Below, in pieces: positions 1 to 64,000 of a stretch of 64,000 bases of DNA (the first letter of the stretch is position 1; every line of letters starts with the position of its first letter). The notes below the pieces were generated by a model. It worked only from the letters and a program-made list of their open reading frames with translations. It was not told where the DNA came from and searched no databases. Location of the stretch: positions 186,001 to 250,000 of the forward strand of contig NZ_MWQH01000005.1 of the NCBI RefSeq assembly GCF_002210295.1, in the 5' to 3' direction. A program made the position numbers and the translations under genes. The stretch is from Fibrobacter sp. UWB5. GTDB taxonomy: Bacteria; Fibrobacterota; Fibrobacteria; Fibrobacterales; Fibrobacteraceae.

Positions 1-996
1 CAAGTCTTCGCTATCCACCACGCCGCGCACAAAGCGGAGCCAAGGCGGCAGCAGGTCCTTGCAGTCGTCCATGATAAAGACCTTCTTCACGTAGAGCTTG
101 AGGCCATGCAAAGCATCGTTGTGCCAAATGTTGAACGGGGCCTTCGACGGAATATACACGAGGCTCCAGAATTCCTGGGAACCTTCGGCGTGGCTGTGGC
201 TCCAGGCGGCCGGTTCGTCGGCTTCGTGGCTGATGACGTTGTAGAAATCCTTGTACTGTTCTTCGGTGACTTCCTTTTCGCTCTGGCGCCACAAGGCCTG
301 CTTTTCGTTCAGGCGTTCTTCGGGCTTTTCTTCGATTTCGCCCTTGTCGTTCTTGGAGGCTTCCGGGTGGAAGTAGATGCCGTAGCTCACGAAGCCGCTG
401 TACTTCTGGACGATGTCCTTGATTTTCCATTCGCTGGCGAATTCTTCGGCGTCTTCGTCATCCTTCAGGTACAAAGTAATCTTGGTGCCGACCTTGTCGA
501 GCGGTGCTTCAGAAATCTCGAAGTCGCCGGTGCCTTCGGAGGACCACATGTAGCCCTGAGTTTCGCCTGCCTTAAGAGTCAAGACTTCGACCTTCTTGGC
601 GACCATGAACACAGAGTAGAAACCCACACCGAACTGGCCGATGAGATCGACGCTGCCCTTGTCGCCTTCCTTGAGGTTCTTGATGAAATTCTTGGTGCCG
701 CTACGGGCGATGGTACCGAGGCAGTTGATCAAGTCTTCCTTGTTCATGCCGATACCGTTGTCTTCCACGACGATTCTCTTGCCTTCCTTGTTCACCGAGA
801 TGTCGATGCGGAGCTGCGTGCCCTGCGGAAGCAAGTCGGCGTTCGAGAGCGAGAGGAAACGACGCTTGTCGAGTGCATCCGCCGCGTTGGAAACAAGCTC
901 GCGGAGGAAGATTTCCTTGTTGCTATAAAGGGAGTTGATCATCAAGTTCAGCATGTCGCGAACTTCGGTCTGGAATTCCATCTTCTCTGTTGCCAT
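1..996 (-). CDS. htpG: Chaperone HtpG (Hsp90 family), 3' end cut off by window edge
   Basis: This is the ATP-dependent cytosolic chaperone HtpG, the bacterial Hsp90. About 332 N-terminal residues lie in the window and the gene continues beyond position 1. The GHKL ATPase domain is clear: the Asn of the N-box in ELVSNAADALDKR, the G1 box DNGIGM and the lid/G2 box GQFGVGFYS are all present, so ATP binding should be intact. The middle domain starts around residue 230 and is recognisable up to the edge (FNIWH, KLYVKKVFI). The ATG at 996 is preceded by GGAG about 7 nt upstream, so this gene uses an ordinary ribosome-binding site. Nothing looks damaged. Its neighbour uppP is a separate unit, with a terminator between them. 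Confidence 0.97.
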   Translation of the reverse strand, partial: MATEKMEFQTEVRDMLNLMINSLYSNKEIFLRELVSNAADALDKRRFLSLSNADLLPQGTQLRIDISVNKEGKRIVVEDNGIGMNKEDLINCLGTIARSGTKNFIKNLKEGDKGSVDLIGQFGVGFYSVFMVAKKVEVLTLKAGETQGYMWSSEGTGDFEISEAPLDKVGTKITLYLKDDEDAEEFASEWKIKDIVQKYSGFVSYGIYFHPEASKNDKGEIEEKPEERLNEKQALWRQSEKEVTEEQYKDFYNVISHEADEPAAWSHSHAEGSQEFWSLVYIPSKAPFNIWHNDALHGLKLYVKKVFIMDDCKDLLPPWLRFVRGVVDSEDL

Positions 997-1172
997 TATT
1001 TATCTCCATTTATCGTTAAAATTTGAAGCGAATTAGCAAAACCATGTTTCATTTTGAAACAAAATCTACTTTCCGCTTTGTTTTCGCACTAGTATTTGCA
1101 AGAACCATGCCAACACAGGACCGTTCGTGCTCATTGCCACTAAGCAATACGAACGCACTCACTCTCGCAACC

Positions 1173-1194
1173 GCCCCTGTTTAATAACAGGGGC
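1173..1194. other. Perfect 9-bp hairpin in htpG upstream region
   Basis: GCCCCTGTT and AACAGGGGC pair perfectly around a TAAT loop. No T-run follows on either strand, so it is not a standard intrinsic terminator. It sits about 180 nt upstream of htpG and downstream of the uppP terminator. It could be a regulatory structure or a decayed terminator. The rest of 997-1264 shows nothing else I recognise. Confidence 0.4.
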
Positions 1195-1218
1195 TTCGTT
1201 GCTCACACAAGACCGCAA

Positions 1219-1247
1219 ACAAAAAAGGCGACCTTTGCGGCCGCCTT
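1219..1247 (-). terminator. Intrinsic terminator after uppP
   Basis: On the minus strand AAGGCG pairs with CGCCTT around a GC-rich loop and is followed by a T-run (plus-strand A-run at 1221-1226). It lies just downstream of the uppP stop codon. Confidence 0.8.
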
Positions 1248-1264
1248 AATTTAATTTCAAGGAC

Positions 1265-2107
1265 TTAGATAAAGATCAGTCCGAGGATACCCACAGCCCA
1301 GACGTACCAGGCGAAGTGCTGGAACTTGCCCTTCTGCAAGAAGGTCATAAGCCACTTGAGGGCGATGATGCCGAAGATAAACGACACGACCATGCCCACC
1401 AAAAGTTCGGGGGTAAAGCCACCGGCGTCGGCACACTTCATGGCCTTTTCCGGGTCGAGGAGAGCCTTTTCGGGAGTCATGCTCTGGCACTTGATCCACT
1501 TGATGCAATCGAGGAGAGCAGCACCGCCCACGGCAGGAATGCTCATGAGGAAGCTGAATTCACCGGCGTACTTGCGGTTCACGCCCATGAACATCATGGC
1601 GCTGATGGTAGAGCCGCTGCGGCTGATGCCCGGGATGCAGGCAATGCCCTGTACCGTACCGGTCACGAGAGCACGCCACCAGTTCATCTTGACGCCTTCG
1701 TTATCCGGATGCTTGGCACCAGTTGCGCCCCACTGCGAAGTAAACAGGAGCAAGCCCGTAAAGAGTTCGGCGACACACACGGCACGCGGGTTTTCGAACA
1801 GGCCTTCGAGAGCATCCTTGAAACCGAGGCCAATCAAAGCCGTCGGAATGCTAGCCAAGATAATGTAGCCCGCTTCGCGGAGCTGGTCCGGATTCTTGCG
1901 GAGGCAACCCACGATGATGTCAGTAATCTTCTTGTGGAACACCACGAAGATGGACAGCAAGGTGCCGGCATGGAGCATGATATCGAAGAACATGCCCGCT
2001 TCGTTCATGCCTAAAAGTTCGTGCCCAAGCACAAGGTGGCCGGAGCTAGAAATGGGGAGGAATTCGGCGAGGCCCTGCAACAGGCCGAGAATAATAGATT
2101 CAAACAT
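1265..2107 (-). CDS. uppP: Undecaprenyl-diphosphate phosphatase UppP (BacA)
   Basis: This integral membrane phosphatase recycles undecaprenyl pyrophosphate to the monophosphate lipid carrier used for peptidoglycan and other envelope polymers. At 280 residues it has the usual family length. Both family signatures are visible: the N-terminal QGLAEFLPISSSGH (the E/QxxxE region) and PGISRSGST near residue 158. Several hydrophobic segments run through to the C-terminus. The start ATG at 2107 lies 7 nt from a TATCTT hexamer on the minus strand with no Shine-Dalgarno between, which suggests a leaderless mRNA. It is divergent from the deacetylase-like gene at 2143, and the two share a 35-nt intergenic region. 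Confidence 0.95.
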   Translation of the reverse strand: MFESIILGLLQGLAEFLPISSSGHLVLGHELLGMNEAGMFFDIMLHAGTLLSIFVVFHKKITDIIVGCLRKNPDQLREAGYIILASIPTALIGLGFKDALEGLFENPRAVCVAELFTGLLLFTSQWGATGAKHPDNEGVKMNWWRALVTGTVQGIACIPGISRSGSTISAMMFMGVNRKYAGEFSFLMSIPAVGGAALLDCIKWIKCQSMTPEKALLDPEKAMKCADAGGFTPELLVGMVVSFIFGIIALKWLMTFLQKGKFQHFAWYVWAVGILGLIFI

Positions 2108-2142
2108 GACGGGAAAGATAGTAAATTACTATCTTCAAAGTC
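2108..2142. promoter_or_regulatory. Divergent leaderless promoter pair (uppP / 2143 gene)
   Basis: Only 35 nt separate two divergent ATGs. On the minus strand TATCTT (2115-2120) is followed by 7 nt and the uppP ATG. On the plus strand TATCTT (2130-2135) is followed by 7 nt and the ATG at 2143. A -10 element at this distance puts the transcription start at or within a base of each start codon. Confidence 0.6.
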
Positions 2143-2856
2143 ATGGCTCGCAAATTTCTCTTGTGCTTTCACGATTTCAGCGTCTGGAACTACCAGAAAG
2201 TCGCCCCGATTCTTGAAGAACTCAAGGACCTGGCGGGCGCCCCTTTCAGTGTACTCGTTATCCCGGACACCGACAAGGCCCCGTCCGACATGGTCAAGGG
2301 CTTTCGCGAAACACTCCAGAAACTTAAAGCCGGCGGATTCGAGCTCGCCCTCCACGGCTACAAGCACCAGGCCGAATTCAGCCAGGGTCGCAGCTACGCC
2401 GGCCTTATCGGAATGAACCTGACCGGCGGCGAAGCCGAATTTGCAGGCCTTAGCGAATTTGAATCGAGCAGACTTTTGCACTTGGGGCTAGACGCCTGGA
2501 AAGAATTAATCGGAGACTCCGAAAAGCCCACCGCATTTGTCCCGCCGACTTGGTACAGCAACAAGTTCCTGCCGAGCCAGGTGCATGCCGAAAAAATGCT
2601 TTACGAAGAACGATTCGCCCTGGTGACCGCCAAAGGCAAGCGCTACGCCTCCCCTGTCGCCAGTTTCGCAGGTATCCCCGACTTTTTAATCAAGGCCGCC
2701 TTCAAGTTCGGTGCCATCGCCCTGAAGGTTCCTGTCGGACTCCCCCGCATCGCTCTCCACCCGGTGGATTTCCCTGCCCGGACCGACAAAATCCACGATT
2801 TGATCCGCATCGCCTTGAACAGCGGGCGCAAGCTTTCGCAGTACAAAGACCTGTAA
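2143..2856 (+). CDS. Polysaccharide deacetylase-like protein (DUF2334-type)
   Basis: This 237-residue protein looks like a distant member of the NodB/DUF2334 deacetylase superfamily. The chain opens with a beta strand ending in FHDFS, where the HD pair is the usual position of a catalytic or metal-binding Asp. The sequence LALHGYKH near residue 67 supplies the HxxxH metal ligands. FVPPTWY near residue 132 matches the conserved aromatic/Pro strand, and ALHPVDF near residue 205 matches the final His motif. There is no signal peptide, so a cytoplasmic location is expected, and the substrate is unknown. The start has an upstream TATCTT -10 and no Shine-Dalgarno. It is followed by purC about 65 nt downstream, which appears to have its own promoter. 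Confidence 0.75.
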   Translation: MARKFLLCFHDFSVWNYQKVAPILEELKDLAGAPFSVLVIPDTDKAPSDMVKGFRETLQKLKAGGFELALHGYKHQAEFSQGRSYAGLIGMNLTGGEAEFAGLSEFESSRLLHLGLDAWKELIGDSEKPTAFVPPTWYSNKFLPSQVHAEKMLYEERFALVTAKGKRYASPVASFAGIPDFLIKAAFKFGAIALKVPVGLPRIALHPVDFPARTDKIHDLIRIALNSGRKLSQYKDL

Positions 2857-2907
2857 GCCGGTCATTTTTCCTGCCGACTGCATAGTGCCAACAGCCCACT
2901 ATTTTCC

Positions 2908-2922
2908 TATATTTGGGCTACT
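2908..2922 (+). promoter_or_regulatory. Leaderless-type -10 for purC
   Basis: TATATT at 2908-2913 ends 9 nt before the purC ATG at 2923. No Shine-Dalgarno is present in the 9-nt gap. Confidence 0.5.
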
Positions 2923-3807
2923 ATGAGCTTAAAATTCGAAACCCCCATTACCGAAGTTCCGCTGTTCCACCAGGGTAAAGTACGCGACATGTACGACCTG
3001 GGCGACAGCTTCCTGATGGTCGCCAGCGACCGTCTTTCCGCTTTTGACGTGGTGCTTCCCACCCCGATCCCTGGTAAGGGCAAAATCCTCAACCAGCTTT
3101 CGCTGTTCTGGTTCCAGCACCTCGGCATGAAGAACCACCTCATCACCGCCGACGTGAACGAATACCCGGCCGTGCTCAAGAAGCACGCCGACTACCTCCG
3201 CGGCCGTTCCATGATCGTGAAGAAGGCCCACCGCCATTCCGTGGAATGCATCGTGCGCGGCTACATCGTGGGTTCTGGCTGGAAGGACTACCAGAAGACC
3301 GGTAAGATTTGCGGTCACGTTCTCCCGGAAGGCCTGCAGCTCTGCCAGAAGCTCGAAAAGCCGCTCTACACGCCGAGCACCAAGCCCGACGTTGGCCACG
3401 ACGAAAACATCAGCTTCGAACAGACTTTTGACATCGTTGGCGAAAAGGTTGCAACGACTCTCCGCGACATGTCTTTGGACATCTACACGAAGGCCCGCGA
3501 CTACGCCGCAAGCAAGGGCATCATCCTCGCCGACACCAAGTTCGAATTCGGTGAAATCGACGGCGAAACCATCCTCATTGACGAAGTGCTCACGCCGGAC
3601 TCCAGCCGCTACTGGCCGGCCGACAAGTACCAGGTGGGCAAGAACCAGGAAAGCTTCGACAAGCAGTACGTTCGCGACTGGCTGGAAACTCTCGACTGGG
3701 GCAAGACCTACCCGGGTCCGGAAATTCCGCCTGAAGTCGTGAAGAACACGCTCGCCAAGTACGAAGAAATCTTCGTGCGCCTCACCGGCAAGCAGCCGGA
3801 ATTGTAG
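2923..3807 (+). CDS. purC: SAICAR synthetase (phosphoribosylaminoimidazole-succinocarboxamide synthase)
   Basis: PurC catalyses ATP-dependent ligation of CAIR with aspartate in de novo purine synthesis. The N-terminal signature GKVRDMYDLGDSFLMVASDR is complete (residues 18-37), followed by SAFDVVLP, and ECIVRGYIVGSGWKDY and LIDEVLTPDSSRYWP mark the nucleotide- and substrate-binding parts. At 294 residues it belongs to the longer, yeast Ade1-like version of the family rather than the roughly 240-residue E. coli form. It is cytosolic. It stands alone here, with its own promoter and strong terminators, and no other pur gene is nearby. Confidence 0.96.
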   Translation: MSLKFETPITEVPLFHQGKVRDMYDLGDSFLMVASDRLSAFDVVLPTPIPGKGKILNQLSLFWFQHLGMKNHLITADVNEYPAVLKKHADYLRGRSMIVKKAHRHSVECIVRGYIVGSGWKDYQKTGKICGHVLPEGLQLCQKLEKPLYTPSTKPDVGHDENISFEQTFDIVGEKVATTLRDMSLDIYTKARDYAASKGIILADTKFEFGEIDGETILIDEVLTPDSSRYWPADKYQVGKNQESFDKQYVRDWLETLDWGKTYPGPEIPPEVVKNTLAKYEEIFVRLTGKQPEL

Positions 3808-3818
3808 TATATAAAAAC

Positions 3819-3877
3819 GGCGGGGTAAACCCGCCCTAATGAAAATAAAGAAGCCGGCTTAAACGCCGGCTTTTTTT
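3819..3877 (+). terminator. Tandem hairpins terminating purC
   Basis: A first hairpin pairs GGCGGG with CCCGCC (3819-3835). The second pairs AAGCCGGC with GCCGGCTT (3851-3872) and runs into seven Ts, a classic intrinsic terminator. Confidence 0.85.
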
Positions 3878-3991
3878 GCCACACTGATTGTACAGTCGCT
3901 GACGCTCCTGTACCAAATGCTAGGCTCAGTTATAGGTCTGCAAGCAGCCCTGCAACATTCGCCTTACGCATTTGTCGAATTTCCTAACGAG

Positions 3992-4021
3992 AAAAAAATC
4001 AGAAAAATCGTTAGATTTTTC
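3992..4021 (-). terminator. Intrinsic terminator for the leftward glycosyltransferase set
   Basis: On the minus strand GAAAAATC pairs perfectly with GATTTTTC around a TAAC loop (4002-4021) and is followed by a T-run (A-run at 3992-3998). It lies about 40 nt after the stop of the gene at 4059. Nothing else is recognisable in 3878-3991. Confidence 0.7.
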
Positions 4022-4058
4022 CAATCCGTGTGGCAACAAAACCACCTGCCGTCTGCAT

Positions 4059-4745
4059 TTACTTTTTGATTAGCCTCAAGACTCCCTGCTTGTTGTATTC
4101 AGGCGAATCCTTCGGGAACGGGTTCTTGGCTTCGGCGCGGAGCACGTAATGCACGCCTTCGCCTAGATCGACTTCGGAGCCGGACTTGGCCGGAACGTCA
4201 TCGCCGAACAAGGAATCGGCTGCCATCAACAAAGCTTCTTGCGGGTCCTCGGCACTAGCCGCGATGCACAAATCCGGCAGCACGAAAGTTGCAAGTCCGA
4301 GCGTATAAATCGTATCGCCCGCTTCCACGAAATTAATCCACGGGTCCATCGGGTATTCACCATCGCCCACTTCTTCGCGGAAACCCGCATCGGTCCAGGC
4401 GGCGCCACACTGCTGCATGTACACGCCCAGCGCACCCGCGTTAAAGACCTTCAGAATAGCCATATTCACTTGGGTCACTTCTTCGATCTTCTTGACTTCG
4501 CCGAGCAGGAACAGCAGCGACTTGTGCGCTTCAATTGCGGCGGCGGTTTCAGCCGGAACATCCTGGTGTTCCTTGAAAATATCGGCAAGGCCGGCCACAC
4601 GTTCTTTGCGAATTACCTTAAACATCACGCTGCAACCAGGAATAATTGCAGACGTCGCATCGGCAGCAAGCGTCACGGTTTCGGTCAAAGCGAGCGGTTC
4701 GTTAACTTCTTTAGTGAGAGGAAAAGCGAGAATGAATTGAGGCAT
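4059..4745 (-). CDS. Conserved hypothetical protein, possibly DUF4261-like
   Basis: I do not recognise this 228-residue protein with confidence. It begins MPQFILAFPLTKEVNEP, has no signal peptide or membrane segment, and is acidic. Its C-terminal third (DTIYTLGLATFVLPDLCIAA, then an acidic helix) resembles the layout of DUF4261 proteins, but this is a weak resemblance by eye. I start it at 4745, not at the upstream in-frame ATG at 4754. AAGGA lies 8 nt before 4745, whereas it would directly abut the 4754 ATG. It overlaps the 3' end of the glycosyltransferase gene by 35 nt, so it is very probably translationally coupled to it as the last gene of the operon. Confidence 0.6.
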   Translation of the reverse strand: MPQFILAFPLTKEVNEPLALTETVTLAADATSAIIPGCSVMFKVIRKERVAGLADIFKEHQDVPAETAAAIEAHKSLLFLLGEVKKIEEVTQVNMAILKVFNAGALGVYMQQCGAAWTDAGFREEVGDGEYPMDPWINFVEAGDTIYTLGLATFVLPDLCIAASAEDPQEALLMAADSLFGDDVPAKSGSEVDLGEGVHYVLRAEAKNPFPKDSPEYNKQGVLRLIKK

Positions 4746-5811
4746 ATACAGCATCCTTCAGCAGTTTATTATCATCTTCGGGTTTCGGCAAAGCGACGCG
4801 GGCTTTTTCACTGACAGCGGCAATCAAAGTTTCAGTCGAGAACTTGGATTCATCGATGGTCGCTGCAAAACCTTCGCGGGCAAGGTCGCGGCCCAGAATC
4901 ACCTGTTCATACTGTCCGGGCGTCGGCACAAAAATACAGCGGGCACCAAGCACCGCCATATCCATCACGGTACTGTAACCACCACGCGAAACAACCCATT
5001 CCGCATTTTTCACTACCGCCGCAAACTGATTATCGGGCAAGTGCGTGAACAGGTCTAGGTTCTGTTCGTTGGAGCTCTTTACGCCAAGCGAGGGTTTCCC
5101 TAGAATAATCGCATGGCGACCGGGAATTTTCACAAGCGTCTTACGCAACAGATTTTCAAAGCGAGTTCGGGCAGGTTCCACTCCCGAAACGACCGCCACA
5201 AAGCGATAGCGCACATCCGATTTCGCCGTCAGGTTTTCGCCTTCAAAACGCGAGAGCGCCCCCACATACTTTACCGGCACCGGGCAAGTCTTCACATGCG
5301 ATAGCGATCCCGCATAGCCCGGAGTTTCGGGCAAATCCGGCACCCAAACTTCGTCAAAATGCTTCATGACCGAGGCATGCCAAAGCATACCGAGCGGTTC
5401 AAATGCCGAAAGCACCTTCGGGAAAGCGATGCGGCGCTGGTGCGTCATATAAATCGATTTTGCATTCCGGCTGTAAAAACCGAATCGGTTATCCGATACC
5501 AACACATCGTAATGGTAACGCTGCACCATTTCTTCGGAAAAGCGATGTTCATAATTCATCACCGTCCGCAAGTGTACCCCGTTCTTGACAAGCCAGAGGC
5601 CCATATTGTAGCCATGCTTGGGGTAAACAATGTTGTAAGACGGTGCCAATCGCTGACGCAAGTCCGGAAAGAACTCCCGCAGCAAAGCCGCATTCGAGCG
5701 CACCACCGCAAGTTCGACCTCAGCACCTTGATTCAGGAATTCCCGAATCACGGGCACGCAACGAGTCGCATGCCCCAGCCCCCAGTCAAGTGGTGCCACT
5801 AGAACTTTCAA
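4711..5811 (-). CDS. GT28/MurG-like glycosyltransferase
   Basis: This 366-residue protein looks like a GT-B glycosyltransferase of the GT28 type. The N-terminal glycine loop DWGLGHATR (near residue 10) and the C-terminal donor-site block VVSRGGYSTVMDMAVLG followed by PTPGQYEQ (about residues 270-305) are family hallmarks. Donor and acceptor are unknown; a nucleotide sugar and an envelope or lipid acceptor are likely. I place the start at the TTG at 5811, giving LKVLVAPLDWG. A GGAGG lies exactly 7 nt upstream, and the TTG overlaps the TGA of the preceding gene as TTGA. The longer frame from 5841 would add ten residues with no ribosome site. It is coupled to the large membrane transferase upstream and to the gene at 4745 downstream. 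Confidence 0.8.
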   Translation of the reverse strand: MKVLVAPLDWGLGHATRCVPVIREFLNQGAEVELAVVRSNAALLREFFPDLRQRLAPSYNIVYPKHGYNMGLWLVKNGVHLRTVMNYEHRFSEEMVQRYHYDVLVSDNRFGFYSRNAKSIYMTHQRRIAFPKVLSAFEPLGMLWHASVMKHFDEVWVPDLPETPGYAGSLSHVKTCPVPVKYVGALSRFEGENLTAKSDVRYRFVAVVSGVEPARTRFENLLRKTLVKIPGRHAIILGKPSLGVKSSNEQNLDLFTHLPDNQFAAVVKNAEWVVSRGGYSTVMDMAVLGARCIFVPTPGQYEQVILGRDLAREGFAATIDESKFSTETLIAAVSEKARVALPKPEDDNKLLKDAVYASIHSRFSSH

Positions 5812-8297
5812 CGAGCAGCCTCCAGCCAGGCATTCGCCCAATCACCGTGGTCAAAGTCCTTGTCATGCTTGTCGCCTTCGTCCAGGCGGAGTTCCAGCAC
5901 GCGAACGCCCGTAATATCAACCGCAATCGTCTGCTTTTCGGTCGAATACATACGCTTGCTGCGGAACAGTTCGCGGTTGTCACCCATCACAATGAACGAG
6001 GCTCCATCGCCACCGACGCTTTCATCGTCAAGGCCGATAACCGCATGGAACTTGTTGTACGAACGCGGGAGCGTATACCTTAAATAAGACGGCGCATGAG
6101 ACCCGATTCCATAACGGAACACTTCCTTGTCAATCGTAATCTTGCGGTGTTCCACCGTCGCATTCTTTTGCGGCTGTCCCCAGGCCTGTTCAAAGCTTTC
6201 CATCTTGAGTTCCGAAAGCAACATCACCTCGGGCGATTCCACAAAGAAATCCTTCTTGAGCGTAAGCGTGTCGGAATCCGGCATCAGGCATTCAAAGGTC
6301 ACGCGGTTCATGCCCGCCATAATCTTTGACGAATCCAGCAACAGCGTATCCGAATTCAGCGAAAGCATCAATTCTTCTTGCAGCTCACCATTCAAGGAAT
6401 AATTGCAAGTGATGGTTTCGGGGAATCGCTTGTTCACGACCATGGCATTGTTTTCCATGTCGCTCACAAAGAAATTCTGCAGGTAGGTCGACACGCCCTT
6501 CTTTGCTGTAATCTTGTACATCGCGAGCGGGTAACCGAACAGTTTGGGTTCAATCAACACGCGTTCGCTCTTGTAGTCCTTCAAGATTTCGTCCACCTGG
6601 TCAGTCGTCTTGAAACCCACCACGCGGGACTTGCGGTTGAGTTCGCCATAGCCGTCCTGGCCACGCACCATGTAAATGTTTCCGCCCGAAACCTGCTGCC
6701 ATTTGGCGAAGGTTTCGTTATCCCAGCTCATAAAGGAACGTTCACTGAAAGAACTGTGTCCCGAAGCAAGCATCTGCCAGGGGCGAGCATAAATGAATAT
6801 GGAATTCTTCGGATAGTTTTCAAGCGCCTTGTCGAGGTAGTCTTCTTCGCCCAGCAACTTGTTCTTGTAGTAGAGCATGTTGTGGCGGTAGCTATCGCCA
6901 TGATAAATCATGAGGCCGACCGAGAGGGCCGTCGCGACAGCCAGAATAATCTTGCCGGCCGCCTCGGGCTTCATCTTGGTCGAAAATTCCAGTGCATCGT
7001 AAAGGCCAAGCGCCATAATCAAGGCAAACAGCGGGAGCGCCACCAGCACGTAACGCTGGTTGATATCGATCGTAAACGTACCCGACACGTTCAAAAGAAT
7101 CACGAAAATCTGCAAGCAGAACGTGATCCCAAGCAAAGCGCCGCGCCAATACCTGCGGGAATAAATCAAGCGGAACAGGAGCCAAGCCGTAGCGGCTAGC
7201 AGAATAACGGTAAAGGTGGTATAGAACGGATTCTGCATGATGCCGCCAAAAGACGAATCCTGGTCCAAGTTCATCATGACTTCGATATTCGTCTTCAGGT
7301 TGAACCAGAAGTTTTCTAGCGAATGCGCCGCATGTTCGCCCCCCTGGAAATCGTAACCACGGTAAGCAGCCATGGTATTCACCGAAGGCCAGCTCACGGC
7401 TATCACGGACGCCACAAACAGCGGAAGCCTATGTGGTTTTTCAAAGAAATACTTGTAGTAGTAAAGGGCAAACGGAATAAACGCAAACACCGTTTCTTGC
7501 CTAGTCTGGGCAAAGAATCCAAGCAGAGGAACGGTCAAGAGGAAATGTTTCCAGTTCACCTTGTTTGCCGGCACGAAGGCATACCACGCCATGAGAACCG
7601 CAAGCAAGAAGATGTACAGCACTTCGGTCGAGGCGGAACGCGCCTGCAAAAGGTAAATCGGCATACCGCCCAAGAAGGCTGTTGCCGCAAGCGCCGCCCA
7701 TTCGTTCTTGAACCACTTGGAAAGCGCAAAGAAGAAAAACAGCAGGCTAAGCAAATAGAACGGGAAGTTGACCAACAGGGCTGTATCGCGGTTGGGTTCC
7801 ATAAAGTTGAACACCAGCGAATACACAAAACCCAGCGCCTTGCCCTTGAAGTTGTTCACTTCGGTTTTGCAATCCAACACCCCGTTTTTCCAAATGCCCT
7901 CGTTACAGACGCCACCCGTGTGGTCAAAGAACATCTGGAGACCCATGGATTCCCAGCTCGTTTCATCGCTGAGCACGCGGTGCGTGTTGCTGATGTTTCC
8001 GAACATGAATACCGAAAACACGAGCGCAATCCCCGCAAAGGCACAAATGCTCTTGCCCGAAGGCCTAAAGCTTTTCCAGCCCCGCGCGACAACAGGGAAA
8101 TTGACGACAACGCCTACGACCAGCAAAATGAAGGTCGAAAGAATGGAGTAATAGCCCCAGTCAATATCCCAGCGACGGGCATACGAAACGGTTAAGTTAT
8201 TGAATATAAGGAATGCGACTACCAGAACGGCAAGCGTAATTCCAATTACAACAAAATGCCTGCGGCTAACGCCCAGACGTTCAAGAATATTCTTCAT
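5808..8297 (-). CDS. Membrane GT-C glycosyltransferase with C-terminal NPCBM domain
   Basis: This 829-residue protein has about a dozen transmembrane helices (residues ~15-470) and resembles the GT-C/ArnT-PMT family. An acidic DE pair (VLSDETSWE, about residue 112) follows the second or third helix, where GT-C enzymes keep catalytic acids. These enzymes use polyprenyl-phosphate sugars at the outer face of the inner membrane. The soluble C-terminus ends in an NPCBM-like module (residues ~715-829): GIGSHAPSYLRYTL, FHAVIGLDDES, FIVMGDNRELF and DHGDWANAWLE follow the family pattern for carbohydrate-binding domains. The start at 8297 has TATATT exactly 7 nt upstream and no Shine-Dalgarno. It is the first gene of an operon with the GT28-like enzyme, so a joint role in envelope glycan assembly is likely. 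Confidence 0.8.
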   Translation of the reverse strand: MKNILERLGVSRRHFVVIGITLAVLVVAFLIFNNLTVSYARRWDIDWGYYSILSTFILLVVGVVVNFPVVARGWKSFRPSGKSICAFAGIALVFSVFMFGNISNTHRVLSDETSWESMGLQMFFDHTGGVCNEGIWKNGVLDCKTEVNNFKGKALGFVYSLVFNFMEPNRDTALLVNFPFYLLSLLFFFFALSKWFKNEWAALAATAFLGGMPIYLLQARSASTEVLYIFLLAVLMAWYAFVPANKVNWKHFLLTVPLLGFFAQTRQETVFAFIPFALYYYKYFFEKPHRLPLFVASVIAVSWPSVNTMAAYRGYDFQGGEHAAHSLENFWFNLKTNIEVMMNLDQDSSFGGIMQNPFYTTFTVILLAATAWLLFRLIYSRRYWRGALLGITFCLQIFVILLNVSGTFTIDINQRYVLVALPLFALIMALGLYDALEFSTKMKPEAAGKIILAVATALSVGLMIYHGDSYRHNMLYYKNKLLGEEDYLDKALENYPKNSIFIYARPWQMLASGHSSFSERSFMSWDNETFAKWQQVSGGNIYMVRGQDGYGELNRKSRVVGFKTTDQVDEILKDYKSERVLIEPKLFGYPLAMYKITAKKGVSTYLQNFFVSDMENNAMVVNKRFPETITCNYSLNGELQEELMLSLNSDTLLLDSSKIMAGMNRVTFECLMPDSDTLTLKKDFFVESPEVMLLSELKMESFEQAWGQPQKNATVEHRKITIDKEVFRYGIGSHAPSYLRYTLPRSYNKFHAVIGLDDESVGGDGASFIVMGDNRELFRSKRMYSTEKQTIAVDITGVRVLELRLDEGDKHDKDFDHGDWANAWLEAAR

Positions 8298-8310
8298 GCC
8301 GAGAAATATA
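8298..8310 (-). promoter_or_regulatory. Leaderless-type -10 for the GT-C gene
   Basis: On the minus strand TATATT (8305-8310) is followed by 7 nt and the ATG at 8297. Confidence 0.55.
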
Positions 8311-8386
8311 GAAAGAGGCTACGAGGTCTCAGGTATGAGCTCGGGGCTTTCGCCCCTTTGAGCCATAATAATCGAGCCACAGGCGC

Positions 8387-10045
8387 CTACACATTCACGT
8401 ACTTGGCCATGAACTCGTCAACCGGCAGCGGTTTCGAGTAGTAGAACCCCTGCAGGCTCTTGACCTTGAATCGCAGCAGGAATTCACGCATTTCGGGCGT
8501 TTCGATACCTTCTGCAGTTACCGACGACGAGAAGGAATCCGCCAGTTCCGAAATAAAACGAACAGTCTTCTGGTCAGAAGTATCCTGTTCGATATTCATG
8601 ACAAAGCTGCGGTCGATTTTCACCGTAGTCACCGGCAGTTCACGCAACACGCCAATAGAGCTGAAGCCGGTACCGAAGTCATCGAGCGCCACCTTGACAC
8701 CCTTATTGCGCAGCCGCGTAAAGATATCTTTAAGAAGAGCCATATCCAAAAGGCGGCAACGCTCCGTAATTTCCAGGCACAGGTTCTGCGGCGGGAACGA
8801 TTCCTCTTCCAGAATAGAAAGTACGCTTTCTACAAAATTCGGCTTTTCTAGCTGGGTGTACGAAAGGTTTACGTTGATTACAAAGCCCGGATACGATTCA
8901 AGGAATACTTTAGCATCCTTGATTGCAGTCCTTAGAATCCACTTACCCAGTTCCGGGAACAAATTATCTTGTTCCAAAATATCGACAAATTCTACCGGAG
9001 GTACAACGCCGTACTCCTCGTTTTTCCAACGGATCAAAGCCTCGGCGCCAATAATCTTTTCGGTGTTGGCATCCACAATCGGCTGGTAGCACAAGTAGAA
9101 CCCATCGCAATGATTCACGATGCTATTGCGAATCACATTGATACGCTCGATGGCGAAACGCTTGTCGTCGTTTACGTCGTTCTTAAGAATATACAAATCA
9201 CCCAAGTGATTATTCTTGGATTCGTAATAGGCAAAGCGCAGGCAAGAATAAACGGTTTCTACGCTGACATCAAATTTTTCGAGGTTGATGGCTCCTGCGA
9301 CAAACGAAAGAACCACGCGGGTTCCATCCACATTAAAATCATGAAGGGAATTGTACTGGATACGTTTGTACAGGTTTTTCAGGTCTTCAACAGAGGCTTT
9401 CTGGCAGACAATAGCAAACTTGGTTCCATCCATCCGGTACCAGTCGCCTATGCCATGGGCTTCGACCTTGATCATCTTTGAAAATTCCTGGAGCACGCGG
9501 TTTCCGAACGTGTAGCCGTAAATTTCATTCAGACGAGAAAAATCATTAATGCCCAAAATCATCACCTGCAGGCTTTCACCACGCCAACTCGTCGACTGCA
9601 GGTCTTCCAAAAAACCATAAAGGCTTCTCATGTTGGAAACATCGTCATAATAGCTTAGGGTGTCATTGTTCTTGATCATCCCGCCGAAATAGTCCGGGTT
9701 TCCATGTTCGTCACGGAGCAATACCCCACGACAGGTGCAAACAATGTAGCGGCCATCTTTTGTCAACACGCGATACTGAAGATTATGTTCATTCGTCTGG
9801 CCGCTCATGACCTTGTCAATATTTTCTTTATAGGCGGCGCGATCATCCGGGTGGATTTTTTCCATCCAGGCATAAGCTACCCCCTGCATATATTCGTCAG
9901 GTAAGCCAAAATAGTGAACAGCCTCTTTAGACCAGCGGGTCCAATCCGTCCTCATATCGGTGACATAGGTGTATGCACCATTCGCAAGTACCGAAAAAGC
10001 CTCATACAAGGAATCAATTTTCGCTTTGACAACGCTATCCATCAT
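8387..10045 (-). CDS. PAS-GGDEF-EAL protein, probable c-di-GMP phosphodiesterase
   Basis: This protein of about 552 residues has an N-terminal PAS domain (residues ~20-130, with HPDDRAAY and YRVLTKDGRYIV), a GGDEF domain and a C-terminal EAL domain. The GGDEF signature is degenerate (DGTKF), so cyclase activity is unlikely. The EAL domain looks active: AEALIRW, NVNLS, LEITER, DDFGTG, KIDRSF, AEGIET and QGFYYSKP are all present. It should hydrolyse c-di-GMP in response to a PAS signal. The start is the ATG at 10045 or the next one at 10042; GGAG lies 3 or 6 nt upstream. Either start overlaps the end of the preceding GGDEF gene, so the two are coupled. No signal peptide or membrane helix is visible. 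Confidence 0.9.
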   Translation of the reverse strand: MMDSVVKAKIDSLYEAFSVLANGAYTYVTDMRTDWTRWSKEAVHYFGLPDEYMQGVAYAWMEKIHPDDRAAYKENIDKVMSGQTNEHNLQYRVLTKDGRYIVCTCRGVLLRDEHGNPDYFGGMIKNNDTLSYYDDVSNMRSLYGFLEDLQSTSWRGESLQVMILGINDFSRLNEIYGYTFGNRVLQEFSKMIKVEAHGIGDWYRMDGTKFAIVCQKASVEDLKNLYKRIQYNSLHDFNVDGTRVVLSFVAGAINLEKFDVSVETVYSCLRFAYYESKNNHLGDLYILKNDVNDDKRFAIERINVIRNSIVNHCDGFYLCYQPIVDANTEKIIGAEALIRWKNEEYGVVPPVEFVDILEQDNLFPELGKWILRTAIKDAKVFLESYPGFVINVNLSYTQLEKPNFVESVLSILEEESFPPQNLCLEITERCRLLDMALLKDIFTRLRNKGVKVALDDFGTGFSSIGVLRELPVTTVKIDRSFVMNIEQDTSDQKTVRFISELADSFSSSVTAEGIETPEMREFLLRFKVKSLQGFYYSKPLPVDEFMAKYVNV

Positions 10046-11081
10046 TTTCTCCTTCTGATACCACAATGCAGTTCTTGCCGTTATTCTTGGCTTTGTAAAG
10101 AGCCTTGTCGACACGAACGAATGCAGTATCAGCACTTTCGCCCTTCCGAAGTTCGGTTACACCGGCACTCACGGAACGACGTCCAGCTTTTTTAAATGTA
10201 ATATCATTGAACGCGACACGCACCCTATCAGCAAAATCTATAGCCGTTTTTAACGAGGAATCCTGCAAAAGCACCATGAATTCTTCGCCTCCCCAACGGC
10301 CAATGGGAGATTTTACATTCAGAATCACAGGAACAGGCTGTAAAGAGTCTCCACCATGAAGTTCGTATTCCTTTGCACACATCCCCCCAAAATCAGTCAT
10401 ATTAAAGCCAGCCGCATCGACCCCGGATACTCCGGTTTCATCGGCAACTCTTCTCAAAAGACGGCCGATTTCTTGAATAACGTTATCACCTTCCTTGTGG
10501 CCCCAGGCATCGTTAATTTGTTTAAAATTATCGATATCGAACATTACAAGACAGCCAGGTCGCCCCGCCGTCACGCACTGGGTAATTCGGCGTTGAATTT
10601 CGCCACGGTTAAACACCTCCGCCAAGGAATCCGTAATAGAGGTCAACTGCAGTTTTGCGTAAGTTTCGGCTTGCTCCTGTGCCGCCACATCGATAAAAGT
10701 AGCCAGACGGTTAATCATGGAAACCTTGCCCGAGAACGCCTCCTCGGGCATTTCGAAATCATAACGTTCCCCGCCCTTGCCTTCGCGCATTCCTGCAATC
10801 ACAAGGGTCGCATTGTGCTGATTCACGCAACAGCCTGTACGCAAAAATTCGCTAGAAGAATAAAAACCCGAAGTAGACGCAATGCTCTGCAGCGGGAGCG
10901 TTTCACTACTGATTTCTTCTTTGCCCCAAAAGATTCGACGTACTACACAAGAAAACGCCTTGATTATTTCAGGGCTAAACACCCCTATATTACGGCCGTC
11001 ATTTCGGACACTTTCAAGAATGGTCCACGGGTCGCCATAAGCAAGGCGCACCTTCACGCCTTCTTCGATATCCGACGACAT
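10035..11081 (-). CDS. C-terminal part of a FIST-GGDEF diguanylate cyclase (frameshifted)
   Basis: This 348-residue frame starts inside a FIST_C domain (DIEEGVKVRLAYGDP, FSCVVRRIFWG, GFYSSSEF at residues 4-80) and then carries a GGDEF domain. The cyclase signature is intact as RWGGEEF, with DIDNFKQIND upstream, so c-di-GMP synthesis is plausible. There is no RxxD inhibitory site before GGEEF. Instead an unusual insert of about 40 residues separates the LLRRVA helix from the signature. The first residues continue the FIST domain encoded in another frame at 11014-11913, so this looks like the second half of one broken gene and not a natural start. It is followed by the EAL gene, pairing synthesis and breakdown of c-di-GMP. 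Confidence 0.8.
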   Translation of the reverse strand: MSSDIEEGVKVRLAYGDPWTILESVRNDGRNIGVFSPEIIKAFSCVVRRIFWGKEEISSETLPLQSIASTSGFYSSSEFLRTGCCVNQHNATLVIAGMREGKGGERYDFEMPEEAFSGKVSMINRLATFIDVAAQEQAETYAKLQLTSITDSLAEVFNRGEIQRRITQCVTAGRPGCLVMFDIDNFKQINDAWGHKEGDNVIQEIGRLLRRVADETGVSGVDAAGFNMTDFGGMCAKEYELHGGDSLQPVPVILNVKSPIGRWGGEEFMVLLQDSSLKTAIDFADRVRVAFNDITFKKAGRRSVSAGVTELRKGESADTAFVRVDKALYKAKNNGKNCIVVSEGENDG

Positions 11082-11913
11082 GACTTACGGAACCATCTTC
11101 GTTACAGGCTACCGGAGCACGCATGATGTCAATTCCATTGCGCTTGTAGAACAACGGGAATTCCAGCGTGTTGTAAATGAAGTGTTCGTCATTCTGGATA
11201 TTCAAATAGCGGTGATAGATTTCATAAGCGGGCTCGCCATTCAGTTCATACAGCACCGGCCCCTTCGCTTTTGTCACCACAAATTCACGGCCAAGGGGTT
11301 TCCAGCCAATCACATGGGTGGTATGGACAAAGAAGTCTTCACCCCCCATCAAAAGGACTAGGACTCCCTTACCTGAATACCCGCCCACATTCGAAAAAAT
11401 GCATGTTTCCGTACTTGTCAAGTTCGGATTAATGGCACCACCGCCAAAAATCGCAATCGAGGGGTCCACATCCTTGAACGCATCGCAAAACGGTGTCATA
11501 GAAACACCAAGAGTCGTCAGCTGCAGTTCAACCGCCTTCACCCACGGATTCGCCTTGATTTCTTCTTTAATACTGCCAACCACATCAACGGCATTGTCCG
11601 CATCCATCGTATACTGCAACAATTTTAGCTGAGTCGTAGGGTATTCAAAAATCGTACAGACAACAGAAATTTCGGCATTGGAAATTCGCCCATCGATGAT
11701 ATTGCCACCTGTCGAGCAGCCCATGTAAATGGAATTCGGGAAATTCTGCGAAATAACGTCGCAGACTAGGTCAATTTGCCCCTTATCCATGGAATTGGAA
11801 TAAATCTGGAATACCACATGAGAAAACACTCTTGACTTGCACCAAAGGCTAATCTTGTCAAGGTCGCGTTTCAACGTAGTGATGCTATGGTAATCAAACT
11901 GGAATTGTTTCAT
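11014..11913 (-). CDS. N-terminal part of a FIST-domain sensor (frameshifted)
   Basis: This frame encodes a FIST N-terminal domain and the first part of FIST_C. FIST is an intracellular small-ligand sensor domain usually joined to signalling output domains. MGCSTGGNIIDG near residue 62 and IFGGGAINPN near residue 150 fit the family. The last 22 residues (after DGSVS, near 11083) are arginine-rich and unlike FIST, while the expected continuation SSDIEEGVKVRLAYG appears in the frame that starts at 11081. Deleting one base (C at 11082) would join the two. The ATG at 11913 follows AGGGG closely. A 19-bp palindrome lies about 85 nt upstream. Confidence 0.75.
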   Translation of the reverse strand: MKQFQFDYHSITTLKRDLDKISLWCKSRVFSHVVFQIYSNSMDKGQIDLVCDVISQNFPNSIYMGCSTGGNIIDGRISNAEISVVCTIFEYPTTQLKLLQYTMDADNAVDVVGSIKEEIKANPWVKAVELQLTTLGVSMTPFCDAFKDVDPSIAIFGGGAINPNLTSTETCIFSNVGGYSGKGVLVLLMGGEDFFVHTTHVIGWKPLGREFVVTKAKGPVLYELNGEPAYEIYHRYLNIQNDEHFIYNTLEFPLFYKRNGIDIMRAPVACNEDGSVSHVVGYRRRREGAPCLWRPVDHS

Positions 11914-11995
11914 GCCCCTGCGATATCCCTATATTATATATCTATATAGAAGATACAACAAAGATTACCATTTTGTTCAAAAAAAGTTACCTTGT

Positions 11996-12014
11996 ATATT
12001 CCAAATTGGAATAT
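11996..12014. repeat. 19-bp palindrome, candidate operator upstream of the FIST operon
   Basis: ATATTCCAA and TTGGAATAT form a perfect palindrome around a single A. Read on the minus strand, 18 of its bases recur upstream of ispE at 38262-38280. It lies upstream of the leftward FIST/GGDEF/EAL genes. Confidence 0.55.
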
Positions 12015-12029
12015 TTGTGATAAAAGTGA

Positions 12030-12857
12030 CTAAATCACGAATTTTTGGATAATTTCGGCAATTCCGCCGTGGTTATTGTCCGCTTTTGTGACATAGTCGG
12101 CCACCGATTTTGCCACATCGGAGGCGTTCGCCATGGCAATTCCTACACCTGCGGCCTCGATCATGGGGCAGTCGTTTTCTTCGTCGCCCACGGCGATGGT
12201 ATCCGAAAGCGGGACCTTGTAAAAATCGGCCATAAAACGCACCGCATCGCCCTTGTTGGACTGCATGTGCGAAAATTCGAGCATTTCGGGCTTGCTGAAC
12301 ACGTCAAAGAGCTTGCCCGCCGTGCTCTTGCGCATTTCGGCGCGAAAATCGAGCAGGCTATCGTGATTAAACGGCGTAATGATATTCACCTTGATGGGAG
12401 GCTTTACCACCACATTGATAAAATCACCGTAGTAGTCGCGAATATCCTTGACAACCACGTAGTCCATCTTCATCAGCCGGCAATATGTCTTGAGTTGTTC
12501 CGTCTCATATTCCGAAACTACCAGGTCGCCCGAGTACGTGTGCGCGTGCATGCCCGCCTTGTGGGCCGCATCCATAATGAATTTGACCGATTCTACCGGA
12601 ATGTAACGCGTCAGAATGGACTGTTCGGTGGCGTAATCGTAAATAAGCCCGCCGTTGAAACTCACCAAGAAAAAGCCCGGCTTGTCGAAGCCGTACTTTT
12701 GCGCCAGCTGCTTTGCGCTGGTCAGCGGACGCCCGGTGCAGAGCACCAACTTGTGCCCGCGGGCAAGCATTCCCTCGATAGCCTTCATGTCTACATCGAG
12801 AATGGTCTTGTCGTCGGTCAGGAGCGTACCGTCAAGGTCGGTGAAAAGGAGCTTCAT
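12030..12857 (-). CDS. HAD-superfamily Cof-type phosphatase
   Basis: This 275-residue protein is a cytosolic HAD hydrolase of the Cof (IIB cap) group, acting on small sugar or nucleotide phosphates; the real substrate is not evident. Motif I is FTDLDGTLL at the N-terminus, motif II is CTGRP, and motif IV is AVGDEENDCPMIEAAGVGIAMANA near residue 225, all with their catalytic aspartates. I start it at the ATG at 12857, where TATATT lies exactly 7 nt upstream and motif I sits in its normal N-terminal place. Longer in-frame extensions run into the divergent nrnA gene. Confidence 0.9.
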   Translation of the reverse strand: MKLLFTDLDGTLLTDDKTILDVDMKAIEGMLARGHKLVLCTGRPLTSAKQLAQKYGFDKPGFFLVSFNGGLIYDYATEQSILTRYIPVESVKFIMDAAHKAGMHAHTYSGDLVVSEYETEQLKTYCRLMKMDYVVVKDIRDYYGDFINVVVKPPIKVNIITPFNHDSLLDFRAEMRKSTAGKLFDVFSKPEMLEFSHMQSNKGDAVRFMADFYKVPLSDTIAVGDEENDCPMIEAAGVGIAMANASDVAKSVADYVTKADNNHGGIAEIIQKFVI

Positions 12858-12894
12858 AGTTCGAAATATAGAAATGTTTGCTATATTCCCAACT
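12858..12894. promoter_or_regulatory. Mirror-image leaderless promoters (HAD gene / nrnA)
   Basis: In this 37-nt divergent region each strand carries CTATATT followed by a 7-nt spacer ending in AACT and then the ATG. The minus-strand hexamer is at 12865-12870 and the plus-strand one at 12882-12887. Neither gene has a Shine-Dalgarno. Confidence 0.65.
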
Positions 12895-13854
12895 ATGAGA
12901 ATTGATGAATTTTTAAGTGAAGCGAAGACGGTGGCCATTTTCGGGCACGTGCGCCCGGACGGCGATTGCGTGGGTTCTACCACAGGCATTTACAACTACA
13001 TCAAGGACAACTACCCCACCATTCAGGCAGACTTGTTTCTTGAAAACTTTCCCGACAGCTACAAGATTCTGCGTGGGGCAAACGACGCCCGCTCTGCCTG
13101 GACTGCCGAATGCAACGGCGGCAAGCCCTACGACCTTGCCTTCTTGATGGATACGCCGAGTTTTGAACGCGTGGGCGCGAACGGCGCCGAATGCATCAAG
13201 TCAGCCAAGAAAACCATCAACATCGACCACCATATTAGCAACCCGCTGAACCTTTGCACCCTGAACCTGGTAGAGCCCGAAGCAAGCTCCGCCAGCGAGG
13301 TTCTATACGTAAACCTCGACAAGGCTAAAATCAGCCGCGACACAGCCAGTTCCCTGTACCTGGGAATCGTGCACGACACCGGTGCCTTCAAGTACAGTTG
13401 CACCGGCAAGCGCACCATGCAGGTGGTGGGTGACTTGATTGAAGCTGGCGTCGACTTCGCAAAAATCGTGAACGAGACTTACTACACCCGCACCTACAAG
13501 CAGACGCACATTACGGGCTATGCCATGCAGCAGTGCAAGCTTGGTTTAGGCGGCAAGGTCGTCTACAGCTACATTACGCCCGAAGACATGGAACGTTTCG
13601 GTGTCACGCCCGTGGAACTTTCCACCGTCATTGACACCATCCGCGAAGTCGGCGGCACCGAAGTGGCCTTGCTTTTGTACCCCGTAAACGGGAAGTACAA
13701 AATCAGCCTCCGCAGCAACTACTTTGTAGACGTAAACGCTATCGCAAAAGAATTCGGCGGAGGCGGCCACACCCGAGCCGCCGGCGGCGACACAAGCGAT
13801 GCGCCTGAAGTCGCGATTGAAAAAATCCTGAAGCTGATTGAAAAACAGCTTTAA
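12895..13854 (+). CDS. nrnA: DHH/DHHA1 phosphoesterase, NrnA-like oligoribonuclease / pAp phosphatase
   Basis: This 319-residue protein matches the NrnA group of DHH phosphoesterases, which degrade nano-RNA, cyclic-dinucleotide breakdown products (pGpG, pApA) and 3'-phosphoadenosine 5'-phosphate. The metal-binding motifs are visible: GHVRPDGDCVGS, MDTP, the name-giving DHH (NIDHHISN) and GIVHDTGAF. The C-terminal DHHA1 domain has the GGGGHTRAAGG loop. Family knowledge suggests it could finish breakdown of the pGpG made by the nearby EAL protein; that link is inference. The start at 12895 has TATATT 7 nt upstream. It converges with the LysE gene and their stop codons overlap. Confidence 0.9.
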   Translation: MRIDEFLSEAKTVAIFGHVRPDGDCVGSTTGIYNYIKDNYPTIQADLFLENFPDSYKILRGANDARSAWTAECNGGKPYDLAFLMDTPSFERVGANGAECIKSAKKTINIDHHISNPLNLCTLNLVEPEASSASEVLYVNLDKAKISRDTASSLYLGIVHDTGAFKYSCTGKRTMQVVGDLIEAGVDFAKIVNETYYTRTYKQTHITGYAMQQCKLGLGGKVVYSYITPEDMERFGVTPVELSTVIDTIREVGGTEVALLLYPVNGKYKISLRSNYFVDVNAIAKEFGGGGHTRAAGGDTSDAPEVAIEKILKLIEKQL

Positions 13855-14477
13855 ACCAAGAACAGCGCCACAGCCAAGAGCACGAACACACAGCCGCTGA
13901 ACCAGTTGAGGTTGCGGTTCGCCTTCGGGCTATTCAGCAGGAACTTCTTGACGGCGCCAGCCAACAGGGCAACCGAACCGAACACGATCATGGTCGCCAC
14001 AATGAATTCTGCGCCAAAGATAGCGGTCTGCAAGCTCGGGTGAATCGGGCGGTCCAGGCGCACGGCCGGTGGTATAAACGAAAGCATGAACAGAATCACC
14101 TTCGGATTCGAAAGGTTCATGATGATGCCGCGAAGGTAAAGCTTGCGGGCAGAAGGATGGCCGACATCGCTGGGCTTATGATTTTCATCATCTATAGCCA
14201 CGTTTCCGGCGCGAACTTGAAAACTCCGGTACGCCAAATACAGCAGGTACGCCGCGCCGAGACATTGCATCACAAAGAACGCCTTCGGACTTGCGGCAAC
14301 AAGCGCCGAAACCCCCGCGACCAGCAGCCCCGTCTGCACCATGATTCCCGTGCAAAGCCCCAAAATCACGCAAAAACCGGCTCGGGCGCCGTGGGCAGCA
14401 CTTTGGGCAAGTACGAATAAATTATCTGGCCCGGGGGCAATCCCCACGACAAGCGCTGCGATGAAAAATTCAAGCAT
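13851..14477 (-). CDS. LysE/RhtB-family amino-acid exporter
   Basis: This 208-residue inner membrane protein has the hallmark GIAPGPDNLFVLAQS in its first transmembrane segment and about six hydrophobic helices, the normal LysE/RhtB arrangement. The family exports amino acids such as lysine, homoserine or threonine; specificity cannot be read here. It begins 6 nt after the stop of the zinc-ribbon gene, so the two are probably co-transcribed. Its 3' end overlaps that of nrnA by 4 nt in a convergent arrangement. Confidence 0.88.
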   Translation of the reverse strand: MLEFFIAALVVGIAPGPDNLFVLAQSAAHGARAGFCVILGLCTGIMVQTGLLVAGVSALVAASPKAFFVMQCLGAAYLLYLAYRSFQVRAGNVAIDDENHKPSDVGHPSARKLYLRGIIMNLSNPKVILFMLSFIPPAVRLDRPIHPSLQTAIFGAEFIVATMIVFGSVALLAGAVKKFLLNSPKANRNLNWFSGCVFVLLAVALFLV

Positions 14478-14483
14478 AGGGAA

Positions 14484-14972
14484 CTACAGCTTATCCAAGA
14501 AGCTGTCGACATCGAGTTCGTCGAGGTCTTTTTGCAAATCGGCAAGAACATCGTCCGAAATAACCGCCGGTTGCACCTTTTCAGCATCGTTAGACGCCAT
14601 GGCGCCAGCGATTTTTTCGGCCACATTTTCAAATTCCGAAGGTGCAGACCCTTCGCGCGGGCTTGGCAAGTTTTCGCCCTTTTCAGTACGTTCTTCGGCC
14701 AAGGCTTCGGAGGCATCCACCATCTTCTTGAGGGCTTCGGCGACAGCCCCCATGGCACCGCCGTTGCTGACAACGGCGTCGATTGCGCGGCTGAGTTTCT
14801 TGCGGAGTCCGGCAAATTCGTCGCGATCCAATTCTGCGACCTCGCCATGATAATACATCAAGGGAGTCTTGCAGCGGGCGCAGCAAAACACCATCATGTT
14901 GGCGCCATCACCTTGAATCTGGGCGTCGAAAGATGTACCGCAATGGGGGCAGTCGATATGGAATTCGCTCAT
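14484..14972 (-). CDS. Small zinc-ribbon protein of unknown function
   Basis: This 162-residue protein has an N-terminal zinc ribbon with two Cys pairs (CPHCG at residues 8-12 and CARC near residue 32), followed by a long acidic region. It ends with a predicted helix-rich tail (DLQKDLDELDVDSFLDKL). I do not know its function; the layout suggests a nucleic-acid or protein contact through the ribbon. I start it at MSEFHIDCPHC (14972): TAAATT lies exactly 7 nt upstream, and a longer frame to 15023 would add 17 unlikely residues. It leads the operon that contains the LysE exporter. Confidence 0.75.
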   Translation of the reverse strand: MSEFHIDCPHCGTSFDAQIQGDGANMMVFCCARCKTPLMYYHGEVAELDRDEFAGLRKKLSRAIDAVVSNGGAMGAVAEALKKMVDASEALAEERTEKGENLPSPREGSAPSEFENVAEKIAGAMASNDAEKVQPAVISDDVLADLQKDLDELDVDSFLDKL

Positions 14973-14985
14973 GTTCCCTAATTTA
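14973..14985 (-). promoter_or_regulatory. Leaderless-type -10 for the zinc-ribbon gene
   Basis: On the minus strand TAAATT (14980-14985) is followed by 7 nt and the ATG at 14972. Confidence 0.5.
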
Positions 14986-15074
14986 GAAAATGCGGGCGCA
15001 TTCGTGTACCTGGCTAAAGCCAAAAAACAAACAAAAAATTATTTTTTAAGAGAAAAGTTTAACAACCAACCAAC

Positions 15075-15099
15075 AATTCCGAATTCTGAATTCCGAATT
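15075..15099. repeat. 11-bp direct repeat upstream of mraY
   Basis: AATTCCGAATT occurs at 15075-15085 and 15089-15099, separated by CTG. The whole stretch also holds two GAATTC palindromes. It ends about 10 nt before the mraY start. Confidence 0.5.
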
Positions 15100-15110
15100 A
15101 CGATTTTTAT

Positions 15111-16259
15111 ATGCTTTGTCAGTGGCTTTATCATTTAACCAGTATTGATCTTTTCGACGGCCGTCTGTTCCGCGCAGGTACCGCCGCCATGCTCTCTATC
15201 ATCTTAGTCATGTGCCTTATGCCGGTCTATATTCGCAAACTCCAGAGCCTCGATGCGACCTCGGACTTCGATAAAGACGGCAAATCCAAGTCTCCCCCTA
15301 TTATGGGCGGACTTCTTCTGGTGATTGTGGTAGAAATCGTCTCGCTCCTGGTATGCAAGATGAACGGCTATACCATTTCGACCCTGATTGTGCTTGCGGC
15401 TTTTTCTGCCGTGGGTGCCATCGACGACATCGCCAAGGTCAAGGCCAAGCGTCTGATCAAGCTCGGCAAGCTTAAGGCCGCCGACTACATGGACAAGGCC
15501 GACGGTATTTCGAGCAGCCTTAGACTTTTCCTCTACTTCTTGTTTAGCCTGGTCGTTGCCATTTTCTGCTACAAGTTCATCCCCGAACTCAAGGGCGACC
15601 TCACCATCCCCTTCTGCCCCATCGACGTGTTCCAGATTCATTTGCCCAACTGGATTTTCGTAGGCTTCATGACTTTTGTGATTGCAGCCTCTGCCAACGG
15701 CACCAACTTTACCGACGGTCTCGACAGCCTTGTTTCTGTACCGATTCTTTCAAGCATGATTTTCGTTGGACTCGTGGCCTACGTGAGCGGCAACTTTATC
15801 TTTAGCCAGTACCTGAGTGTTCCGTACCTGCCCGGCTGCGACGAACTATTCCCGCTTGCGATGTCGATTGCAGGCGCACTCCTCGCCTACTTGTGGTTCA
15901 ACAGCCCTCCAGCCGAAATCTACATGGGCGACGCCGGTTCCGTGGGCTTTGGAGCCGCAATTGGTATTATGTTCATTCTGGTGCAGGCGGGTCTTTTCCT
16001 CCCCATCGTTTGCATCATCATCATTGCCGAAGCATGCTCCGTGTTGCTCCAGATTAGCTGGTTCAAGTTCACCAAGAAAACCACCGGCGAAGGCAAGCGC
16101 ATCTTCCTTTGCGCACCGCTCCACCACCACTACCAAAAGAAGTGGGAAGGCCGTTTCCCGAGCAAGCCGCTCATGAATTCCAAAATCGTGTGGCGCATGC
16201 ACCTGATTAGCATCTTCGCGCTCATCGTGAGCATGGTGATTTTCTTCGGCATTAGGTAG
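15111..16259 (+). CDS. mraY: MraY, phospho-N-acetylmuramoyl-pentapeptide transferase
   Basis: This 382-residue integral membrane enzyme transfers phospho-MurNAc-pentapeptide to undecaprenyl phosphate, making lipid I. The active-site motifs are visible: the DD pair in GAIDDIAKVK, NGTNFTDGLD near residue 200, PPAEIYMGDAGSVGFG near residue 265, and the histidine loop APLHHHYQ near residue 340. About ten hydrophobic segments are present. It is slightly longer than the usual 360 residues because of extra residues near positions 120-135. It lies outside any dcw-type cluster here and is followed 5 nt later by a UDP-sugar pyrophosphorylase. A related polyprenyl-phosphate sugar transferase is less likely given the HHHYQ loop. 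Confidence 0.92.
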   Translation: MLCQWLYHLTSIDLFDGRLFRAGTAAMLSIILVMCLMPVYIRKLQSLDATSDFDKDGKSKSPPIMGGLLLVIVVEIVSLLVCKMNGYTISTLIVLAAFSAVGAIDDIAKVKAKRLIKLGKLKAADYMDKADGISSSLRLFLYFLFSLVVAIFCYKFIPELKGDLTIPFCPIDVFQIHLPNWIFVGFMTFVIAASANGTNFTDGLDSLVSVPILSSMIFVGLVAYVSGNFIFSQYLSVPYLPGCDELFPLAMSIAGALLAYLWFNSPPAEIYMGDAGSVGFGAAIGIMFILVQAGLFLPIVCIIIIAEACSVLLQISWFKFTKKTTGEGKRIFLCAPLHHHYQKKWEGRFPSKPLMNSKIVWRMHLISIFALIVSMVIFFGIR

Positions 16260-16264
16260 AATAT

Positions 16265-17602
16265 ATGGACATCATCGAAACTTTGAATGCGGCGGGTCAG
16301 CAAGAGCTGATTGCCAAGCTTGAATCTTTGAGCGGGGATGCCCGCAAGAATCTGGAACGCGACATCGCCACCCAGGACTGGGAAGAACTCAAGGCTCTTT
16401 ACACCGAAAAATCGAACGCCTCGCTCGATGACAACGTTTCGGGCGAATTGAAGCCGATGCCGTTCAAGATTGCAACGGACGACTTGCGTTACGACTTCTG
16501 GAAAGAAACCGGCGAAATCTTGTTGGGAAAGGGCCAGGTCGCCGCATTTCTGGTCGCTGGCGGTCAAGGTTCCCGCCTCGGTTTCGATGGTCCGAAGGGC
16601 ATGTTCGATATCGGACTCCCGAGCCACAAGAGTTTGTTCCAGCTGCAGGCAGAACGCTTGCAGAACTTGGCCGCCCAAGTAGGCCATGCGATTCCGTGGT
16701 GCATCATGACGAGCCCGCTGAACCACGAAGCGACTGTCAACTTCTTTACCGAGCACAACTTTTTCGGTTACGCCCGAGAAAACATCCGTTTCTTTGATCA
16801 AGGTACGATTTGTGCGCTCGACCCGAACGGAAAGGCCGTCGTTGACGAAAACAACCGTCTGGCCCTTGTGCCCGATGGCAACGGCGGGTGCTTTAGGGCA
16901 CTCGCCCAGAGCGGTACTCTCGCCTGGTTGATTGAAAAAGGAGTTCGCTACGTATTCCTTTACAGCGTCGACAACGCGCTTTGCCGCATTTGCGATCCGG
17001 CTTTTGTCGGAGCCCTTGCAAGCGAAGGCCGCAGCATGTCGGCATCCAAGGTGGTGCACAAGGCCGGCCCGAACGAAAAAGTGGGCATTTTCGCCTTGCA
17101 GAACAACAAGCCTGGCGTGGTCGAATACAGCGACTTGCCCGAAAACTACCGCGACATGACGAATGCCGACGGAAGCCTGACCTTTGACGGCGGAAACATC
17201 GCCATTCACTTGTTCAAAACCGAGGGACTCCGCAAGCTGCAGACGAGCAAGCTCCCGTGGCACACGGCCCGCAAGACCGTTTGCGGTATCGAAAAGTGCT
17301 GGAAGTTCGAACAGTTCCTGTTCGATGCATTCCCGCAGCTGGGCACGATGATGCCGTTTGGCGTGGTGCGCGAAGAAGAATTCAGCCCGGTGAAAAATGC
17401 CGAAGGAAACGACAGCCCGAAAACCGCCCGCGAAATGATCGGCAGACTCCACCGCGAATGGCTGCGCAAGGCTCATGTCGAAGTGAAGCCAGGCAAGCTT
17501 TACGAAGTGTCGCCCACGCTGAGCTACGCCGGCGAAGGACTTAGCCGCCGCGTGTTCGAACGTGAACTCGGAAGAAATATTCTGGAATTTGACGAAGAGT
17601 AA
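16265..17602 (+). CDS. UDP-N-acetylhexosamine / UDP-sugar pyrophosphorylase (UDPGP family)
   Basis: This 445-residue protein is of the eukaryote-like UAP/UDPGP type, which makes UDP-GlcNAc or a related UDP-sugar from UTP and the sugar 1-phosphate. The nucleotide loop LVAGGQGSRLGFDGPKG (about residue 98), the MTSPLNHEAT and FFDQGT segments, PDGNGGCFRAL, the metal-binding YSVDNALCRICDP and VGIFA...VVEYSDLP all match the family. It is cytosolic. Position between mraY and an LpxL-like gene suggests it feeds UDP-amino sugars to peptidoglycan and lipid A; that is inference. It overlaps the next gene. Confidence 0.87.
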   Translation: MDIIETLNAAGQQELIAKLESLSGDARKNLERDIATQDWEELKALYTEKSNASLDDNVSGELKPMPFKIATDDLRYDFWKETGEILLGKGQVAAFLVAGGQGSRLGFDGPKGMFDIGLPSHKSLFQLQAERLQNLAAQVGHAIPWCIMTSPLNHEATVNFFTEHNFFGYARENIRFFDQGTICALDPNGKAVVDENNRLALVPDGNGGCFRALAQSGTLAWLIEKGVRYVFLYSVDNALCRICDPAFVGALASEGRSMSASKVVHKAGPNEKVGIFALQNNKPGVVEYSDLPENYRDMTNADGSLTFDGGNIAIHLFKTEGLRKLQTSKLPWHTARKTVCGIEKCWKFEQFLFDAFPQLGTMMPFGVVREEEFSPVKNAEGNDSPKTAREMIGRLHREWLRKAHVEVKPGKLYEVSPTLSYAGEGLSRRVFERELGRNILEFDEE

Positions 17603-18419
17603 GACATACAAGATTCTGCTGAATGTTTTATTGCGAGTGCCGGATGTTTTCTATTCGGCACTTTTTGCAGTCGCCTTCCCCATCTACAAGGCGCTCCACA
17701 CCAAGCGAGCCTACGGGCGCACGGTAAGGCACCTCGAAAATGCGAAGGCCTATTTAAAAACGACCGTAAGCGCACGCGACATGTTCAAGGGAATCTTCTG
17801 GAACGCGCTCGATTCCTACCGCGGACTTGCACGCTTTAAAAGCGTCGAAAGCCGAATCGTCTACGAGAACGAAGAAATCATCCGCGAGGCGGTAAAGCTC
17901 GGTCCCGTTGCCGGCATCAGCATTCACCAGGGTGCATTCGAGCTTTTGCACCGCGCCCTTTGCCGCTACAGCGAGCACGTGCACCTGATCACTGATTCTG
18001 TCGGCAACGACGCATTCCGCGAGGTACTCAAAGAACTCCGCAGCGACCCGCACCTGACCGAATACCACCCCGAAGAAACCGGCAAGCTGATCCGCGACCT
18101 GTTCAAGACAAAGGGAATTCTCGCCATGGTTTTTGACCAAGGAAAGAATACCAAAGGCAACGAAGTCCAACTTTTCGGGCAAGCGAGCACGCTCTACTTG
18201 CGCCTCCCGCAAAAAGTGAACCAGATGGGAGCATCCGTCGTCACGTTCCGCACGTGGACCAACACAAGGCGTCAAATCGTTATCCGTTTCGAAAGCGCCT
18301 ATCCGCCAAAAACCGAGCCCGAAATGTTCGTCAAAGACATTGCAAAGGAAACGGAGACGTGGATATCAGAACACCCTGAACAGTGGAGCTGGAATTACCA
18401 CGGGAACTTTAGGGTTTAG
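17562..18419 (+). CDS. LpxL/HtrB-like lipid A acyltransferase
   Basis: This 285-residue protein resembles Kdo2-lipid A lauroyl/myristoyl acyltransferases: one N-terminal membrane anchor (residues ~16-42), then the catalytic HX4E motif in SIHQGAFELLHR (about residue 123) and MVFDQGKN...VQLFGQAS further on. It would add secondary acyl chains to lipid A at the inner membrane, fitting a Gram-negative envelope. The start is uncertain. A GTG at 17562 gives a 41-nt overlap with the pyrophosphorylase, and a TTG at 17589 gives a 14-nt overlap; neither has a convincing ribosome site. Its stop overlaps the convergent solute-binding gene by 4 nt. Confidence 0.82.
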   Translation: MNSEEIFWNLTKSKTYKILLNVLLRVPDVFYSALFAVAFPIYKALHTKRAYGRTVRHLENAKAYLKTTVSARDMFKGIFWNALDSYRGLARFKSVESRIVYENEEIIREAVKLGPVAGISIHQGAFELLHRALCRYSEHVHLITDSVGNDAFREVLKELRSDPHLTEYHPEETGKLIRDLFKTKGILAMVFDQGKNTKGNEVQLFGQASTLYLRLPQKVNQMGASVVTFRTWTNTRRQIVIRFESAYPPKTEPEMFVKDIAKETETWISEHPEQWSWNYHGNFRV

Positions 18420-19249
18420 CCACCCAGCAGCGAATCCTTGATGCGTTGGAAAGTCGATTCTTCTTCGCCACTACGCACCATAACCACAATTTTAGACGTG
18501 GCGTAGTGATCCGTGAAGTTGATAATCTGACTGCGTTCTTCGGTCACCGAGAAAGCGGCTAGTCCGAGGTCAGCGCCGCCGGCACGAACAGAATCAATAA
18601 TATCATCAAAATCCATATCAATGATTTCGAGGTTGCGCCCTAGGTAATTGGCCACATAGCGGGCAATTTCAATATCGATACCCACGATTCCGCGTTTTTT
18701 GCAACGGAATTCAAACGGCGGGAATTCAGCATTGGTCGCTACCCTGAGAACAGGGCCGACAGCGGAATCTTGGGAAACATGGTATTTGGTCTGCCCCCCG
18801 ATATAATTGTCGAAAATGGAATCGTAAACGCCCATGGCGCGCATCTGGATTAAAGCAATATTCACAGAATCCAACAGGCCCATATTTTCTTTTGCAACAA
18901 TGCCTGCATACGATTCTTCTTTGAAGGTTTCGTTCAAGATTCGCAGCGAGGGATTTTTGCGGGCAAAAACCTTGGCAGGAGCATCGTCTGTAAGCACGGC
19001 GTCGATTTTGCCTTCAAGCAGGGCATCTACCGCCTGAGCGAGCGTTTCAAACTTTTCTGCCTGGAGTCGAGTAGAATCCGTACCGTAATCGGCGGCGTAT
19101 ATTTCGGCGGTAGTGCCCTTGATTACCCCGACCTTCTTGTTACTGAGATCGTTAATCGAGAAAACCTCGTTTTTGGGAATATCAGTCTTAGTACAGCCCG
19201 TAAAGGCTATAAACGCAAAAAGCGCTGATAAGACCCACAAACGACGCAT
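18416..19249 (-). CDS. Solute-binding lipoprotein (SBP family 3) with swapped half-domains
   Basis: This 277-residue protein has a lipoprotein signal (MRRLWVLSALFAFIAFTGC, lipobox Cys at 19). Family-3 solute-binding proteins normally begin with a strand like LRVATNAEFPPFEF and later reach KVGVIKGTTAE. Here the order is reversed. Residues ~33-150 match the second half (NKKVGVIKGTTAEIYAADYG, LLEGKIDAVLTDD, MRAMGVYDSIFDNYIG). Residues ~168-265 match the first half (VLRVATNAEFPPFEF, GIDIEIARYVANYLG, ITDERK-like VTEERSQIINFTDHY). Both halves look intact, so this appears to be a circular permutation and not a fragment. The family binds amino acids or similar ligands. No ABC permease gene is nearby, so it may act as a sensor or with distant partners. 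Confidence 0.85.
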   Translation of the reverse strand: MRRLWVLSALFAFIAFTGCTKTDIPKNEVFSINDLSNKKVGVIKGTTAEIYAADYGTDSTRLQAEKFETLAQAVDALLEGKIDAVLTDDAPAKVFARKNPSLRILNETFKEESYAGIVAKENMGLLDSVNIALIQMRAMGVYDSIFDNYIGGQTKYHVSQDSAVGPVLRVATNAEFPPFEFRCKKRGIVGIDIEIARYVANYLGRNLEIIDMDFDDIIDSVRAGGADLGLAAFSVTEERSQIINFTDHYATSKIVVMVRSGEEESTFQRIKDSLLGG

Positions 19250-19405
19250 TGTTACGAAAACCTCAACTTTTTATTACAATATAAGAAAAATGGGTTCGAT
19301 TTCAATGCAAAAAATTGTAATAATTATGGATTAGACGGCAAAAATGGATTCAAAAACAGCAATTTCAGCAAAAAAATCTATTTTTTACCGCAAAAAGAGA
19401 GAATC

Positions 19406-19873
19406 ATGGCGCTAAACGAAGAAGAAGAATTCCAGCTGCAGTGGATAAACAACCACCATATGGAAGACAAGGACGCTCAAATGCAGAAGGTGGCCGAAGC
19501 GGCCGCCGTACGCCCGACACGCGCCCCGCGTGGGCGTAAAATGCGCCGCAACCCCAGCGCCTGGGAATTGCCCGTGCCCGAAGACGAAATTGACCTGCAC
19601 GGCATGACCTCGGACGAGGCTGCAGAAACCGTGGAGCGGCGCATCGATGACCTAATGATCGCTGGCCTCAAGATCCTCAGGGTCATCCACGGCGGCGGGA
19701 ACCCCAGCTACGGCAACGTGAAGCGCATTATCGACCGCAAGGTGCGTTCCGAATGGAGCAACCGTATCCAGCTGTACAAAGTCGAGCCCGACAACGCCGG
19801 ATCGAGCATCATGATCCTCGGAAAACCGCGCCCCGCCCCGACAAAAACCACCAGAAAGCCCGCCAAGAAATAA
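19406..19873 (+). CDS. Smr-domain protein
   Basis: This 155-residue cytosolic protein carries a C-terminal Smr (MutS2-related) domain from about residue 62 to 140, with the typical DLHGMTSDEA motif and the RVIHGGGNPSYGNVKRII loop. Stand-alone Smr proteins are thought to be endonucleases linked to DNA branch processing or to ribosome-collision mRNA cleavage; which applies here is unknown. The N-terminal third is acidic and then Arg-rich, and the C-terminus is a basic Lys/Pro tail. AGAGAG lies a few bases before the ATG. The tRNA-Pro gene follows about 80 nt downstream. Confidence 0.88.
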   Translation: MALNEEEEFQLQWINNHHMEDKDAQMQKVAEAAAVRPTRAPRGRKMRRNPSAWELPVPEDEIDLHGMTSDEAAETVERRIDDLMIAGLKILRVIHGGGNPSYGNVKRIIDRKVRSEWSNRIQLYKVEPDNAGSSIMILGKPRPAPTKTTRKPAKK

Positions 19874-19951
19874 AAATTTGATTTTTTTCATTTTTTTGGA
19901 CCTTTCCCCTTTAAATTCTTTCCATTTTTTTCTATTATTGGACCACCGAAC

Positions 19952-20025
19952 CGGAATATAGCTCAGCCTGGTAGAGCGCTTGCTTCGGGAGCAAGAGGTC
20001 GTGAGTTCGAATCTCGCTATTCCGA
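19952..20025 (+). tRNA. tRNA-Pro (anticodon CGG)
   Basis: The 74-nt cloverleaf has acceptor halves CGGAATA and TATTCCG, a D-arm with the usual AGCTCAG start, an anticodon stem CTTGC/GCAAG around TTCGGGA (anticodon CGG) and a GTTCGAATC T-loop. CCA is not encoded. A terminator follows directly. Confidence 0.95.
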
Positions 20026-20032
20026 TAAGACA

Positions 20033-20060
20033 AAAAGACACCTTCTAGGGTGTCTTTTTT
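20033..20060 (+). terminator. Intrinsic terminator after tRNA-Pro
   Basis: AAGACACC pairs with GGTGTCTT around a short loop and is followed by a T-run. The flanking A-run pairs with the T-run, so it may act in both directions. Confidence 0.85.
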
Positions 20061-20079
20061 GTCTTATATGGATTTGGCG

Positions 20080-20275
20080 GGATTGAGAACGAGCGACGAA
20101 GTCGTGAGTTCGAAAAGCGAGCGAGGCGAGCGTCGCGACAGACCGCTCGCGGGCTGTCATGACCGAGCCGATGCCGCGGACGCCGAAGGCGTCAATCTCG
20201 CCAAGTCCGATTTTGGCGAAGCCAAAACCCGGAGGGCAAAAGTTGAAACGAAGTGAAACTTTTGTCTAATCTCGC
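20080..20275. repeat. Hairpin-mosaic non-coding region after tRNA-Pro
   Basis: This roughly 195-nt GC-rich stretch holds no credible gene. It is built of short near-perfect hairpins with GAA loops, such as ACGCC-GAA-GGCGT and TTTTGGC-GAA-GCCAAAA, and a longer one pairing CAAAAGTT with AACTTTTG. At 20101-20114 it repeats 14 nt of the tRNA T-arm (GTCGTGAGTTCGAA, also at 19998-20011). The same hairpin style recurs at 22262-22655. Confidence 0.55.
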
Positions 20276-20279
20276 GCCC

Positions 20280-20495
20280 CTACTCCCAACTCATGTTCAG
20301 TTTGCGTTTTGTATTTGCACAATCCGTCAAATACGAATCTATCAACACCTGATACGGAATACCGAGTTCAGTAGCCATTTTTTTGAAATAGTCAATTGTT
20401 TCAGAATTCAACCTTATTGTTATTTGTTTTTTCAGGAACTTTGCATAAGGATTCTTCTTGGCCTTCATTTTTGAAAAATCATATTCCTTCTTCAT
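20280..20495 (-). CDS. brnA: BrnA-like antitoxin
   Basis: This 71-residue protein matches the BrnA antitoxin family, with KKQITIRLNSETIDYFKKMATELGIPYQ.. split into a strand and two helices, as in ribbon-helix-helix (CopG/MetJ-type) DNA-binding antitoxins. It should neutralise BrnT and repress the operon. The start is the ATG at 20495: AAGGAG lies 7 nt upstream, and the ATG overlaps the TGA of brnT as ATGA. A longer frame to 20522 would lie inside brnT and has no ribosome site. The toxin-first gene order is the standard one for this family. Confidence 0.87.
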   Translation of the reverse strand: MKKEYDFSKMKAKKNPYAKFLKKQITIRLNSETIDYFKKMATELGIPYQVLIDSYLTDCANTKRKLNMSWE

Positions 20496-20806
20496 AAGCA
20501 ATCTCCTTTTCTTGCGTTCCAATAATATTGAAATTCCTTTCTAGTCGCTTTTCGGGCACTGATGATGCGATTTATCAACTGTTCGGAAACAATCCCGCTT
20601 CGTTCTGTAAATACAACAACCAAAGTCCTCAATTGATTTGACAAACCGACAAGAATTGATCTTTCTTCTTGCGCAGAATGTTCGGCGTCAAAGAAAACTC
20701 TTGCATGGTCATCTTCAAAACAAGTTTTAGCCTCCTCAAATGAAATACCATGTTTCTTTTGATTTGATGCATTTTTCTTGTCGTCCCAGACGAATTCTAC
20801 TTGCAT
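20492..20806 (-). CDS. brnT: BrnT-family ribonuclease toxin
   Basis: This 104-residue protein matches BrnT, a RelE-fold ribonuclease toxin. The family pattern is clear: FVWDDKKNASNQKKHGISFEEA near the N-terminus, a central EERSILVGLS strand, VVVFTERSG, and the closing IISARKATRKEFQYY. GAGG lies about 8 nt before the ATG at 20806. It is translationally coupled to brnA through an ATGA overlap. A 19-bp palindrome in the upstream promoter region is a likely binding site for the antitoxin complex. Confidence 0.88.
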   Translation of the reverse strand: MQVEFVWDDKKNASNQKKHGISFEEAKTCFEDDHARVFFDAEHSAQEERSILVGLSNQLRTLVVVFTERSGIVSEQLINRIISARKATRKEFQYYWNARKGDCL

Positions 20807-20821
20807 ATAGATTTCCTCTGG

Positions 20822-20840
20822 ATAATTATAATATAATTAT
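20822..20840 (-). promoter_or_regulatory. Candidate BrnA operator overlapping the brnTA promoter
   Basis: ATAATTATA and TATAATTAT form a 19-bp perfect palindrome around one base, 16 nt before the brnT ATG. It contains TATAAT-like hexamers, so a repressor bound here would cover the -10 region. Autoregulation is known for BrnTA; this particular site is inference. Confidence 0.5.
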
Positions 20841-20933
20841 AAAAATGAAAATAAGCAACACCTTTTTTTGCCATTTATAGCCTTTAAGCGTTTCATCATG
20901 GGACATTCCATGAAGAGACAGAGACCGTCTATA

Positions 20934-20959
20934 CTATACACGCTTTTGGGAGGTCACTG
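20934..20959. repeat. Copy A of a 25-nt conserved intergenic motif
   Basis: CTATACACGCTTTT followed by GGGAGGTCACTG matches 32683-32708 (CTATACACGCTTTTTTGGAGG then CACTG). Both copies follow a small hairpin. Here no gene starts just after the GGAGG-like site. The remainder of 20841-21065 shows nothing else I can name. Confidence 0.5.
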
Positions 20960-21065
20960 AATACCAATTATTCGAAAAATTTATTTCTTTTTACAAAAAG
21001 AAAAAAAATTGCAACGAAATCCATATAATCGGTCGCGAATTGCGGCAAGCATAAATTTGATTATT

Positions 21066-21119
21066 TATATTTGCCCCAAAATGAAAGTTTGGTGGGATTT
21101 TTATAACCGGAGGTCTTCT
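21066..21119 (+). promoter_or_regulatory. Promoter and ribosome-binding site of FISUMP lipoprotein gene
   Basis: TATATT (21066-21071) could start transcription near 21079. GGAGG at 21109-21113 lies 6 nt before a GTG at 21120, which decides the start over the ATG at 21081. Confidence 0.55.
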
Positions 21120-22178
21120 GTGAAGATTTTTGCAAACGCTTTGGCTCTGTCCATTCTCCTAGCCCTGCTTGCAGCATGTGGCGATGAATCCTCTTCTTCT
21201 GTTTCGCCGGAACCTCGCCAGTGCGAGGAACAGAGCAATGACTGCGATAATGTAAGTTCTAGCAGTGAAAAAATTTCCAAAAATTCTTCAAGCTCGCAAA
21301 AGAGCGCTGATAAGGGCAAGTCTTCTTCCTCGGTAGAAAAGTCGAAGGAATCCAGTTCCTCGGTAAAGCCGTCTTCTTCTTCGGAAGCCAAGTCGAGCAG
21401 CAGCGAAGAAGTTAAGCAGTCTTCTTCGAGTGTTGTTGCTTCGAGCAGTAGCGTCACCTCTTCTGAAACTGTAGAATCGAGTAGCAGTTCTTACGATAGG
21501 ACCGATGCGTTTAAGGGAACGCTTTGGCGTAAAGGTGAGTACAAAACATTTGTTGATACCCGCGACAACCGTGAATACTATTACATACAAATTACCGGCG
21601 AAGACACGGCAGGCAAGGCTGCTACCATCAAGGTGATGGCTGAAAACCTGAATGTCGGCGAATTCGTTTGGGGCTCTGAGGATCAAGAAGATGATTCTAA
21701 AATAGAACGCTACTGTTACAAAAACGATACTGCTAACTGCAACAAGTACGGTGGCCTATACCAGTGGGCAGAAATGATGCAATTGCCGAGCCGTTGCAAC
21801 ACCGAAAGCTGTGCCGATTTAATCAAGCCAAACCACCAGGGAATATGCCCCAGTGGCTGGCGCCTATTGACTTATAATGACTACTACATTGTGGTGCATG
21901 CTGATAACAATGAAGATGGGGTAAAGGGAACCCGTTCTGCGTACGGCTTTGGCGGTAGCAATGATAGTGGCTATAGCCTTATTGGTGCTGGGTATCGTTC
22001 TGAAGAGGGTGGGTTTGCAAGATTGGAGGATTATACAATTTGGTTTTATCTTGAGGAACAGAACTCACAAGAGCATCGCTCTTCTTGTAATGGAATGAAT
22101 CCTAATAAGACGACCATTTCTTCTGGTTATCAGTCTAAGGTGACAGGAGCCTCCGTCCGTTGCGTAATGGTCGAGTAA
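21120..22178 (+). CDS. FISUMP-domain lipoprotein with poly-serine linker
   Basis: From the GTG at 21120 this is a 352-residue lipoprotein: signal (V/M)KIFANALALSILLALLAAC with the lipobox Cys near residue 20. A Ser-rich, charge-mixed linker of about 100 residues follows, then a C-terminal FISUMP domain (TIGR02145; VMAENLNVG, GGLYQWAEMMQLPS, CPSGWRLLT, and the final VRCVMVE). FISUMP proteins form a large paralogous family in Fibrobacter, are cell-surface associated and of unknown function. Cys pairs in the domain probably form disulfides. The serine linker resembles those of Fibrobacter surface enzymes and probably spaces the domain away from the membrane. It sits alone between a toxin-antitoxin pair and a hairpin mosaic. 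Confidence 0.9.
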   Translation: MKIFANALALSILLALLAACGDESSSSVSPEPRQCEEQSNDCDNVSSSSEKISKNSSSSQKSADKGKSSSSVEKSKESSSSVKPSSSSEAKSSSSEEVKQSSSSVVASSSSVTSSETVESSSSSYDRTDAFKGTLWRKGEYKTFVDTRDNREYYYIQITGEDTAGKAATIKVMAENLNVGEFVWGSEDQEDDSKIERYCYKNDTANCNKYGGLYQWAEMMQLPSRCNTESCADLIKPNHQGICPSGWRLLTYNDYYIVVHADNNEDGVKGTRSAYGFGGSNDSGYSLIGAGYRSEEGGFARLEDYTIWFYLEEQNSQEHRSSCNGMNPNKTTISSGYQSKVTGASVRCVMVE

Positions 22179-22256
22179 CCACTTTCACTTAACTGTAAAA
22201 TTTTAATAAAAATCAAAAAAATAGGCCTTTCGTAAGAATGGCCATTGGGAGTTATT

Positions 22257-22307
22257 ATGTCCAAGAAGAAAGCGGCGGCGAATGCCTGGCCGCTAAGCGG
22301 ACAGTAA
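22257..22307 (+). CDS. Possible 16-residue micro-ORF
   Basis: ATG at 22257 opens MSKKKAAANAWPLSGQ and a TAA. GGGAG lies 5 nt upstream, an unusually good site for such a short frame. The frame runs into the start of a hairpin mosaic, so it may be a leader peptide, the stub of a lost gene or chance. Codon evidence is too short to decide. Confidence 0.25.
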   Translation: MSKKKAAANAWPLSGQ

Positions 22308-22655
22308 AGGCCGAAGGCCGTAATTTGTCCGCGTGCGGAGCAGGCTGAGACGGAGCGTTTTTTTTCGGACATGAAAAGCTGATGCCGATTTCCATCGGCA
22401 TGACGCGGGCGGGGAAAGGAGATGCCGCATCAAGTGCGGCAAGACAACCGGAAACGAATGCCCTAAGGCGGAAGAAAAAGTGTCGTTGAGCGAACATTAG
22501 AGGCCGAAGGCCGAATCCATGTGAGTGAGACGAGCACATTTCTGGAGCCGTGGGCATTTTTGAAGCTGGGGGTTTTAGGGGGCAGAGCCCCTTAGGCGAG
22601 GGGGTGCTGGAAGACCCGGCACGGGGCTGCAAGCAGGGGGAGGCGTCCCCCTCCT
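22262..22655. repeat. Hairpin-mosaic non-coding region
   Basis: This stretch of about 390 nt is GC-rich and has no convincing gene. It is a chain of short inverted repeats: AGGCCGAAGGCC twice (about 22308 and 22501), ATGCCGAT/ATCGGCAT, TGCCGCA/TGCGGCA, GGGGC/GCCCC around AGA, and GGGGGA/TCCCCC around GGCG at the end. The compositions and the GAA loops match the region after tRNA-Pro at 20080-20275. It could be a family of mobile or structured intergenic elements. Confidence 0.6.
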
Positions 22656-22759
22656 AAAAATAATCGCAATTTTGCAATCAGTTGATTGCACGCACCAGCC
22701 ATTTCTTGTTTTATCTTTTGCCAAGAATTAAGGAAATTGCGAAAAATGACAAGACCGCC

Positions 22760-22794
22760 CACTTTACAACATTTACACCACAGACACTTTACAA
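22760..22794. repeat. Two direct copies of CACTTTACAA upstream of dinJ
   Basis: CACTTTACAA occurs at 22760-22769 and 22785-22794, 25 nt apart. ACTTTACAAC and its reverse complement recur upstream of clpB (24766-24775, 24858-24866). This spacing would suit a dimeric regulator. Confidence 0.45.
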
Positions 22795-22810
22795 ACGCAA
22801 CCAATTGTTG

Positions 22811-22823
22811 TATATTTAGAGGT
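22811..22823 (+). promoter_or_regulatory. Leaderless-type -10 for dinJ
   Basis: TATATT (22811-22816) ends exactly 7 nt before the ATG at 22824. The 7-nt gap contains AGAGG, so a short leader with a Shine-Dalgarno is an alternative reading. Confidence 0.5.
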
Positions 22824-23099
22824 ATGAGTACCGTGGTAACAAACATACGAATCGACAAAGAGCTCAAGGCTCAGGCAACCGAACTATTCAACGACTTGGG
22901 CTTGACGCTTTCCCAGGCGTTTACGGTTTTCCTGAAGCAAGCCATTCTGCACCACGGCCTGCCTTTTGCCGTTACAAGACCTCCGTCCAAAGAACTCCTC
23001 GAAGCCATCAAGGAAGGCGAAGAACTCGCCCACGATCCTAATGCAAAAACTTATGCTTCGTTCGACGAATTGCTTGAGGAACTGGACATAAAAAAATGA
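22824..23099 (+). CDS. dinJ: RelB/DinJ-family antitoxin
   Basis: This 91-residue protein matches the DinJ/RelB antitoxin family. The N-terminal ribbon-helix-helix part reads TNIRIDKELKAQATELFNDLGLTLSQAFTVF (split across strand and helices) and the C-terminal toxin-binding tail is acidic. It should bind and block the YafQ-type toxin encoded next and repress the operon as a complex. The ATG at 22824 is chosen because the family begins here. Upstream in-frame sequence crosses the promoter. Its TGA overlaps the toxin ATG. Confidence 0.9.
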   Translation: MSTVVTNIRIDKELKAQATELFNDLGLTLSQAFTVFLKQAILHHGLPFAVTRPPSKELLEAIKEGEELAHDPNAKTYASFDELLEELDIKK

Positions 23100-23398
23100 A
23101 CTCCAAAGACGGATTCAAGTATAATTTACGGATTACAAACCGCTTCAAAAAGCACCTTAAACAAATTGCCAAAAGAAACATTGAACACGTCAGCAAGATT
23201 GAAGGCGTCGTTAACTCCCTGCAAAAAGGAGAAACTCTTGAAGCTCGATTTAAGGACCATGCTTTAGTCGGAAAATGGAACGGCCATAGGGAATGCCACA
23301 TTCTTCCCGATCTTTTGTTAATCTACAAAATCGAAGAAAACATTCTTATTCTAGAACTTGTAGACACCGGCTCTCACGCCGATTTATTCGGGAAATAA
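23096..23398 (+). CDS. yafQ: YafQ-family ribonuclease toxin
   Basis: This 100-residue protein matches the YafQ branch of RelE-fold toxins, ribosome-dependent mRNA nucleases. Family landmarks are HALVGKWNGHRECHILPDLL (the RECH segment and catalytic His region), LIYKIEE, and the terminal DTGSHADLFGK with its functional His. Length is normal and key residues are present, so it is probably active. The ATG overlaps the antitoxin stop as ATGA. Its own stop directly abuts the convergent FISUMP gene. Confidence 0.9.
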   Translation: MNSKDGFKYNLRITNRFKKHLKQIAKRNIEHVSKIEGVVNSLQKGETLEARFKDHALVGKWNGHRECHILPDLLLIYKIEENILILELVDTGSHADLFGK

Positions 23399-23998
23399 TT
23401 ACCGCACGCACCGTACAGAGAATCCGAAGGTCTTGGGTTTGGACATGTAGCCAAAGGCCATGGATTTGCTGGTGAGATACCACACACGGGCGGAGCCCGG
23501 GGCAATGCCCTCGGAGGCGTCGTCGGAGCTCCAGAAGAAGGCGAATTTGGCGGTATTGCCGTAGGTTTCGTCGTCGAAACGGTTGCCAGCAGGCATCGCC
23601 GAGAATTTGAGAGTGTCGTTGCCGTTGGTGTCGCCCGACCAGCCGTAATCAGCCTTAATCAAGTAGCCCGCGTTAAAGTCGGCGCCTGCTGCAGTCCAGA
23701 GGCTTTCGAAGTCGGCGTGAGTCGGCAAGCGGAACCCGGCGGGGCATGCCTTTTTGGCCGCATCCCAAGTGTAGAGCCTGCCGTAAACCATGCATTGGTC
23801 GTCTTCATCTTTGTAGCAGAAACTGCCCTCGGTTTTGTAATTCAGGTTGTCGCCCAACCATTCGAGGCCGGCAATTTTCACCGTGCGATACGTCTGCTTG
23901 TCGCGCGGGTCCTTGAACTCGTTTTTCTTTTTGGATTTAGGAGCCGCCGAGGCATAGGCTACAAGCAAACTTACAAATAAGGCAAGCCAAAACTTCAT
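23399..23998 (-). CDS. FISUMP-domain secreted protein (no linker)
   Basis: This 199-residue protein has a Sec signal peptide (MKFWLALFVSLLVAYASAA) and goes almost directly into a FISUMP domain: FKDPRDKQTYRTVKIAGLEW, LNYKTEGSFCYKDEDDQC, YGRLYTWDAAKKACPAGFRLPT and the C-terminal FGFSVRCVR. It lacks the lipobox and the serine linker of the paralogue at 21120. It is therefore predicted to be periplasmic or secreted, with two Cys pairs that may form disulfides. Function is unknown for the family. It is a single gene, convergent with yafQ and divergent from the secreted protein at 24046. Confidence 0.9.
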   Translation of the reverse strand: MKFWLALFVSLLVAYASAAPKSKKKNEFKDPRDKQTYRTVKIAGLEWLGDNLNYKTEGSFCYKDEDDQCMVYGRLYTWDAAKKACPAGFRLPTHADFESLWTAAGADFNAGYLIKADYGWSGDTNGNDTLKFSAMPAGNRFDDETYGNTAKFAFFWSSDDASEGIAPGSARVWYLTSKSMAFGYMSKPKTFGFSVRCVR

Positions 23999-24045
23999 GG
24001 CCCAAAAATAACTAATTTTCTATTTTCTGAAAAAAACGGAGTCTT

Positions 24046-24618
24046 ATGTCTATATCTAAAACTATCGCCGCATTCCTTTGCGCAGCAGCCTTCTGCTTTG
24101 CCGCCAACGATTCGACCGCAAAAGCCCAAGCCCCCGCACAGGCTAGCACCCAGGCTCCCGCAATTTCGCAAGAAGAAATGTTGATTTTCAAGACTCTACT
24201 ACAAACCCCGCTTTTCAAGGACAACTTTGTTCAATCATGCACCGTGCAATCCATGGAATGGCTGGGCGTGAACCAAGCCGACAAAACCTGCAAATGCGCC
24301 TACGACCGCCTTGTTAGAGACGGCAAGTTCATCAACCAGATTATGAGCTCGATCAACGGCGACAACATCGATTTTGAAAAATGGGGATTTGAATTTATCG
24401 AGCCCTGCATTCCCCAGAACTACCCCGCCGAAACGGACAACGCCTTCGTGAAAGAATGCCTGAAAGCCGGCGATGTAGACAAAGCGACCTGCGAATGCGT
24501 GCTGAAATCAATCAAGAAAGACTACACCGTGCGCGACCTGATGAAAACCGCCTTTGAAGACCAGAAAAAGCTGGAAGTCGACTTGATGCTCAAGGCCGCA
24601 CAGTGCCTCTCGAAATAA
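24046..24618 (+). CDS. Secreted Cys-rich protein with an internal duplication, unknown function
   Basis: I do not recognise this 190-residue protein. It has a signal peptide (MSISKTIAAFLCAAAFCFA) and an Ala/Gln/Pro stretch. Two similar cysteine units follow: C-x20-CKCAYDRLVRDGKF (Cys near residues 65-87) and C-x11-CECVLKSIKKDYT (near 148-162). Both have a CxC followed by a helix, and both are preceded by another Cys. Six to eight cysteines in a secreted protein suggest disulfides. GGAG lies 4 nt before the ATG. A terminator follows. No homolog family comes to mind. Confidence 0.7.
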   Translation: MSISKTIAAFLCAAAFCFAANDSTAKAQAPAQASTQAPAISQEEMLIFKTLLQTPLFKDNFVQSCTVQSMEWLGVNQADKTCKCAYDRLVRDGKFINQIMSSINGDNIDFEKWGFEFIEPCIPQNYPAETDNAFVKECLKAGDVDKATCECVLKSIKKDYTVRDLMKTAFEDQKKLEVDLMLKAAQCLSK

Positions 24619-24644
24619 CTCAGGGAAAAACACCCTTATAAAAA

Positions 24645-24680
24645 AACTAACGGCATCCCCCCCAAGGGATGCCGTAGTTG
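24645..24680 (+). terminator. Hairpin after the gene at 24046
   Basis: AACTAACGGCATCCC pairs with GGGATGCCGTAGTT almost perfectly. The T-tract afterwards is weak (GTTGGTGTTT), so termination efficiency is uncertain. Confidence 0.65.
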
Positions 24681-24755
24681 GTGTTTGGGATGTTTGGTTT
24701 CGTATCCATAAGATAGATTCGTACAGGGGCAAAAGGTATAGTTGTAGGACATAAA

Positions 24756-24866
24756 GTGTTGTTGTACTTTACAACACCCCAACGTCTCAAAATGAGCCAA
24801 AATGGCGTAAATTTTTGAAAAAAAGGCTTTTTTTTATTAAACAGCCCAAAAGAAACCGTTGTAAAG
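24756..24866. promoter_or_regulatory. Inverted CTTTACAAC/GTTGTAAAG motifs upstream of clpB
   Basis: GTGTTGT and ACAACAC form an inverted repeat at 24756-24777 that includes ACTTTACAAC (24766-24775). GTTGTAAAG recurs in opposite orientation at 24858-24866. These lie about 60-170 nt upstream of the sigma-54 promoter, where enhancer-binding activators usually bind. The assignment as enhancer sites is inference. Confidence 0.4.
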
Positions 24867-24924
24867 CACCTGTTTTTAGGCTAAAAATCGTCAAAAAAAG
24901 CCATTTTTCCCTATTTCGGGGCTT

Positions 24925-24940
24925 TGGCACGGCCTTTGCA
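24925..24940 (+). promoter_or_regulatory. Sigma-54 (RpoN) promoter of clpB
   Basis: TGGCACG-N4-TTGCA matches the sigma-54 consensus at every position, with GG (24926-24927) and GC (24938-24939) separated by the required 10 nt. Transcription would start near 24951, about 20 nt before the clpB ATG, leaving the AGAGGA ribosome site (24961-24966) in the leader. Confidence 0.8.
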
Positions 24941-24970
24941 TATATATGGCGGTAAAAAAGAGAGGAAAAT

Positions 24971-27523
24971 ATGTCCGATTTTAATAACGATGCAGAAAAG
25001 GTGTTGGCCAAGGCGCAGAGCCTGCGTGACCGTTGTTCGCATTCCTACCTGGGTGCGGCCCATTTGGCGGTCGGCCTTGTAGAAGGCCCAGATGCCACCC
25101 TGAAGAAACTTTATAAGTCCAAGGGCGCGAAGACCAACGAGCTCCGCGGCAAATTGGAACCGTTCGTGCAGAAGATTCCGCGCATGGAAGGCGTGAACCC
25201 CGACGTGGAACCTGATAACGACTTGAACCGTATTTTGCGTGCTTCCGTGCAGGCGGCGCGCCAGGTGAACCGCATGGTGACCCCGGGCGATATGCTCGTG
25301 GCCTTGATGAAGTTCTCGGGCGACCGTGGCCTTGCGAAGGTGTTCGAAGATGCGCTCGGTTCCGTGGAAGTCGTGGAAACCTGGCTTTCGGACCCGTTTG
25401 CGGGTGCCGCCAATGCCGAGGAACAGTCTCCGCTGAAACTCTATGGCCGTGAACTCGTGGAAATGGCTGCCGACGGAAAGCTTTCGCCGGTGATTGGCCG
25501 TGAAGAAGAAATCCGCCGCGTCATCTTGATCTTGAGCCGAAAGACGAAAAACAACCCGTGCCTGGTCGGTGAACCGGGCGTGGGTAAGACCGCCATTGTC
25601 GAAGGGCTCGCTGAGCGAATCTATCGCGGCGACGTGCCTGACGCTTTGAAGGGCAAGAAGTTGTTTGCGCTCGATTTGTCTGCCTTGATGGCGGGCGCAA
25701 AGTACCGCGGCGATTTCGAAGAACGTTTGAAAGCCGTGCTGGACGCACTGGAAGAAGACGGCAACACCTTGCTGTTCATCGATGAAATCCACACCATCGT
25801 GGGTGCAGGCAAGACCGAGGGCTCCATGGACTTGGGCAACATGCTCAAGCCGAAACTGGCCCGTGGTGAACTGCACTGCATCGGTGCGACGACCACGCAG
25901 GAATACCGCAAATACATCGAGAAGGATTCCGCATTGGAACGTCGTTTCCAGCCCGTGCAGGTTGACGAGCCGAGCGAAGAGGAATCCATTTCAATTTTGC
26001 GTGGCATTAAGGACGGCTTTGATGCGCACCATGGCGTGCGTCTGCACGACAACGCGCTTGTGGCGGCGGTGAAACTTTCGAACCGCTACATCAGTGACCG
26101 TTTCTTGCCGGACAAGGCCATTGACCTGATTGACGAGGCGGCAAGCCTTGTGAAGACGCAGATGGACACCGTGCCCGAAGCCTTGGACACCTTGCAGCGT
26201 AAGGAACTCCAGATGAAAATCGAGGAGCAGGCCTTGGCGAAGGAAACCGACGACACCAGCGTAAAGCGCCTGAAAGAGTTGCGTGAAGAACTCGCGACGA
26301 CAGATGCTGCAGTCAAGCTCATGCAGGACCGTTGGCAAGAAAGGCGCGCGAAGAATGCCGAGTTGCAGGGCCTCAAGAAGTCCTTGCAGCAGGCGAAGGA
26401 CGAGATGGAGCAGGCCGAAGCCCGCTATGACTTGAACCGCGCCGCCGAACTCAAGTACAACAAGATTGTGAACCTCGAAAAGGAAATCGCCGCGAAGACC
26501 GAAGAAATCAAGAAGTCCGCAAGCGACGGCGACCTGAGCGAAGAGGTGACCGAAGAGACGATTGCCCTCGTGGTGAGCCGTTGGACCGGAATTCCTGTCA
26601 CGAAACTTTGTGAAGGCGAGAAGGCCAAGTTGTTGCACTTGGACGAACGCCTGCACGCCCGCGTGATAGGCCAGGACGAAGCCGTCGAGGCGGTTTCGGA
26701 AGCGATTCTGCGTAACCGTAGCGGACTTAGCCGCGAAAATGCGCCGATCGGTAGCTTCTTGTTCCTGGGCCCGACGGGTGTGGGCAAGACGGAACTTGCG
26801 AAGGCGCTTGCCGTGGAACTGTTCGACGACGAGAATGCGCTGGTGCGTATCGACATGAGCGAATACATGGAAAAGCACAGCGTTTCGCGACTCATTGGCG
26901 CGCCTCCGGGATACGTGGGCTACGAAGAAGGCGGCCAGCTGACCGAAGCCGTGCGTACGCATCCGTACTGCGTGATTCTGCTCGACGAAATCGAGAAGGC
27001 TCACCCCGACGTGTTCAACACGCTGTTGCAGGTGCTTGACGATGGTCGTCTGACCGATGGCAAGGGCCGTACCGTGAACTTCAAGAACACCTTGATCTTG
27101 ATGACTTCGAACCTGGGCGCCGCTCATTTCCAGAACCGCGCAGGTGATGCAAAGCCTGTGACCTTGAAGGAAATCGAGCCGGAACTCCGTGGTTTCTTCA
27201 GGCCGGAATTCCTGAACCGCTTGGACGAAGTGCTGGTATTCCAGAGTTTAACGAAGCCGCAAATCAAGGACATCGTGAAGCTGAAATTCAAGGGCCTCGC
27301 CGAACGCGCTGCCCGTCAGGATTTGCAGCTCACGCTGACCGACAAGGCGCTCGAAGCGATTGCCGACGGTGCTTACCAGCCGGAATTCGGTGCACGTCCG
27401 ATCCAGCGTTATCTGGAACGGAACGTGGAACGCCCGCTGAGCCATGCAATCCTCGCTGGCGAAGTGAGTGCCGCAAAGCCGGTCACCATCGACTACGATG
27501 GAACTACGTTCACCGTGAAGTAA
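24971..27523 (+). CDS. clpB: ClpB disaggregase
   Basis: ClpB is the hexameric AAA+ disaggregase that works with DnaK to resolubilise aggregated proteins. The 850 residues hold the Clp N-domain (1-150), a first AAA+ module (Walker A GEPGVGKT near 199, Walker B LLFIDEIH), the coiled-coil middle domain (about 395-515, diagnostic for ClpB against ClpA/C), and a second AAA+ module (Walker A GPTGVGKT near 600, Walker [10 protein letters not shown], sensor [10 protein letters not shown]). All catalytic motifs look intact. A sigma-54 promoter lies upstream, which is unusual because clpB is normally under sigma-32, HrcA/CIRCE or CtsR control. It is a single gene ending in a strong terminator. Confidence 0.97.
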
Positions 27524-27552
27524 TATTCTCCTCCAATCATCCCTCCCTAACA

Positions 27553-27591
27553 AAAAATGACCTGCATCCTAAACGATGCGGGTCATTTTTT
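27553..27591. terminator. Bidirectional terminator between clpB and hisN
   Basis: AAAATGACC..TGCATC pairs with GATGCGGGTCATTTT; the A-run on one side and T-run on the other let it serve both convergent genes. Confidence 0.85.
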
Positions 27592-27611
27592 AATGTCTTT
27601 TGATTAGCGTT

Positions 27612-28427
27612 TTATTTGGCAGACATGATTTTCGCGACTTCGTCGTGAATCAAGCCGTTCGAGGCCATGCTCGTGTAGCCTTCGTAAATCGGGGCTACCG
27701 GCTTGCCGCTTGCATCGAAGAGTTCCGTGATGCCGTCGATAGTGCTGAACTTGCCGCCCGCCTCCTTGAACAGCAGCGGATACGGGGCAATGTCCCACAA
27801 CGAAACCACCGGGTCAATCATCAGTTCGGCACGGCCGGCGGCAACTAGGTAGTAACCGTAGCAATCTCCCCAGCCGCGATGCAGTTTGGCTGCGCGACGT
27901 ACGGCAGCATACTTTTCGCCGTAGCCCGCGGTTTCCATGGTATTCACAGTGCCCGAAAGCACGAGCGAATCAGAAAGTTTAGCAACCTTGGAGCAGCTAA
28001 TTTCACGGCCGTCTAAGAATGCGCCGCCATCTTTGACCGCCCACACCGCCGTATTCATGGCAGGAATGCGAATAAGGCTAGCAATCGGCGTTCCCTTCTT
28101 GTACAAGGCAATGAGCGTACCGAACAGAGGAACGCCATGAATGAAGGCCTTGGTTCCGTCAATCGGGTCAATCACCCACTGGTATTCGGCATCGGGATTT
28201 TCAATTCCGAATTCTTCGCCAATCACGCCAAAGCCCGGAGTTTCCTTTTCCCAGAACTTGCGGGCAATTTCTTCGGTGCTTTTGTCAGCGACGGTCACAG
28301 GCGTGTTGTCCTTTTTCCATTCCACGCCAACGCTTGCCTGAAAATACTTCATGATATTTTCTTGGGCAAGGTCTGCGGCCTTAAGCGCAATTTTCAAAAG
28401 CTCTTGATTTTCAGCAGTCGCTGCCAT
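27612..28427 (-). CDS. hisN: Inositol-monophosphatase-family histidinol phosphatase (HisN-like)
   Basis: This 271-residue Mg-dependent phosphatase of the IMPase family has all metal motifs: GEEFG near residue 70, WVIDPIDGTKAF near residue 88 and the late WDIAPYPLL. Such enzymes can hydrolyse inositol phosphate, pAp or histidinol phosphate. Its position directly after hisC strongly favours histidinol phosphate, so HisN is my call by context. The ATG at 28427 has GGAGG 4 nt upstream and is preferred over the longer frame from 28460, which would overlap hisC. It is cytosolic. Confidence 0.82.
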   Translation of the reverse strand: MAATAENQELLKIALKAADLAQENIMKYFQASVGVEWKKDNTPVTVADKSTEEIARKFWEKETPGFGVIGEEFGIENPDAEYQWVIDPIDGTKAFIHGVPLFGTLIALYKKGTPIASLIRIPAMNTAVWAVKDGGAFLDGREISCSKVAKLSDSLVLSGTVNTMETAGYGEKYAAVRRAAKLHRGWGDCYGYYLVAAGRAELMIDPVVSLWDIAPYPLLFKEAGGKFSTIDGITELFDASGKPVAPIYEGYTSMASNGLIHDEVAKIMSAK

Positions 28428-28441
28428 AACACCTCCGGCGA

Positions 28442-29533
28442 TTAATTCTCCGCCTTCCACTTTTTAACGAGGCTGACCAGGAGTTCGTTTTCTTCGCGCT
28501 TGCCGAGAGTCACGCGGATGTGTTCGGGCAGGCCAAAGCTTGTAAGTCCGCGAACGATCATGCCGTTCTGTTCGAGGAACAGCACGAGGTCCTTCGCCTT
28601 CGCACCGATGTGGACGCAAATGAAGTTACCCTGAGTCGGCAACACTTTGAAGCCGAGCGATTCAAACTCCGGAGTCAGATACTTGATGCCAGCAGCATTG
28701 AGTTCAAGCGTACGCTTGACGTGTTCCTTGTCGGAAAGGGCGGCAATTGCAGCCACTTGAGCGGCCTGGTTCACGTCGAACGGCGGCTTGATTTTCCACA
28801 AGGCGCGGATAACTTCAACGTTACCGAATGCGTAACCGATGCGCAGCCCTGCAAGGCCGTAAATCTTACTGAACGTGCGGTTGATAAACAAGTTCTTGTA
28901 CTTGTCCAACATGTCAATCAGCACAGGATAATCGCTTGCCGTTGCAAATTCAGAATAAGCCTGATCGAGGAATACGAGCACGTTGCTCGGTACCTTATCC
29001 AGGAAGTCAATCAGTTCCTGCTTATTGTAGTAAACGCCAGTCGGATTGTTCGGGCTGCAGATAAAGACCACGCGAGTCTTGTCGTTAATAGCCTTCAAAA
29101 GTTCCGAAAGCGGAGTCTTCTGGTCACCCACACCGACACCGATAAAATCGGCGCCGTTGGAAAGTGTGGTAAACTTATAGACCGAGAACGTCGGCGTAAT
29201 GCCGATACAGTTGTCACCCTGACGGATAAAAGCCTTACCCACCATGTCAATGATTTCGTCGGAACCGTTACCAATAACAATCTGGTCGGTGTTCACGCCG
29301 TAAAAATCAGCGATGGCATTGATCAGCTTAGGAGCATCACCACGCGGGTACAAATGTAAAATATCCGCAATTTCACGATAGGCTTCAATAGCCTTGGGGG
29401 AAGCCCCCAGTGGGTTTTCGTTCGAGGCCAGCTTCACAACCTTGGTCAAACCGTACTTGGCACGGATTTCTTCCATGGATTTGCCGGGAACGTAATCAGA
29501 AAGTTTCAAAAGCTCTGGACGCGGATCAATCAT
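28442..29533 (-). CDS. hisC: Histidinol-phosphate aminotransferase
   Basis: HisC is a PLP enzyme that converts imidazole acetol phosphate and glutamate to histidinol phosphate. The 363-residue protein shows the fold-I aminotransferase landmarks: NENPLG near residue 43, SPNNPTG near 160, the DQAYSEF cofactor aspartate, and the PLP lysine in RTFSKIYGLAGLRIGY near 225, plus the arginine in HIRVTLG close to the end. The ATG at 29533 has GAGG 5 nt upstream. It leads a two-gene operon with hisN. Its promoter overlaps, through a palindrome, the divergent promoter of the gene at 29580. Confidence 0.92.
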   Translation of the reverse strand: MIDPRPELLKLSDYVPGKSMEEIRAKYGLTKVVKLASNENPLGASPKAIEAYREIADILHLYPRGDAPKLINAIADFYGVNTDQIVIGNGSDEIIDMVGKAFIRQGDNCIGITPTFSVYKFTTLSNGADFIGVGVGDQKTPLSELLKAINDKTRVVFICSPNNPTGVYYNKQELIDFLDKVPSNVLVFLDQAYSEFATASDYPVLIDMLDKYKNLFINRTFSKIYGLAGLRIGYAFGNVEVIRALWKIKPPFDVNQAAQVAAIAALSDKEHVKRTLELNAAGIKYLTPEFESLGFKVLPTQGNFICVHIGAKAKDLVLFLEQNGMIVRGLTSFGLPEHIRVTLGKREENELLVSLVKKWKAEN

Positions 29534-29558
29534 GATATCCTCTTTTTTTTGCACCTAA

Positions 29559-29579
29559 AATTTAGCTAAATTGAGTCCC
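29559..29579. promoter_or_regulatory. Palindromic overlapping divergent promoters (hisC / 29580 gene)
   Basis: AATTTAGCTAAATT (29559-29572) is a perfect 14-bp palindrome that supplies TAAATT on both strands. On the plus strand it ends 7 nt before the ATG at 29580 (leaderless). On the minus strand it leaves about 25 nt to hisC, including its Shine-Dalgarno. Confidence 0.55.
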
Positions 29580-30287
29580 ATGAAAATTTCCCATTTCATT
29601 ATTTTTGTGTTAATAGGCCTTTGCTTTCAAAACGCCTTCGCTTTGGACCGTATTTGGAACATGCGTTACACTCTCGGCCCCGATGCTAGACCCTCGCCCA
29701 AGTTTGGCGCCGGTCTTGGCTTGCGTTCGGATTTCGGAAGCAATGTGCTTTTCCCCGTGAACATTTTGGGTTCACTAAACAAGGAATGGGAATTGGGCGC
29801 CAAGGTGGACATGTACACCTACAACAAGATGGACAACATGGAAGCCTCCATTGACATCGGTGGACGATACCGTATGGGCGCCGGCCGATTTGTAGAATTG
29901 GACGGCTACTTTGGACTCAACCGCAACAACGGTAGCGCCATGGTGCTCACCTACGGCAAAGAAGTTTACATCGCAAGCAACTTTTCTAACTCCTACGAAG
30001 CACGCGCCGGTTTCTTTGACGGCGTTACCGGAGAAGACGGCTACGTCAAATTCGCCCTCGGAACCATTCCGACACTGCACTTTGGCAAAAGCTTCCTTTG
30101 CATGATCGAAATTACCTCAAGCGGAAGCGCCGGACATTTCCGCGACGACTTTATGGTCGACATCATCCCGAAGCTGGAACTCGCCCTTGGCAGCACACGC
30201 GTGCGCCTGGAATTCGATATCGGCGTTCTGCAGGATGATAACAACGACCAAAAGAGCATCGGTCTGTACGTGCAGACGGCCCTCTAG
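29580..30287 (+). CDS. Secreted / outer-membrane beta-barrel-like protein
   Basis: This 235-residue protein has a signal peptide (MKISHFIIFVLIGLCFQNAFA) and alternating polar/aromatic strands typical of a small outer-membrane barrel: GAGLGLRSDFG, ELGAKVDMYTYN, IDIGGRYRMG, FVELDGYFGLN, YVKFALGTIP. It ends IGLYVQTAL, with a hydrophobic final strand. No specific family is recognised; such proteins are often annotated as hypothetical outer-membrane proteins. I use the ATG at 29580, not the upstream frame at 29571, because the -10 ends 7 nt before it and the signal peptide then starts with Met-Lys. It converges directly with comEC. Confidence 0.7.
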   Translation: MKISHFIIFVLIGLCFQNAFALDRIWNMRYTLGPDARPSPKFGAGLGLRSDFGSNVLFPVNILGSLNKEWELGAKVDMYTYNKMDNMEASIDIGGRYRMGAGRFVELDGYFGLNRNNGSAMVLTYGKEVYIASNFSNSYEARAGFFDGVTGEDGYVKFALGTIPTLHFGKSFLCMIEITSSGSAGHFRDDFMVDIIPKLELALGSTRVRLEFDIGVLQDDNNDQKSIGLYVQTAL

Positions 30288-32651
30288 CTAACGCCACATC
30301 GTTTCGACAAACATGGTATCTTGCCGGAAGACGACATTGATCGTCCCGCGTTCAGCCGTATTCAGGTACGGAATCTTAAGAGAATCCAGTCTTTGAATCA
30401 CCTGTTTGCTCGGATGGCGAAAGCGGTTCTTGCGGCCGCTCGAAATGAGGGCGAGTTTTGGTTTGACACGATTCAAGAATTTTCGGCTACTTGATGTCTT
30501 TGAACCATGATGGCCAAGTTTCAGCACATCACTTTCCAAATAAGCATCCGTTTTCATGATTTCTTTTTCGCCTTGCACCGTCAAATCACCGGTCAAAACT
30601 GCCGAATGTCCGAGGCCCTTTGCCCGAAACGAAATGCTTTGCGTGTTGGCATCTACGCAACGTTTGGAATCGGGATGAATTACCTTGATTTCAAAGAACT
30701 TTTCTTTGTACATTACCCCACGTGAAATATCGCGGATAGGAATGTCTCGCCGGTAAGCCTCCGCTATCACCTGTTGCCAGTTTTCTTTTTCATCGATTCT
30801 TGCGCAATCCGTTATCCAGAGTTCCTTGACCGGAAACATCTTGATGATTGACGCCGCTCCGCCAAAATGGTCCTGGTCCGCATGCGTAATGATCAAGGCG
30901 TCTAGCTTGGAAACCCCTATATGGTGCAGATAAGGCACGATGATGTCTTTTCCGGAATCTTGCCGCTTGATATCGCCGGCATCAACCAGGATATGGGAGC
31001 CCGAAGGAGTCGTAAGCAAAAGGCTATCGCCCTGTCCGATATCGATGGCCGTCAACTTCCAACTCGGTTTGACAATGGCGTAATAGCCTTTGTAGGCAAA
31101 CGTCATCGCAAAAAGAATCATGCAACACAGCGAAAAGCGCCGGGCAATCCTGTTTTTACCGAAAACGGGCATCAACACAATCAATACTCCGCATAAAAGT
31201 AGAATTGACGGATCAAAGGGCCCCACTGTAATAGAGGCTTGCGAAGAATCCGACAGCAAGCGCGTCAAGAGCGAAGCTAGTCTCAAAAAGAAGCGAGCCG
31301 CATAACAGAAATATTCCCGCAAAATATCAAACGGAGAAAGCAGCGCAAACAGCCCCGCCTGCATGCCCATCGAAATCGCAGGCACCACCACAATATTGCC
31401 AAGCCACGCAAACGGCGAAAGCGTCTTGAAATGGTGAATCAAAAAAGGAGCCGTCGAAAGTGTGGCGCACAGGGTCACATAAGTCGGCTCCACCACAAGC
31501 GCCTGCAAGCGGGACCACCACTTATTCTTGCGAAGTTCATCGGGCAACTTTTTGAGCGGACTCCAAGAGCCACCCATCAAGATTCCCATGGTCGCCGCCA
31601 CCGAAAGCTGAAAACCCGGATTCCAGATGACAGAGGGTTCGGGAATCATAATGAAAAGAAGGGCGACCCCCAGGCTATTCAGAGTATTCGCAGTCCTTTG
31701 GAACAATGCGCCGACCTGCGGCACGGCAAACATGAGCACCGCACGCCTTACGGCGGGCGACCCGCCGGTCACAGGAATATACAAGAACAGAAGTACAATC
31801 GCCAAAATGCGCACGCCTCGGTGCGGAAGCCCCGTCGCCTTCAAAAAAATCATGAGCATTCCGGCAAGCAATACCACATGAAACCCGCTTATCGCCAAAA
31901 CATGAACTAGCCCAGAACGCTGAAAATCACTGCGCAAGGCATCGGGAATACCGCTCCGGTCACCCGCCAAGAGCCCCAACAAGAGTCCCGTTTCGGACTG
32001 GTCCAGATAATCGCTAAATCGCGACCCAATCCACTTGCGGAATTGATAAAAACTGCGCTCCGGCACCCAGTTTTTACGGTAAGTCGTCCAATGGACAAAC
32101 TTGCCATACGCCAAGAGCCCTTGTGACTTAAGCCATCCCTGGGTATCAAATGCGCCCGGCACCGTAGGCGGCAAAACCGGATAGTACGAAGCCTCGTAAC
32201 AAAGCGAATCTCCGGGCATAGGGTACTCGGGCAACGAGCGCTTTTCAGTCAGTCGAACACGATATGGCGAAAGCAGCTCCCCCGCAATCGTTTGAGTCGT
32301 GCGAATGACGATCGCCATGCCGCTCTTTTTGGATTGCGTCGTCTCGACAATCCCGCAAGCCTCTGTATAAGCGCCTGCCGCAGGCAAATCATTCTCATCT
32401 TGGCGCACCGAGTATTCATGGCAAACAAACGACACCACGACACTGATCAAGACAACCCATTGCAACGACTTTTTGAAGACATGCGTCACAAGGCCTAAAA
32501 CAGGCCACAAGAAACAAGCGTACAGCGGTTCATCGAGGCCTGCAAAAACAACCGTCATGACAATGGCACACAACAAGGCCGGTTTTCCCATGAGCGGAGT
32601 CAACAGGTTATATAAATCAGTCTGAATTTTGTATTTTTTTCTAGATTTCAT
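30288..32651 (-). CDS. comEC: ComEC/Rec2-family DNA-uptake channel
   Basis: ComEC forms the inner-membrane channel through which single-stranded DNA enters during natural transformation. The 787-residue protein has an N-terminal membrane part with a DUF4131-like segment, the competence core (LAISGFHVVLLAG near residue 245, then many helices), and a C-terminal metallo-beta-lactamase domain (HADQDHFGGA near 585 and GHHGSKTSS near 715) thought to degrade the non-transported strand. All three parts are complete and the zinc ligands are present. I start it at the ATG at 32651 (MKSRKKYK); the 13-residue longer frame would run into the conserved upstream element. No other competence gene is visible. 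Confidence 0.9.
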   Translation of the reverse strand: MKSRKKYKIQTDLYNLLTPLMGKPALLCAIVMTVVFAGLDEPLYACFLWPVLGLVTHVFKKSLQWVVLISVVVSFVCHEYSVRQDENDLPAAGAYTEACGIVETTQSKKSGMAIVIRTTQTIAGELLSPYRVRLTEKRSLPEYPMPGDSLCYEASYYPVLPPTVPGAFDTQGWLKSQGLLAYGKFVHWTTYRKNWVPERSFYQFRKWIGSRFSDYLDQSETGLLLGLLAGDRSGIPDALRSDFQRSGLVHVLAISGFHVVLLAGMLMIFLKATGLPHRGVRILAIVLLFLYIPVTGGSPAVRRAVLMFAVPQVGALFQRTANTLNSLGVALLFIMIPEPSVIWNPGFQLSVAATMGILMGGSWSPLKKLPDELRKNKWWSRLQALVVEPTYVTLCATLSTAPFLIHHFKTLSPFAWLGNIVVVPAISMGMQAGLFALLSPFDILREYFCYAARFFLRLASLLTRLLSDSSQASITVGPFDPSILLLCGVLIVLMPVFGKNRIARRFSLCCMILFAMTFAYKGYYAIVKPSWKLTAIDIGQGDSLLLTTPSGSHILVDAGDIKRQDSGKDIIVPYLHHIGVSKLDALIITHADQDHFGGAASIIKMFPVKELWITDCARIDEKENWQQVIAEAYRRDIPIRDISRGVMYKEKFFEIKVIHPDSKRCVDANTQSISFRAKGLGHSAVLTGDLTVQGEKEIMKTDAYLESDVLKLGHHGSKTSSSRKFLNRVKPKLALISSGRKNRFRHPSKQVIQRLDSLKIPYLNTAERGTINVVFRQDTMFVETMWR

Positions 32652-32667
32652 TGTTATAAAGCCCTTC

Positions 32668-32708
32668 AGAAGAGTCCCTCTTCTATACACGCTTTTTTGG
32701 AGGCACTG
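32668..32708. repeat. Copy B of the conserved intergenic motif, with hairpin
   Basis: A perfect hairpin AGAAGAG-TCC-CTCTTCT (32668-32684) runs into CTATACACGCTTTTTTGGAGG and CACTG (32683-32708). The second part matches 20934-20959. It lies between divergent comEC and a lipoprotein gene. Confidence 0.55.
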
Positions 32709-32720
32709 GAACGTTTTTTT

Positions 32721-33995
32721 ATGAAAAATTTTTGTAAAAAATTTTGTGTGTTGTACTTTTTAGGCCTGGCGCTATTCTTGGCAGGCTGCGGTGATGATCC
32801 TGAAAAAGAATTTATCCTTTACCCGGACAGCGGACTTGCTTTTGGACTGTTCCCCAACGACTACGCCCAAAACGATTCCTCGGCTGCGAACCTGGCTCAC
32901 GGCATTACGCTGATAGTCCACCCCAATGCCACTTACCAGCTGTCATTCGATGTTGACCCCGATTTTGAAGCCCCGAAGCTCCAGCTTTTTAGAATTTTCC
33001 TGAGCAAAAACGGCGAAGACTTGCACGCCCAAGTGGTCCGCACCCTGGATCCCGTTGTCAAGAACGGCCGTTACATATACTCCTTTATTTGCGAAGAACG
33101 CGAAAATGCCTTGTGGGCAACGAGCCTGATTCAAGACGAGTCCTACTACCAGGGCCGCGTTTCAAACATCCGGTTCACGGGCGAAGGCGCCTACTCCGAC
33201 CATTTTTCAATCAACCTGATTCTGGTCGGCAATATCGAAGAAGAACTCGAGGACTTTAGCGTCAAGGAACTGGCTTCAAACTTGTTGGCGGAATACCGCA
33301 AGCACTACACCTCCGTAACGATTGACACGCTCTATATCAAGCGAGCCGCCGAACACCCGACTCTCGGGGAAAACTACCCGGCAAACGAGCCCTGGATTGC
33401 AGGCCGTTCTTCAGACGACATCATGGTTTCTGAACTGGGTGGCTGGCCCGGTGCTGAAAACGCGTTGGACATCACCCTAGTGCACTTTATTGACCAAGAA
33501 GGCATTCTGGGTTATTCAAACCTGTTTAGCGCAAACCTCGGCAAGGGAACCGGAAGTACCGTCGTTTTGGGAACGCACATCAAGACCCCGGCTGGCGAAG
33601 AAACGCTTGACATGCAGGGAATCATTGAAACGGCCCTCCACGAAACCGGCCATTTCTTTGGGCTCCGCCATACGACCGCGACTACTGCCGATATCGAAAC
33701 CATCTTTGAAGGCTACGATTTCGGCGATTATTCGAACCTTGAAGACGGGCTCGAAGACACCCCCTCTTGCAATTCACTTGTGGCGGCAAGCTTTGCCAAA
33801 GTTCAAAGGACCGATTTCCGCGTCAACCGCTTGATGCCGCGCATCCGCGTTTTCGCGAACACCCCGTTCAAAGTCGAGAACTGCCCGGATGCAGGCAATT
33901 ACATGTTCCCGCTCACGGTAGAAAACAAGACTCTCTCGTTTAGCAAACAGCAACTGGCCATTATCCGTCAGAACCTGATGATTTTCCCGCATTGA
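32721..33995 (+). CDS. Lipoprotein with metzincin-type zinc protease motif
   Basis: This 424-residue protein starts with a lipoprotein signal (MKNFCKKFCVLYFLGLALFLAGC). A full metzincin zinc site HETGHFFGLRH (HExxHxxGxxH) lies near residue 306, and YMFP near residue 395 could be the Met-turn. The N-terminal half looks beta-rich and unassigned. It is therefore predicted to be a membrane-anchored zinc endopeptidase facing the periplasm or cell surface. I take the ATG at 32721; the GGAGG 17 nt upstream is too distant to be its ribosome site, so initiation is not obvious. It leads a tight run with a DUF4416 gene and a second zinc-protease-like gene. Confidence 0.8.
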   Translation: MKNFCKKFCVLYFLGLALFLAGCGDDPEKEFILYPDSGLAFGLFPNDYAQNDSSAANLAHGITLIVHPNATYQLSFDVDPDFEAPKLQLFRIFLSKNGEDLHAQVVRTLDPVVKNGRYIYSFICEERENALWATSLIQDESYYQGRVSNIRFTGEGAYSDHFSINLILVGNIEEELEDFSVKELASNLLAEYRKHYTSVTIDTLYIKRAAEHPTLGENYPANEPWIAGRSSDDIMVSELGGWPGAENALDITLVHFIDQEGILGYSNLFSANLGKGTGSTVVLGTHIKTPAGEETLDMQGIIETALHETGHFFGLRHTTATTADIETIFEGYDFGDYSNLEDGLEDTPSCNSLVAASFAKVQRTDFRVNRLMPRIRVFANTPFKVENCPDAGNYMFPLTVENKTLSFSKQQLAIIRQNLMIFPH

Positions 33996-33998
33996 TTT

Positions 33999-34568
33999 AT
34001 GAAAGCTTCGCAATTTTCTGAACAAGCCCAATTGATTGCATTTGTCTTGCAGCCCAGTGCCGAATGGCTGCCCGAAGTGATCGATGCCCTCGAAAACACC
34101 TGGGGCAAGATTCGCCATAAGGGGAAATTATTTGCTTTCGACAAGACGCCCTATTACACGCCCGAAATGGGAGAAGGCTTGTATCGCGGCGTGGTTTCGT
34201 TCGAGAAGACGATTCCGCCCGAAACGATAGCCGCCGAAAAAGAACGAAGCAATGCGCTGGAACTTACGATGGCGCAGGCCACAAACCCTGAAGCGCGCCG
34301 CGTGAACATTGATATCGGTTACATGGACTTGGACAAGGTGGTTTTACCAAGTTATAAGCGCGGACCGTTCAAACTTTACGCCGGCAATGGCGTATGGCTC
34401 GACATGCTCCTGACTTACGCGAAGGGACAATTCCACCCCACCGCCTGGGCTTTCGAAGACTTTAAGCGCAACCCCTACCAGCATGACTTGCAACTCATTC
34501 GCGAACGTTACAAGAAGGCCGGCAGCGGTAAAAACGATTCGTCTAAAGATACGGCGGTAAGACTTTGA
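33999..34568 (+). CDS. DUF4416 family protein
   Basis: This 189-residue cytosolic protein matches DUF4416: FAFDKTPYYTPEMGEGLYRG near residue 46, RRVNIDIGYMDLDKVVLPS near 102, and AYAKGQFHPTAWAFEDF toward the C-terminus. The family is sometimes labelled GTP-binding, but I see no P-loop, and its function is unknown. It begins 3 nt after the lipoprotein gene. Its TGA overlaps the TTG start of the next gene, so all three are probably one operon. Confidence 0.8.
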   Translation: MKASQFSEQAQLIAFVLQPSAEWLPEVIDALENTWGKIRHKGKLFAFDKTPYYTPEMGEGLYRGVVSFEKTIPPETIAAEKERSNALELTMAQATNPEARRVNIDIGYMDLDKVVLPSYKRGPFKLYAGNGVWLDMLLTYAKGQFHPTAWAFEDFKRNPYQHDLQLIRERYKKAGSGKNDSSKDTAVRL

Positions 34569-35551
34569 AAAATCTGGTCTCGATTGTCATTGGCGTCATC
34601 GTCTTGCTCGTCGGAGTTCGCTGGTTCATGCAGCAATCGGCGGCCAAAGAGGCTTTTGACAAGCACGAAGCGCTAATCGCCGAGACCAATGAATGCCTGG
34701 AAATGGCAGAATGGAACTGCGCCGAGAAAAACGTGCGCACGCTCCTCAAGGAAGCCCCCGACGACCAGAATTTACAGCTCCATTTGGCAGGAATCCTCTA
34801 CGAACAGGAACGATACGAAGACTGCATTGCCTACGTTCAGTCGCGAAAATTCCGGCATGAAGACCTGGATTACCTGAAGCAGAAAAGCGAATCCCTGATT
34901 CGCGAAATGGACGAACTCAAGATTGAACGGTCCATGCATTTTCGCGTGGAATTTGAAGGTCGCCCTTCCCGCAGTGACGTAATGGAAGCGCTCTCGGTAT
35001 TAGAGGTTGCCTACGATTCACTCTGCCACCTGTTTGACTTTCATCCCGAAAACAAGATGCACCTGGTGCTTTACGAATCTTCGCAATACCAAGGTGTAGG
35101 CCCTCGCCCCGAATGGGTCGGAGCCGTATTCGATGGCAAGCTCCGTATTCCCGTGAACGTGATGGCCTACCGCGAAATTTACCGTCCGATGTTCTTCCAT
35201 GAACTCACCCACGCCTTTATCCGCGCCATGACCCGTTACCACATACCGCTTTGGGTAAACGAAGGCATCGCCCAGGTGATTGACGCCTCCCGTACGGGAA
35301 TGGCCAAGCCCGAAGGCAGCGTTCCTAGCATTGAAGCGCTCAAGACGCCCTTCGTAAACGAAAACAACACCGGTACGGCCGTTAAACTCTACTGGTATTC
35401 GCAGGCCATGGTCGAACGGCTTTTGGCACGCAACGCAAACCTCGTGCATTTCAGGAAGTTCATTCAGGATATGCGCACCCTCGGCGACGACGAAGCCCTC
35501 AAAAAATACTACGGCGTCACCACGCAGCAACTGCTAGATGAAGTAAGGTAG
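34565..35551 (+). CDS. Membrane-anchored MA-clan (gluzincin-like) peptidase with TPR-like N-terminus
   Basis: This 328-residue protein has an N-terminal membrane anchor (residues 4-22), a helical region with TPR-like features (about 30-115), and a zinc-protease segment with FFHELTHAF (HExxH near residue 217). A downstream LWVNEGIAQ supplies the likely third-ligand Glu, the pattern of Peptidase_MA-like proteins. It is predicted to face the periplasm. The start is a TTG at 34565 that overlaps the TGA of the DUF4416 gene as TTGA, the same coupling seen at 5811. Substrate is unknown. It sits just upstream of asparaginase. Confidence 0.75.
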   Translation: MKNLVSIVIGVIVLLVGVRWFMQQSAAKEAFDKHEALIAETNECLEMAEWNCAEKNVRTLLKEAPDDQNLQLHLAGILYEQERYEDCIAYVQSRKFRHEDLDYLKQKSESLIREMDELKIERSMHFRVEFEGRPSRSDVMEALSVLEVAYDSLCHLFDFHPENKMHLVLYESSQYQGVGPRPEWVGAVFDGKLRIPVNVMAYREIYRPMFFHELTHAFIRAMTRYHIPLWVNEGIAQVIDASRTGMAKPEGSVPSIEALKTPFVNENNTGTAVKLYWYSQAMVERLLARNANLVHFRKFIQDMRTLGDDEALKKYYGVTTQQLLDEVR

Positions 35552-35562
35552 CGGAGGATTCT

Positions 35563-36510
35563 ATGGCGAAGAAAAAACACATCGTGATTCTTGCTACGGG
35601 CGGCACAATTGCTGGCGCCGGTGAACCCGGCAAAAATACAGGCTATGTGTCCGGGCAAATTTCGGCCGAAGACCTCGTCAAATCTGTGCCGGAGCTTTCG
35701 GAGTACGCCGAAATTACGGCCGAGCAGATTTGCAACGTGAATTCCGACGACATGACGGACAAGCTGTGGATCAAGCTTTCAAACCGCATTGCCGACTTGC
35801 AGGCCGATGAATCCGTAGATGGCATCGTCGTCACTCACGGCACCGACACCATGGACGAAACGGCCTACTTCGTAAGCCTTACGGTCAAGTGCGAAAAGGC
35901 AGTGATTTTCACGGGTTCCATGAAGCCTGCTACCGCCAAGAATCCCGATGGCCCCGCCAACCTGCTGGGCGCCGTACGTGCGGCAGCCGGCTTCGCTGTC
36001 GACGACGATCCTCCGGCGAACCTGGTCTGGGTCTACTTTGCAGGTGAACTTTTCGATGCACGCAATGTGCAAAAATGTAGCGCATCGGCAATTAATGCGA
36101 TGGGCGTCAGCGCCCCCGGCGAAGGCTCCAACTGGAACGCCCTCAAGGAGCAGAATTTCTTTGACGTGTCCAAGCTCGAAAGCCTGCCGCGCGTGAACGT
36201 GGTCTACTTCACCGTAGACGCCAACCCGAAAATTCTGGAATACGCCGCCTGCGTCTCCGACGGTCTCGTGATTGCGGGCGCCGGCTCGGGTGAATTCAGC
36301 ATGGCATGGGCCCGCGCCCTAGAAAGCATCGACATTCCGGTGGTCATTTCGAGCCGAATCCATCACGGGCTCGTAACTCTAAACGAATCGCTTGCGCCAG
36401 GCCGCATTTGTGCTGGCCGCCTGCCGCCTCAAAAGGCCGCCGTACTCCTCAAGCTCGTGCTTACGCAGACAAGCCGCACCGACGACATCAAGCGCGTCTT
36501 CGCGCTTTAA
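35563..36510 (+). CDS. L-asparaginase
   Basis: This 315-residue enzyme hydrolyses asparagine to aspartate and ammonia. The first catalytic motif ILATGGTIAG is at residues 9-18 and the second VVTHGTDTMDET near residue 89; FTGSMKPA and the late IHHG region also fit. No signal peptide is present, so it is probably cytoplasmic, unlike the periplasmic type II enzyme, even though several blocks look type II-like. GGAGG lies 5 nt before the ATG. It may be co-transcribed with the peptidase genes upstream (11-nt gap). Confidence 0.92.
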   Translation: MAKKKHIVILATGGTIAGAGEPGKNTGYVSGQISAEDLVKSVPELSEYAEITAEQICNVNSDDMTDKLWIKLSNRIADLQADESVDGIVVTHGTDTMDETAYFVSLTVKCEKAVIFTGSMKPATAKNPDGPANLLGAVRAAAGFAVDDDPPANLVWVYFAGELFDARNVQKCSASAINAMGVSAPGEGSNWNALKEQNFFDVSKLESLPRVNVVYFTVDANPKILEYAACVSDGLVIAGAGSGEFSMAWARALESIDIPVVISSRIHHGLVTLNESLAPGRICAGRLPPQKAAVLLKLVLTQTSRTDDIKRVFAL

Positions 36511-36543
36511 CCAACCCGTTCCAGCGAACAGTAAGAACCGTAA

Positions 36544-36574
36544 ACAAAAAACCTGCCCTTGTTCAGGACAGGTT
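36544..36574 (-). terminator. Intrinsic terminator after ribosomal protein L25 gene
   Basis: On the minus strand AACCTGTCCT pairs with AGGGCAGGTT (one wobble) and is followed by Ts (A-run at 36545-36550). Confidence 0.8.
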
Positions 36575-36598
36575 CTTTGAAATTTTCTTTTTTGAAAA

Positions 36599-37219
36599 TT
36601 ACTTGGCTTCAGCAGCGGCAGCCGGAGCAGCGGCAGCATCAGCAGCGTCGTCAGCCTTCTTACCGCTCTTGGCAGTAATGGTGAAGATAACGGTGCGCGG
36701 CTTGCAAGCGAGTTCGATACCGTCTTCGAGCTTCAGGTCCTTGGCGTAGAACGTCGTCGGAGCCGGGAATTCGGAGATGTCCATTTCGAGCACGGCCGGA
36801 ATCTTGGTCGGCACGGCAGCGAGCTGGATGTAGCGGTTCTGCTGAGCAAAGGTACCACCCTGGGTCTTAACACCAACCGGGAGGCCGTTGAGCTTGACGA
36901 GAACGCGAACCTTGACCTTGGTCGTATCGTCGATCTTGAGGAAGTCGATGTGTTCGATTTCCTGGGTAATCGGGTTCTTCTGGTAGTTGTAAATTACGGC
37001 AGCGTTGCCGGCCTTGCCATCAATTTCCAAGTCGAGAAGCGTGTAACGCTTACCCGGGGCGAGGACCTTGCGAACATCAATTGCGCTAACGCTGATATTC
37101 ACAGACTCCTGACCCTTACCATAATAGACAGCCGGGATCTGGCCAGCCTTACGAAGGCGGGCGTTGTCGCGGCTCTTGCCTAGCACTCTCGAGGTTGCTG
37201 CGAGCTTTGTGAGTTCCAT
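36599..37219 (-). CDS. rplY: 50S ribosomal protein L25 (CTC form)
   Basis: This 206-residue protein is the long CTC-type L25, which binds 5S rRNA. The N-terminal L25 domain (SRVLGKSRDNARLRKAGQIP, AVYYGKGQE) is followed by the beta-rich C-terminal TL5/CTC domain (about residues 95-185), and it ends in an Ala-rich tail. GGAG lies 7 nt before the ATG at 37219, an ordinary ribosome site. In many bacteria it is followed by pth; here a terminator follows. tRNA-Gln lies immediately upstream. Confidence 0.93.
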   Translation of the reverse strand: MELTKLAATSRVLGKSRDNARLRKAGQIPAVYYGKGQESVNISVSAIDVRKVLAPGKRYTLLDLEIDGKAGNAAVIYNYQKNPITQEIEHIDFLKIDDTTKVKVRVLVKLNGLPVGVKTQGGTFAQQNRYIQLAAVPTKIPAVLEMDISEFPAPTTFYAKDLKLEDGIELACKPRTVIFTITAKSGKKADDAADAAAAPAAAAEAK

Positions 37220-37255
37220 AATTTTACTCCAATTAGTAAATGGTTAAAAAATTCA

Positions 37256-37327
37256 TTGGGGTAGCAGGATTCGAACCTACGAATAACGGAATCAAAATCC
37301 GTTGTCTTACCACTTGACGATACCCCA
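37256..37327 (-). tRNA. tRNA-Gln (anticodon TTG)
   Basis: The 72-nt gene on the minus strand has acceptor halves TGGGGTA/TACCCCA, an anticodon stem ACGGA/TCCGT around TTTTGAT (anticodon TTG) and a GGTTCGAATCC T-arm. CCA is not encoded. Confidence 0.95.
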
Positions 37328-37375
37328 ATGGTGGCGCAAATATAGCAAATTTACGCCAAATTCAAAGGGTGAGGG

Positions 37376-38242
37376 CTAAAAACCCTCAAAAAAGCGGGTT
37401 ACCACTTGGTACCTGGAGATGGGTTTCAGCTCTTCGGCAGCCTCTTTCGCCTGCTTACGGGTCTCGAAAACGCCAAAAACAGACGCCCCCGACCCCGACA
37501 TCAGGACGGCCTTCGCCCCGAGACGCTTAAACTCATTCTTCATCTCTTCGACAAGCGGGTGCTTGGGGAACACCGATTCCTCAAAAGCATTGAAGGTATT
37601 GGCAAGCGCAAAGTCAATCGACGCAGCCTTGCCCGTGCGCATGCACTTGGACTTGTAAGTCTCCCAGCGGTCCGGGCCGGACTTGGGCACGCCCGCGTAG
37701 GCATCCTTGGTCGGTACGGAATCAAGCGGAGTCGCGACCAACAGGTACTGTTCGTCACTCAACTGCAACGGCTTTACAAAAGTCAGCTTTTCGCCAATGC
37801 CTTCGGCCATGGCAGTACCGCCACGCACCAGAAACGGCACGTCAGCACCCAGTTTCGCACCGATTTCTTCAAGTTTTTCGAACTTAAATTTGAGCTTCCA
37901 CAGCTGGTTCAGCAAGCGAAGCGTCGCTGCAGCATCTGCAGAACCTCCGCCAAGGCCTGCGCCCAAAGGCATCACTTTATTGAGGTAAATGTCTGCGCCG
38001 AGCGTCGTGCCCGATTCTTGTTGCAAGAGCTTTGCGGCCTTGTAAACCAAGTCCGATTCCAGCGGATAATTCTGCGGTTCGTTGTAGCAAAGCGTAATGC
38101 GACCATCCTGACGCGGCTCGGCACTTATGGTATCGCCTGCGTCAATGGTCTGGAACAGCGTGCCCAAGTCATGGTATCCGTCTTCACGCTTGCGGATGAC
38201 ATCTAAGAACAAATTAATCTTAGCAGGAGCGTATTCTTTCAT
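37376..38242 (-). CDS. ispE: 4-diphosphocytidyl-2-C-methyl-D-erythritol kinase
   Basis: IspE is a GHMP kinase of the non-mevalonate isoprenoid pathway, supplying undecaprenyl phosphate among other products. The 288-residue protein begins with APAKINLFLDV, has the ATP loop MPLGAGLGGGSADAAAT near residue 95 and the third GHMP motif LMSGSGASVFGVF near residue 255. All are intact. I start at the ATG at 38242, where TAAGTT lies 7 nt upstream; an extension to 38317 would add 25 residues before the conserved start. A palindrome shared with the FIST operon sits in the -35 region. Confidence 0.94.
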   Translation of the reverse strand: MKEYAPAKINLFLDVIRKREDGYHDLGTLFQTIDAGDTISAEPRQDGRITLCYNEPQNYPLESDLVYKAAKLLQQESGTTLGADIYLNKVMPLGAGLGGGSADAAATLRLLNQLWKLKFKFEKLEEIGAKLGADVPFLVRGGTAMAEGIGEKLTFVKPLQLSDEQYLLVATPLDSVPTKDAYAGVPKSGPDRWETYKSKCMRTGKAASIDFALANTFNAFEESVFPKHPLVEEMKNEFKRLGAKAVLMSGSGASVFGVFETRKQAKEAAEELKPISRYQVVTRFFEGF

Positions 38243-38280
38243 GCCATTAAACTTAGCAAAAATATTCCAATTTGGAATAC
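38243..38280 (-). promoter_or_regulatory. ispE promoter with shared 18-bp palindrome
   Basis: On the minus strand TAAGTT (38250-38255) ends 7 nt before the ATG. Just upstream, 38262-38280 holds ATATTCCAATTTGGAATA, which equals the minus-strand reading of the palindrome at 11996-12014. Its place around the -35 region suggests a transcription factor site. Confidence 0.5.
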
Positions 38281-38390
38281 CTAGGACAAACTTTTCATTA
38301 CCGTAAAAAAAAAACAATATATATTAAGGGATGATAGTTTCTAACTATTAAACAAGCCCAAAGCTTGTAAAACCAAAAGAAGAGAAAATT

Positions 38391-38798
38391 ATGAAGAAAA
38401 TCGTTTTCACCATTTTCTTATGCCTTGCTACATTGGCAGTGGAAGCCCAAGTCGACAAAATTCTGGGACCGTGGACCGCCATCGACCCCGATACCGACAA
38501 GCCTTACGCCACCGTACTCATCTATAAAAGCAGCAACGGGCTGTATTACGGCAAGCTCACCGAAATTCTGGATTCCGATGACCCCGCCGACCAAAAGCTC
38601 ATCGGCACCATCATCATCAAGGACATGAAAGAAGATGACGGTATGCTAAAGGGCGGCTCCATTTACGACCCCGAAGAAAACAAGACCTACCACGGAAAGA
38701 TTTCACTCACCAAGGACGGTCGCCTAGAAATGCGCGGTTCGCTTGACCGCTGGGGACTTTTGGGTGCCACGGAATATTGGAAACGCAGTAAAAAGTAA
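38391..38798 (+). CDS. DUF2147 secreted protein
   Basis: This 135-residue protein has a signal peptide (MKKIVFTIFLCLATLAVEA) and matches DUF2147: LGPWTAIDPDTDKPYA at the mature N-terminus, GLYYGKLTEI, the GGSIYDPEENKTYHGK block and RGSLDRWGLLGATEYWKR at the end. DUF2147 proteins are small lipocalin-like periplasmic proteins of unknown function. It begins about 24 nt before the LolA-like gene and probably heads a five-gene envelope operon. AGAAGAG precedes the ATG, and a TATATT lies about 60 nt upstream. Confidence 0.85.
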   Translation: MKKIVFTIFLCLATLAVEAQVDKILGPWTAIDPDTDKPYATVLIYKSSNGLYYGKLTEILDSDDPADQKLIGTIIIKDMKEDDGMLKGGSIYDPEENKTYHGKISLTKDGRLEMRGSLDRWGLLGATEYWKRSKK

Positions 38799-38822
38799 AA
38801 AAAGATGGAATAAGGAGAAAAT

Positions 38823-39611
38823 ATGAAGAATCTGTTTATTAAAGTGCTCGGCACTAGCTTATTGTATGCGGCAACCACCTTTGCCCAGTCGGCAAACGAA
38901 ATCGCCAAGAAAGTTCACGACTTGCCTTCCGGAAAAACATCGTCTGGAACCATTTCGGTTACCCTGATTGACAAAAACGGAAAGACTCGCAATCGCGAAA
39001 TCGCATCTTACACCATGAAGGACGGAACCACCGACAAGACGGTCCTTGTTTTCAAGACACCCAGGGACGTGGCAGGAATCAGCTACCTCACCTACGACTA
39101 CCCCGACAAGGCCGATGGTTCCACCGTCGATAGCGACAGCTGGATTTACCTCCCTGCCATGAAAAAGGTGCGCCGCGTTTCGGGTTCCAGCAAGGACGAC
39201 GATTTCCAGGGAACAGACTTTACTTACGACGACCTGGGCACGCGCAGTCTTTCCAAGGACAACTTCGCCATTCTCGGCGAAGAGAAGGTGAACGGAATTG
39301 ACTGCTGGATTCTCGAAGCAAAGGCAAAGGATCCCAAAGCAAAAGTAAGCCGTCGCGTGTCCTGGGTGAACAAGAAGACTTACGTGGTCCACAAGGGCGA
39401 ATACTTCGACAAACAGAATCGTCTGCAAAAGACACTCGTTGCCGACAATATTCAGCAAGTGAACGGCTACTGGACCTCTCTCAAGATGACCATGACCAAC
39501 GTCCAAACAAACCACAAAACCGTCTACGAAATCAAGAACCTTAAGTACGACGAAAAAGTAAACGAAAGTTACTTTACAGTCAGTGCGTTGGAACGTGAAC
39601 AGGTCAAGTAA
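38823..39611 (+). CDS. LolA-like periplasmic outer-membrane lipoprotein-sorting protein
   Basis: This 262-residue secreted protein (signal MKNLFIKVLGTSLLYAATTFA) matches the LolA-like family that accompanies RND/MMPL pumps. Diagnostic segments are FKTPRDVAGISYLTYDYP near residue 78, WIYLPAMKKVRRVSGSSKDDDFQGTDF split near 108-130, and DLGTRSLSKDNF. Such proteins have a hydrophobic cavity for lipid acyl chains. A role carrying lipid between the pump and the outer membrane is expected from family context. AAGGAG precedes the ATG. The next gene begins 2 nt after its stop. Confidence 0.87.
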   Translation: MKNLFIKVLGTSLLYAATTFAQSANEIAKKVHDLPSGKTSSGTISVTLIDKNGKTRNREIASYTMKDGTTDKTVLVFKTPRDVAGISYLTYDYPDKADGSTVDSDSWIYLPAMKKVRRVSGSSKDDDFQGTDFTYDDLGTRSLSKDNFAILGEEKVNGIDCWILEAKAKDPKAKVSRRVSWVNKKTYVVHKGEYFDKQNRLQKTLVADNIQQVNGYWTSLKMTMTNVQTNHKTVYEIKNLKYDEKVNESYFTVSALEREQVK

Positions 39612-39613
39612 AA

Positions 39614-42013
39614 ATGAGAGTTTCTAGAATCAATCATTTTTTTCGCAAGGTCGGAACCACCCAGATTCGTTACCGTTGGCCCATTCTAGCCATACTGCTC
39701 GTTATTACCGTAATCTGTAGTTCCGGTCTTGCCGATTTCGCTCTTTCGCGTGGCGAAGAGGGCTGGTTTGGCGATTCCGACGAAATCACCATCAATACGA
39801 AAAAATACGAACAGGTCTTCGGGAACCTGAACGGCGTCGGAGTCCTCCTCGTAAAGCAAGGCGATGGCGATGTCTTTAGCGAAGACATCCTGAATGTCAT
39901 CGATAAAATCGGGACGCGGTTACAGGACGAAATTCCGTTTGCAAACAGGCTCACCTCGATTATCAATGTCAATATTCCCGTAGGTAACGAAGAAGGTTTT
40001 GAAATCGTCAAGCCTTATGAGAACGGGATCCCCTCGGACTCGGCAGAGCTCGCCAAGGCACGTGCCCTCGTGATGCGCGGGAACGAAAAAACGAACGCCC
40101 TCATCAACGCACTCGTCAGTGACGACGGACGCGAAACCTGGATTTCCTTGTCGCTCCACCCGTTCGAAGGCAAGGAACTTGAAGAGAAATTCGAAGGCGA
40201 CGTAGATGAAGTCAATCTGGCTATCGGCTACAAGCTGATGGAAATTATGGAAAGCGACGAATTCCAGAACAAAGACTATAAACTGTATGGCGGAGGAATC
40301 CCGTTCGACAGCGCCTGCGAAGACCGTTACGAAATTCCCGAATACGGCATCAGGGTACTATGCAGCGTCGGCGTGATGCTTTTATTCCTGGCACTTTTCT
40401 TGCGCAATTTCTTTGGCGTTTTCGTTCCGGCAATCACTACCCTCAGTGCCATCGCCTCGGTATTTGGCGGCATGGCCCTTTTCGGAGTAAAGGCAGATTC
40501 TACGCTCGTCACTTTGCCAGTCGTTCTGGGCATGGCATTAGCCGTTGGCTATTCGGTGCATTATATAAACATGTTCAAGTTGCAATTTAGACGCACCGGC
40601 ATCCGTAAAGAATCTGCCATCAAATGCATCGAAGAATGTGGTTGGCCGGTACTGTTTACAGTGCTTACGACCATGGCTTCGTTTATCAGTTTCCTGTTTG
40701 TCGACATGAAACCCCTTGTATGGATGGGTAAAGCCGCAGCTCTTGTGGTGCTCGCGATTTACCTCTATGTAACAATCCTGATTCCAATTCTACTGTCGTT
40801 CGGCAAGAACGGCGTGCCCGACACTACTAGCAAAGACGGAGCGACAAAACTGGACAAGGTATTTTCAGCCTGGTCCGATCTCGTCTATAAAAGAAAATGG
40901 CACTTTATTGTGGCTGCAGCCCTGATTATTGCAGCATTTATTCCGGGAATGTTCAAGATTACGGCGCAACTGGACTACCTGAGTATTTCGGGCGACAAGG
41001 TTCCCTATGTGCAAGAAATCAAGAAAATGCTAAAGACTAAGCTCGGAAACCAGTACAGCTATTCCATCATGATCTCTTTTGACGAAGAAGGCGCATTCAA
41101 GAAACCCGAAAACATGAAAGCACTTTTGGAACTCGAAGATTACGTAGGCTCCCTTTCGCTTACCAAGTGGTCGGGTGGAAAACCGCGCGTGACCTCGGCG
41201 ACAAGCATCTTGAAAGAAATGAATCGCGCCTTGAACGAAGGCAAAGATTCGCTTTACGCCGTTCCCGAAGACGAATACGTACTTGCGCAGCTGATGGAAC
41301 TTTCATCTATCGAAATGCGCGAAGACTTTAGCGAAACGATGGACGAAGAATTCAGAATTACAGAAGTCAGCGTGGACATGACCCAATTCGCTACCGAAGA
41401 AGCGCTCCAAAACATGAACGCTTTAAAGGCTAAACTCGCCGAATTGTTCCCGAACGCCCAATGCACACTGCTTGGCGACATGATCCGCTATTCCGAAATG
41501 AGCAATCGCATTGTTTTTGGCGGCCTGAAATCCTTCGGATTTTCGCTCATCATCATCGCCATCATGCTGATGCTTGCATTCTCCAGCTTCAAGCTTGGAA
41601 TTATCGGCATGATTCCGAACGTGGCCCCTGTCATTTTGGTGGGCGGTGTCATGGGATACTTTGACTTTGCGCTGGACTTTAGCACTGTCACCGTAATGCC
41701 CTTGGTGCTGGGTATTGCCGTAGACGACACAATCCACTTGACCACACACTTGAAAGTCCGATACGAAGAATGCGGATCCCTATCGAGGGCGATGGAAGCG
41801 ACCTTCCGCGAAATCGGGGCTTCGATGTTTTTGACCACGTTGATTCTGTGTGCGATGTTCGCCGTTTACCTGTTTAGCCCCTTGCGTTTCCTGATGGTGC
41901 TCGGTCTGCTAATCATTGTCGGCCTTTCAAGCGCCTTGCTCGCCGACTATACGATTACGCCCGCACTTCTGCAAGTGTCAAAACCGTATGGCAAAGAAAA
42001 GGAGAAAGCATGA
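39614..42013 (+). CDS. RND-superfamily (MMPL-type) lipid exporter
   Basis: This 799-residue inner-membrane protein has the duplicated MMPL layout: one N-terminal helix, a large periplasmic domain (about 45-235), six helices with VVLGMALAVGYSVHYIN near residue 310, a second helix and periplasmic domain (about 425-635), and six more helices with VLGIAVDDTIHLTTH near residue 695. The acidic residues in the second motif fit proton coupling. Family members export lipids or hopanoids rather than drugs. Its neighbours, a LolA-like protein and an outer-membrane barrel, match a three-part lipid export system. The downstream gene overlaps by ATGA. Confidence 0.88.
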   Translation: MRVSRINHFFRKVGTTQIRYRWPILAILLVITVICSSGLADFALSRGEEGWFGDSDEITINTKKYEQVFGNLNGVGVLLVKQGDGDVFSEDILNVIDKIGTRLQDEIPFANRLTSIINVNIPVGNEEGFEIVKPYENGIPSDSAELAKARALVMRGNEKTNALINALVSDDGRETWISLSLHPFEGKELEEKFEGDVDEVNLAIGYKLMEIMESDEFQNKDYKLYGGGIPFDSACEDRYEIPEYGIRVLCSVGVMLLFLALFLRNFFGVFVPAITTLSAIASVFGGMALFGVKADSTLVTLPVVLGMALAVGYSVHYINMFKLQFRRTGIRKESAIKCIEECGWPVLFTVLTTMASFISFLFVDMKPLVWMGKAAALVVLAIYLYVTILIPILLSFGKNGVPDTTSKDGATKLDKVFSAWSDLVYKRKWHFIVAAALIIAAFIPGMFKITAQLDYLSISGDKVPYVQEIKKMLKTKLGNQYSYSIMISFDEEGAFKKPENMKALLELEDYVGSLSLTKWSGGKPRVTSATSILKEMNRALNEGKDSLYAVPEDEYVLAQLMELSSIEMREDFSETMDEEFRITEVSVDMTQFATEEALQNMNALKAKLAELFPNAQCTLLGDMIRYSEMSNRIVFGGLKSFGFSLIIIAIMLMLAFSSFKLGIIGMIPNVAPVILVGGVMGYFDFALDFSTVTVMPLVLGIAVDDTIHLTTHLKVRYEECGSLSRAMEATFREIGASMFLTTLILCAMFAVYLFSPLRFLMVLGLLIIVGLSSALLADYTITPALLQVSKPYGKEKEKA

Positions 42014-43368
42014 AACGATTTACCGCACTCAGCTTAGCCCTTGCTGTAACCATTTGTGCCCAAGAAACAGTCTTCTTGGGTAGCCTAACCTCGCAGGCCG
42101 GGGTAGGACTTCCGAACGCTCACCACAACAAGGGCGACTTTCTACTCGGCCAGACGATCTTTGACGGCACAATCAAATCGTACCTGGACGAAGCAATGGT
42201 TTACGTGAACGGCCAAATTGTCCACGACGCCTTAGGCGCTCAATCGACAAACGGCTCATCGGCATTTGTGGCCGATGACGGCACTTTCGCCTTAAAACTA
42301 CGCGAAGCATACATCGACTGGAAGGGCGAAATGCTTGCGCTCCGTGTCGGTCGCCAAGTTGTTTCGTGGGGCAAGGCAGACGACATACAAATTACAGACG
42401 TCTTGAACCCGCGAGACGAAACGAATGTGGTTGCTGCCGACTACAACGAATCCAAGCTAGGTGTAGACGCCGTGCGCCTTTCCTTACTGACAGACAAGAC
42501 GCAGGTGGACGCCTACTGGATCCCATTCTTTACGCCGAGCATTCTGCCACTTGCCAAGGGAAATCCACTGCATTCACGCATATTCCCGGAGGAAGTGGAT
42601 GGCATCGGGATCAATTATCCTGAAAAAAACGACGACTTCGAACTCCCCGAAAAAAGGCTTTCGAAGAGCGAACTCGCCCTGCGCGCTAGTACCTACACTT
42701 CGGTCGCAGATTTGTCGCTGTACGGATTCTATGGTTGGGATGACCTCCCGTTAATCCGATACAACCCCAATATTATTTTTGGCGATGGCGAAGATATGCC
42801 TGCCACCAGCTACACAATCGATGTGACAGGTGAATACAAGCGCATGTATATGATCGGTGCCGACGCAGCGATTCCTGCCGGCGATTTCGTATTCCGTCTT
42901 GAAGGCGCCTATTTCCCCAAACGACATTTTCAAACAGATGTCAACAGCCAACTCTTCAAGTATTCGGAAGACTCGCGCCCCGCAAGCAAGAGAAAGAATC
43001 AAGTCTTGGGCCTTGCCGGGCTAGACTGGACACCTAGCGGAGGTTGGACGATTACAGCACAATATGTTGCAGACGGCGTAATCGATCACGATAGCGACCT
43101 TGAACGAAACGAGTTCGAGCACCAGGCAACCTTGAGTATTGAAAAATCGATCCTGAACGAAACGCTCACCATTATGGCCTCGGGCGCTTTGGATCTATGG
43201 GATTTTTCTACGGCAAGCGAACTGGAACTGGACTACAAGCTAACCGACGCGATTACGCTTAGCCTGATTGGAGACCTGTACTTGGAAGGCCCCGACGGCA
43301 AGGAGGGACTATACGGCGAATACCGCGATTATAGCAGCGTCACTTTCAAAGGAAAAATGTCATTCTAA
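42010..43368 (+). CDS. DUF1302-like outer-membrane barrel protein of the lipid-export operon
   Basis: This 452-residue protein has a signal peptide (MKRFTALSLALAVTICA) and many amphipathic strands. LREAYIDWKGEMLALRVGRQVVSWGKAD followed by VLNPRDETN is the hallmark region of DUF1302/alginate-export-like outer-membrane proteins that accompany RND pumps and LolA-like partners; I see these at residues ~97-140. It ends SSVTFKGKMSF, a typical barrel terminus. AAGGAG precedes the ATG, which overlaps the pump stop codon. It is probably the outer-membrane component of the exporter. Confidence 0.82.
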   Translation: MKRFTALSLALAVTICAQETVFLGSLTSQAGVGLPNAHHNKGDFLLGQTIFDGTIKSYLDEAMVYVNGQIVHDALGAQSTNGSSAFVADDGTFALKLREAYIDWKGEMLALRVGRQVVSWGKADDIQITDVLNPRDETNVVAADYNESKLGVDAVRLSLLTDKTQVDAYWIPFFTPSILPLAKGNPLHSRIFPEEVDGIGINYPEKNDDFELPEKRLSKSELALRASTYTSVADLSLYGFYGWDDLPLIRYNPNIIFGDGEDMPATSYTIDVTGEYKRMYMIGADAAIPAGDFVFRLEGAYFPKRHFQTDVNSQLFKYSEDSRPASKRKNQVLGLAGLDWTPSGGWTITAQYVADGVIDHDSDLERNEFEHQATLSIEKSILNETLTIMASGALDLWDFSTASELELDYKLTDAITLSLIGDLYLEGPDGKEGLYGEYRDYSSVTFKGKMSF

Positions 43369-43386
43369 CGTTCTGGAGGGGAAAGC

Positions 43387-44373
43387 ATGAAAAAAGCATT
43401 ATTTGCATTCGCTGCCGTACTTTGCTTAGGCAGTCAGCTTTTCGCAGAAGAAGCCCCGAAAAAAGCCACTCAAGCACCTTCGCCTTGGGAGTTTTCAGCG
43501 ACGACCTCTGCGGCCTACTATCCTGAAGTAGAACACGATCGTGGAAGCACTCATATTACAGGCATCAGCGGTCCATACGACGGCATCGAGGCCGTTGCTG
43601 AATTTGACGCGGCCTACACGCTCCCCTTCTTGCGTGGCGACGACGAATTCACCGCCGACAACCATGTGACATTTAGCGCGGGGTTGGAAGTTTCGCCGAT
43701 AACCATTGCGCCTGTAGCATCCATCACCGTATCGCCCATTGCCTTTTTGGAGCTAGCCATCGGCGGCACGGCAGGAACCGGCTGGAACGCATTCGATTTA
43801 TTCCAAGGCATGGCTGCATACAATGCAGTAGAGCCTGAATACAAGGACATGACTCCCTTTGCGCACTGGTACTTGTACGGCTGGGGAAGCGCATGTTTCA
43901 TGTTCGATCTCGCCGCCCTCTGGGAAGGCGACTGGCACCACGTTGTAGCGACAGCCACCTACAAAGCCGGCTACCAGAAATTGACTGGCACCGACAGCGA
44001 TGTTTGGCTATGGCAGGCCTCCGACGGCATGGCAAGCGGCTGGGTGTACGAACAAGAATACTTTGTAGGCTACCAAATGCCTTTGAAACTTTCGATGATC
44101 GGCGTCGGCACCACGCTTTCGGGCCATTATGAGTCCAGCGATTTCGGCGACTATTCATCAAACTACAAGGGCGACTTCATGACCATCGACATTTGGCCCA
44201 TGGCTGAAATCACGCTCGGCAAGAAAGACAAGCTTTATGTGCTTTTTGATTTCCAGTCGCGCCGCAGTTTCCACGAAAAATACAAAGACGTAGAACACGA
44301 GCCGCTAATGACTTACAGCGGTAGAGAGTGGATATTCTACACACTCGGATTCCAGTGGAAGCACTTGTTTTAA
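43387..44373 (+). CDS. Outer-membrane protein, unknown family
   Basis: This 328-residue protein has a signal peptide (MKKALFAFAAVLCLGSQLFA) and a beta-barrel look: aromatic-rich alternating strands (WEFSATTSAAYYPEV, VTFSAGLEVSPITIAP, KLYVLFDFQSRRSF) and a closing strand YTLGFQWKHLF that ends in Phe, the usual outer-membrane signature. I do not recognise the family. GGAGG lies shortly before the ATG, 18 nt after the DUF1302-like gene, so it is the last gene of the lipid-export operon and may be an accessory barrel. The STAS gene follows after 45 nt with its own promoter-like TATAAT. Confidence 0.7.
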   Translation: MKKALFAFAAVLCLGSQLFAEEAPKKATQAPSPWEFSATTSAAYYPEVEHDRGSTHITGISGPYDGIEAVAEFDAAYTLPFLRGDDEFTADNHVTFSAGLEVSPITIAPVASITVSPIAFLELAIGGTAGTGWNAFDLFQGMAAYNAVEPEYKDMTPFAHWYLYGWGSACFMFDLAALWEGDWHHVVATATYKAGYQKLTGTDSDVWLWQASDGMASGWVYEQEYFVGYQMPLKLSMIGVGTTLSGHYESSDFGDYSSNYKGDFMTIDIWPMAEITLGKKDKLYVLFDFQSRRSFHEKYKDVEHEPLMTYSGREWIFYTLGFQWKHLF

Positions 44374-44417
44374 TTCTTTTCACAATTTTTTTACTAAAAT
44401 ATAATACGGAGCCTAGA

Positions 44418-44717
44418 ATGGAACTTAGAACTGTTTTGAACGATGCTGAAATGACAATTGCTCTTTCTGGCGAGCTGAACACCCTCACCTCGCCCAAACT
44501 CGCAGAAGAAATTGCAGCACACATCGAAAAGGTAAACTCGCTAATCATGGATTTCAAAGAATGCGATTATGTATCCTCGGCAGGGATCCGAGTATTACTT
44601 TCAACATTCAAGGTCTTAAAAAAGAAACAGGGAAACATGCAACTTCTCAATATCGGCGAAAACTTCAGGGAAGTCCTGGACGCAACCGGACTCGACGCCG
44701 TTTTCGGTTTAATTTAA
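44418..44717 (+). CDS. STAS-domain anti-sigma factor antagonist
   Basis: This 99-residue stand-alone STAS protein resembles SpoIIAA/RsbV. The phosphorylation loop DYVSSAGIRVLLS (about residues 54-66) keeps the serine at the expected site. In partner switching, such proteins are phosphorylated by an HATPase kinase and dephosphorylated by a PP2C phosphatase, and the unphosphorylated form sequesters the kinase. Both kinds of partner domain are encoded in the same cluster. I start at the ATG at 44418, with GGAG 6 nt upstream and TATAAT at 44400-44405. The next gene starts right after its stop. Confidence 0.92.
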   Translation: MELRTVLNDAEMTIALSGELNTLTSPKLAEEIAAHIEKVNSLIMDFKECDYVSSAGIRVLLSTFKVLKKKQGNMQLLNIGENFREVLDATGLDAVFGLI

Positions 44718-45851
44718 ATGACTAACTACGAAATAGAGATGGAACTTGACAAAGCTTCAAAAGCCCTGTCAAAAGAAACGCAATCTATAAATCTATCTTA
44801 CTGGAATGCCGGTTCCGAATACAAGGCTCAGCTCAAAGATATCCTCAAATACGAATCCGTACAGGATATTTTTGACTATCAATATTATCTTCCTGAATCC
44901 ATCAAAAAAAACATTGCAACCAAATTAGGCTTTTCAAGCGAAGATTTCTATGAATCCCAAGGTTTTGCCTTTTCGCAAAGCACCCATTCGATTGTAACAA
45001 TCGCAGTATTCCTTTCACAAAGAAATTTAAAAACAGGAATCATTGCGCCAGCATACTTTACGGCACAGACCTGCCTAGACGATTTAAAAGTCGCCTACCA
45101 CGTTTTTAACGAATTCATTCCCGACTTCAATCAAAATTTTGACATCAGTCCCCTTATAAATTCGGACTGCGAAGCATTCTGGTTCACCTCTCCCATCAAC
45201 TCGACAAGCGTTTATTTCAATCAAAATGTCATAAACGGCATTCAAGAACTTCTAGATGCAGGAAAATGGGTTATATTGGACGAGGCCTTATGCGTAAACG
45301 GAAAGGAACTTTCAAGAACATTAGGAATACAAGAAAAACTAATGTACATCTATAGCCCGCATAAGGCTCTAGGAATTCAGGGGATTAAATTTTCTGTCAT
45401 TGTCACACATAAAAAGTTCTCTGACGAAATTGATAGGCTTAAAGATTGTTACGGAGGCTCCCTAAATTATCTAAGTCAACTGGGTGCACGTCATTTCATC
45501 TCCCAAAATTACGACGAATGCCTTCGTTTTTACAATCAATTTTGGAGCGACAATTACAAACGAGTTCATCAGATTCTAGCAAATTACTGTTTCGCCCATG
45601 TATCACCTGATATTTTCGGTCATTATGCCATGATTTTTCTTGATGGGTGTATAGGAACTGAAAATTTTATTTTCGCCATAAAAAAACTAATCCAGGAAAA
45701 GGGATATTTAATTTTCCCGGGCATCATGCATGGTTTTGACATAAGCAAGCACTTCTGTTTTAGAATCAACCTGCTCTTGAACAAGGCGGATTTGGAAAAA
45801 GGACTTATTTCAGTTCTTGACTACATGGGCAAATTTATCGAGAATGCATAA
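44718..45851 (+). CDS. PLP-dependent aminotransferase-like enzyme (fold type I)
   Basis: This 377-residue protein has the outline of a fold-I PLP enzyme: a glycine/serine cofactor loop (SQSTHSIV near residue 90), the cofactor aspartate in WVILDEALC near residue 188, the Schiff-base lysine in YSPHKALGIQG near residue 213, and the C-terminal carboxylate-binding FCFRINL. It is divergent from ordinary amino-acid aminotransferases, and an alpha-oxoamine synthase-like or decarboxylase activity cannot be excluded. The gene is visibly AT-rich against its neighbours. It begins one base after the STAS stop and its TAA overlaps the NRPS ATG, so it should act on the substrate or product of that NRPS. Confidence 0.8.
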   Translation: MTNYEIEMELDKASKALSKETQSINLSYWNAGSEYKAQLKDILKYESVQDIFDYQYYLPESIKKNIATKLGFSSEDFYESQGFAFSQSTHSIVTIAVFLSQRNLKTGIIAPAYFTAQTCLDDLKVAYHVFNEFIPDFNQNFDISPLINSDCEAFWFTSPINSTSVYFNQNVINGIQELLDAGKWVILDEALCVNGKELSRTLGIQEKLMYIYSPHKALGIQGIKFSVIVTHKKFSDEIDRLKDCYGGSLNYLSQLGARHFISQNYDECLRFYNQFWSDNYKRVHQILANYCFAHVSPDIFGHYAMIFLDGCIGTENFIFAIKKLIQEKGYLIFPGIMHGFDISKHFCFRINLLLNKADLEKGLISVLDYMGKFIENA

Positions 45852-48800
45852 TGGCTAAAGAAAAATTTATCGCCGTACATGACAAGCTTACCGAACACGC
45901 TCAAAAGACGCCCGACGCCATCGCCGTTATCTGCGCAGACAAGGAACTTTCGTACAAGGAACTTGATCAGGAATCAGATTACTTGGCGGCATCGCTTTTC
46001 GCCCTGATCCCAGAAATCAGACAAGGGGATTTCATCACTCTTGTATTGGACAGGTCTTTCTCTATTCATATCGCCATCATGGGCGTTTTAAAAACGGGTG
46101 CGGCCTTTATCCCACTTACACTCGACACGCCTCCTGAAAGAATTGCATACAGCACCAACGATTCCAAATCGAAAGCCATCATTACAACCGCAAAAATCAA
46201 GGCGGAACTTCTAGAAATAGGCAAATGCACTTGCAAGATTTTCACACTAGAAGAACTCCTTGCTAAAGCGAAAAAAGAACATTTAAAAAAACAAGTTGTT
46301 CATGTAAACCCCGATGACATGGCAATGTGCATTTACACCTCAGGTTCTACAGGAAATCCCAAAGGGGTCACGCTTAATCACAGGGCCATTTACGAAGAAT
46401 TCTTTCCAGAACAATGGATTGCCATTGCCCAATATCAAATTCATCGATTGGCCGACATATCCCCATTCACGTTCATCCTTTTTTATACAGGATTCTTTTA
46501 TTGCATTTATGCAGGCGCTCTATTTTACCTTAACAAAGAAAATGAGCTTAAAGATTTAACAAATTTTTCAGAACAGATTAAGAAGTATCAACTGGATTCC
46601 GTAATCGGAATACCTTCATTCATAGAAATTCTACTTTCTGCGGCAGACAAAGAAAATTTTGAAAGCATTATTGGCCTTTACATGGGCGGAGAGCCGCTCT
46701 CTCCGGAGCATGCCGCAAAAATCTTCAGCAAACTCCCTACCGTAAAAATCATCAATGGGTACGGTACGACAGAAACTTGCTCCATGGCTGTGTGCAAGGT
46801 ATTGCAAAATACAACAAGTTCCTTCACAAATGGAATTCCATACCAGACAAAAGTCTTCATCGTAGATGAAGAAGGAAACGAACTTGGACCAAACCAAAAG
46901 GGAGAACTTTTAATACAGGGCAAGACCCTTTCTTGCGGATACTTGAATCGTCCCGATGATACGGCAAAGAGCTTTATAGAATACAGAGGCGAAAGAACAT
47001 ACAAATCTGGGGATCTTGCCTATAGGACCGATAGCGGAGAAATTGTGATCTGCGGGCGAGCCGACGATATGGTAAAGTTAAACGGACAACGAATCGAACT
47101 CCAAGAAATAGAACAATCCATCCTAAAAATTGAAGCCATTAAACAAACTTCTGTTATTTTAAAGACCAACGAAAAAGAGAATTTCCTAGTCGCGTTCATT
47201 GTTGCAGACACAGACATATCTACAAAGGCTATCAAGGAAGAACTATCAAGGATTCTTCCACCTTATATGATTCCTTCGGTTTTTGTAACGCTTGACAAGA
47301 TGCCCTTAAATAAACACGGGAAAATTGACAAGCAAAGCCTAAAAACAATGGATATTTCGTTTAAGCATTTAAACGAGGATTCTTCAGAAATTGGCATCGA
47401 AAACATCTTATGTTCAGCGGTCAAAAAAGTTCTTGATCTAAAAAGAGACCCTTCCAAAGAAGATAATTTCTTTGAGCTAGGCGGATCCTCTATATCAGCC
47501 GTTGAGCTAATCATCGAGATAGAAAAGCATCATTTAACGCTGACGGTTTCAGATATCTACTACGGAAAGACAATCGATCGAATTGCAAAAAAAATACAAT
47601 CAAACAAGAACACAGATGACAATGAAAAATATGAAGAACAATGCCGAAAAAAAACATTCGACATAAAGGCAGAGCAAGAATTTTTCCTATCTGAAGAAGA
47701 ACAAAAATCCGGCAGTAATTACGTTTACAACTTTTCGTACGTTGTCACACTCGGAAATCAATACGATGAAAAAAAACTATGCGAAGCCGTTGACAAGACA
47801 CTTCAAAAACATCCGATGATGATGTCTGTTTTTTCGAAAGATGAAACGGGAAAATATTCCGTCTCATACCGCCCTGAATTGATAAAAAAAACAGAATTGT
47901 GGCACACCTCCGAAAAAGAATTCAACAAGTTTAAAGAAAAGCCGGAGCGTCCATTCAATTTATTCGGAGAACATCTGTATAGAACCAAAGTCATTGTAAC
48001 AGAGAAAAACAAGTACCTCTTTGTGGAAGTCCATCATTCTCTAGGAGACTATTACTCGTGTTTTATATTCGCCGTACAGACCTTCAACGAATATTACCAA
48101 GAAAAATCAGGAGATGACTTTTATTATTCGTACTTACAAGACCTAGAAAACACCAAGAAGTCCACTAAATATGCTGAGGCAAAAAGATATTACGAATCCC
48201 TAAAGGGCGATTTCAAATGGTGTTGCGTACTTGAATATGACCATACAAAATCTTTCGGAAAAAGTGCTTATTTGGATTACGATTTAGGAATTACCCTAGA
48301 TCAAATGAACCAAGCCGAAAAAAGACGTTCTACATCTAGAAATGAACTTTCTATCGCGGCGGCAATACTTGCCCTTTCCGAGATGACAGGAAAAAAGAAA
48401 ATCTGCTACACCTGGACTTACGACAACCGGAAAGAAGGCAAATACCTAGAAACAATCGGCAGTTTCGAAGAAAATCTACCCATCTTTATCGATCTTGAAA
48501 AAACGGATTCTCCCTCAAAAGTTCTTTCCGAGATTTCAGAACAAATCCTAAAGGGCATTTTCTATTCGGAATGCCTAGGGGATATTTTCTACAATGACGA
48601 ACTGGACACATACACCTTGGAAATCATCTATCAAAAACAAGTCCATGAAAACACCATGCTGAACCTGATTCCGCCGGAAGTTCAAATCGAAGAAGTGGGT
48701 TTGAACCGCAATGCGGCAATGCCTTTCGAAATAGAGGTCCGCGAAAATCCTTCGAGCCTATCCCTGTTTATTGAGTATGCGGAAAATCTATACACTCCAA

Positions 48801-48862
48801 AACAGGCGTTACAGTATGCGGAACTGTTAAAAAAGAATTTGAACCTTTTGATGAGTACCTAA
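45851..48862 (+). CDS. Non-ribosomal peptide synthetase, A-PCP-C module
   Basis: This 1003-residue protein has an adenylation domain (residues ~1-500: A3 loop YTSGSTGNPKGV near 161, A5 NGYGTTETCS near 300, A7/A8 RADDMVKLNGQRIE near 400, A10 NKHGKIDKQ near 480). A carrier domain follows with the phosphopantetheine serine in FELGGSSISAVEL near 546. The last part is a condensation-like domain (~595-1003) with an intact HHxxxD motif in VHHSLGDY near 726. There is no thioesterase or reductase, so release must use the C domain, the PLP enzyme or another protein. It would activate one amino or carboxylic acid and couple it to a second molecule. Substrate cannot be read here. The gene is AT-rich and overlaps the aminotransferase gene. 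Confidence 0.92.
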   Translation: MAKEKFIAVHDKLTEHAQKTPDAIAVICADKELSYKELDQESDYLAASLFALIPEIRQGDFITLVLDRSFSIHIAIMGVLKTGAAFIPLTLDTPPERIAYSTNDSKSKAIITTAKIKAELLEIGKCTCKIFTLEELLAKAKKEHLKKQVVHVNPDDMAMCIYTSGSTGNPKGVTLNHRAIYEEFFPEQWIAIAQYQIHRLADISPFTFILFYTGFFYCIYAGALFYLNKENELKDLTNFSEQIKKYQLDSVIGIPSFIEILLSAADKENFESIIGLYMGGEPLSPEHAAKIFSKLPTVKIINGYGTTETCSMAVCKVLQNTTSSFTNGIPYQTKVFIVDEEGNELGPNQKGELLIQGKTLSCGYLNRPDDTAKSFIEYRGERTYKSGDLAYRTDSGEIVICGRADDMVKLNGQRIELQEIEQSILKIEAIKQTSVILKTNEKENFLVAFIVADTDISTKAIKEELSRILPPYMIPSVFVTLDKMPLNKHGKIDKQSLKTMDISFKHLNEDSSEIGIENILCSAVKKVLDLKRDPSKEDNFFELGGSSISAVELIIEIEKHHLTLTVSDIYYGKTIDRIAKKIQSNKNTDDNEKYEEQCRKKTFDIKAEQEFFLSEEEQKSGSNYVYNFSYVVTLGNQYDEKKLCEAVDKTLQKHPMMMSVFSKDETGKYSVSYRPELIKKTELWHTSEKEFNKFKEKPERPFNLFGEHLYRTKVIVTEKNKYLFVEVHHSLGDYYSCFIFAVQTFNEYYQEKSGDDFYYSYLQDLENTKKSTKYAEAKRYYESLKGDFKWCCVLEYDHTKSFGKSAYLDYDLGITLDQMNQAEKRRSTSRNELSIAAAILALSEMTGKKKICYTWTYDNRKEGKYLETIGSFEENLPIFIDLEKTDSPSKVLSEISEQILKGIFYSECLGDIFYNDELDTYTLEIIYQKQVHENTMLNLIPPEVQIEEVGLNRNAAMPFEIEVRENPSSLSLFIEYAENLYTPKQALQYAELLKKNLNLLMST

Positions 48863-48890
48863 TCAAATTACCATTTTTTCAACCTATTAT

Positions 48891-48903
48891 TATATTTAAA
48901 TGA
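48891..48903 (+). promoter_or_regulatory. Leaderless-type -10 for the MATE-HATPase gene
   Basis: TATATT (48891-48896) ends 7 nt before the ATG at 48904, so the transporter and phosphatase genes probably have their own promoter. Confidence 0.55.
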
Positions 48904-50625
48904 ATGAGCAAGACATTTCTGTCTAAAAAGTTTCTTTCGCTACTGGTTTCGGGAACAGTCTACATGATTGTCGTTCCAATCCTGTTGCTGTCGGATTCCG
49001 TGATTGCAGGCCTTGTCTTAGGAGAAACGAGCGTCGCCGGCATCAGCCTTGTAACCCCCGCATATTCCCTAGCCGCCTTTTTTGGCGGAATCCTTTCGAT
49101 TGGCGTTCCCATCTTGTACAACCGCGCCATGGGAGAATTTGATCAAGCGAAAGCAACCCAGTATTTCAGGGTCGGATTGACCGCTGCTGTTAGCATAGGC
49201 GTACTCTTGTTCTTAGCCTTTACGCTGTTGGGCGATACCTATCTCCATTTTTTTGAAGCGACCCCCGCTGTTTTTGAACAGGCCAAGCAGTATTTCTTTT
49301 GGTACAAGCTAACCATTCTGATTTTGCCTTTATTCCTACTGATGTGCGAAGCCGTATTTTCAGATGGAGACGACACGATTAGCACAATCGCAGGCATCGT
49401 ACAGCTAGTTGTCAACATAGCCCTCTCCATCGTCCTAGCAAAATCCATGGGCATCGAAGGAATCGCCCTGGGTTCGTTTATCGGTACCGCACTTGCACTT
49501 TTAGTGACTAGTCTCCACTTATTCAAGAAAGGAAACTCGCTAAAAATCGGATTTCACTTTTCAATTGCAAAAATTTTTCACATAGCGAAATACAGTACGA
49601 TCGATGCGAGTACCTATCTATTTTTCGCCTGCTTTGCCGTGATTGTCGAAAAATACATCACATTCGCATTCGGTTCTGAAATGCTGATTATTGCCTCCGT
49701 TATTTTCTTTGCAAAAGAGTTTCAGATTATTTTTGACGGCATCGGAGAGGCCATTACCCCCCTCATCAACATCTATCTAGGCGAAGAATCCTACCGCGGC
49801 ATTAAAAATTGCTACAAGATTGCGCAGAAAGCGGCTGTTGTCGAAGGAGTCTTAATGACCGCCATCATAGCGGCTGCGGCTCCACTCATCGTAAAAATTT
49901 ACGGCATCGAGAATCCAGAAATCGCCAAAGATGCCATCAACGGCGCCCGCATTATTGCACTTGGGCTCACCGGAACCAGTCTTCTCTACTTGCTGTCTTC
50001 GTATTATCTGCTCATCGACAAGATTTTTCTTGGGGCGCTTCTCTGCGGATTACGCGACGTGATTGTCGCCGCACCCCTCCTATTCATTCTCGGCGAAAAA
50101 TTTGGAATTTACGGATTCTTTGTCGGGATAGCCCTTTCGACTATTCTCGCCTACATCTTCTCGACGCTATTCATCCGCACCAAATACGGCAAAGAAAACT
50201 ACCCTCTGCTACTTGCAGATAAAGAAAAACAACTGAACTACCGCTTTTACGAACTTAAGCTGGAACCGGAATTGATTATTGATATTCAAAAGCAGGTAGA
50301 ACGATACCTTCAGGAAAATGGCATCAGCAAAAAAATCATAGCCAAAGTCAAATTGCTCATTGAAGAGCTTTTTATGCTTATTTACGAGAAAAACGGGAAT
50401 GCGACTACCTATGCGGAATGTTCCGTCTTTATTCGAGAAGATGGAATACAGATTATCACCAAGGACGATGGAGTTTTATTCGACTTATCAAGCGATGATG
50501 TCATCGCGGGTTCCATAACCGAGTTCATGGTTTCGGGCTACATGGAAAAAATGAAAAATAACAAGATGTACCTCACGACCATGAGTTACAACCGTAACAC
50601 ATTCAAGGTAAAATTCGAGGCATAA
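48904..50625 (+). CDS. MATE transporter fused to an anti-sigma-type HATPase domain
   Basis: Residues 1 to about 435 form a MATE-type transporter with about 12 helices (MSKTFLSKKFLSLLVSG at the start, conserved VPILLLSDSVIAGLVLG). After a charged linker, residues ~445-573 look like an RsbW/SpoIIAB-type ATPase domain: IEELFMLIYEKNG is the N-box helix and KDDGVLFDL is the G1 box (DxGxxFD). The magnesium-binding Asn of the N-box appears replaced (ELFMLIY, where ELxxN is usual) and no glycine-rich G2 box is clear, so kinase activity may be lost and ATP or STAS binding kept. It probably exports the NRPS product from the cytoplasm under control of the STAS protein. The phosphatase gene follows 2 nt later. 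Confidence 0.85.
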   Translation: MSKTFLSKKFLSLLVSGTVYMIVVPILLLSDSVIAGLVLGETSVAGISLVTPAYSLAAFFGGILSIGVPILYNRAMGEFDQAKATQYFRVGLTAAVSIGVLLFLAFTLLGDTYLHFFEATPAVFEQAKQYFFWYKLTILILPLFLLMCEAVFSDGDDTISTIAGIVQLVVNIALSIVLAKSMGIEGIALGSFIGTALALLVTSLHLFKKGNSLKIGFHFSIAKIFHIAKYSTIDASTYLFFACFAVIVEKYITFAFGSEMLIIASVIFFAKEFQIIFDGIGEAITPLINIYLGEESYRGIKNCYKIAQKAAVVEGVLMTAIIAAAAPLIVKIYGIENPEIAKDAINGARIIALGLTGTSLLYLLSSYYLLIDKIFLGALLCGLRDVIVAAPLLFILGEKFGIYGFFVGIALSTILAYIFSTLFIRTKYGKENYPLLLADKEKQLNYRFYELKLEPELIIDIQKQVERYLQENGISKKIIAKVKLLIEELFMLIYEKNGNATTYAECSVFIREDGIQIITKDDGVLFDLSSDDVIAGSITEFMVSGYMEKMKNNKMYLTTMSYNRNTFKVKFEA

Positions 50626-50627
50626 AT

Positions 50628-52088
50628 ATGACCTATGAAGAAATTGCAGATACCCTGTTTGTAGAAATATCCGTTTTCACGACCTTGCTAACCGCATTCA
50701 TGTTGTACAACAACATCGTACTGTACAAGATGAGTTTCAAGGACAAGCTTTCCATTATGCTTGTGTCGGCAACGGTCTTGTCTGCTTTTGACGGAATCTG
50801 GCATTTTGTAGATGGGAATCTTACATACAAGATCCTTAATTATGCCTGTGCCTATATTTTTGCAATTGCAATGATGCTTGGAACATCGATGTTTACGCGA
50901 TTCTCGTTGAATCAATTTGGACTCAAGATGAGTTCAAAAAAACTGCACTACGCGCTATTTATCGCACCCACCGTTCTTACCGTTATTTTATGCCTAACGA
51001 CACCTTGGACCGGCCTAGTATATTCCATCAACGAACATGGAGAAATTCAATACGGCATCATCTTTGATTATTGCTTGGTACCGATTGCTTTCATGTACGC
51101 AAGTTCACCATTGTTACAGTCCATCTATTACTTAATCCGACGCCGAAAATCAAATGCGGAAAAGAAATTCTACGCTCAATGTATTTTGATAACCTCCTTA
51201 TTGATTGCAGGAATTGAGTTTATTCAGCTATTCATCTTGGAACTTGATGAAAATTATCTAGAAACCAGTCTTTCATCCGCCATCGCGCTCACCTTCTTTA
51301 CAACAAACGTGAACACGAATAGATTCGTCAAGAATCGCGAGAAAATAGTGGCCGTCGAAACCGACCTGAACCTCGCCGCAAACATTCAAACAGGTTCTCT
51401 TCCTTCCGCAGAGGGCGCTCTTGTCAACCACCCCGACATAATCATCTACGCAACCATGGATACTGCCAAGGAGGTCGGCGGAGATTTTTACGATTTCTTT
51501 GAAATCGACGACACGCATATTGCATTTGTCATCGCCGATATTTCGGGCAAAGGTGTTCCCGCGGCCCTCTTCTCGATGACCGTGAAGACGATGATCAAAG
51601 ACCATGCTTCGATGAAACTGTCCACGGCTCAGATCTCTACCGATGTCAACCGAATCCTGTGTGAAAGCAACCCCGAAGAAATGTTTGCCACAGCATGGAT
51701 TGGCATTCTAGACACCACGACACGCATCATGAAATTCACAAATGCAGGCCACAACGCCCCCTGTTTTGCAAGAAAGGGCGAAAATTTTGAATTTTTGAAG
51801 AACAAACATGGGTTATTCCTTGCAGGCATGGACGATACACAGTACAAGGAATCCGAGATTCAATTACAGGATGGCGACAGCCTTTTAATCTATACCGACG
51901 GATTAACCGAAGCGCACAACGGCTCAGGGGAACTTTATGGCGAAGAGAGACTGCTGAAAAAACTCAATTCGGCCGATGTCCGTGGCGGCAAAGCATTCTT
52001 GACTCAGATCAAGGAAGATCTGCAAGCTTTTGTGGGAAATGCCGAACAATTCGACGACATTACCATGTTGTCCATTTCTCTCAGGTAG
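50628..52088 (+). CDS. 7TM-type membrane SpoIIE (PP2C) phosphatase
   Basis: This 486-residue protein has about seven N-terminal transmembrane helices (residues ~8-225), a short helical linker (VAVETDLNLAANIQTG, as in RsbU/SpoIIE enzymes), and a PP2C phosphatase domain. The metal-binding aspartates are present in KEVGGDFYDFF (near 284), VIADISGKGVPAAL (near 305), YTDGLTEAHNG and FDDITML. Such phosphatases dephosphorylate STAS proteins, so the STAS protein at 44418 is the expected substrate. The 7TM part is probably a ligand sensor. It closes the cluster and converges with ftsK, with a 14-nt gap. Confidence 0.92.
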   Translation: MTYEEIADTLFVEISVFTTLLTAFMLYNNIVLYKMSFKDKLSIMLVSATVLSAFDGIWHFVDGNLTYKILNYACAYIFAIAMMLGTSMFTRFSLNQFGLKMSSKKLHYALFIAPTVLTVILCLTTPWTGLVYSINEHGEIQYGIIFDYCLVPIAFMYASSPLLQSIYYLIRRRKSNAEKKFYAQCILITSLLIAGIEFIQLFILELDENYLETSLSSAIALTFFTTNVNTNRFVKNREKIVAVETDLNLAANIQTGSLPSAEGALVNHPDIIIYATMDTAKEVGGDFYDFFEIDDTHIAFVIADISGKGVPAALFSMTVKTMIKDHASMKLSTAQISTDVNRILCESNPEEMFATAWIGILDTTTRIMKFTNAGHNAPCFARKGENFEFLKNKHGLFLAGMDDTQYKESEIQLQDGDSLLIYTDGLTEAHNGSGELYGEERLLKKLNSADVRGGKAFLTQIKEDLQAFVGNAEQFDDITMLSISLR

Positions 52089-52102
52089 ACAAAGCCGCAA
52101 AT

Positions 52103-55100
52103 TTACCCGAATTTTCCGGAGCGCTGCATGCTCTGAATTTCTTCGATGCCAAGCAGCATGGCGCGGGGTTTGGAGTTGCCCTTGGCAGGGCCACACACGC
52201 CGAGGCTGTAAAGTTGGTCCACAATTTTACCGGCTCGGCTGAATCCCACGCTAAAGTGGCGCTGCACCGCCGAGGTCGAAAGCCCGCGGCATTCGACAGC
52301 CCAAACGGCCACATCGTAGAGCAGTTTGTCAAGCTTGCCCAAGTCCTTGCCTCCGCCCTCGCCGTCTTCGTCGCCTTCGCCGTCGCTAACGTCGAACGAT
52401 TCTACCTGCGGATAGAATACGTTCTGGTCGGAGCAGGCATCGGCAAGTTTTTCCGCTTCTTCATCGCTGAGGAAGGCGCCATGAACACGAACCGGTTCCG
52501 GATCGTTCACGGCCTTGTAAAGCATGTCGCCGCGGCCCAGGAGCTTTTCGGCGCCGGCATGGTCCATGACCGTGCGGGCGTCAATCTGCGATGCCACCTT
52601 GAAGCTAATACGAGTCGGCAAGTTCGCCTTGATGATACCTGTAATCACCTTCACAGAGGGGCGCTGCGTTGCAAGCACAAGGTGAATGCCCACGGCACGA
52701 GCCTTTGCAGCAAGGCGCGCCACGTTCTTTTCGATTTCCTTGCCAGCGACCATCATCAGGTCCGCCATTTCATCGATAATCACCACGATGAACGCCATGC
52801 GATGGCTGCGGTCTTCTTCGGGCACTTCGTCGGGCAACTCGCCCGCTTCGAACTTGGCGTTAAAGCCACCAATATTACGCACCTTCGCCGCCGCCAGGAC
52901 TTCAGTTCTGCGATCCATTTCATAGCACAGCCACTGCAATGCCTGAATCGCAATTTCGGGCTTGGTAATGACAGGCGCCAAGAGGTGCGGGATGTTTTCG
53001 TACATCTTGAGTTCCACCGCCTTCGGGTCCACCAGAATCATGCGGAGTTCGTCAGGGGTCTTACTGAAGAGCATCGAAGCCATGAGCGCGTTAATGCAGA
53101 CAGACTTACCGGAACCCGTCTGACCGGCAATCAGCAAGTGCGGAGCCTTCGCCAAGTCCATGGTGAACGCTTCGCCGGTAATGTCCTTACCGAGAGCCAC
53201 CAGAATCTTTTCGGGCGACGGCTTGAACTTTTCGCTCTGGAACACGTCAAGGCTGTACACCGTCTGGAATTTGCGGTTCGGAATTTCGATACCGACAGCC
53301 GCCTTGCCCGGAATCGGGGCCAGAATGCGAACAGAAGAAACCTTGAGCGGAAGCGCCAAGTCTTCTTGTAAAGCAGAGAATCGGCTCACCTTCATGCCCG
53401 GACCCGGTTCCACTTCAAAGCGGGTAATCATGGGGCCTGTTTCGCAACCGATTACGCGACCCTTCACCTTGAAATTTTCAAGCTTTTCTTCGAGCATCTT
53501 GCCGATGGCGTTCAATTCTTCTTCGCTGTAATCGGCCGTCTGCGGCTCATGTTCTTCCAGGATATCGTTAATCGCAGGCACCTTGTATTCGTCGTAAACC
53601 GTCGTCGGGTCACGTTGCGGAATGGTCGCAGCCTTCATTCCCGAAGTCGAAGTTCCGCCAGAAGCAGCACCAATCGAGGCACCAAACGTTTCTTCCGGCA
53701 TTTCGGGAACATCGCCCACATCGTCGGCACCGTAAACTTCGGGCACAAACGTATCGTCATCAGAGGCGGGCACATCCATCGTCTGGGCGCCATCGCCACC
53801 GAGCAAGTCTTCAGCATTAAACGGAGCCTCATTGCCAACAGTCGGCTCACCCGCCATCATCGTGCGTTCGTCTGCAGGAACCTGCGTCATGCTTCTCTGC
53901 GTTGCCCCCTTTGCGGCTGGCATCGTTCCCGTCGGCATCGCGGACTCCTCAGTCCGGGTCGTCATAGCCCCCGTCACGGCACCGTCGCGACGCACATCGC
54001 CCTTGACCTGCATACGACCGCGGTGGTCCTTTTCCCAAGCAATCAAATCGCGGGCACGCTTGAGGGCGGCAATCTTGTCCTTGACTTCCACAATTTCAAG
54101 AGCATTCATCTTGCCGCCATTCTGGCGCAAGTAATCTTCAAGTCTGCGAATTTCAGGATCTTCGTCCAGATTGTATCCGCCAACCACATTATTCGTAGAA
54201 TCCGCCTGCGGTTCCATCTCTTTCGCACGGCGAGGCGTCAACGTCTGCAAAACTTCATCCGGAAGGTTCGGCACTTCGTCCGCCGTTCCGTTCAAGCTGA
54301 ATTCATCGTCCATCCAGCTATTGCGACCACTGAAAGGCGTCACCTTGTTCTTGCGACGAATCTTGAAGCCGTCCGGTTGGATATTCACGGTGTTGTCGTC
54401 CATGTACACACCGCGCGGAAGCGCCCCCTGTAAGTCCATGTTCGTCTGTACCTGGGGCATACGGCGGGTATCGACCGGTTCATAGACATCGTCTTCGATC
54501 GGTTCCTTTTTCTTGAACACCGACTTGAGCCAGGCAGTCGTCTGCACCACAAACTTGAAATGTCTCGGACGGAGGCCAAACGCAATCACCAGAATCAAGG
54601 CGATTCCCACCAGCGAAATGCTCAGCGGCATCAACAAAGATGCCTTGCCAAAAATGGGGACAGCCACGAACTGGTTAAAGAACTGACCGAACGCACCGCC
54701 GCCCTGAATCAGCATGTCTTTCGCGACCTTCGTTTCGCCATAGTTTCTAAGCGAGCAAAGGAACGAAATGATCACCGTCAAAAGCGTAAGCCCCACCGCA
54801 TAGCGGATAAAGCGGGTACGCCTCGAAACAGACACCAGGGCAGCGCCCCACAAAACCAGAGCCGACGACACAAACAGCGAAGCGACCCTGCCAAACACAA
54901 ATGCCAACGCATCGGGGAACATTTTGCCCAAGTAGGGGCCCAAAACGTTTTCGCGCACGCCGCTATAGGCAGAACAAATACAGCCAACCATCAATATAGT
55001 GCCGAACCCGACCAAGGCCCAGCCACCAAGAATGGCTCCAAAACCCTGTTCTGAGGTTTGAAAATCATCTTTTTTAGAAGATTTCGTCGATTTTCCCGCT

Positions 55101-55132
55101 TTTTTCGATGTTGATTTCTTTTGAGTAGCCAA
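52103..55132 (-). CDS. ftsK: FtsK/SpoIIIE DNA translocase
   Basis: FtsK pumps chromosomal DNA through the closing septum and helps resolve dimers. The 1009-residue protein has four or five N-terminal helices (residues ~30-190), a long low-complexity linker rich in Thr, Gly, Pro and acidic residues (~200-500), and the motor: Walker A AGQTGSGKSVCINA near 668 and Walker B VVIIDEMADLMM near 795. A C-terminal winged-helix gamma domain (~930-1000) would read polar DNA motifs. It starts with a TTG at 55132; GGAGG lies 5 nt upstream, which supports this rare start. It is divergent from the cyclase gene. Confidence 0.95.
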   Translation of the reverse strand: MATQKKSTSKKAGKSTKSSKKDDFQTSEQGFGAILGGWALVGFGTILMVGCICSAYSGVRENVLGPYLGKMFPDALAFVFGRVASLFVSSALVLWGAALVSVSRRTRFIRYAVGLTLLTVIISFLCSLRNYGETKVAKDMLIQGGGAFGQFFNQFVAVPIFGKASLLMPLSISLVGIALILVIAFGLRPRHFKFVVQTTAWLKSVFKKKEPIEDDVYEPVDTRRMPQVQTNMDLQGALPRGVYMDDNTVNIQPDGFKIRRKNKVTPFSGRNSWMDDEFSLNGTADEVPNLPDEVLQTLTPRRAKEMEPQADSTNNVVGGYNLDEDPEIRRLEDYLRQNGGKMNALEIVEVKDKIAALKRARDLIAWEKDHRGRMQVKGDVRRDGAVTGAMTTRTEESAMPTGTMPAAKGATQRSMTQVPADERTMMAGEPTVGNEAPFNAEDLLGGDGAQTMDVPASDDDTFVPEVYGADDVGDVPEMPEETFGASIGAASGGTSTSGMKAATIPQRDPTTVYDEYKVPAINDILEEHEPQTADYSEEELNAIGKMLEEKLENFKVKGRVIGCETGPMITRFEVEPGPGMKVSRFSALQEDLALPLKVSSVRILAPIPGKAAVGIEIPNRKFQTVYSLDVFQSEKFKPSPEKILVALGKDITGEAFTMDLAKAPHLLIAGQTGSGKSVCINALMASMLFSKTPDELRMILVDPKAVELKMYENIPHLLAPVITKPEIAIQALQWLCYEMDRRTEVLAAAKVRNIGGFNAKFEAGELPDEVPEEDRSHRMAFIVVIIDEMADLMMVAGKEIEKNVARLAAKARAVGIHLVLATQRPSVKVITGIIKANLPTRISFKVASQIDARTVMDHAGAEKLLGRGDMLYKAVNDPEPVRVHGAFLSDEEAEKLADACSDQNVFYPQVESFDVSDGEGDEDGEGGGKDLGKLDKLLYDVAVWAVECRGLSTSAVQRHFSVGFSRAGKIVDQLYSLGVCGPAKGNSKPRAMLLGIEEIQSMQRSGKFG

Positions 55133-55183
55133 AAATGCCTCCGCAAGTACACCCTAAATATAGCATTATATTATCTTTTTCTT
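55133..55183. promoter_or_regulatory. Divergent ftsK / cyclase promoters with contrasting start types
   Basis: On the minus strand TATATT (55157-55162) leaves a short leader with GGAGG (55138-55142) before the ftsK TTG. On the plus strand TATCTT (55172-55177) ends 6 nt before the cyclase ATG with no Shine-Dalgarno, a leaderless arrangement. Confidence 0.55.
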
Positions 55184-58100
55184 ATGCAAATAAAGTTTTC
55201 TAAAAAGATTAAGAAAGTTTTATCAGGCTTCTTGGTTTCAGCCCTTATTGTTTTTTTAATTCTTGTTTTTGGAAGCACGCAAAGCAGTTTTTTGCCAGAA
55301 GCCCTTGAAGAGTCCGTCATCGGAAAAACTCAGCGCAATGGCGCCGAAGCACTCGAAAACATTTTTTACGATCTATTTTTCAAAACCTCTACCCATTCCG
55401 AAAAAGCGGACGAAGACGACAACAATACCCACCAACGTGTTTCCATTAGCGACAGCCTTGACCAGAACATTTACATTGTCGATATTGACGAAGCTTCCCT
55501 GACCAAACTCGGTAACTATAACGAATGGGACCGTTCCATTCACGCCAAGGTGATCCAGAACTTGAGCGAAGGCGGTGCAGCGGCAATTAGCTTCGATATT
55601 CTGTTCAAGAGCGCCGATTTCGGTAAGCAAAAGACCGACCAGGCGGCGAGCGTACTCAAGAAAATCGCGCCCGAAGCCGAAGTCGATTCCCTTTACCCCT
55701 CGCTACTCGCCAATTACAACTTTGACTCCATGTTGGTGAATTCCGTCAGAGAAAGCGGAAACGCCATTGTCTGCTACATGTTTGACGACCGCAAATCGTA
55801 CAAGCACCCCTCACAATGGATTCCCCTGAGCACCCTGGAACGTGCCGACGCCATTGGCTACAGCTCTACTCTGGACACGACCCAGGTCGACAAAATTGAA
55901 AACGTCGAGCCCAAGGACTTGCTAGACAATATTTTCCCGGAACTGGCGCAGGCCGGTGCCAAATTCGGTTCTGTAAACGCCTACCCGGACAACGATGGCG
56001 TGGTCCGCAAGGTTTCAATGCTTTACCGATTCCCGAACCCCACGCTCGATGTCATTCCGCTTTTGGACACCACTAGCGAAGGCGACAAGCAGAAATACGA
56101 AGCAATCATCAATGGTGGCGACAAGAACTACGTGTACTCCACCATGTCGCTCATGACGATCTTGCACCTGTTCCACAAAGACCCCAAGGACATCACGGTC
56201 AAGATGGGCAAATACATCGATGTAGGCAAGCCCTTCGGCATTTACCGCGACTCGGCTGGCACCTACCACACGACCTACCCGAATTTCAGCTATCACATGT
56301 TCTTGCTGCTCCGCGAAACTCTCGCCGAAAAGAAAATCCAATCCAAGGCCAGCGACGGCATTCTTGAAATTTCTCACAAGGTTTTTGCCAGCAAAAACGA
56401 TAACGGCAAAATCATCTTGGAACTTTCGAACGGCGGAACCAGCAGCATTCTTGACGAAAACGAGTCCAAGCTCTTGATGATGGTAAACACCGACCAGCTA
56501 GACGCTCTCGAAGAACAGGAATCCGTAAAACTCAACCGAGACTACATCATCCGCAAGGACGAAGACGAAGACGGTTTCTACCAGATTGTAAGAAAGCCCG
56601 CCTCCGCAAGCAAGAACGAAGATAACGAGGATGAGGACGAGGAAGAAGACGATGATGAATCTATCGACTTTACCCGAAGCGCCATCAAGACTTTACACTT
56701 CTATAAAGACACCCTCAAGCACATGCCCATTGGCCAGAAGATGATTCTTTCGCTTGACTTGCAAATCCACTACAATAAGGCAACCAAGAAATGGAATTCG
56801 AACCAGGCCATTCTTTCGGACGCCGTGATCCGCGACATTCAGGCCGCCAGCGATGACGCCATCAACAATTTGAAACCTGGCGAAGAACTCCGCTTCGGCA
56901 AAGTCAAGCGCATTCCTATTGACCAAACGGGCCGATACCAAGTCAAGTACAAAGGTCGTTACAACGAAATCAACAACAGACGATTCCAGCACCTGTCCTA
57001 TTACGACGTTTACAAGGGACGTGTCGACAACCTGTTCTATCAAGGCAAGATTTTCATTCTCGGTTCGGCTGCGGCTGCCCTATTCGACTTTGTGCCAGGC
57101 CCCCACGAAGAAAACTACCCCGCCGTATTGATCCACGCCACCATTATCAAGAATATTCTGGCCGACGACTACCTGGTCACCTTAAGCGAAAAGAAACAAG
57201 AAATCATCGTCATCATGCTCGCGCTCCTGTGCCTTATTCTTGGCCTCTACTTTACGAGTTCGATTTCTGTGGCGTTATCCCTTATATTGATGGGCGTTTA
57301 CACCTTTATTGCTTACAAGTATTTCCAGGGCGGACTCTACATTGGAGCCTCCAAGCAGTTGCTGGCGATGCTGTTGACCAGTATTACGGCATTGGTCGTG
57401 CAGTTCTACTTTGAAAACAAAGAAAAGAACTTCATCAACAACGCGTTCAAACAGTACATTTCTCCCGAACTGATCACCGCCATGGTGGAAAACGAAATCA
57501 TGCCGACTCTGGGTGGTGAAAAATCGTACATCACAGCCTACTTTACCGACATTGCAAGTTTCTCCACCTTCTCCGAAAAGATTGGCGACCCGAGTAAACT
57601 CGTTGACCTGTTGAATGAATACCTGACCGCAATGACAGACACCTTGCTCGAAAACAAGGGAACTCTTGACAAGTACGAAGGTGATGCCATTATCGCATTC
57701 TTCGGCGCGCCGATGCCTCTCCCGAACCACGCCCAGAGTGCCTGCGAAACCGCTGTCGAAATGCAGCGAAAGCTGATTGCACTGCGCAAGAAATGGATTT
57801 CCGAAGACGACAAGTGGCCCACCGTCGTGCACAACATGCACATGCGAATCGGTATCAACTCCGGCGATATCGTGACGGGCAACATGGGTTCTTCGATGCG
57901 TAAGAACTACACCATGATGGGTGATGCCGTGAACCTCGCCGCCCGTCTTGAAAGTGCCGCCAAGCAGTACGGCGCCTACATCCAGATTAGCGAAGACACG
58001 CAAAAAAATCTGGTCGAAGGCGACTTCATCTACCGTTCCCTTGACACCATCCGCGTGATTGGCAAGAGCCAACCGGTCAAGACATACGAAATTCTGGAAA

Positions 58101-58369
58101 AGGCCGACTGCAAGAACCAGGATTCTCTCAAGGAACTCGTGGGCATTTGGGAAAAGGCCCGCGCCTGCTACCTGAACATGCAATGGGACGATGCTATCGA
58201 GCTGTTCAAGCAGTGCCTTGAGCTGGAGCCCCACCACCCCGACCGCGATCCGGGCAGCAAGACCACGCCTTCGCATGTTTACATCAAGCGCTGCGAAGCC
58301 TACAAAATTACCCCGCCCGTTGCAGAAGGCGAGGTTTGGGACGGCGTATTCACCGCTACTGAAAAATAG
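55184..58369 (+). CDS. CHASE2-domain transmembrane adenylate cyclase (class III)
   Basis: This 1061-residue membrane protein has one N-terminal helix, a large extracytoplasmic CHASE2-type sensor (~60-665), three closely spaced helices (~672-745) and a cytoplasmic class III cyclase (~785-960). Both metal aspartates are visible (YFTDIASFSTF and YEGDAIIAFFG), and Lys in LDKYEGD with Asp in MMGDAVNLAARLE is the adenine-specific pair, so cAMP is the likely product. An unusual acidic run (about residues 475-492, Glu/Asp only for a dozen positions) sits within the sensor. A TPR-like helical tail follows. I start at the ATG at 55184, where the membrane anchor begins properly; the longer frame to 55121 runs into ftsK. 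No cAMP receptor gene is nearby. Confidence 0.9.
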   Translation: MQIKFSKKIKKVLSGFLVSALIVFLILVFGSTQSSFLPEALEESVIGKTQRNGAEALENIFYDLFFKTSTHSEKADEDDNNTHQRVSISDSLDQNIYIVDIDEASLTKLGNYNEWDRSIHAKVIQNLSEGGAAAISFDILFKSADFGKQKTDQAASVLKKIAPEAEVDSLYPSLLANYNFDSMLVNSVRESGNAIVCYMFDDRKSYKHPSQWIPLSTLERADAIGYSSTLDTTQVDKIENVEPKDLLDNIFPELAQAGAKFGSVNAYPDNDGVVRKVSMLYRFPNPTLDVIPLLDTTSEGDKQKYEAIINGGDKNYVYSTMSLMTILHLFHKDPKDITVKMGKYIDVGKPFGIYRDSAGTYHTTYPNFSYHMFLLLRETLAEKKIQSKASDGILEISHKVFASKNDNGKIILELSNGGTSSILDENESKLLMMVNTDQLDALEEQESVKLNRDYIIRKDEDEDGFYQIVRKPASASKNEDNEDEDEEEDDDESIDFTRSAIKTLHFYKDTLKHMPIGQKMILSLDLQIHYNKATKKWNSNQAILSDAVIRDIQAASDDAINNLKPGEELRFGKVKRIPIDQTGRYQVKYKGRYNEINNRRFQHLSYYDVYKGRVDNLFYQGKIFILGSAAAALFDFVPGPHEENYPAVLIHATIIKNILADDYLVTLSEKKQEIIVIMLALLCLILGLYFTSSISVALSLILMGVYTFIAYKYFQGGLYIGASKQLLAMLLTSITALVVQFYFENKEKNFINNAFKQYISPELITAMVENEIMPTLGGEKSYITAYFTDIASFSTFSEKIGDPSKLVDLLNEYLTAMTDTLLENKGTLDKYEGDAIIAFFGAPMPLPNHAQSACETAVEMQRKLIALRKKWISEDDKWPTVVHNMHMRIGINSGDIVTGNMGSSMRKNYTMMGDAVNLAARLESAAKQYGAYIQISEDTQKNLVEGDFIYRSLDTIRVIGKSQPVKTYEILEKADCKNQDSLKELVGIWEKARACYLNMQWDDAIELFKQCLELEPHHPDRDPGSKTTPSHVYIKRCEAYKITPPVAEGEVWDGVFTATEK

Positions 58370-58374
58370 TTGGC

Positions 58375-58429
58375 AGAACTTAGTTGTAGAACTTAGAGAA
58401 AAATGTCTAAGTTCTAAGATCTAAGTTCT
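58375..58429. repeat. Inverted AGAACTTAG repeat cluster, copy 1
   Basis: AGAACTTAG occurs at 58375-58383 and 58388-58396, and its reverse complement CTAAGTTCT at 58407-58415 and 58421-58429. The set folds into a long hairpin between the convergent cyclase and panC genes and overlaps the panC stop codon. The same units recur at 63521-63583, sharing TTGGCAGAACTTAG. Confidence 0.75.
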
Positions 58430-59279
58430 AATTCAATTCGATGTTGTCGATCAGGCGCGTCTTTCCAAAGAAGGCGGCCACCAGAATCACGACTTTGTCT
58501 TCGGGGCCCAGGATGCCAGCGAACTTCTGGAGGTTCTTCTGGTTTACGAGTTCAACGAACTGCACAATACCGTGCGCACCCAAAATGGACTTCAACACGA
58601 CATCGCGAATCTTGCTCACGGCGCGTTCGCCCTTTTCGTAGGTTTCCTTAGCCTGCTTCAGGCCTGCGCTAATGGACAAGGCATTTGCACGTTCTTCGTC
58701 GGTCAGGTATTCGTTACGGCTCGAAAGGGCAAGGCCCGATTCTTCGCGGACAATCTTCACACGGTGAATCTGGATGTCGAAATTCAAATCCTTCACCATG
58801 CGTTCAATCAGGAACACCTGCTGGTAATCCTTTTCGCCGAAGTAAGCGTGATTACAGCCCGAAATCAGGAACAACTTAGAGACAACCGTAAGGACGCCGC
58901 GGAAATGGCCGGGGCGGTAGGCTCCGCAATACATGCCTTCCAAGGTTTCGTCGCGAACCATGGTCAGCGGGTCGCCATCGGGGTACATTTCAGCAACACT
59001 CGGAGCAAATACGAAATCGGCACCCAGCGATTCGGCAAGTTTCGCGTCGGCTTCCAGGCGCTTGGGGTACTTATCCAAATCTTCGTTCTTGCCGAACTGG
59101 ATCGGATTCAGGAACACGCTGACAACAGTTACATCACATTCCTTGACAGATTCCTTGATCAGCGCACCATGCCCGGCGTGCAAAGCACCCATCGTGGGAA
59201 CAAGCCCGATGGTTTTGCCCTGCTTGGCGAGCGGCTTGATGACTTGACGAAGAGAATCAACAGTAGTTACGATTTGCAT
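58428..59279 (-). CDS. panC: Pantothenate synthetase
   Basis: PanC joins pantoate and beta-alanine using ATP in coenzyme A synthesis. The 283-residue cytosolic protein has the HIGH-like motif PTMGALHAGHGALI at residues 29-42, the GEKDYQQ substrate loop near residue 148, and the KMSKS-like segment SSRNEYLT near residue 186. Length is normal. AAGG lies 6 nt before the ATG at 59279, which itself overlaps the TAA of the upstream kinase gene. Its stop codon lies in the AGAACTTAG repeat cluster. It is the last gene of a folK - kinase - panC operon. Confidence 0.95.
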   Translation of the reverse strand: MQIVTTVDSLRQVIKPLAKQGKTIGLVPTMGALHAGHGALIKESVKECDVTVVSVFLNPIQFGKNEDLDKYPKRLEADAKLAESLGADFVFAPSVAEMYPDGDPLTMVRDETLEGMYCGAYRPGHFRGVLTVVSKLFLISGCNHAYFGEKDYQQVFLIERMVKDLNFDIQIHRVKIVREESGLALSSRNEYLTDEERANALSISAGLKQAKETYEKGERAVSKIRDVVLKSILGAHGIVQFVELVNQKNLQKFAGILGPEDKVVILVAAFFGKTRLIDNIELN

Positions 59280-59929
59280 TATTTACCTTCTGGTACAAAA
59301 TAAGTCGTCTGCTTGGGGCATGCGGCAATCGCGTCGAGCACCAGCTGCAGATGATTTTCGTTGTGGACAAAATCGATATTGTCGGTATTGATGATAAGCA
59401 CCGGAGCGTACGGATAGTTCCAGAAATAATTGTCGAAGCGTTCCAGAAGGCCATTCAGGTAAGAACCTTCGATGGTCTTTTCCATGGCACGGCCGCGGCC
59501 GTGAATACGCTTCAAGAGAGTCGGAACCGATGCTTGCAAGTAAACAACCAGATCAGGCCTCGGGATATCATGATTCAAGGCCTTGGCCACCTGATCATAC
59601 ATGGCGTATTCGCTCTCGGTCAGGTTCTGGGCTGCAAAAATTTGGTCTTTGTCGTATGTATAGTCGCTAATTAAAAGATCACGGAACAAGTCGCTTTGGA
59701 GCGCCGAATTCTGCAACTGCTTTAAACGGTCGAGCAAAAAGAACAACTGCGTCTGGAAAGCATAAGCTTCTTTGTTCTGGTAGAACTTTTCAAGGAACGG
59801 GTTTTCCCTGAAATTTTCTTCGATCAAAGTCGCCTTCCAACGATTGGCGATAATTTCTGCAAGAGAAGTCTTCCCTACACCGATAGCCCCTTCAATGGCC
59901 AAAAAATGGACGCCTTTTTCTGTCAGCAT
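59279..59929 (-). CDS. Deoxynucleoside kinase family protein
   Basis: This 216-residue cytosolic kinase belongs to the deoxyadenosine/deoxyguanosine kinase family for nucleoside salvage. The P-loop EGAIGVGKTSLA is at residues 14-25, ENFRENPFLEKFYQ near residue 38 is the substrate-binding block, LLISDYTYDKD holds the catalytic region, and a lid RGRAMEKTI with two arginines lies near residue 145. Base specificity cannot be read. It is flanked by folK and panC with a 1-nt gap and a 1-nt overlap, so all three are co-transcribed. This combination with vitamin genes is common in related genomes. Confidence 0.9.
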   Translation of the reverse strand: MLTEKGVHFLAIEGAIGVGKTSLAEIIANRWKATLIEENFRENPFLEKFYQNKEAYAFQTQLFFLLDRLKQLQNSALQSDLFRDLLISDYTYDKDQIFAAQNLTESEYAMYDQVAKALNHDIPRPDLVVYLQASVPTLLKRIHGRGRAMEKTIEGSYLNGLLERFDNYFWNYPYAPVLIINTDNIDFVHNENHLQLVLDAIAACPKQTTYFVPEGK

Positions 59930-59930
59930 A

Positions 59931-60440
59931 TTAGGGTTCCTCCGAGGTAATGACGCGGAACGGGATTTTTTCTTCTTTCTGCAAAAGGTTGGAATAAATT
60001 TCCTTCACCTTCATTCCCAGCTGGGGATCTTCCCATTCTGGAGCAATATCGTTCAAGGGCACCAGTACAAACTGGCGGTTCACAATCTGGGGGTGCGGAA
60101 GATTCGGCCTGCCCTGGTGGACTTCTTTACCGAAGTACAGCAAGTCCAAATCGATTTCGCGGGAATTCCAATGACCACGGGGTTTGCGACCCAATACAAA
60201 TTCAGCACCTTTCAAGTAATGCAACAGGCGCGTCGACGTTCCTGAATACCAGAAACTCACGACTTGATTGAAATAGGGACCCTGGCCCGCCGGTCCTACC
60301 GGTGGAGTTTCGTAAATGGGACTTTCTAGCCACCCGCCCGCAGAAATCTTGCGGAGCATCTCACGACCTTCATCCAAATGTTTGGAGCGATCGGGGAGGT
60401 TCGAGCCCAAGGCGACAAAAACTCTTTCTAAAGAATCCAC
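59931..60440 (-). CDS. folK: HPPK, 6-hydroxymethyl-dihydropterin pyrophosphokinase
   Basis: FolK transfers pyrophosphate from ATP to 6-hydroxymethyl-dihydropterin in folate synthesis. The 169-residue protein has the N-terminal ALGSNLPDRSKHL, a pterin-binding VSFWYSGTS segment, and the signature GHWNSREIDLDLLYFG near residue 88, followed by LPHPQIVNRQFVLVPL. It is complete. The start is a GTG at 60440 because TATATT ends exactly 7 nt before it and ALGSN then sits at the usual distance from the N-terminus. It heads the operon with the deoxynucleoside kinase and panC. Confidence 0.93.
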   Translation of the reverse strand: MDSLERVFVALGSNLPDRSKHLDEGREMLRKISAGGWLESPIYETPPVGPAGQGPYFNQVVSFWYSGTSTRLLHYLKGAEFVLGRKPRGHWNSREIDLDLLYFGKEVHQGRPNLPHPQIVNRQFVLVPLNDIAPEWEDPQLGMKVKEIYSNLLQKEEKIPFRVITSEEP

Positions 60441-60453
60441 GGAAATAAATATA
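60441..60453 (-). promoter_or_regulatory. Leaderless-type -10 for folK (GTG start)
   Basis: On the minus strand TATATT (60448-60453) is followed by 7 nt and the GTG at 60440, extending the 7-nt rule to a non-ATG start. Confidence 0.55.
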
Positions 60454-60687
60454 GATATTCAAATTGTCATTTTTCCGACGAAAAAAAGCAAACTCAACCG
60501 CCACAGGTGGATTCAAAAAATTTTTTCAAAAAAAAGGCGTTTTCTCGTGACAAATTCGTTTTTTTTAGTTATTTTATCGGAGCCCACCATATTTTTTCGA
60601 TCAAATGATTCGACCAGGGCATTTTTACCTACATCAAACATTATTAACCAACATCATTTTCATTTATTAATTCAATAGGACACCATC

Positions 60688-62679
60688 GTGGCTCCAACTA
60701 AAAAGAATTCTAAAAATGCCTATTTGGCAGATCAAGAACCTACTGGCGCAGAAATTCCCCCTGAATTGAACATGGATTTTTCAAACACCGGAGATAAAGA
60801 TTCTTCCCCCAAGCGCCGCGGACGCACCAAGAGAGCTAAAGAAGATGCTGTCGATGCAAAGGCCGAAGTTAAAGAAGCCAAAGCCGAAAAAGAAACAAGC
60901 GCAAAAGAACATACCGCAAAAGAAAAAGTCGCCGAAGTTAAAGAACAGAAATCTTTTGAAAAGAATGTTACAAACAACGTAGCTGAAGCACCTGTCGTCA
61001 ACGAACCGGTTGCAGCCGCACCGGCCGCCGAAGCGCCCGTCGCTGAAGCTCCTGCTGCAGAAGCACCTGCTGCTGAAAACCCGGGACAGGCAAACCCGAA
61101 CGAACAAGGCGAACAGAACGCCAATCAAAACGACAACAACGGTCAGCAGCAAAACCAGCAGAATCGCCGCTTTGACAAGTTTAACAAGAACAACCGTCGT
61201 TTCGACAAGAACAATCGCCAGAATCGCAATTTCCAGCCCGAAGAAGAAGATACCACCCCGCTTCCGGAACCGGATTCCGAAGCTTGGAACAAGGCTCGCG
61301 AATGCTGGAGCAAGTACCGCAAGATGACCATGAGCGACTTGCAGGAACTTGCCGCTCAAAAAGAAAACGTAGACTTTAGACGTTACCGCAAGCAGTCCTT
61401 GGGACTTCTCTTGCAGAGCCTCGAAAACGAAAACAACATCGTTTACGCCGAAGGACTTCTCGAAGTCACCCCGCAAGGTCACGGGTTCCTGCGCAACACG
61501 GAATTCAACTACCAGCAGGGCCCGGACGACGTTTACGTCAGCCAGAATTTAATCCGCAAGCTGGGCCTCAAAATTGGCGATACCGTCGCAGGCCTTGCTC
61601 GCCCGCCGCGCGATCAGAACGACAAGTACTATGCGCTCCGCCGCGTAGACAAGGTCAACTTCGAAGACCCCGAAAAGATCAAGCGCCGCGTCGCATTCGA
61701 ATACCTAACCCCGATTCACCCGAACGAAAAGATTCAGCTCGAATGGGACCCCGAAGAACTGAGCACCCGCGTCATGGACTTGTTCTCCCCCATCGGTAAG
61801 GGCCAGCGTAGCATCATTCTCGCTCCCCCGCGCACCGGTAAGACAATCCTGTTGCAGAACATGACTCGCGCTATCGCCAAGAACCACCCTGAAATCATCA
61901 TCATGGTGCTTCTGATTGACGAACGTCCTGAAGAAGTGACCGAAATGCGAGAAATTATCGGCAAGCTGGTAGAAGCGAACCCGAACCTGCGCGCCGAAGT
62001 GGTGGCCTCCACCTTCGATGAACCGCCAGATCACCACGCCCGCGTGGCCACCATGGTGCTCGAAAAGGCCAAGCGCCTCGTAGAACAGCAGAAGGACGTG
62101 GTTGTCTTGCTTGACTCCATTACCCGCTTTGCCCGCGCCAACAACGTGGTGATTCCGCACTCCGGCAAGATCCTTTCGGGCGGTGTGGACGCCAACGCCA
62201 TGCAGTTCCCGAAAAAGTTCTTCGGTGCCGCCCGTAAGATTGCCGACAAGCTCGGCGATTTCCAGAAGGATTCCAACGGCCAGATTGTCCAGACAATTAC
62301 GGGCGAACCGGTCCGCGAAATCATTCAGAAGAACGGCTCTCTCACCATCATCGGTACCGCCTTGATTGAAACCGGCAGCCGCATGGACGAAGTAATCTTC
62401 GAAGAATTCAAGGGTACGGGTAACATGGAACTGGTGCTTGACCGCCGTCTAGCTGAAAAGCGTACCTGGCCCGCCATTGACATCTTCAAATCGGGCACCC
62501 GCAAAGAAGACCGCCTTCTCAGCCTTTACGAACAGGATATCATCTGGAAATTCCGTCAGGGAGCCCAGAACGATACCGAAAACGGCATTATGGACAAGCT
62601 CATTAAGCTCATGAAACAAAACAAGACCAATGCCGAATTACTAGAATTTATGAAAAAAGCAAAGGACAGCCTTCGCTAA
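60688..62679 (+). CDS. rho: Transcription termination factor Rho with extended N-terminus and ATPase insert
   Basis: Rho is the hexameric RNA helicase that ends transcription. At 663 residues it is far longer than the 419 of E. coli. The N-terminal ~200 residues are low-complexity: first Lys/Ala/Glu-rich, then a Pro/Ala/Glu run, then Asn/Gln/Arg-rich repeats ([17 protein letters not shown]) that could bind RNA or phase-separate. The RNA-binding domain and motor follow ([15 protein letters not shown] near 380, [27 protein letters not shown]). Between FFGAARKI and [10 protein letters not shown] sits an insert of about 28 residues not found in E. coli Rho. The start is a GTG with AGGA 7 nt upstream. 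The 234-nt leader (60454-60687) is AT-rich with A-runs and may take part in autoregulation. Confidence 0.95.
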
Positions 62680-62694
62680 ACAAAAGGATATTCT

Positions 62695-63501
62695 ATGTCA
62701 GAAAAAATCTTTTTCGCAGGAACAGGAAACATGGGTGGTGCAATCCTCCGCGGTCTTTTGAAGGCCGGCACGGACGCCTCCACCATTTTCTTCTTTGACC
62801 CCTCCGACAAGGCCGCTGCAGAAGTCTCTGCTCTCGGCTGCGTTCGCGTGGCAAGCTTTGCCGAAGGCCTCGCCAAGGCAGACGTCACCTTCCTTTGCGT
62901 GAAGCCGCAGATTTTCAAGCTGGTTGCCGCCGAATGGAAGGCTGCTGCCGCTGCAGAAAAGTCCACCAAGACTTTCGTGAGCATCATGGCCGGCGTTACC
63001 CGCAAGGCCCTCATCGAAGTCCTTGGCGAAAAGAACCAGATTCTCCGCGTGATGCCGAACCTGCCGCTGACCGTCGGCAAGGGCTCCGTGGGCCTCGCTA
63101 CGGACGGCGTTACTGAAGAAACGCTCGCCATCGCCGAAAAGATCTTTGGCAACATCGGCGTGACCTGCCGCGTGGCAGAATCCCTGATGGATGCCGTCAC
63201 CGGTCTTTCGGGCAGCGCTCCCGCCTACGTCTTCGAATTCATCGAAGGCCTTACCCGCGGCGGCGTGAAAGCGGGCCTTACCCGCGATGTCGCTCTCAAG
63301 CTGGCTCTCGGTACCATCGAAGGCAGTGTTGAACTCGTGAAGCAGTCCGGCAAGAGCCCCAGCGACCTCTGCGCCATGGTCTGCTCTCCTGCTGGCACCA
63401 CCATTGCAGGCATCAACGCCCTCGAAGAAGGCGCCTTCCGCAGCACGCTCATCAAGGCTGTCGTTGCAGGCACCGACCGCAGCAAGGAACTGGGAAAATA
63501 G
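62695..63501 (+). CDS. proC: Pyrroline-5-carboxylate reductase
   Basis: ProC makes proline from pyrroline-5-carboxylate with NAD(P)H. The 268-residue cytosolic enzyme has the Rossmann loop FAGTGNMGGAILRGLLKAG at residues 6-24, MPNLPLTVGKGSVGLA near 121, and the conserved dimer/active-site helix LSGSAPAYVFEFIEGL near 167, then MVCSPAGTTIAGI near 228. All features are intact. AAGGA lies 6 nt before the ATG. It follows rho by 15 nt and may be read through from it. A small GCGGC/GCCGC hairpin and the AGAACTTAG repeat cluster come directly after its stop. Confidence 0.95.
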   Translation: MSEKIFFAGTGNMGGAILRGLLKAGTDASTIFFFDPSDKAAAEVSALGCVRVASFAEGLAKADVTFLCVKPQIFKLVAAEWKAAAAAEKSTKTFVSIMAGVTRKALIEVLGEKNQILRVMPNLPLTVGKGSVGLATDGVTEETLAIAEKIFGNIGVTCRVAESLMDAVTGLSGSAPAYVFEFIEGLTRGGVKAGLTRDVALKLALGTIEGSVELVKQSGKSPSDLCAMVCSPAGTTIAGINALEEGAFRSTLIKAVVAGTDRSKELGK

Positions 63502-63520
63502 CGGCTTCGCCGCAGTCGGT

Positions 63521-63583
63521 AGAACTTAGTTGGCAGAACTTAGAGATTTTTTTCTAAGTTCTAACTTCTAAGTTCTAAGTTCT
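63521..63583. repeat. Inverted AGAACTTAG repeat cluster, copy 2
   Basis: AGAACTTAG occurs at 63521-63529 and 63535-63543, and CTAAGTTCT at 63554-63562, 63568-63576 and 63575-63583. The two arms can pair around a T-run. It lies between proC and the next gene, and the last unit provides TAAGTT 6 nt before that ATG. Compare 58375-58429. Confidence 0.75.
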
Positions 63584-63587
63584 AACA

Positions 63588-64000
63588 ATGGCGACCATCA
63601 GTCTATACGCAAAAGAAAATGCAACGTCCTCGTTTATACAGGACGTTCTTTCGTCGGTAGATTATCCGGTTGACACTTTCCGCGAAATCCCGACAGCGGG
63701 CGCGATTCCACAAGTCCCGCTTGTCATTTGGGATCTAGATTCTTTTTCGACGCATAACTTGCAAATGCTCAAGGCGCTCCGCGAAAAATCTCCGGACACC
63801 TTGATTCTTGTTTACGCCGAAGCCCCCGAGCAATTCGGAGAAATATCCAACAAGCTTTACGACAGCATTCTTTCGGTGGAATCCCTAAAGCTCCACTTGA
63901 TGTCGCAAATCGCAAAGCTTAAGGATATTCATACCGCGCGCCAGATTTTCAGGGAGCGCATGAGCCACCTGGTAGGTAAAAGCCCGGCCATGCAACAGCT
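63588..64000 (+). CDS. Sigma-54-dependent activator (NtrC-like), 5' part only
   Basis: The last 413 nt encode the first 137 residues of a protein that leaves the window. The N-terminal ~110 residues look like a receiver-type fold: a strand VPLVIWDLDSF with acidic residues, then LILVYAE and a final helix. It lacks a convincing phosphorylatable Asp/Lys set and may be a pseudo-receiver. Residues ~128-137 read LVGKSPAMQQL, the well-known opening of the AAA+ sigma-54 interaction domain. So this is probably an enhancer-binding activator. There is no Shine-Dalgarno; TAAGTT from the repeat cluster lies 6 nt before the ATG. It is a candidate regulator for sigma-54 promoters such as that of clpB. Confidence 0.8.
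   Translation, partial: MATISLYAKENATSSFIQDVLSSVDYPVDTFREIPTAGAIPQVPLVIWDLDSFSTHNLQMLKALREKSPDTLILVYAEAPEQFGEISNKLYDSILSVESLKLHLMSQIAKLKDIHTARQIFRERMSHLVGKSPAMQQ

What the first reader, a model, noticed from the sequence alone, without database searches (positions are those of the whole stretch)
24925..24940. Perfect sigma-54 promoter for the disaggregase gene clpB
TGGCACG-N4-TTGCA fits the RpoN consensus fully, with correct GG-N10-GC spacing and a start site that leaves the ribosome site in the leader. Heat-shock clpB is normally driven by sigma-32 or relieved from HrcA/CtsR repression. This suggests a different stress-response wiring in this lineage.
Basis: partly seen in the sequence, partly recalled or inferred. 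Interest (0 to 1): 0.62.

Follow-up and report, generated by a model that had tools for sequence, protein, structure and literature searches.

The report
Sigma-54 switch for Fibrobacter chaperone genes
In the cellulose-degrading bacterium Fibrobacter, the protein-disaggregase gene clpB and nearly every other core chaperone gene carry the same conserved sigma-54 promoter, in a lineage that has lost the usual HrcA repressor, so its protein-folding stress response appears to run on an activator-driven switch previously mapped mainly in Flavobacterium.

Summary
TGGCACGGCCTTTGCA lies at 24925-24940, beginning 46 nt before the clpB ATG, in a Fibrobacter-type genome that encodes rpoN. It is one of only 9 perfect genomic matches (reversed control 0), all directly upstream of genes, and is conserved at 11-12 of 12 positions in 25 of 25 Fibrobacter clpB loci read, while the spacer varies.

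The larger finding: clpB is one of a set. Sigma-54 elements also precede dnaK-dnaJ, groES-groEL, htpG (in this window), grpE and hsp20; those at dnaK, groES and htpG are conserved across the genus and accompanied by a dyad, TGTTTC-N5-GAAACA, typical of sigma-54 activator sites. HrcA is absent from all 39 genomes of the order, but present in 12 of 13 class-level relatives, which use CIRCE at groES. A candidate activator, with a receiver lacking its phospho-acceptor, is encoded behind dnaK in those relatives and conserved in Fibrobacter.

Best reading: an activator-driven sigma-54 chaperone regulon that replaced HrcA control. Not shown: transcription starts, heat induction, activator binding; the dyad is not above chance at clpB itself. 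Precedent: Flavobacterium psychrophilum has mapped sigma-54 starts at the same genes, so the kind is known; the phylum, dyad and candidate activator appear new.

The parts
24925..24940 (+). sigma-54 -24/-12 promoter element of clpB, TGGCACG-GCCT-TTGCA
   Evidence: sequence; 1 of 9 perfect genomic matches, reversed control 0; conserved in 25/25 Fibrobacter clpB loci read
24951..24970 (+). predicted start (about 24951) and leader of clpB with ribosome site GAGAGG 24960-24965
   Evidence: inferred from -12 spacing on the sequence; start not mapped
24780..24827 (+). moderately conserved upstream block about 100-145 bp 5' of the -24 element (GTCTCAAAATGAGCC...GCGTAAATTTTTGAAAA): possible but unproven activator site of clpB
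   Evidence: MAFFT alignment of clpB upstream regions; dyad scores across the genus 8-10 of 12, not above shuffles
24971..27523 (+). clpB, 850 aa disaggregase
   Evidence: best NCBIfam match TIGR03346 ClpB (1143.9 bits, below its cut-off of 1232.1); Pfam AAA_2, AAA_lid_9, ClpB_D2-small; 88-100% identical full-length copies across Fibrobacter
1097..1112 (-). sigma-54 element of htpG, TGGCATGGTTCTTGCA (11/12)
   Evidence: conserved at 10-12/12 in 19 of 19 Fibrobacter htpG loci
1045..1061 (-). dyad TGTTTCAAAATGAAACA in the htpG leader, the only perfect genomic copy of TGTTTC-N5-GAAACA
   Evidence: 11-12/12 and 51-52 bp 3' of the promoter start in 19 of 19 genomes
1..996 (-). htpG (Hsp90), runs off the window edge
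   Evidence: NF003555 above cut-off

Best explanation
The element is a genuine, selected sigma-54 promoter of clpB and belongs to a regulon that covers the core cytosolic chaperones of Fibrobacter: clpB, dnaK-dnaJ, grpE, groES-groEL, htpG and hsp20. Shown here by sequence: each of these has a consensus or near-consensus -24/-12 site; three of them besides clpB (dnaK, groES, htpG) have it conserved across the genus and also carry a TGTTTC-N5-GAAACA dyad far above chance. Inferred: a dedicated NtrC-family enhancer-binding protein binds that dyad and opens the promoter by ATP hydrolysis under protein-folding stress, in place of relief from HrcA repression. The best candidate is the protein at own-genome C1:685060-686541 (L220:3076-4542), with a receiver-like domain lacking the phospho-acceptor Asp, a Sigma54_activat AAA+ domain and a Fis-type HTH. 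Its orthologues occur in every Fibrobacter genome searched, lie downstream of dnaK in HrcA-bearing relatives, and behind dnaK in one sister family. How it senses stress is unknown: since the receiver probably cannot be phosphorylated, control through the neighbouring kinase/receiver pair or by free chaperone are both open. Confidence by step: sigma-54 use at clpB about 0.93; shared chaperone regulon about 0.9; this activator about 0.65; heat as the inducing signal about 0.6.
For: rpoN present. Perfect sites 9 against 0 for the reversed control, all upstream of genes, including the classic sigma-54 targets glnN, glnB-amt and gltB. clpB site 11-12/12 in 25/25 with varying spacer, and 12/12 in a sister family, G037. 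dnaK 12/12 in 24/24; htpG 10-12/12 in 19/19 and groES 10-12/12 in 20/20; grpE 11/12 and hsp20 12/12 in the own genome. Dyad at dnaK, groES and htpG; a scan of 84,980 species returns dyad plus sigma-54 site in Fibrobacter only at dnaK and grpE wherever the gene could be read. HrcA 0/39 in the order, 12/13 in class-level relatives. At groES: CIRCE 16-18/18 and sigma-54 at most 10/12 in 12 HrcA+ loci, against sigma-54 11-12/12 and CIRCE at most 10/18 in 5 HrcA- loci outside Fibrobacter. Activator: orthologue in 37/37 Fibrobacter, behind dnaK in G037, downstream of dnaK in ten HrcA+ genomes, one clade with support 0.978 and a shared recognition helix ISR[AS]T[LI]WRK. No sigma-70-like promoter in 24600-25000.
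Against: No transcript data. The dyad at clpB is not above chance (8-10/12 across the genus, shuffled mean 8.1), so clpB may use another activator or a degenerate site. Dyad position differs between genes: upstream at dnaK and groES, but inside the leader at htpG and 8 bp from the -24 element at the dnaK operon of G037, which is unusual for an enhancer. Six other enhancer-binding proteins exist in the genome. HrcA-bearing relatives keep the activator and partly the dyad at groES without a visible sigma-54 site there.
Confidence: 0.82

Rival explanations
1. The sigma-54 promoters are real, but the dyad TGTTTC-N5-GAAACA is an operator for a repressor (a functional stand-in for HrcA), and the activator is some other enhancer-binding protein.
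For: At htpG the dyad lies at a fixed place downstream of the predicted start in 19/19 genomes, and in the dnaK operon of G037 it almost abuts the -24 element: both are natural operator positions.
Against: At groES the dyads lie about 45-210 bp upstream of the promoter at varying distance and often in pairs, and at dnaK 48 and 97 bp upstream, which suits an enhancer. The 6-5-6 dyad is the geometry of NtrC sites (general knowledge), and the same dyad with a sigma-54 core precedes prpB in Oxalobacteraceae and Stenotrophomonas, genes known to be run by the enhancer-binding protein PrpR (general knowledge).
Confidence: 0.15
2. clpB belongs to a different sigma-54 circuit (nitrogen or other) and is not switched on together with the other chaperones.
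For: The dyad is not significant at clpB; the same perfect sites precede glnN, glnB-amt and gltB. In Flavobacterium psychrophilum clpB falls in a different co-expression cluster (B415) from dnaK, groESL, grpE and htpG (B254) (PMC9723704).
Against: Six core chaperone operons all carry sigma-54 elements, and the same set including clpB has mapped sigma-54 starts in F. psychrophilum.
Confidence: 0.2
3. The match is a chance resemblance and clpB is transcribed from an unrecognised housekeeping promoter.
For: Housekeeping promoters of Fibrobacter may not fit the E. coli consensus used in the scan.
Against: Conservation of the specified bases in 25/25 loci with a free spacer, the 9 against 0 control, and the same element at a sister family's clpB.
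Confidence: 0.02

Closest known systems
Sigma-54 (SM4) chaperone promoters of Flavobacterium psychrophilum (PMC9723704)
   Same: Mapped transcription starts with -24/-12 elements at groESL, dnaK, grpE-dnaJ, htpG and clpB: the same genes.
   Different: A different phylum (Bacteroidota); that set also contains lon and skp; in the passages read the paper names no activator or activator site, and its main text does not mention HrcA or Fibrobacter.
Predicted sigma-54 chaperone enrichment in Bacteroidota and Planctomycetota (PMC12316311)
   Same: GroEL, GroES, GrpE, DnaK, DnaJ, Hsp20, Hsp90 and ATP-dependent protease families enriched behind predicted sigma-54 promoters.
   Different: Statistical, by COG; Fibrobacter is not mentioned in its main text.
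[quoted passage not shown]
   Same: A sigma-54 promoter on the grpE-dnaK operon.
   Different: HrcA and CIRCE are kept and do the heat control; rpoN falls on heat shock.
Myxococcus xanthus HsfBA and lonD (PMC9109919, citing Ueki and Inouye 2002)
   Same: An NtrC-like regulator directly drives a heat-shock gene.
   Different: One protease gene and a true phosphorelay; here chaperones and a receiver without the phospho-acceptor.
HrcA/CIRCE repression
   Same: CIRCE stands at groES in the HrcA-bearing relatives of this phylum.
   Different: Gene and operator both absent in Fibrobacter.

Membership tests
sigma-54 dependent promoter | -24/-12 element with invariant GG-N10-GC | tested here: met
sigma-54 dependent promoter | rpoN with AID, core-binding and DNA-binding domains in the genome | tested here: met
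sigma-54 dependent promoter | at least one enhancer-binding activator in the genome | tested here: met
   seven proteins with a strong Sigma54_activat domain (two further weak hits are Clp ATPases)
sigma-54 dependent promoter | upstream activator site at clpB | tested here: inconclusive
   conserved block, but dyad score not above shuffles
sigma-54 dependent promoter | mapped start about 12 nt after the GC, lost without rpoN | not testable with these tools
   needs RNA data
sigma-54 chaperone regulon as in Flavobacterium | sigma-54 elements at clpB, dnaK, groESL, grpE, htpG | tested here: met
sigma-54 chaperone regulon as in Flavobacterium | same activator and dyad in both phyla | not tested
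   no Bacteroidota genome with mapped starts was at hand; the exact-match scan found the arrangement at dnaK also in two unclassified MAGs (L346, L347)
HrcA/CIRCE regulon | hrcA gene | tested here: not met
   0 of 39 genomes of the order
HrcA/CIRCE regulon | CIRCE operator at chaperone genes | tested here: not met
   best 12/18 in 88 Fibrobacter upstream regions, 10/18 at the window's clpB
sigma-32 regulon | rpoH in the genome | not tested
   only one small sigma-70-type factor was scanned (L002; RpoS and RpoH models far below cut-off on a 157-aa piece)
NtrC-family activator (candidate L220:3076-4542) | Sigma54_activat AAA+ domain and Fis-type HTH | tested here: met
   PF00158 237 bits, PF02954 58 bits
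NtrC-family activator (candidate L220:3076-4542) | GAFTGA loop | tested here: inconclusive
   reads GSYTGS, conserved in Fibrobacter and family f3; GAFTGA or GSFTGA in other members
phosphorylatable response regulator (same protein) | phospho-acceptor Asp in the receiver | tested here: not met
   Glu (IDLAFIEVPFL) in the Fibrobacter sequences read; Response_reg match below cut-off

The most novel reading that the evidence does not exclude
Fibrobacterota possess a dedicated, stress-specific enhancer-binding protein with a non-phosphorylatable receiver that switches on all core chaperones through TGTTTC-N5-GAAACA and sigma-54. It arose beside dnaK alongside HrcA and took over as the sole chaperone control when HrcA was lost, possibly sensing free chaperone as HrcA and sigma-32 do.
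Probability: 0.4. Interest if true: 0.75.

Novelty: new member of a known kind. Interest (0 to 1): 0.56.

Why it matters
Textbook bacterial heat-shock control is sigma-32 or a repressor such as HrcA or CtsR. Here a whole order has lost HrcA and carries sigma-54 elements at its chaperone genes, so this transcription would need an ATP-driven activator and be silent without it. Together with the Flavobacterium data this suggests that sigma-54 chaperone control is a broad feature of this part of the tree. The comparison also names a candidate activator and its site, which makes the open question of how such a regulon senses unfolded protein directly testable.

Tried and rejected
Sigma-70-type promoter upstream of clpB: none in the scan. 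CIRCE at clpB, dnaK, groES and htpG: none. The palindrome TGTTGTA-CTT-TACAACA about 150 bp upstream of the clpB promoter looked like an activator site but occurs only in the closest relatives, so it was dropped. The TGTTTC dyad as the clpB activator site: not above chance. Dyads in hrcA and grpE of HrcA-bearing relatives (L298, L301, L303, L304, L307) fall within what reads as conserved coding sequence and were not counted. Genome-wide the dyad with up to 1 mismatch is not enriched (15 places against 13 for the reversed control); only its co-location with chaperone promoters is informative. A near-consensus site 28-31 nt before the clpB ATG in family f3 was not counted, because the implied leader would be too short for the visible ribosome site. 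The other six enhancer-binding proteins of the genome do not track the dyad across the genomes compared.

Full report
WHAT WAS CLAIMED AND WHETHER IT IS THERE. The element TGGCACGGCCTTTGCA is exactly at 24925-24940. It has GG-N10-GC spacing and begins 46 nt before the ATG of an 850-aa ClpB (TIGR03346 is the best NCBIfam match, 1143.9 bits, slightly below its cut-off of 1232.1). Counting the C of the -12 GC as -12 places the start near 24951, with GAGAGG in a leader of about 20 nt. The window lies in a 3.36-Mb genome. I take it to be a Fibrobacter: the dnaK promoter region matches named Fibrobacter records and its lipoproteins carry the Ser-rich linkers seen in that genus (general knowledge).

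MORE THAN CHANCE. With two mismatches allowed the window has 16 matches against 11.9 expected, so near-matches mean little. Perfect matches do: 9 in the genome, 0 for the reversed pattern; over the own genome and 36 congeners I sum 409 against 29 from the table. All nine precede a gene in the right orientation, among them the usual sigma-54 targets glnN, glnB-amt and gltB, which act as an internal positive control for the motif. With one mismatch the count is 53 against 28. rpoN is present with all three domains and is found in every one of 24 relatives tested.

CONSERVATION AT clpB. Of 30 clpB loci fetched from the own genome and congeners, 25 could be read automatically. The best upstream site scores 12/12 in 21 and 11/12 in 4, at the same place except where an insertion separates promoter and gene in two. 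The four spacer bases vary freely while the specified bases do not, apart from C to T at one position. Dinucleotide-shuffled regions reach 11/12 with probability about 0.003 each; the loci are related, so these are not independent trials. The element is also directly upstream of clpB in G037, a different family of the same order, and at 11/12 in G053 and G057, outside the class. Between 24600 and 25000 no sigma-70-like promoter was found.

THE SAME PROMOTER AT OTHER CHAPERONES. All three have it. dnaK: 12/12 in 24 of 24 Fibrobacter genomes. htpG, which lies at the start of this same window (1-996, minus strand), has TGGCATGGTTCTTGCA at 1097-1112, and 10-12/12 in 19 of 19 genomes. groES-groEL: 10-12/12 in 20 of 20. 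In the own genome grpE (11/12) and hsp20 (12/12) have it too, as does secA (11/12). dnaJ follows dnaK on the same strand.

A SHARED DYAD. Upstream of dnaK two copies of TGTTTC-N5-GAAACA stand out. The only perfect copy in the genome is in the htpG leader, and other copies with one mismatch are at dnaK (two) and groES. The motif by itself is not enriched genome-wide (15 places against 13 for the reversed control); its location is what counts. At dnaK, htpG and groES it scores 10-12/12 in all but one region, against a shuffled mean of about 8. A scan of 84,980 species for an exact dyad followed within 25-55 bp by a sigma-54 core gave 57 stretches. In Fibrobacter, where the gene could be read, these were dnaK or grpE; in Fibrobacteria GUT307 groES; in two unclassified MAGs dnaK; and in Oxalobacteraceae and Stenotrophomonas prpB. 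The last are, from general knowledge, targets of the enhancer-binding protein PrpR, so the dyad is of a kind that such proteins bind. clpB itself has only a degenerate block (24780-24827) whose score is not above chance, so its activator site is unresolved.

LOSS OF HrcA. HrcA is absent from all 37 Fibrobacter genomes and both other genomes of the order, and present in 12 of 13 class-level relatives and in G052 and G055 beyond. Twelve groES upstream regions read from HrcA-bearing genomes all have CIRCE at 16-18 of 18 positions and no sigma-54 site above 10/12 (one of them only 103 nt long); five from HrcA-lacking genomes outside Fibrobacter have sigma-54 at 11-12/12 and CIRCE at most 10/18. 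G056 and G058 (HrcA-lacking) have 11/12 sites at groES and dnaK, and G038 at groES and before dnaK. In 88 Fibrobacter upstream regions the best CIRCE score is 12/18. One HrcA-bearing genome, G040, has two dyads and an 11/12 sigma-54 site before the grpE-dnaK operon, so the two systems can coexist.

THE CANDIDATE ACTIVATOR. The genome has seven proteins with a strong Sigma54_activat domain. One, at C1:685060-686541 (L220:3076-4542), is the orthologue of a protein encoded behind dnaK in G037 and 3.6-3.9 kb downstream of the dnaK start in ten HrcA-bearing genomes, with dnaJ between in the two read in full. It occurs in 37 of 37 Fibrobacter genomes (receiver part). In a tree of the activators fetched from nine genomes plus the ten dnaK-linked ones, these proteins form one clade (support 0.978) with one member in each genome; the recognition helix ISR[AS]T[LI]WRK is shared by the members whose C-terminus was complete. 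In Fibrobacter its receiver has Glu where the phospho-acceptor Asp is expected, and it is encoded after a histidine kinase with a long N-terminal part and a canonical receiver protein. That it binds the dyad is an inference from co-distribution and gene neighbourhood.

MECHANISM. Most likely, sigma-54 polymerase waits in a closed complex at the chaperone promoters and the activator, bound to its dyads, opens it on demand. Shown: the promoter elements, their conservation, rpoN, the dyads, the absence of HrcA and CIRCE. Inferred: activator identity, sensing, and heat as the signal. The dyad in the htpG leader and its closeness to the promoter in the dnaK operon of G037 keep a repressor reading open.

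WHAT IS KNOWN. Flavobacterium psychrophilum has mapped starts with sigma-54 elements at groESL, dnaK, grpE-dnaJ, htpG and clpB, without a named activator (PMC9723704). A 2025 survey predicts sigma-54 chaperones in Bacteroidota and Planctomycetota and does not mention Fibrobacter (PMC12316311). Chlamydia has a sigma-54 promoter in tandem on hrcA-grpE-dnaK (PMC8762339), and Myxococcus drives lonD through the NtrC-like HsfA (PMC9109919). Searches for Fibrobacter with sigma-54, HrcA or heat-shock promoters found no title or abstract describing this, within an open-access library only. I therefore file the regulon as a new member of a known kind; the candidate activator, the dyad and the exchange with HrcA are the new parts.

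Noticed in passing
L185 (own genome C11:78138, minus strand): secA has a sigma-54 element (11/12) with a TGTTTC-N5-GAAACA-like dyad (10/12) 26 bp upstream, suggesting that protein export may be tied to the chaperone regulon.
   Followed up: partly
L002 (own genome C1:835303, minus strand): A perfect sigma-54 element precedes a small sigma-70-type factor gene (regions 1.2 and 2 detected), without a dyad: a possible sigma cascade.
   Followed up: partly
L103-L110 (clpB upstream regions of family f3 relatives): A conserved NGGCAY-N5-TTGCT lies only 28-31 nt before the clpB ATG, too close for a normal leader with the visible ribosome site; unexplained.
   Followed up: no
L296, L300, L301, L302 (groES of HrcA-bearing relatives): The TGTTTC dyad also sits about 95-115 bp upstream of CIRCE at groES, where a sigma-70-like rather than a sigma-54 promoter is visible.
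   Followed up: partly
window 24941-24960 and the corresponding positions of other sigma-54 promoters: Fibrobacter sigma-54 promoters tend to share a G-rich step followed by an A run (such as GGCGGTAAAAA or GGGCGAAACAAA) at the predicted start.
   Followed up: no
window 22746-23398 (+) and 20492-20806 (-): By eye, a DinJ/YafQ-like toxin-antitoxin pair and a BrnT-like toxin ORF a few kilobases upstream of clpB.
   Followed up: no
L220:341-3063: The candidate activator is preceded by a histidine kinase and a canonical receiver protein, although its own receiver lacks the phospho-acceptor; what this pair signals to is unclear.
   Followed up: partly
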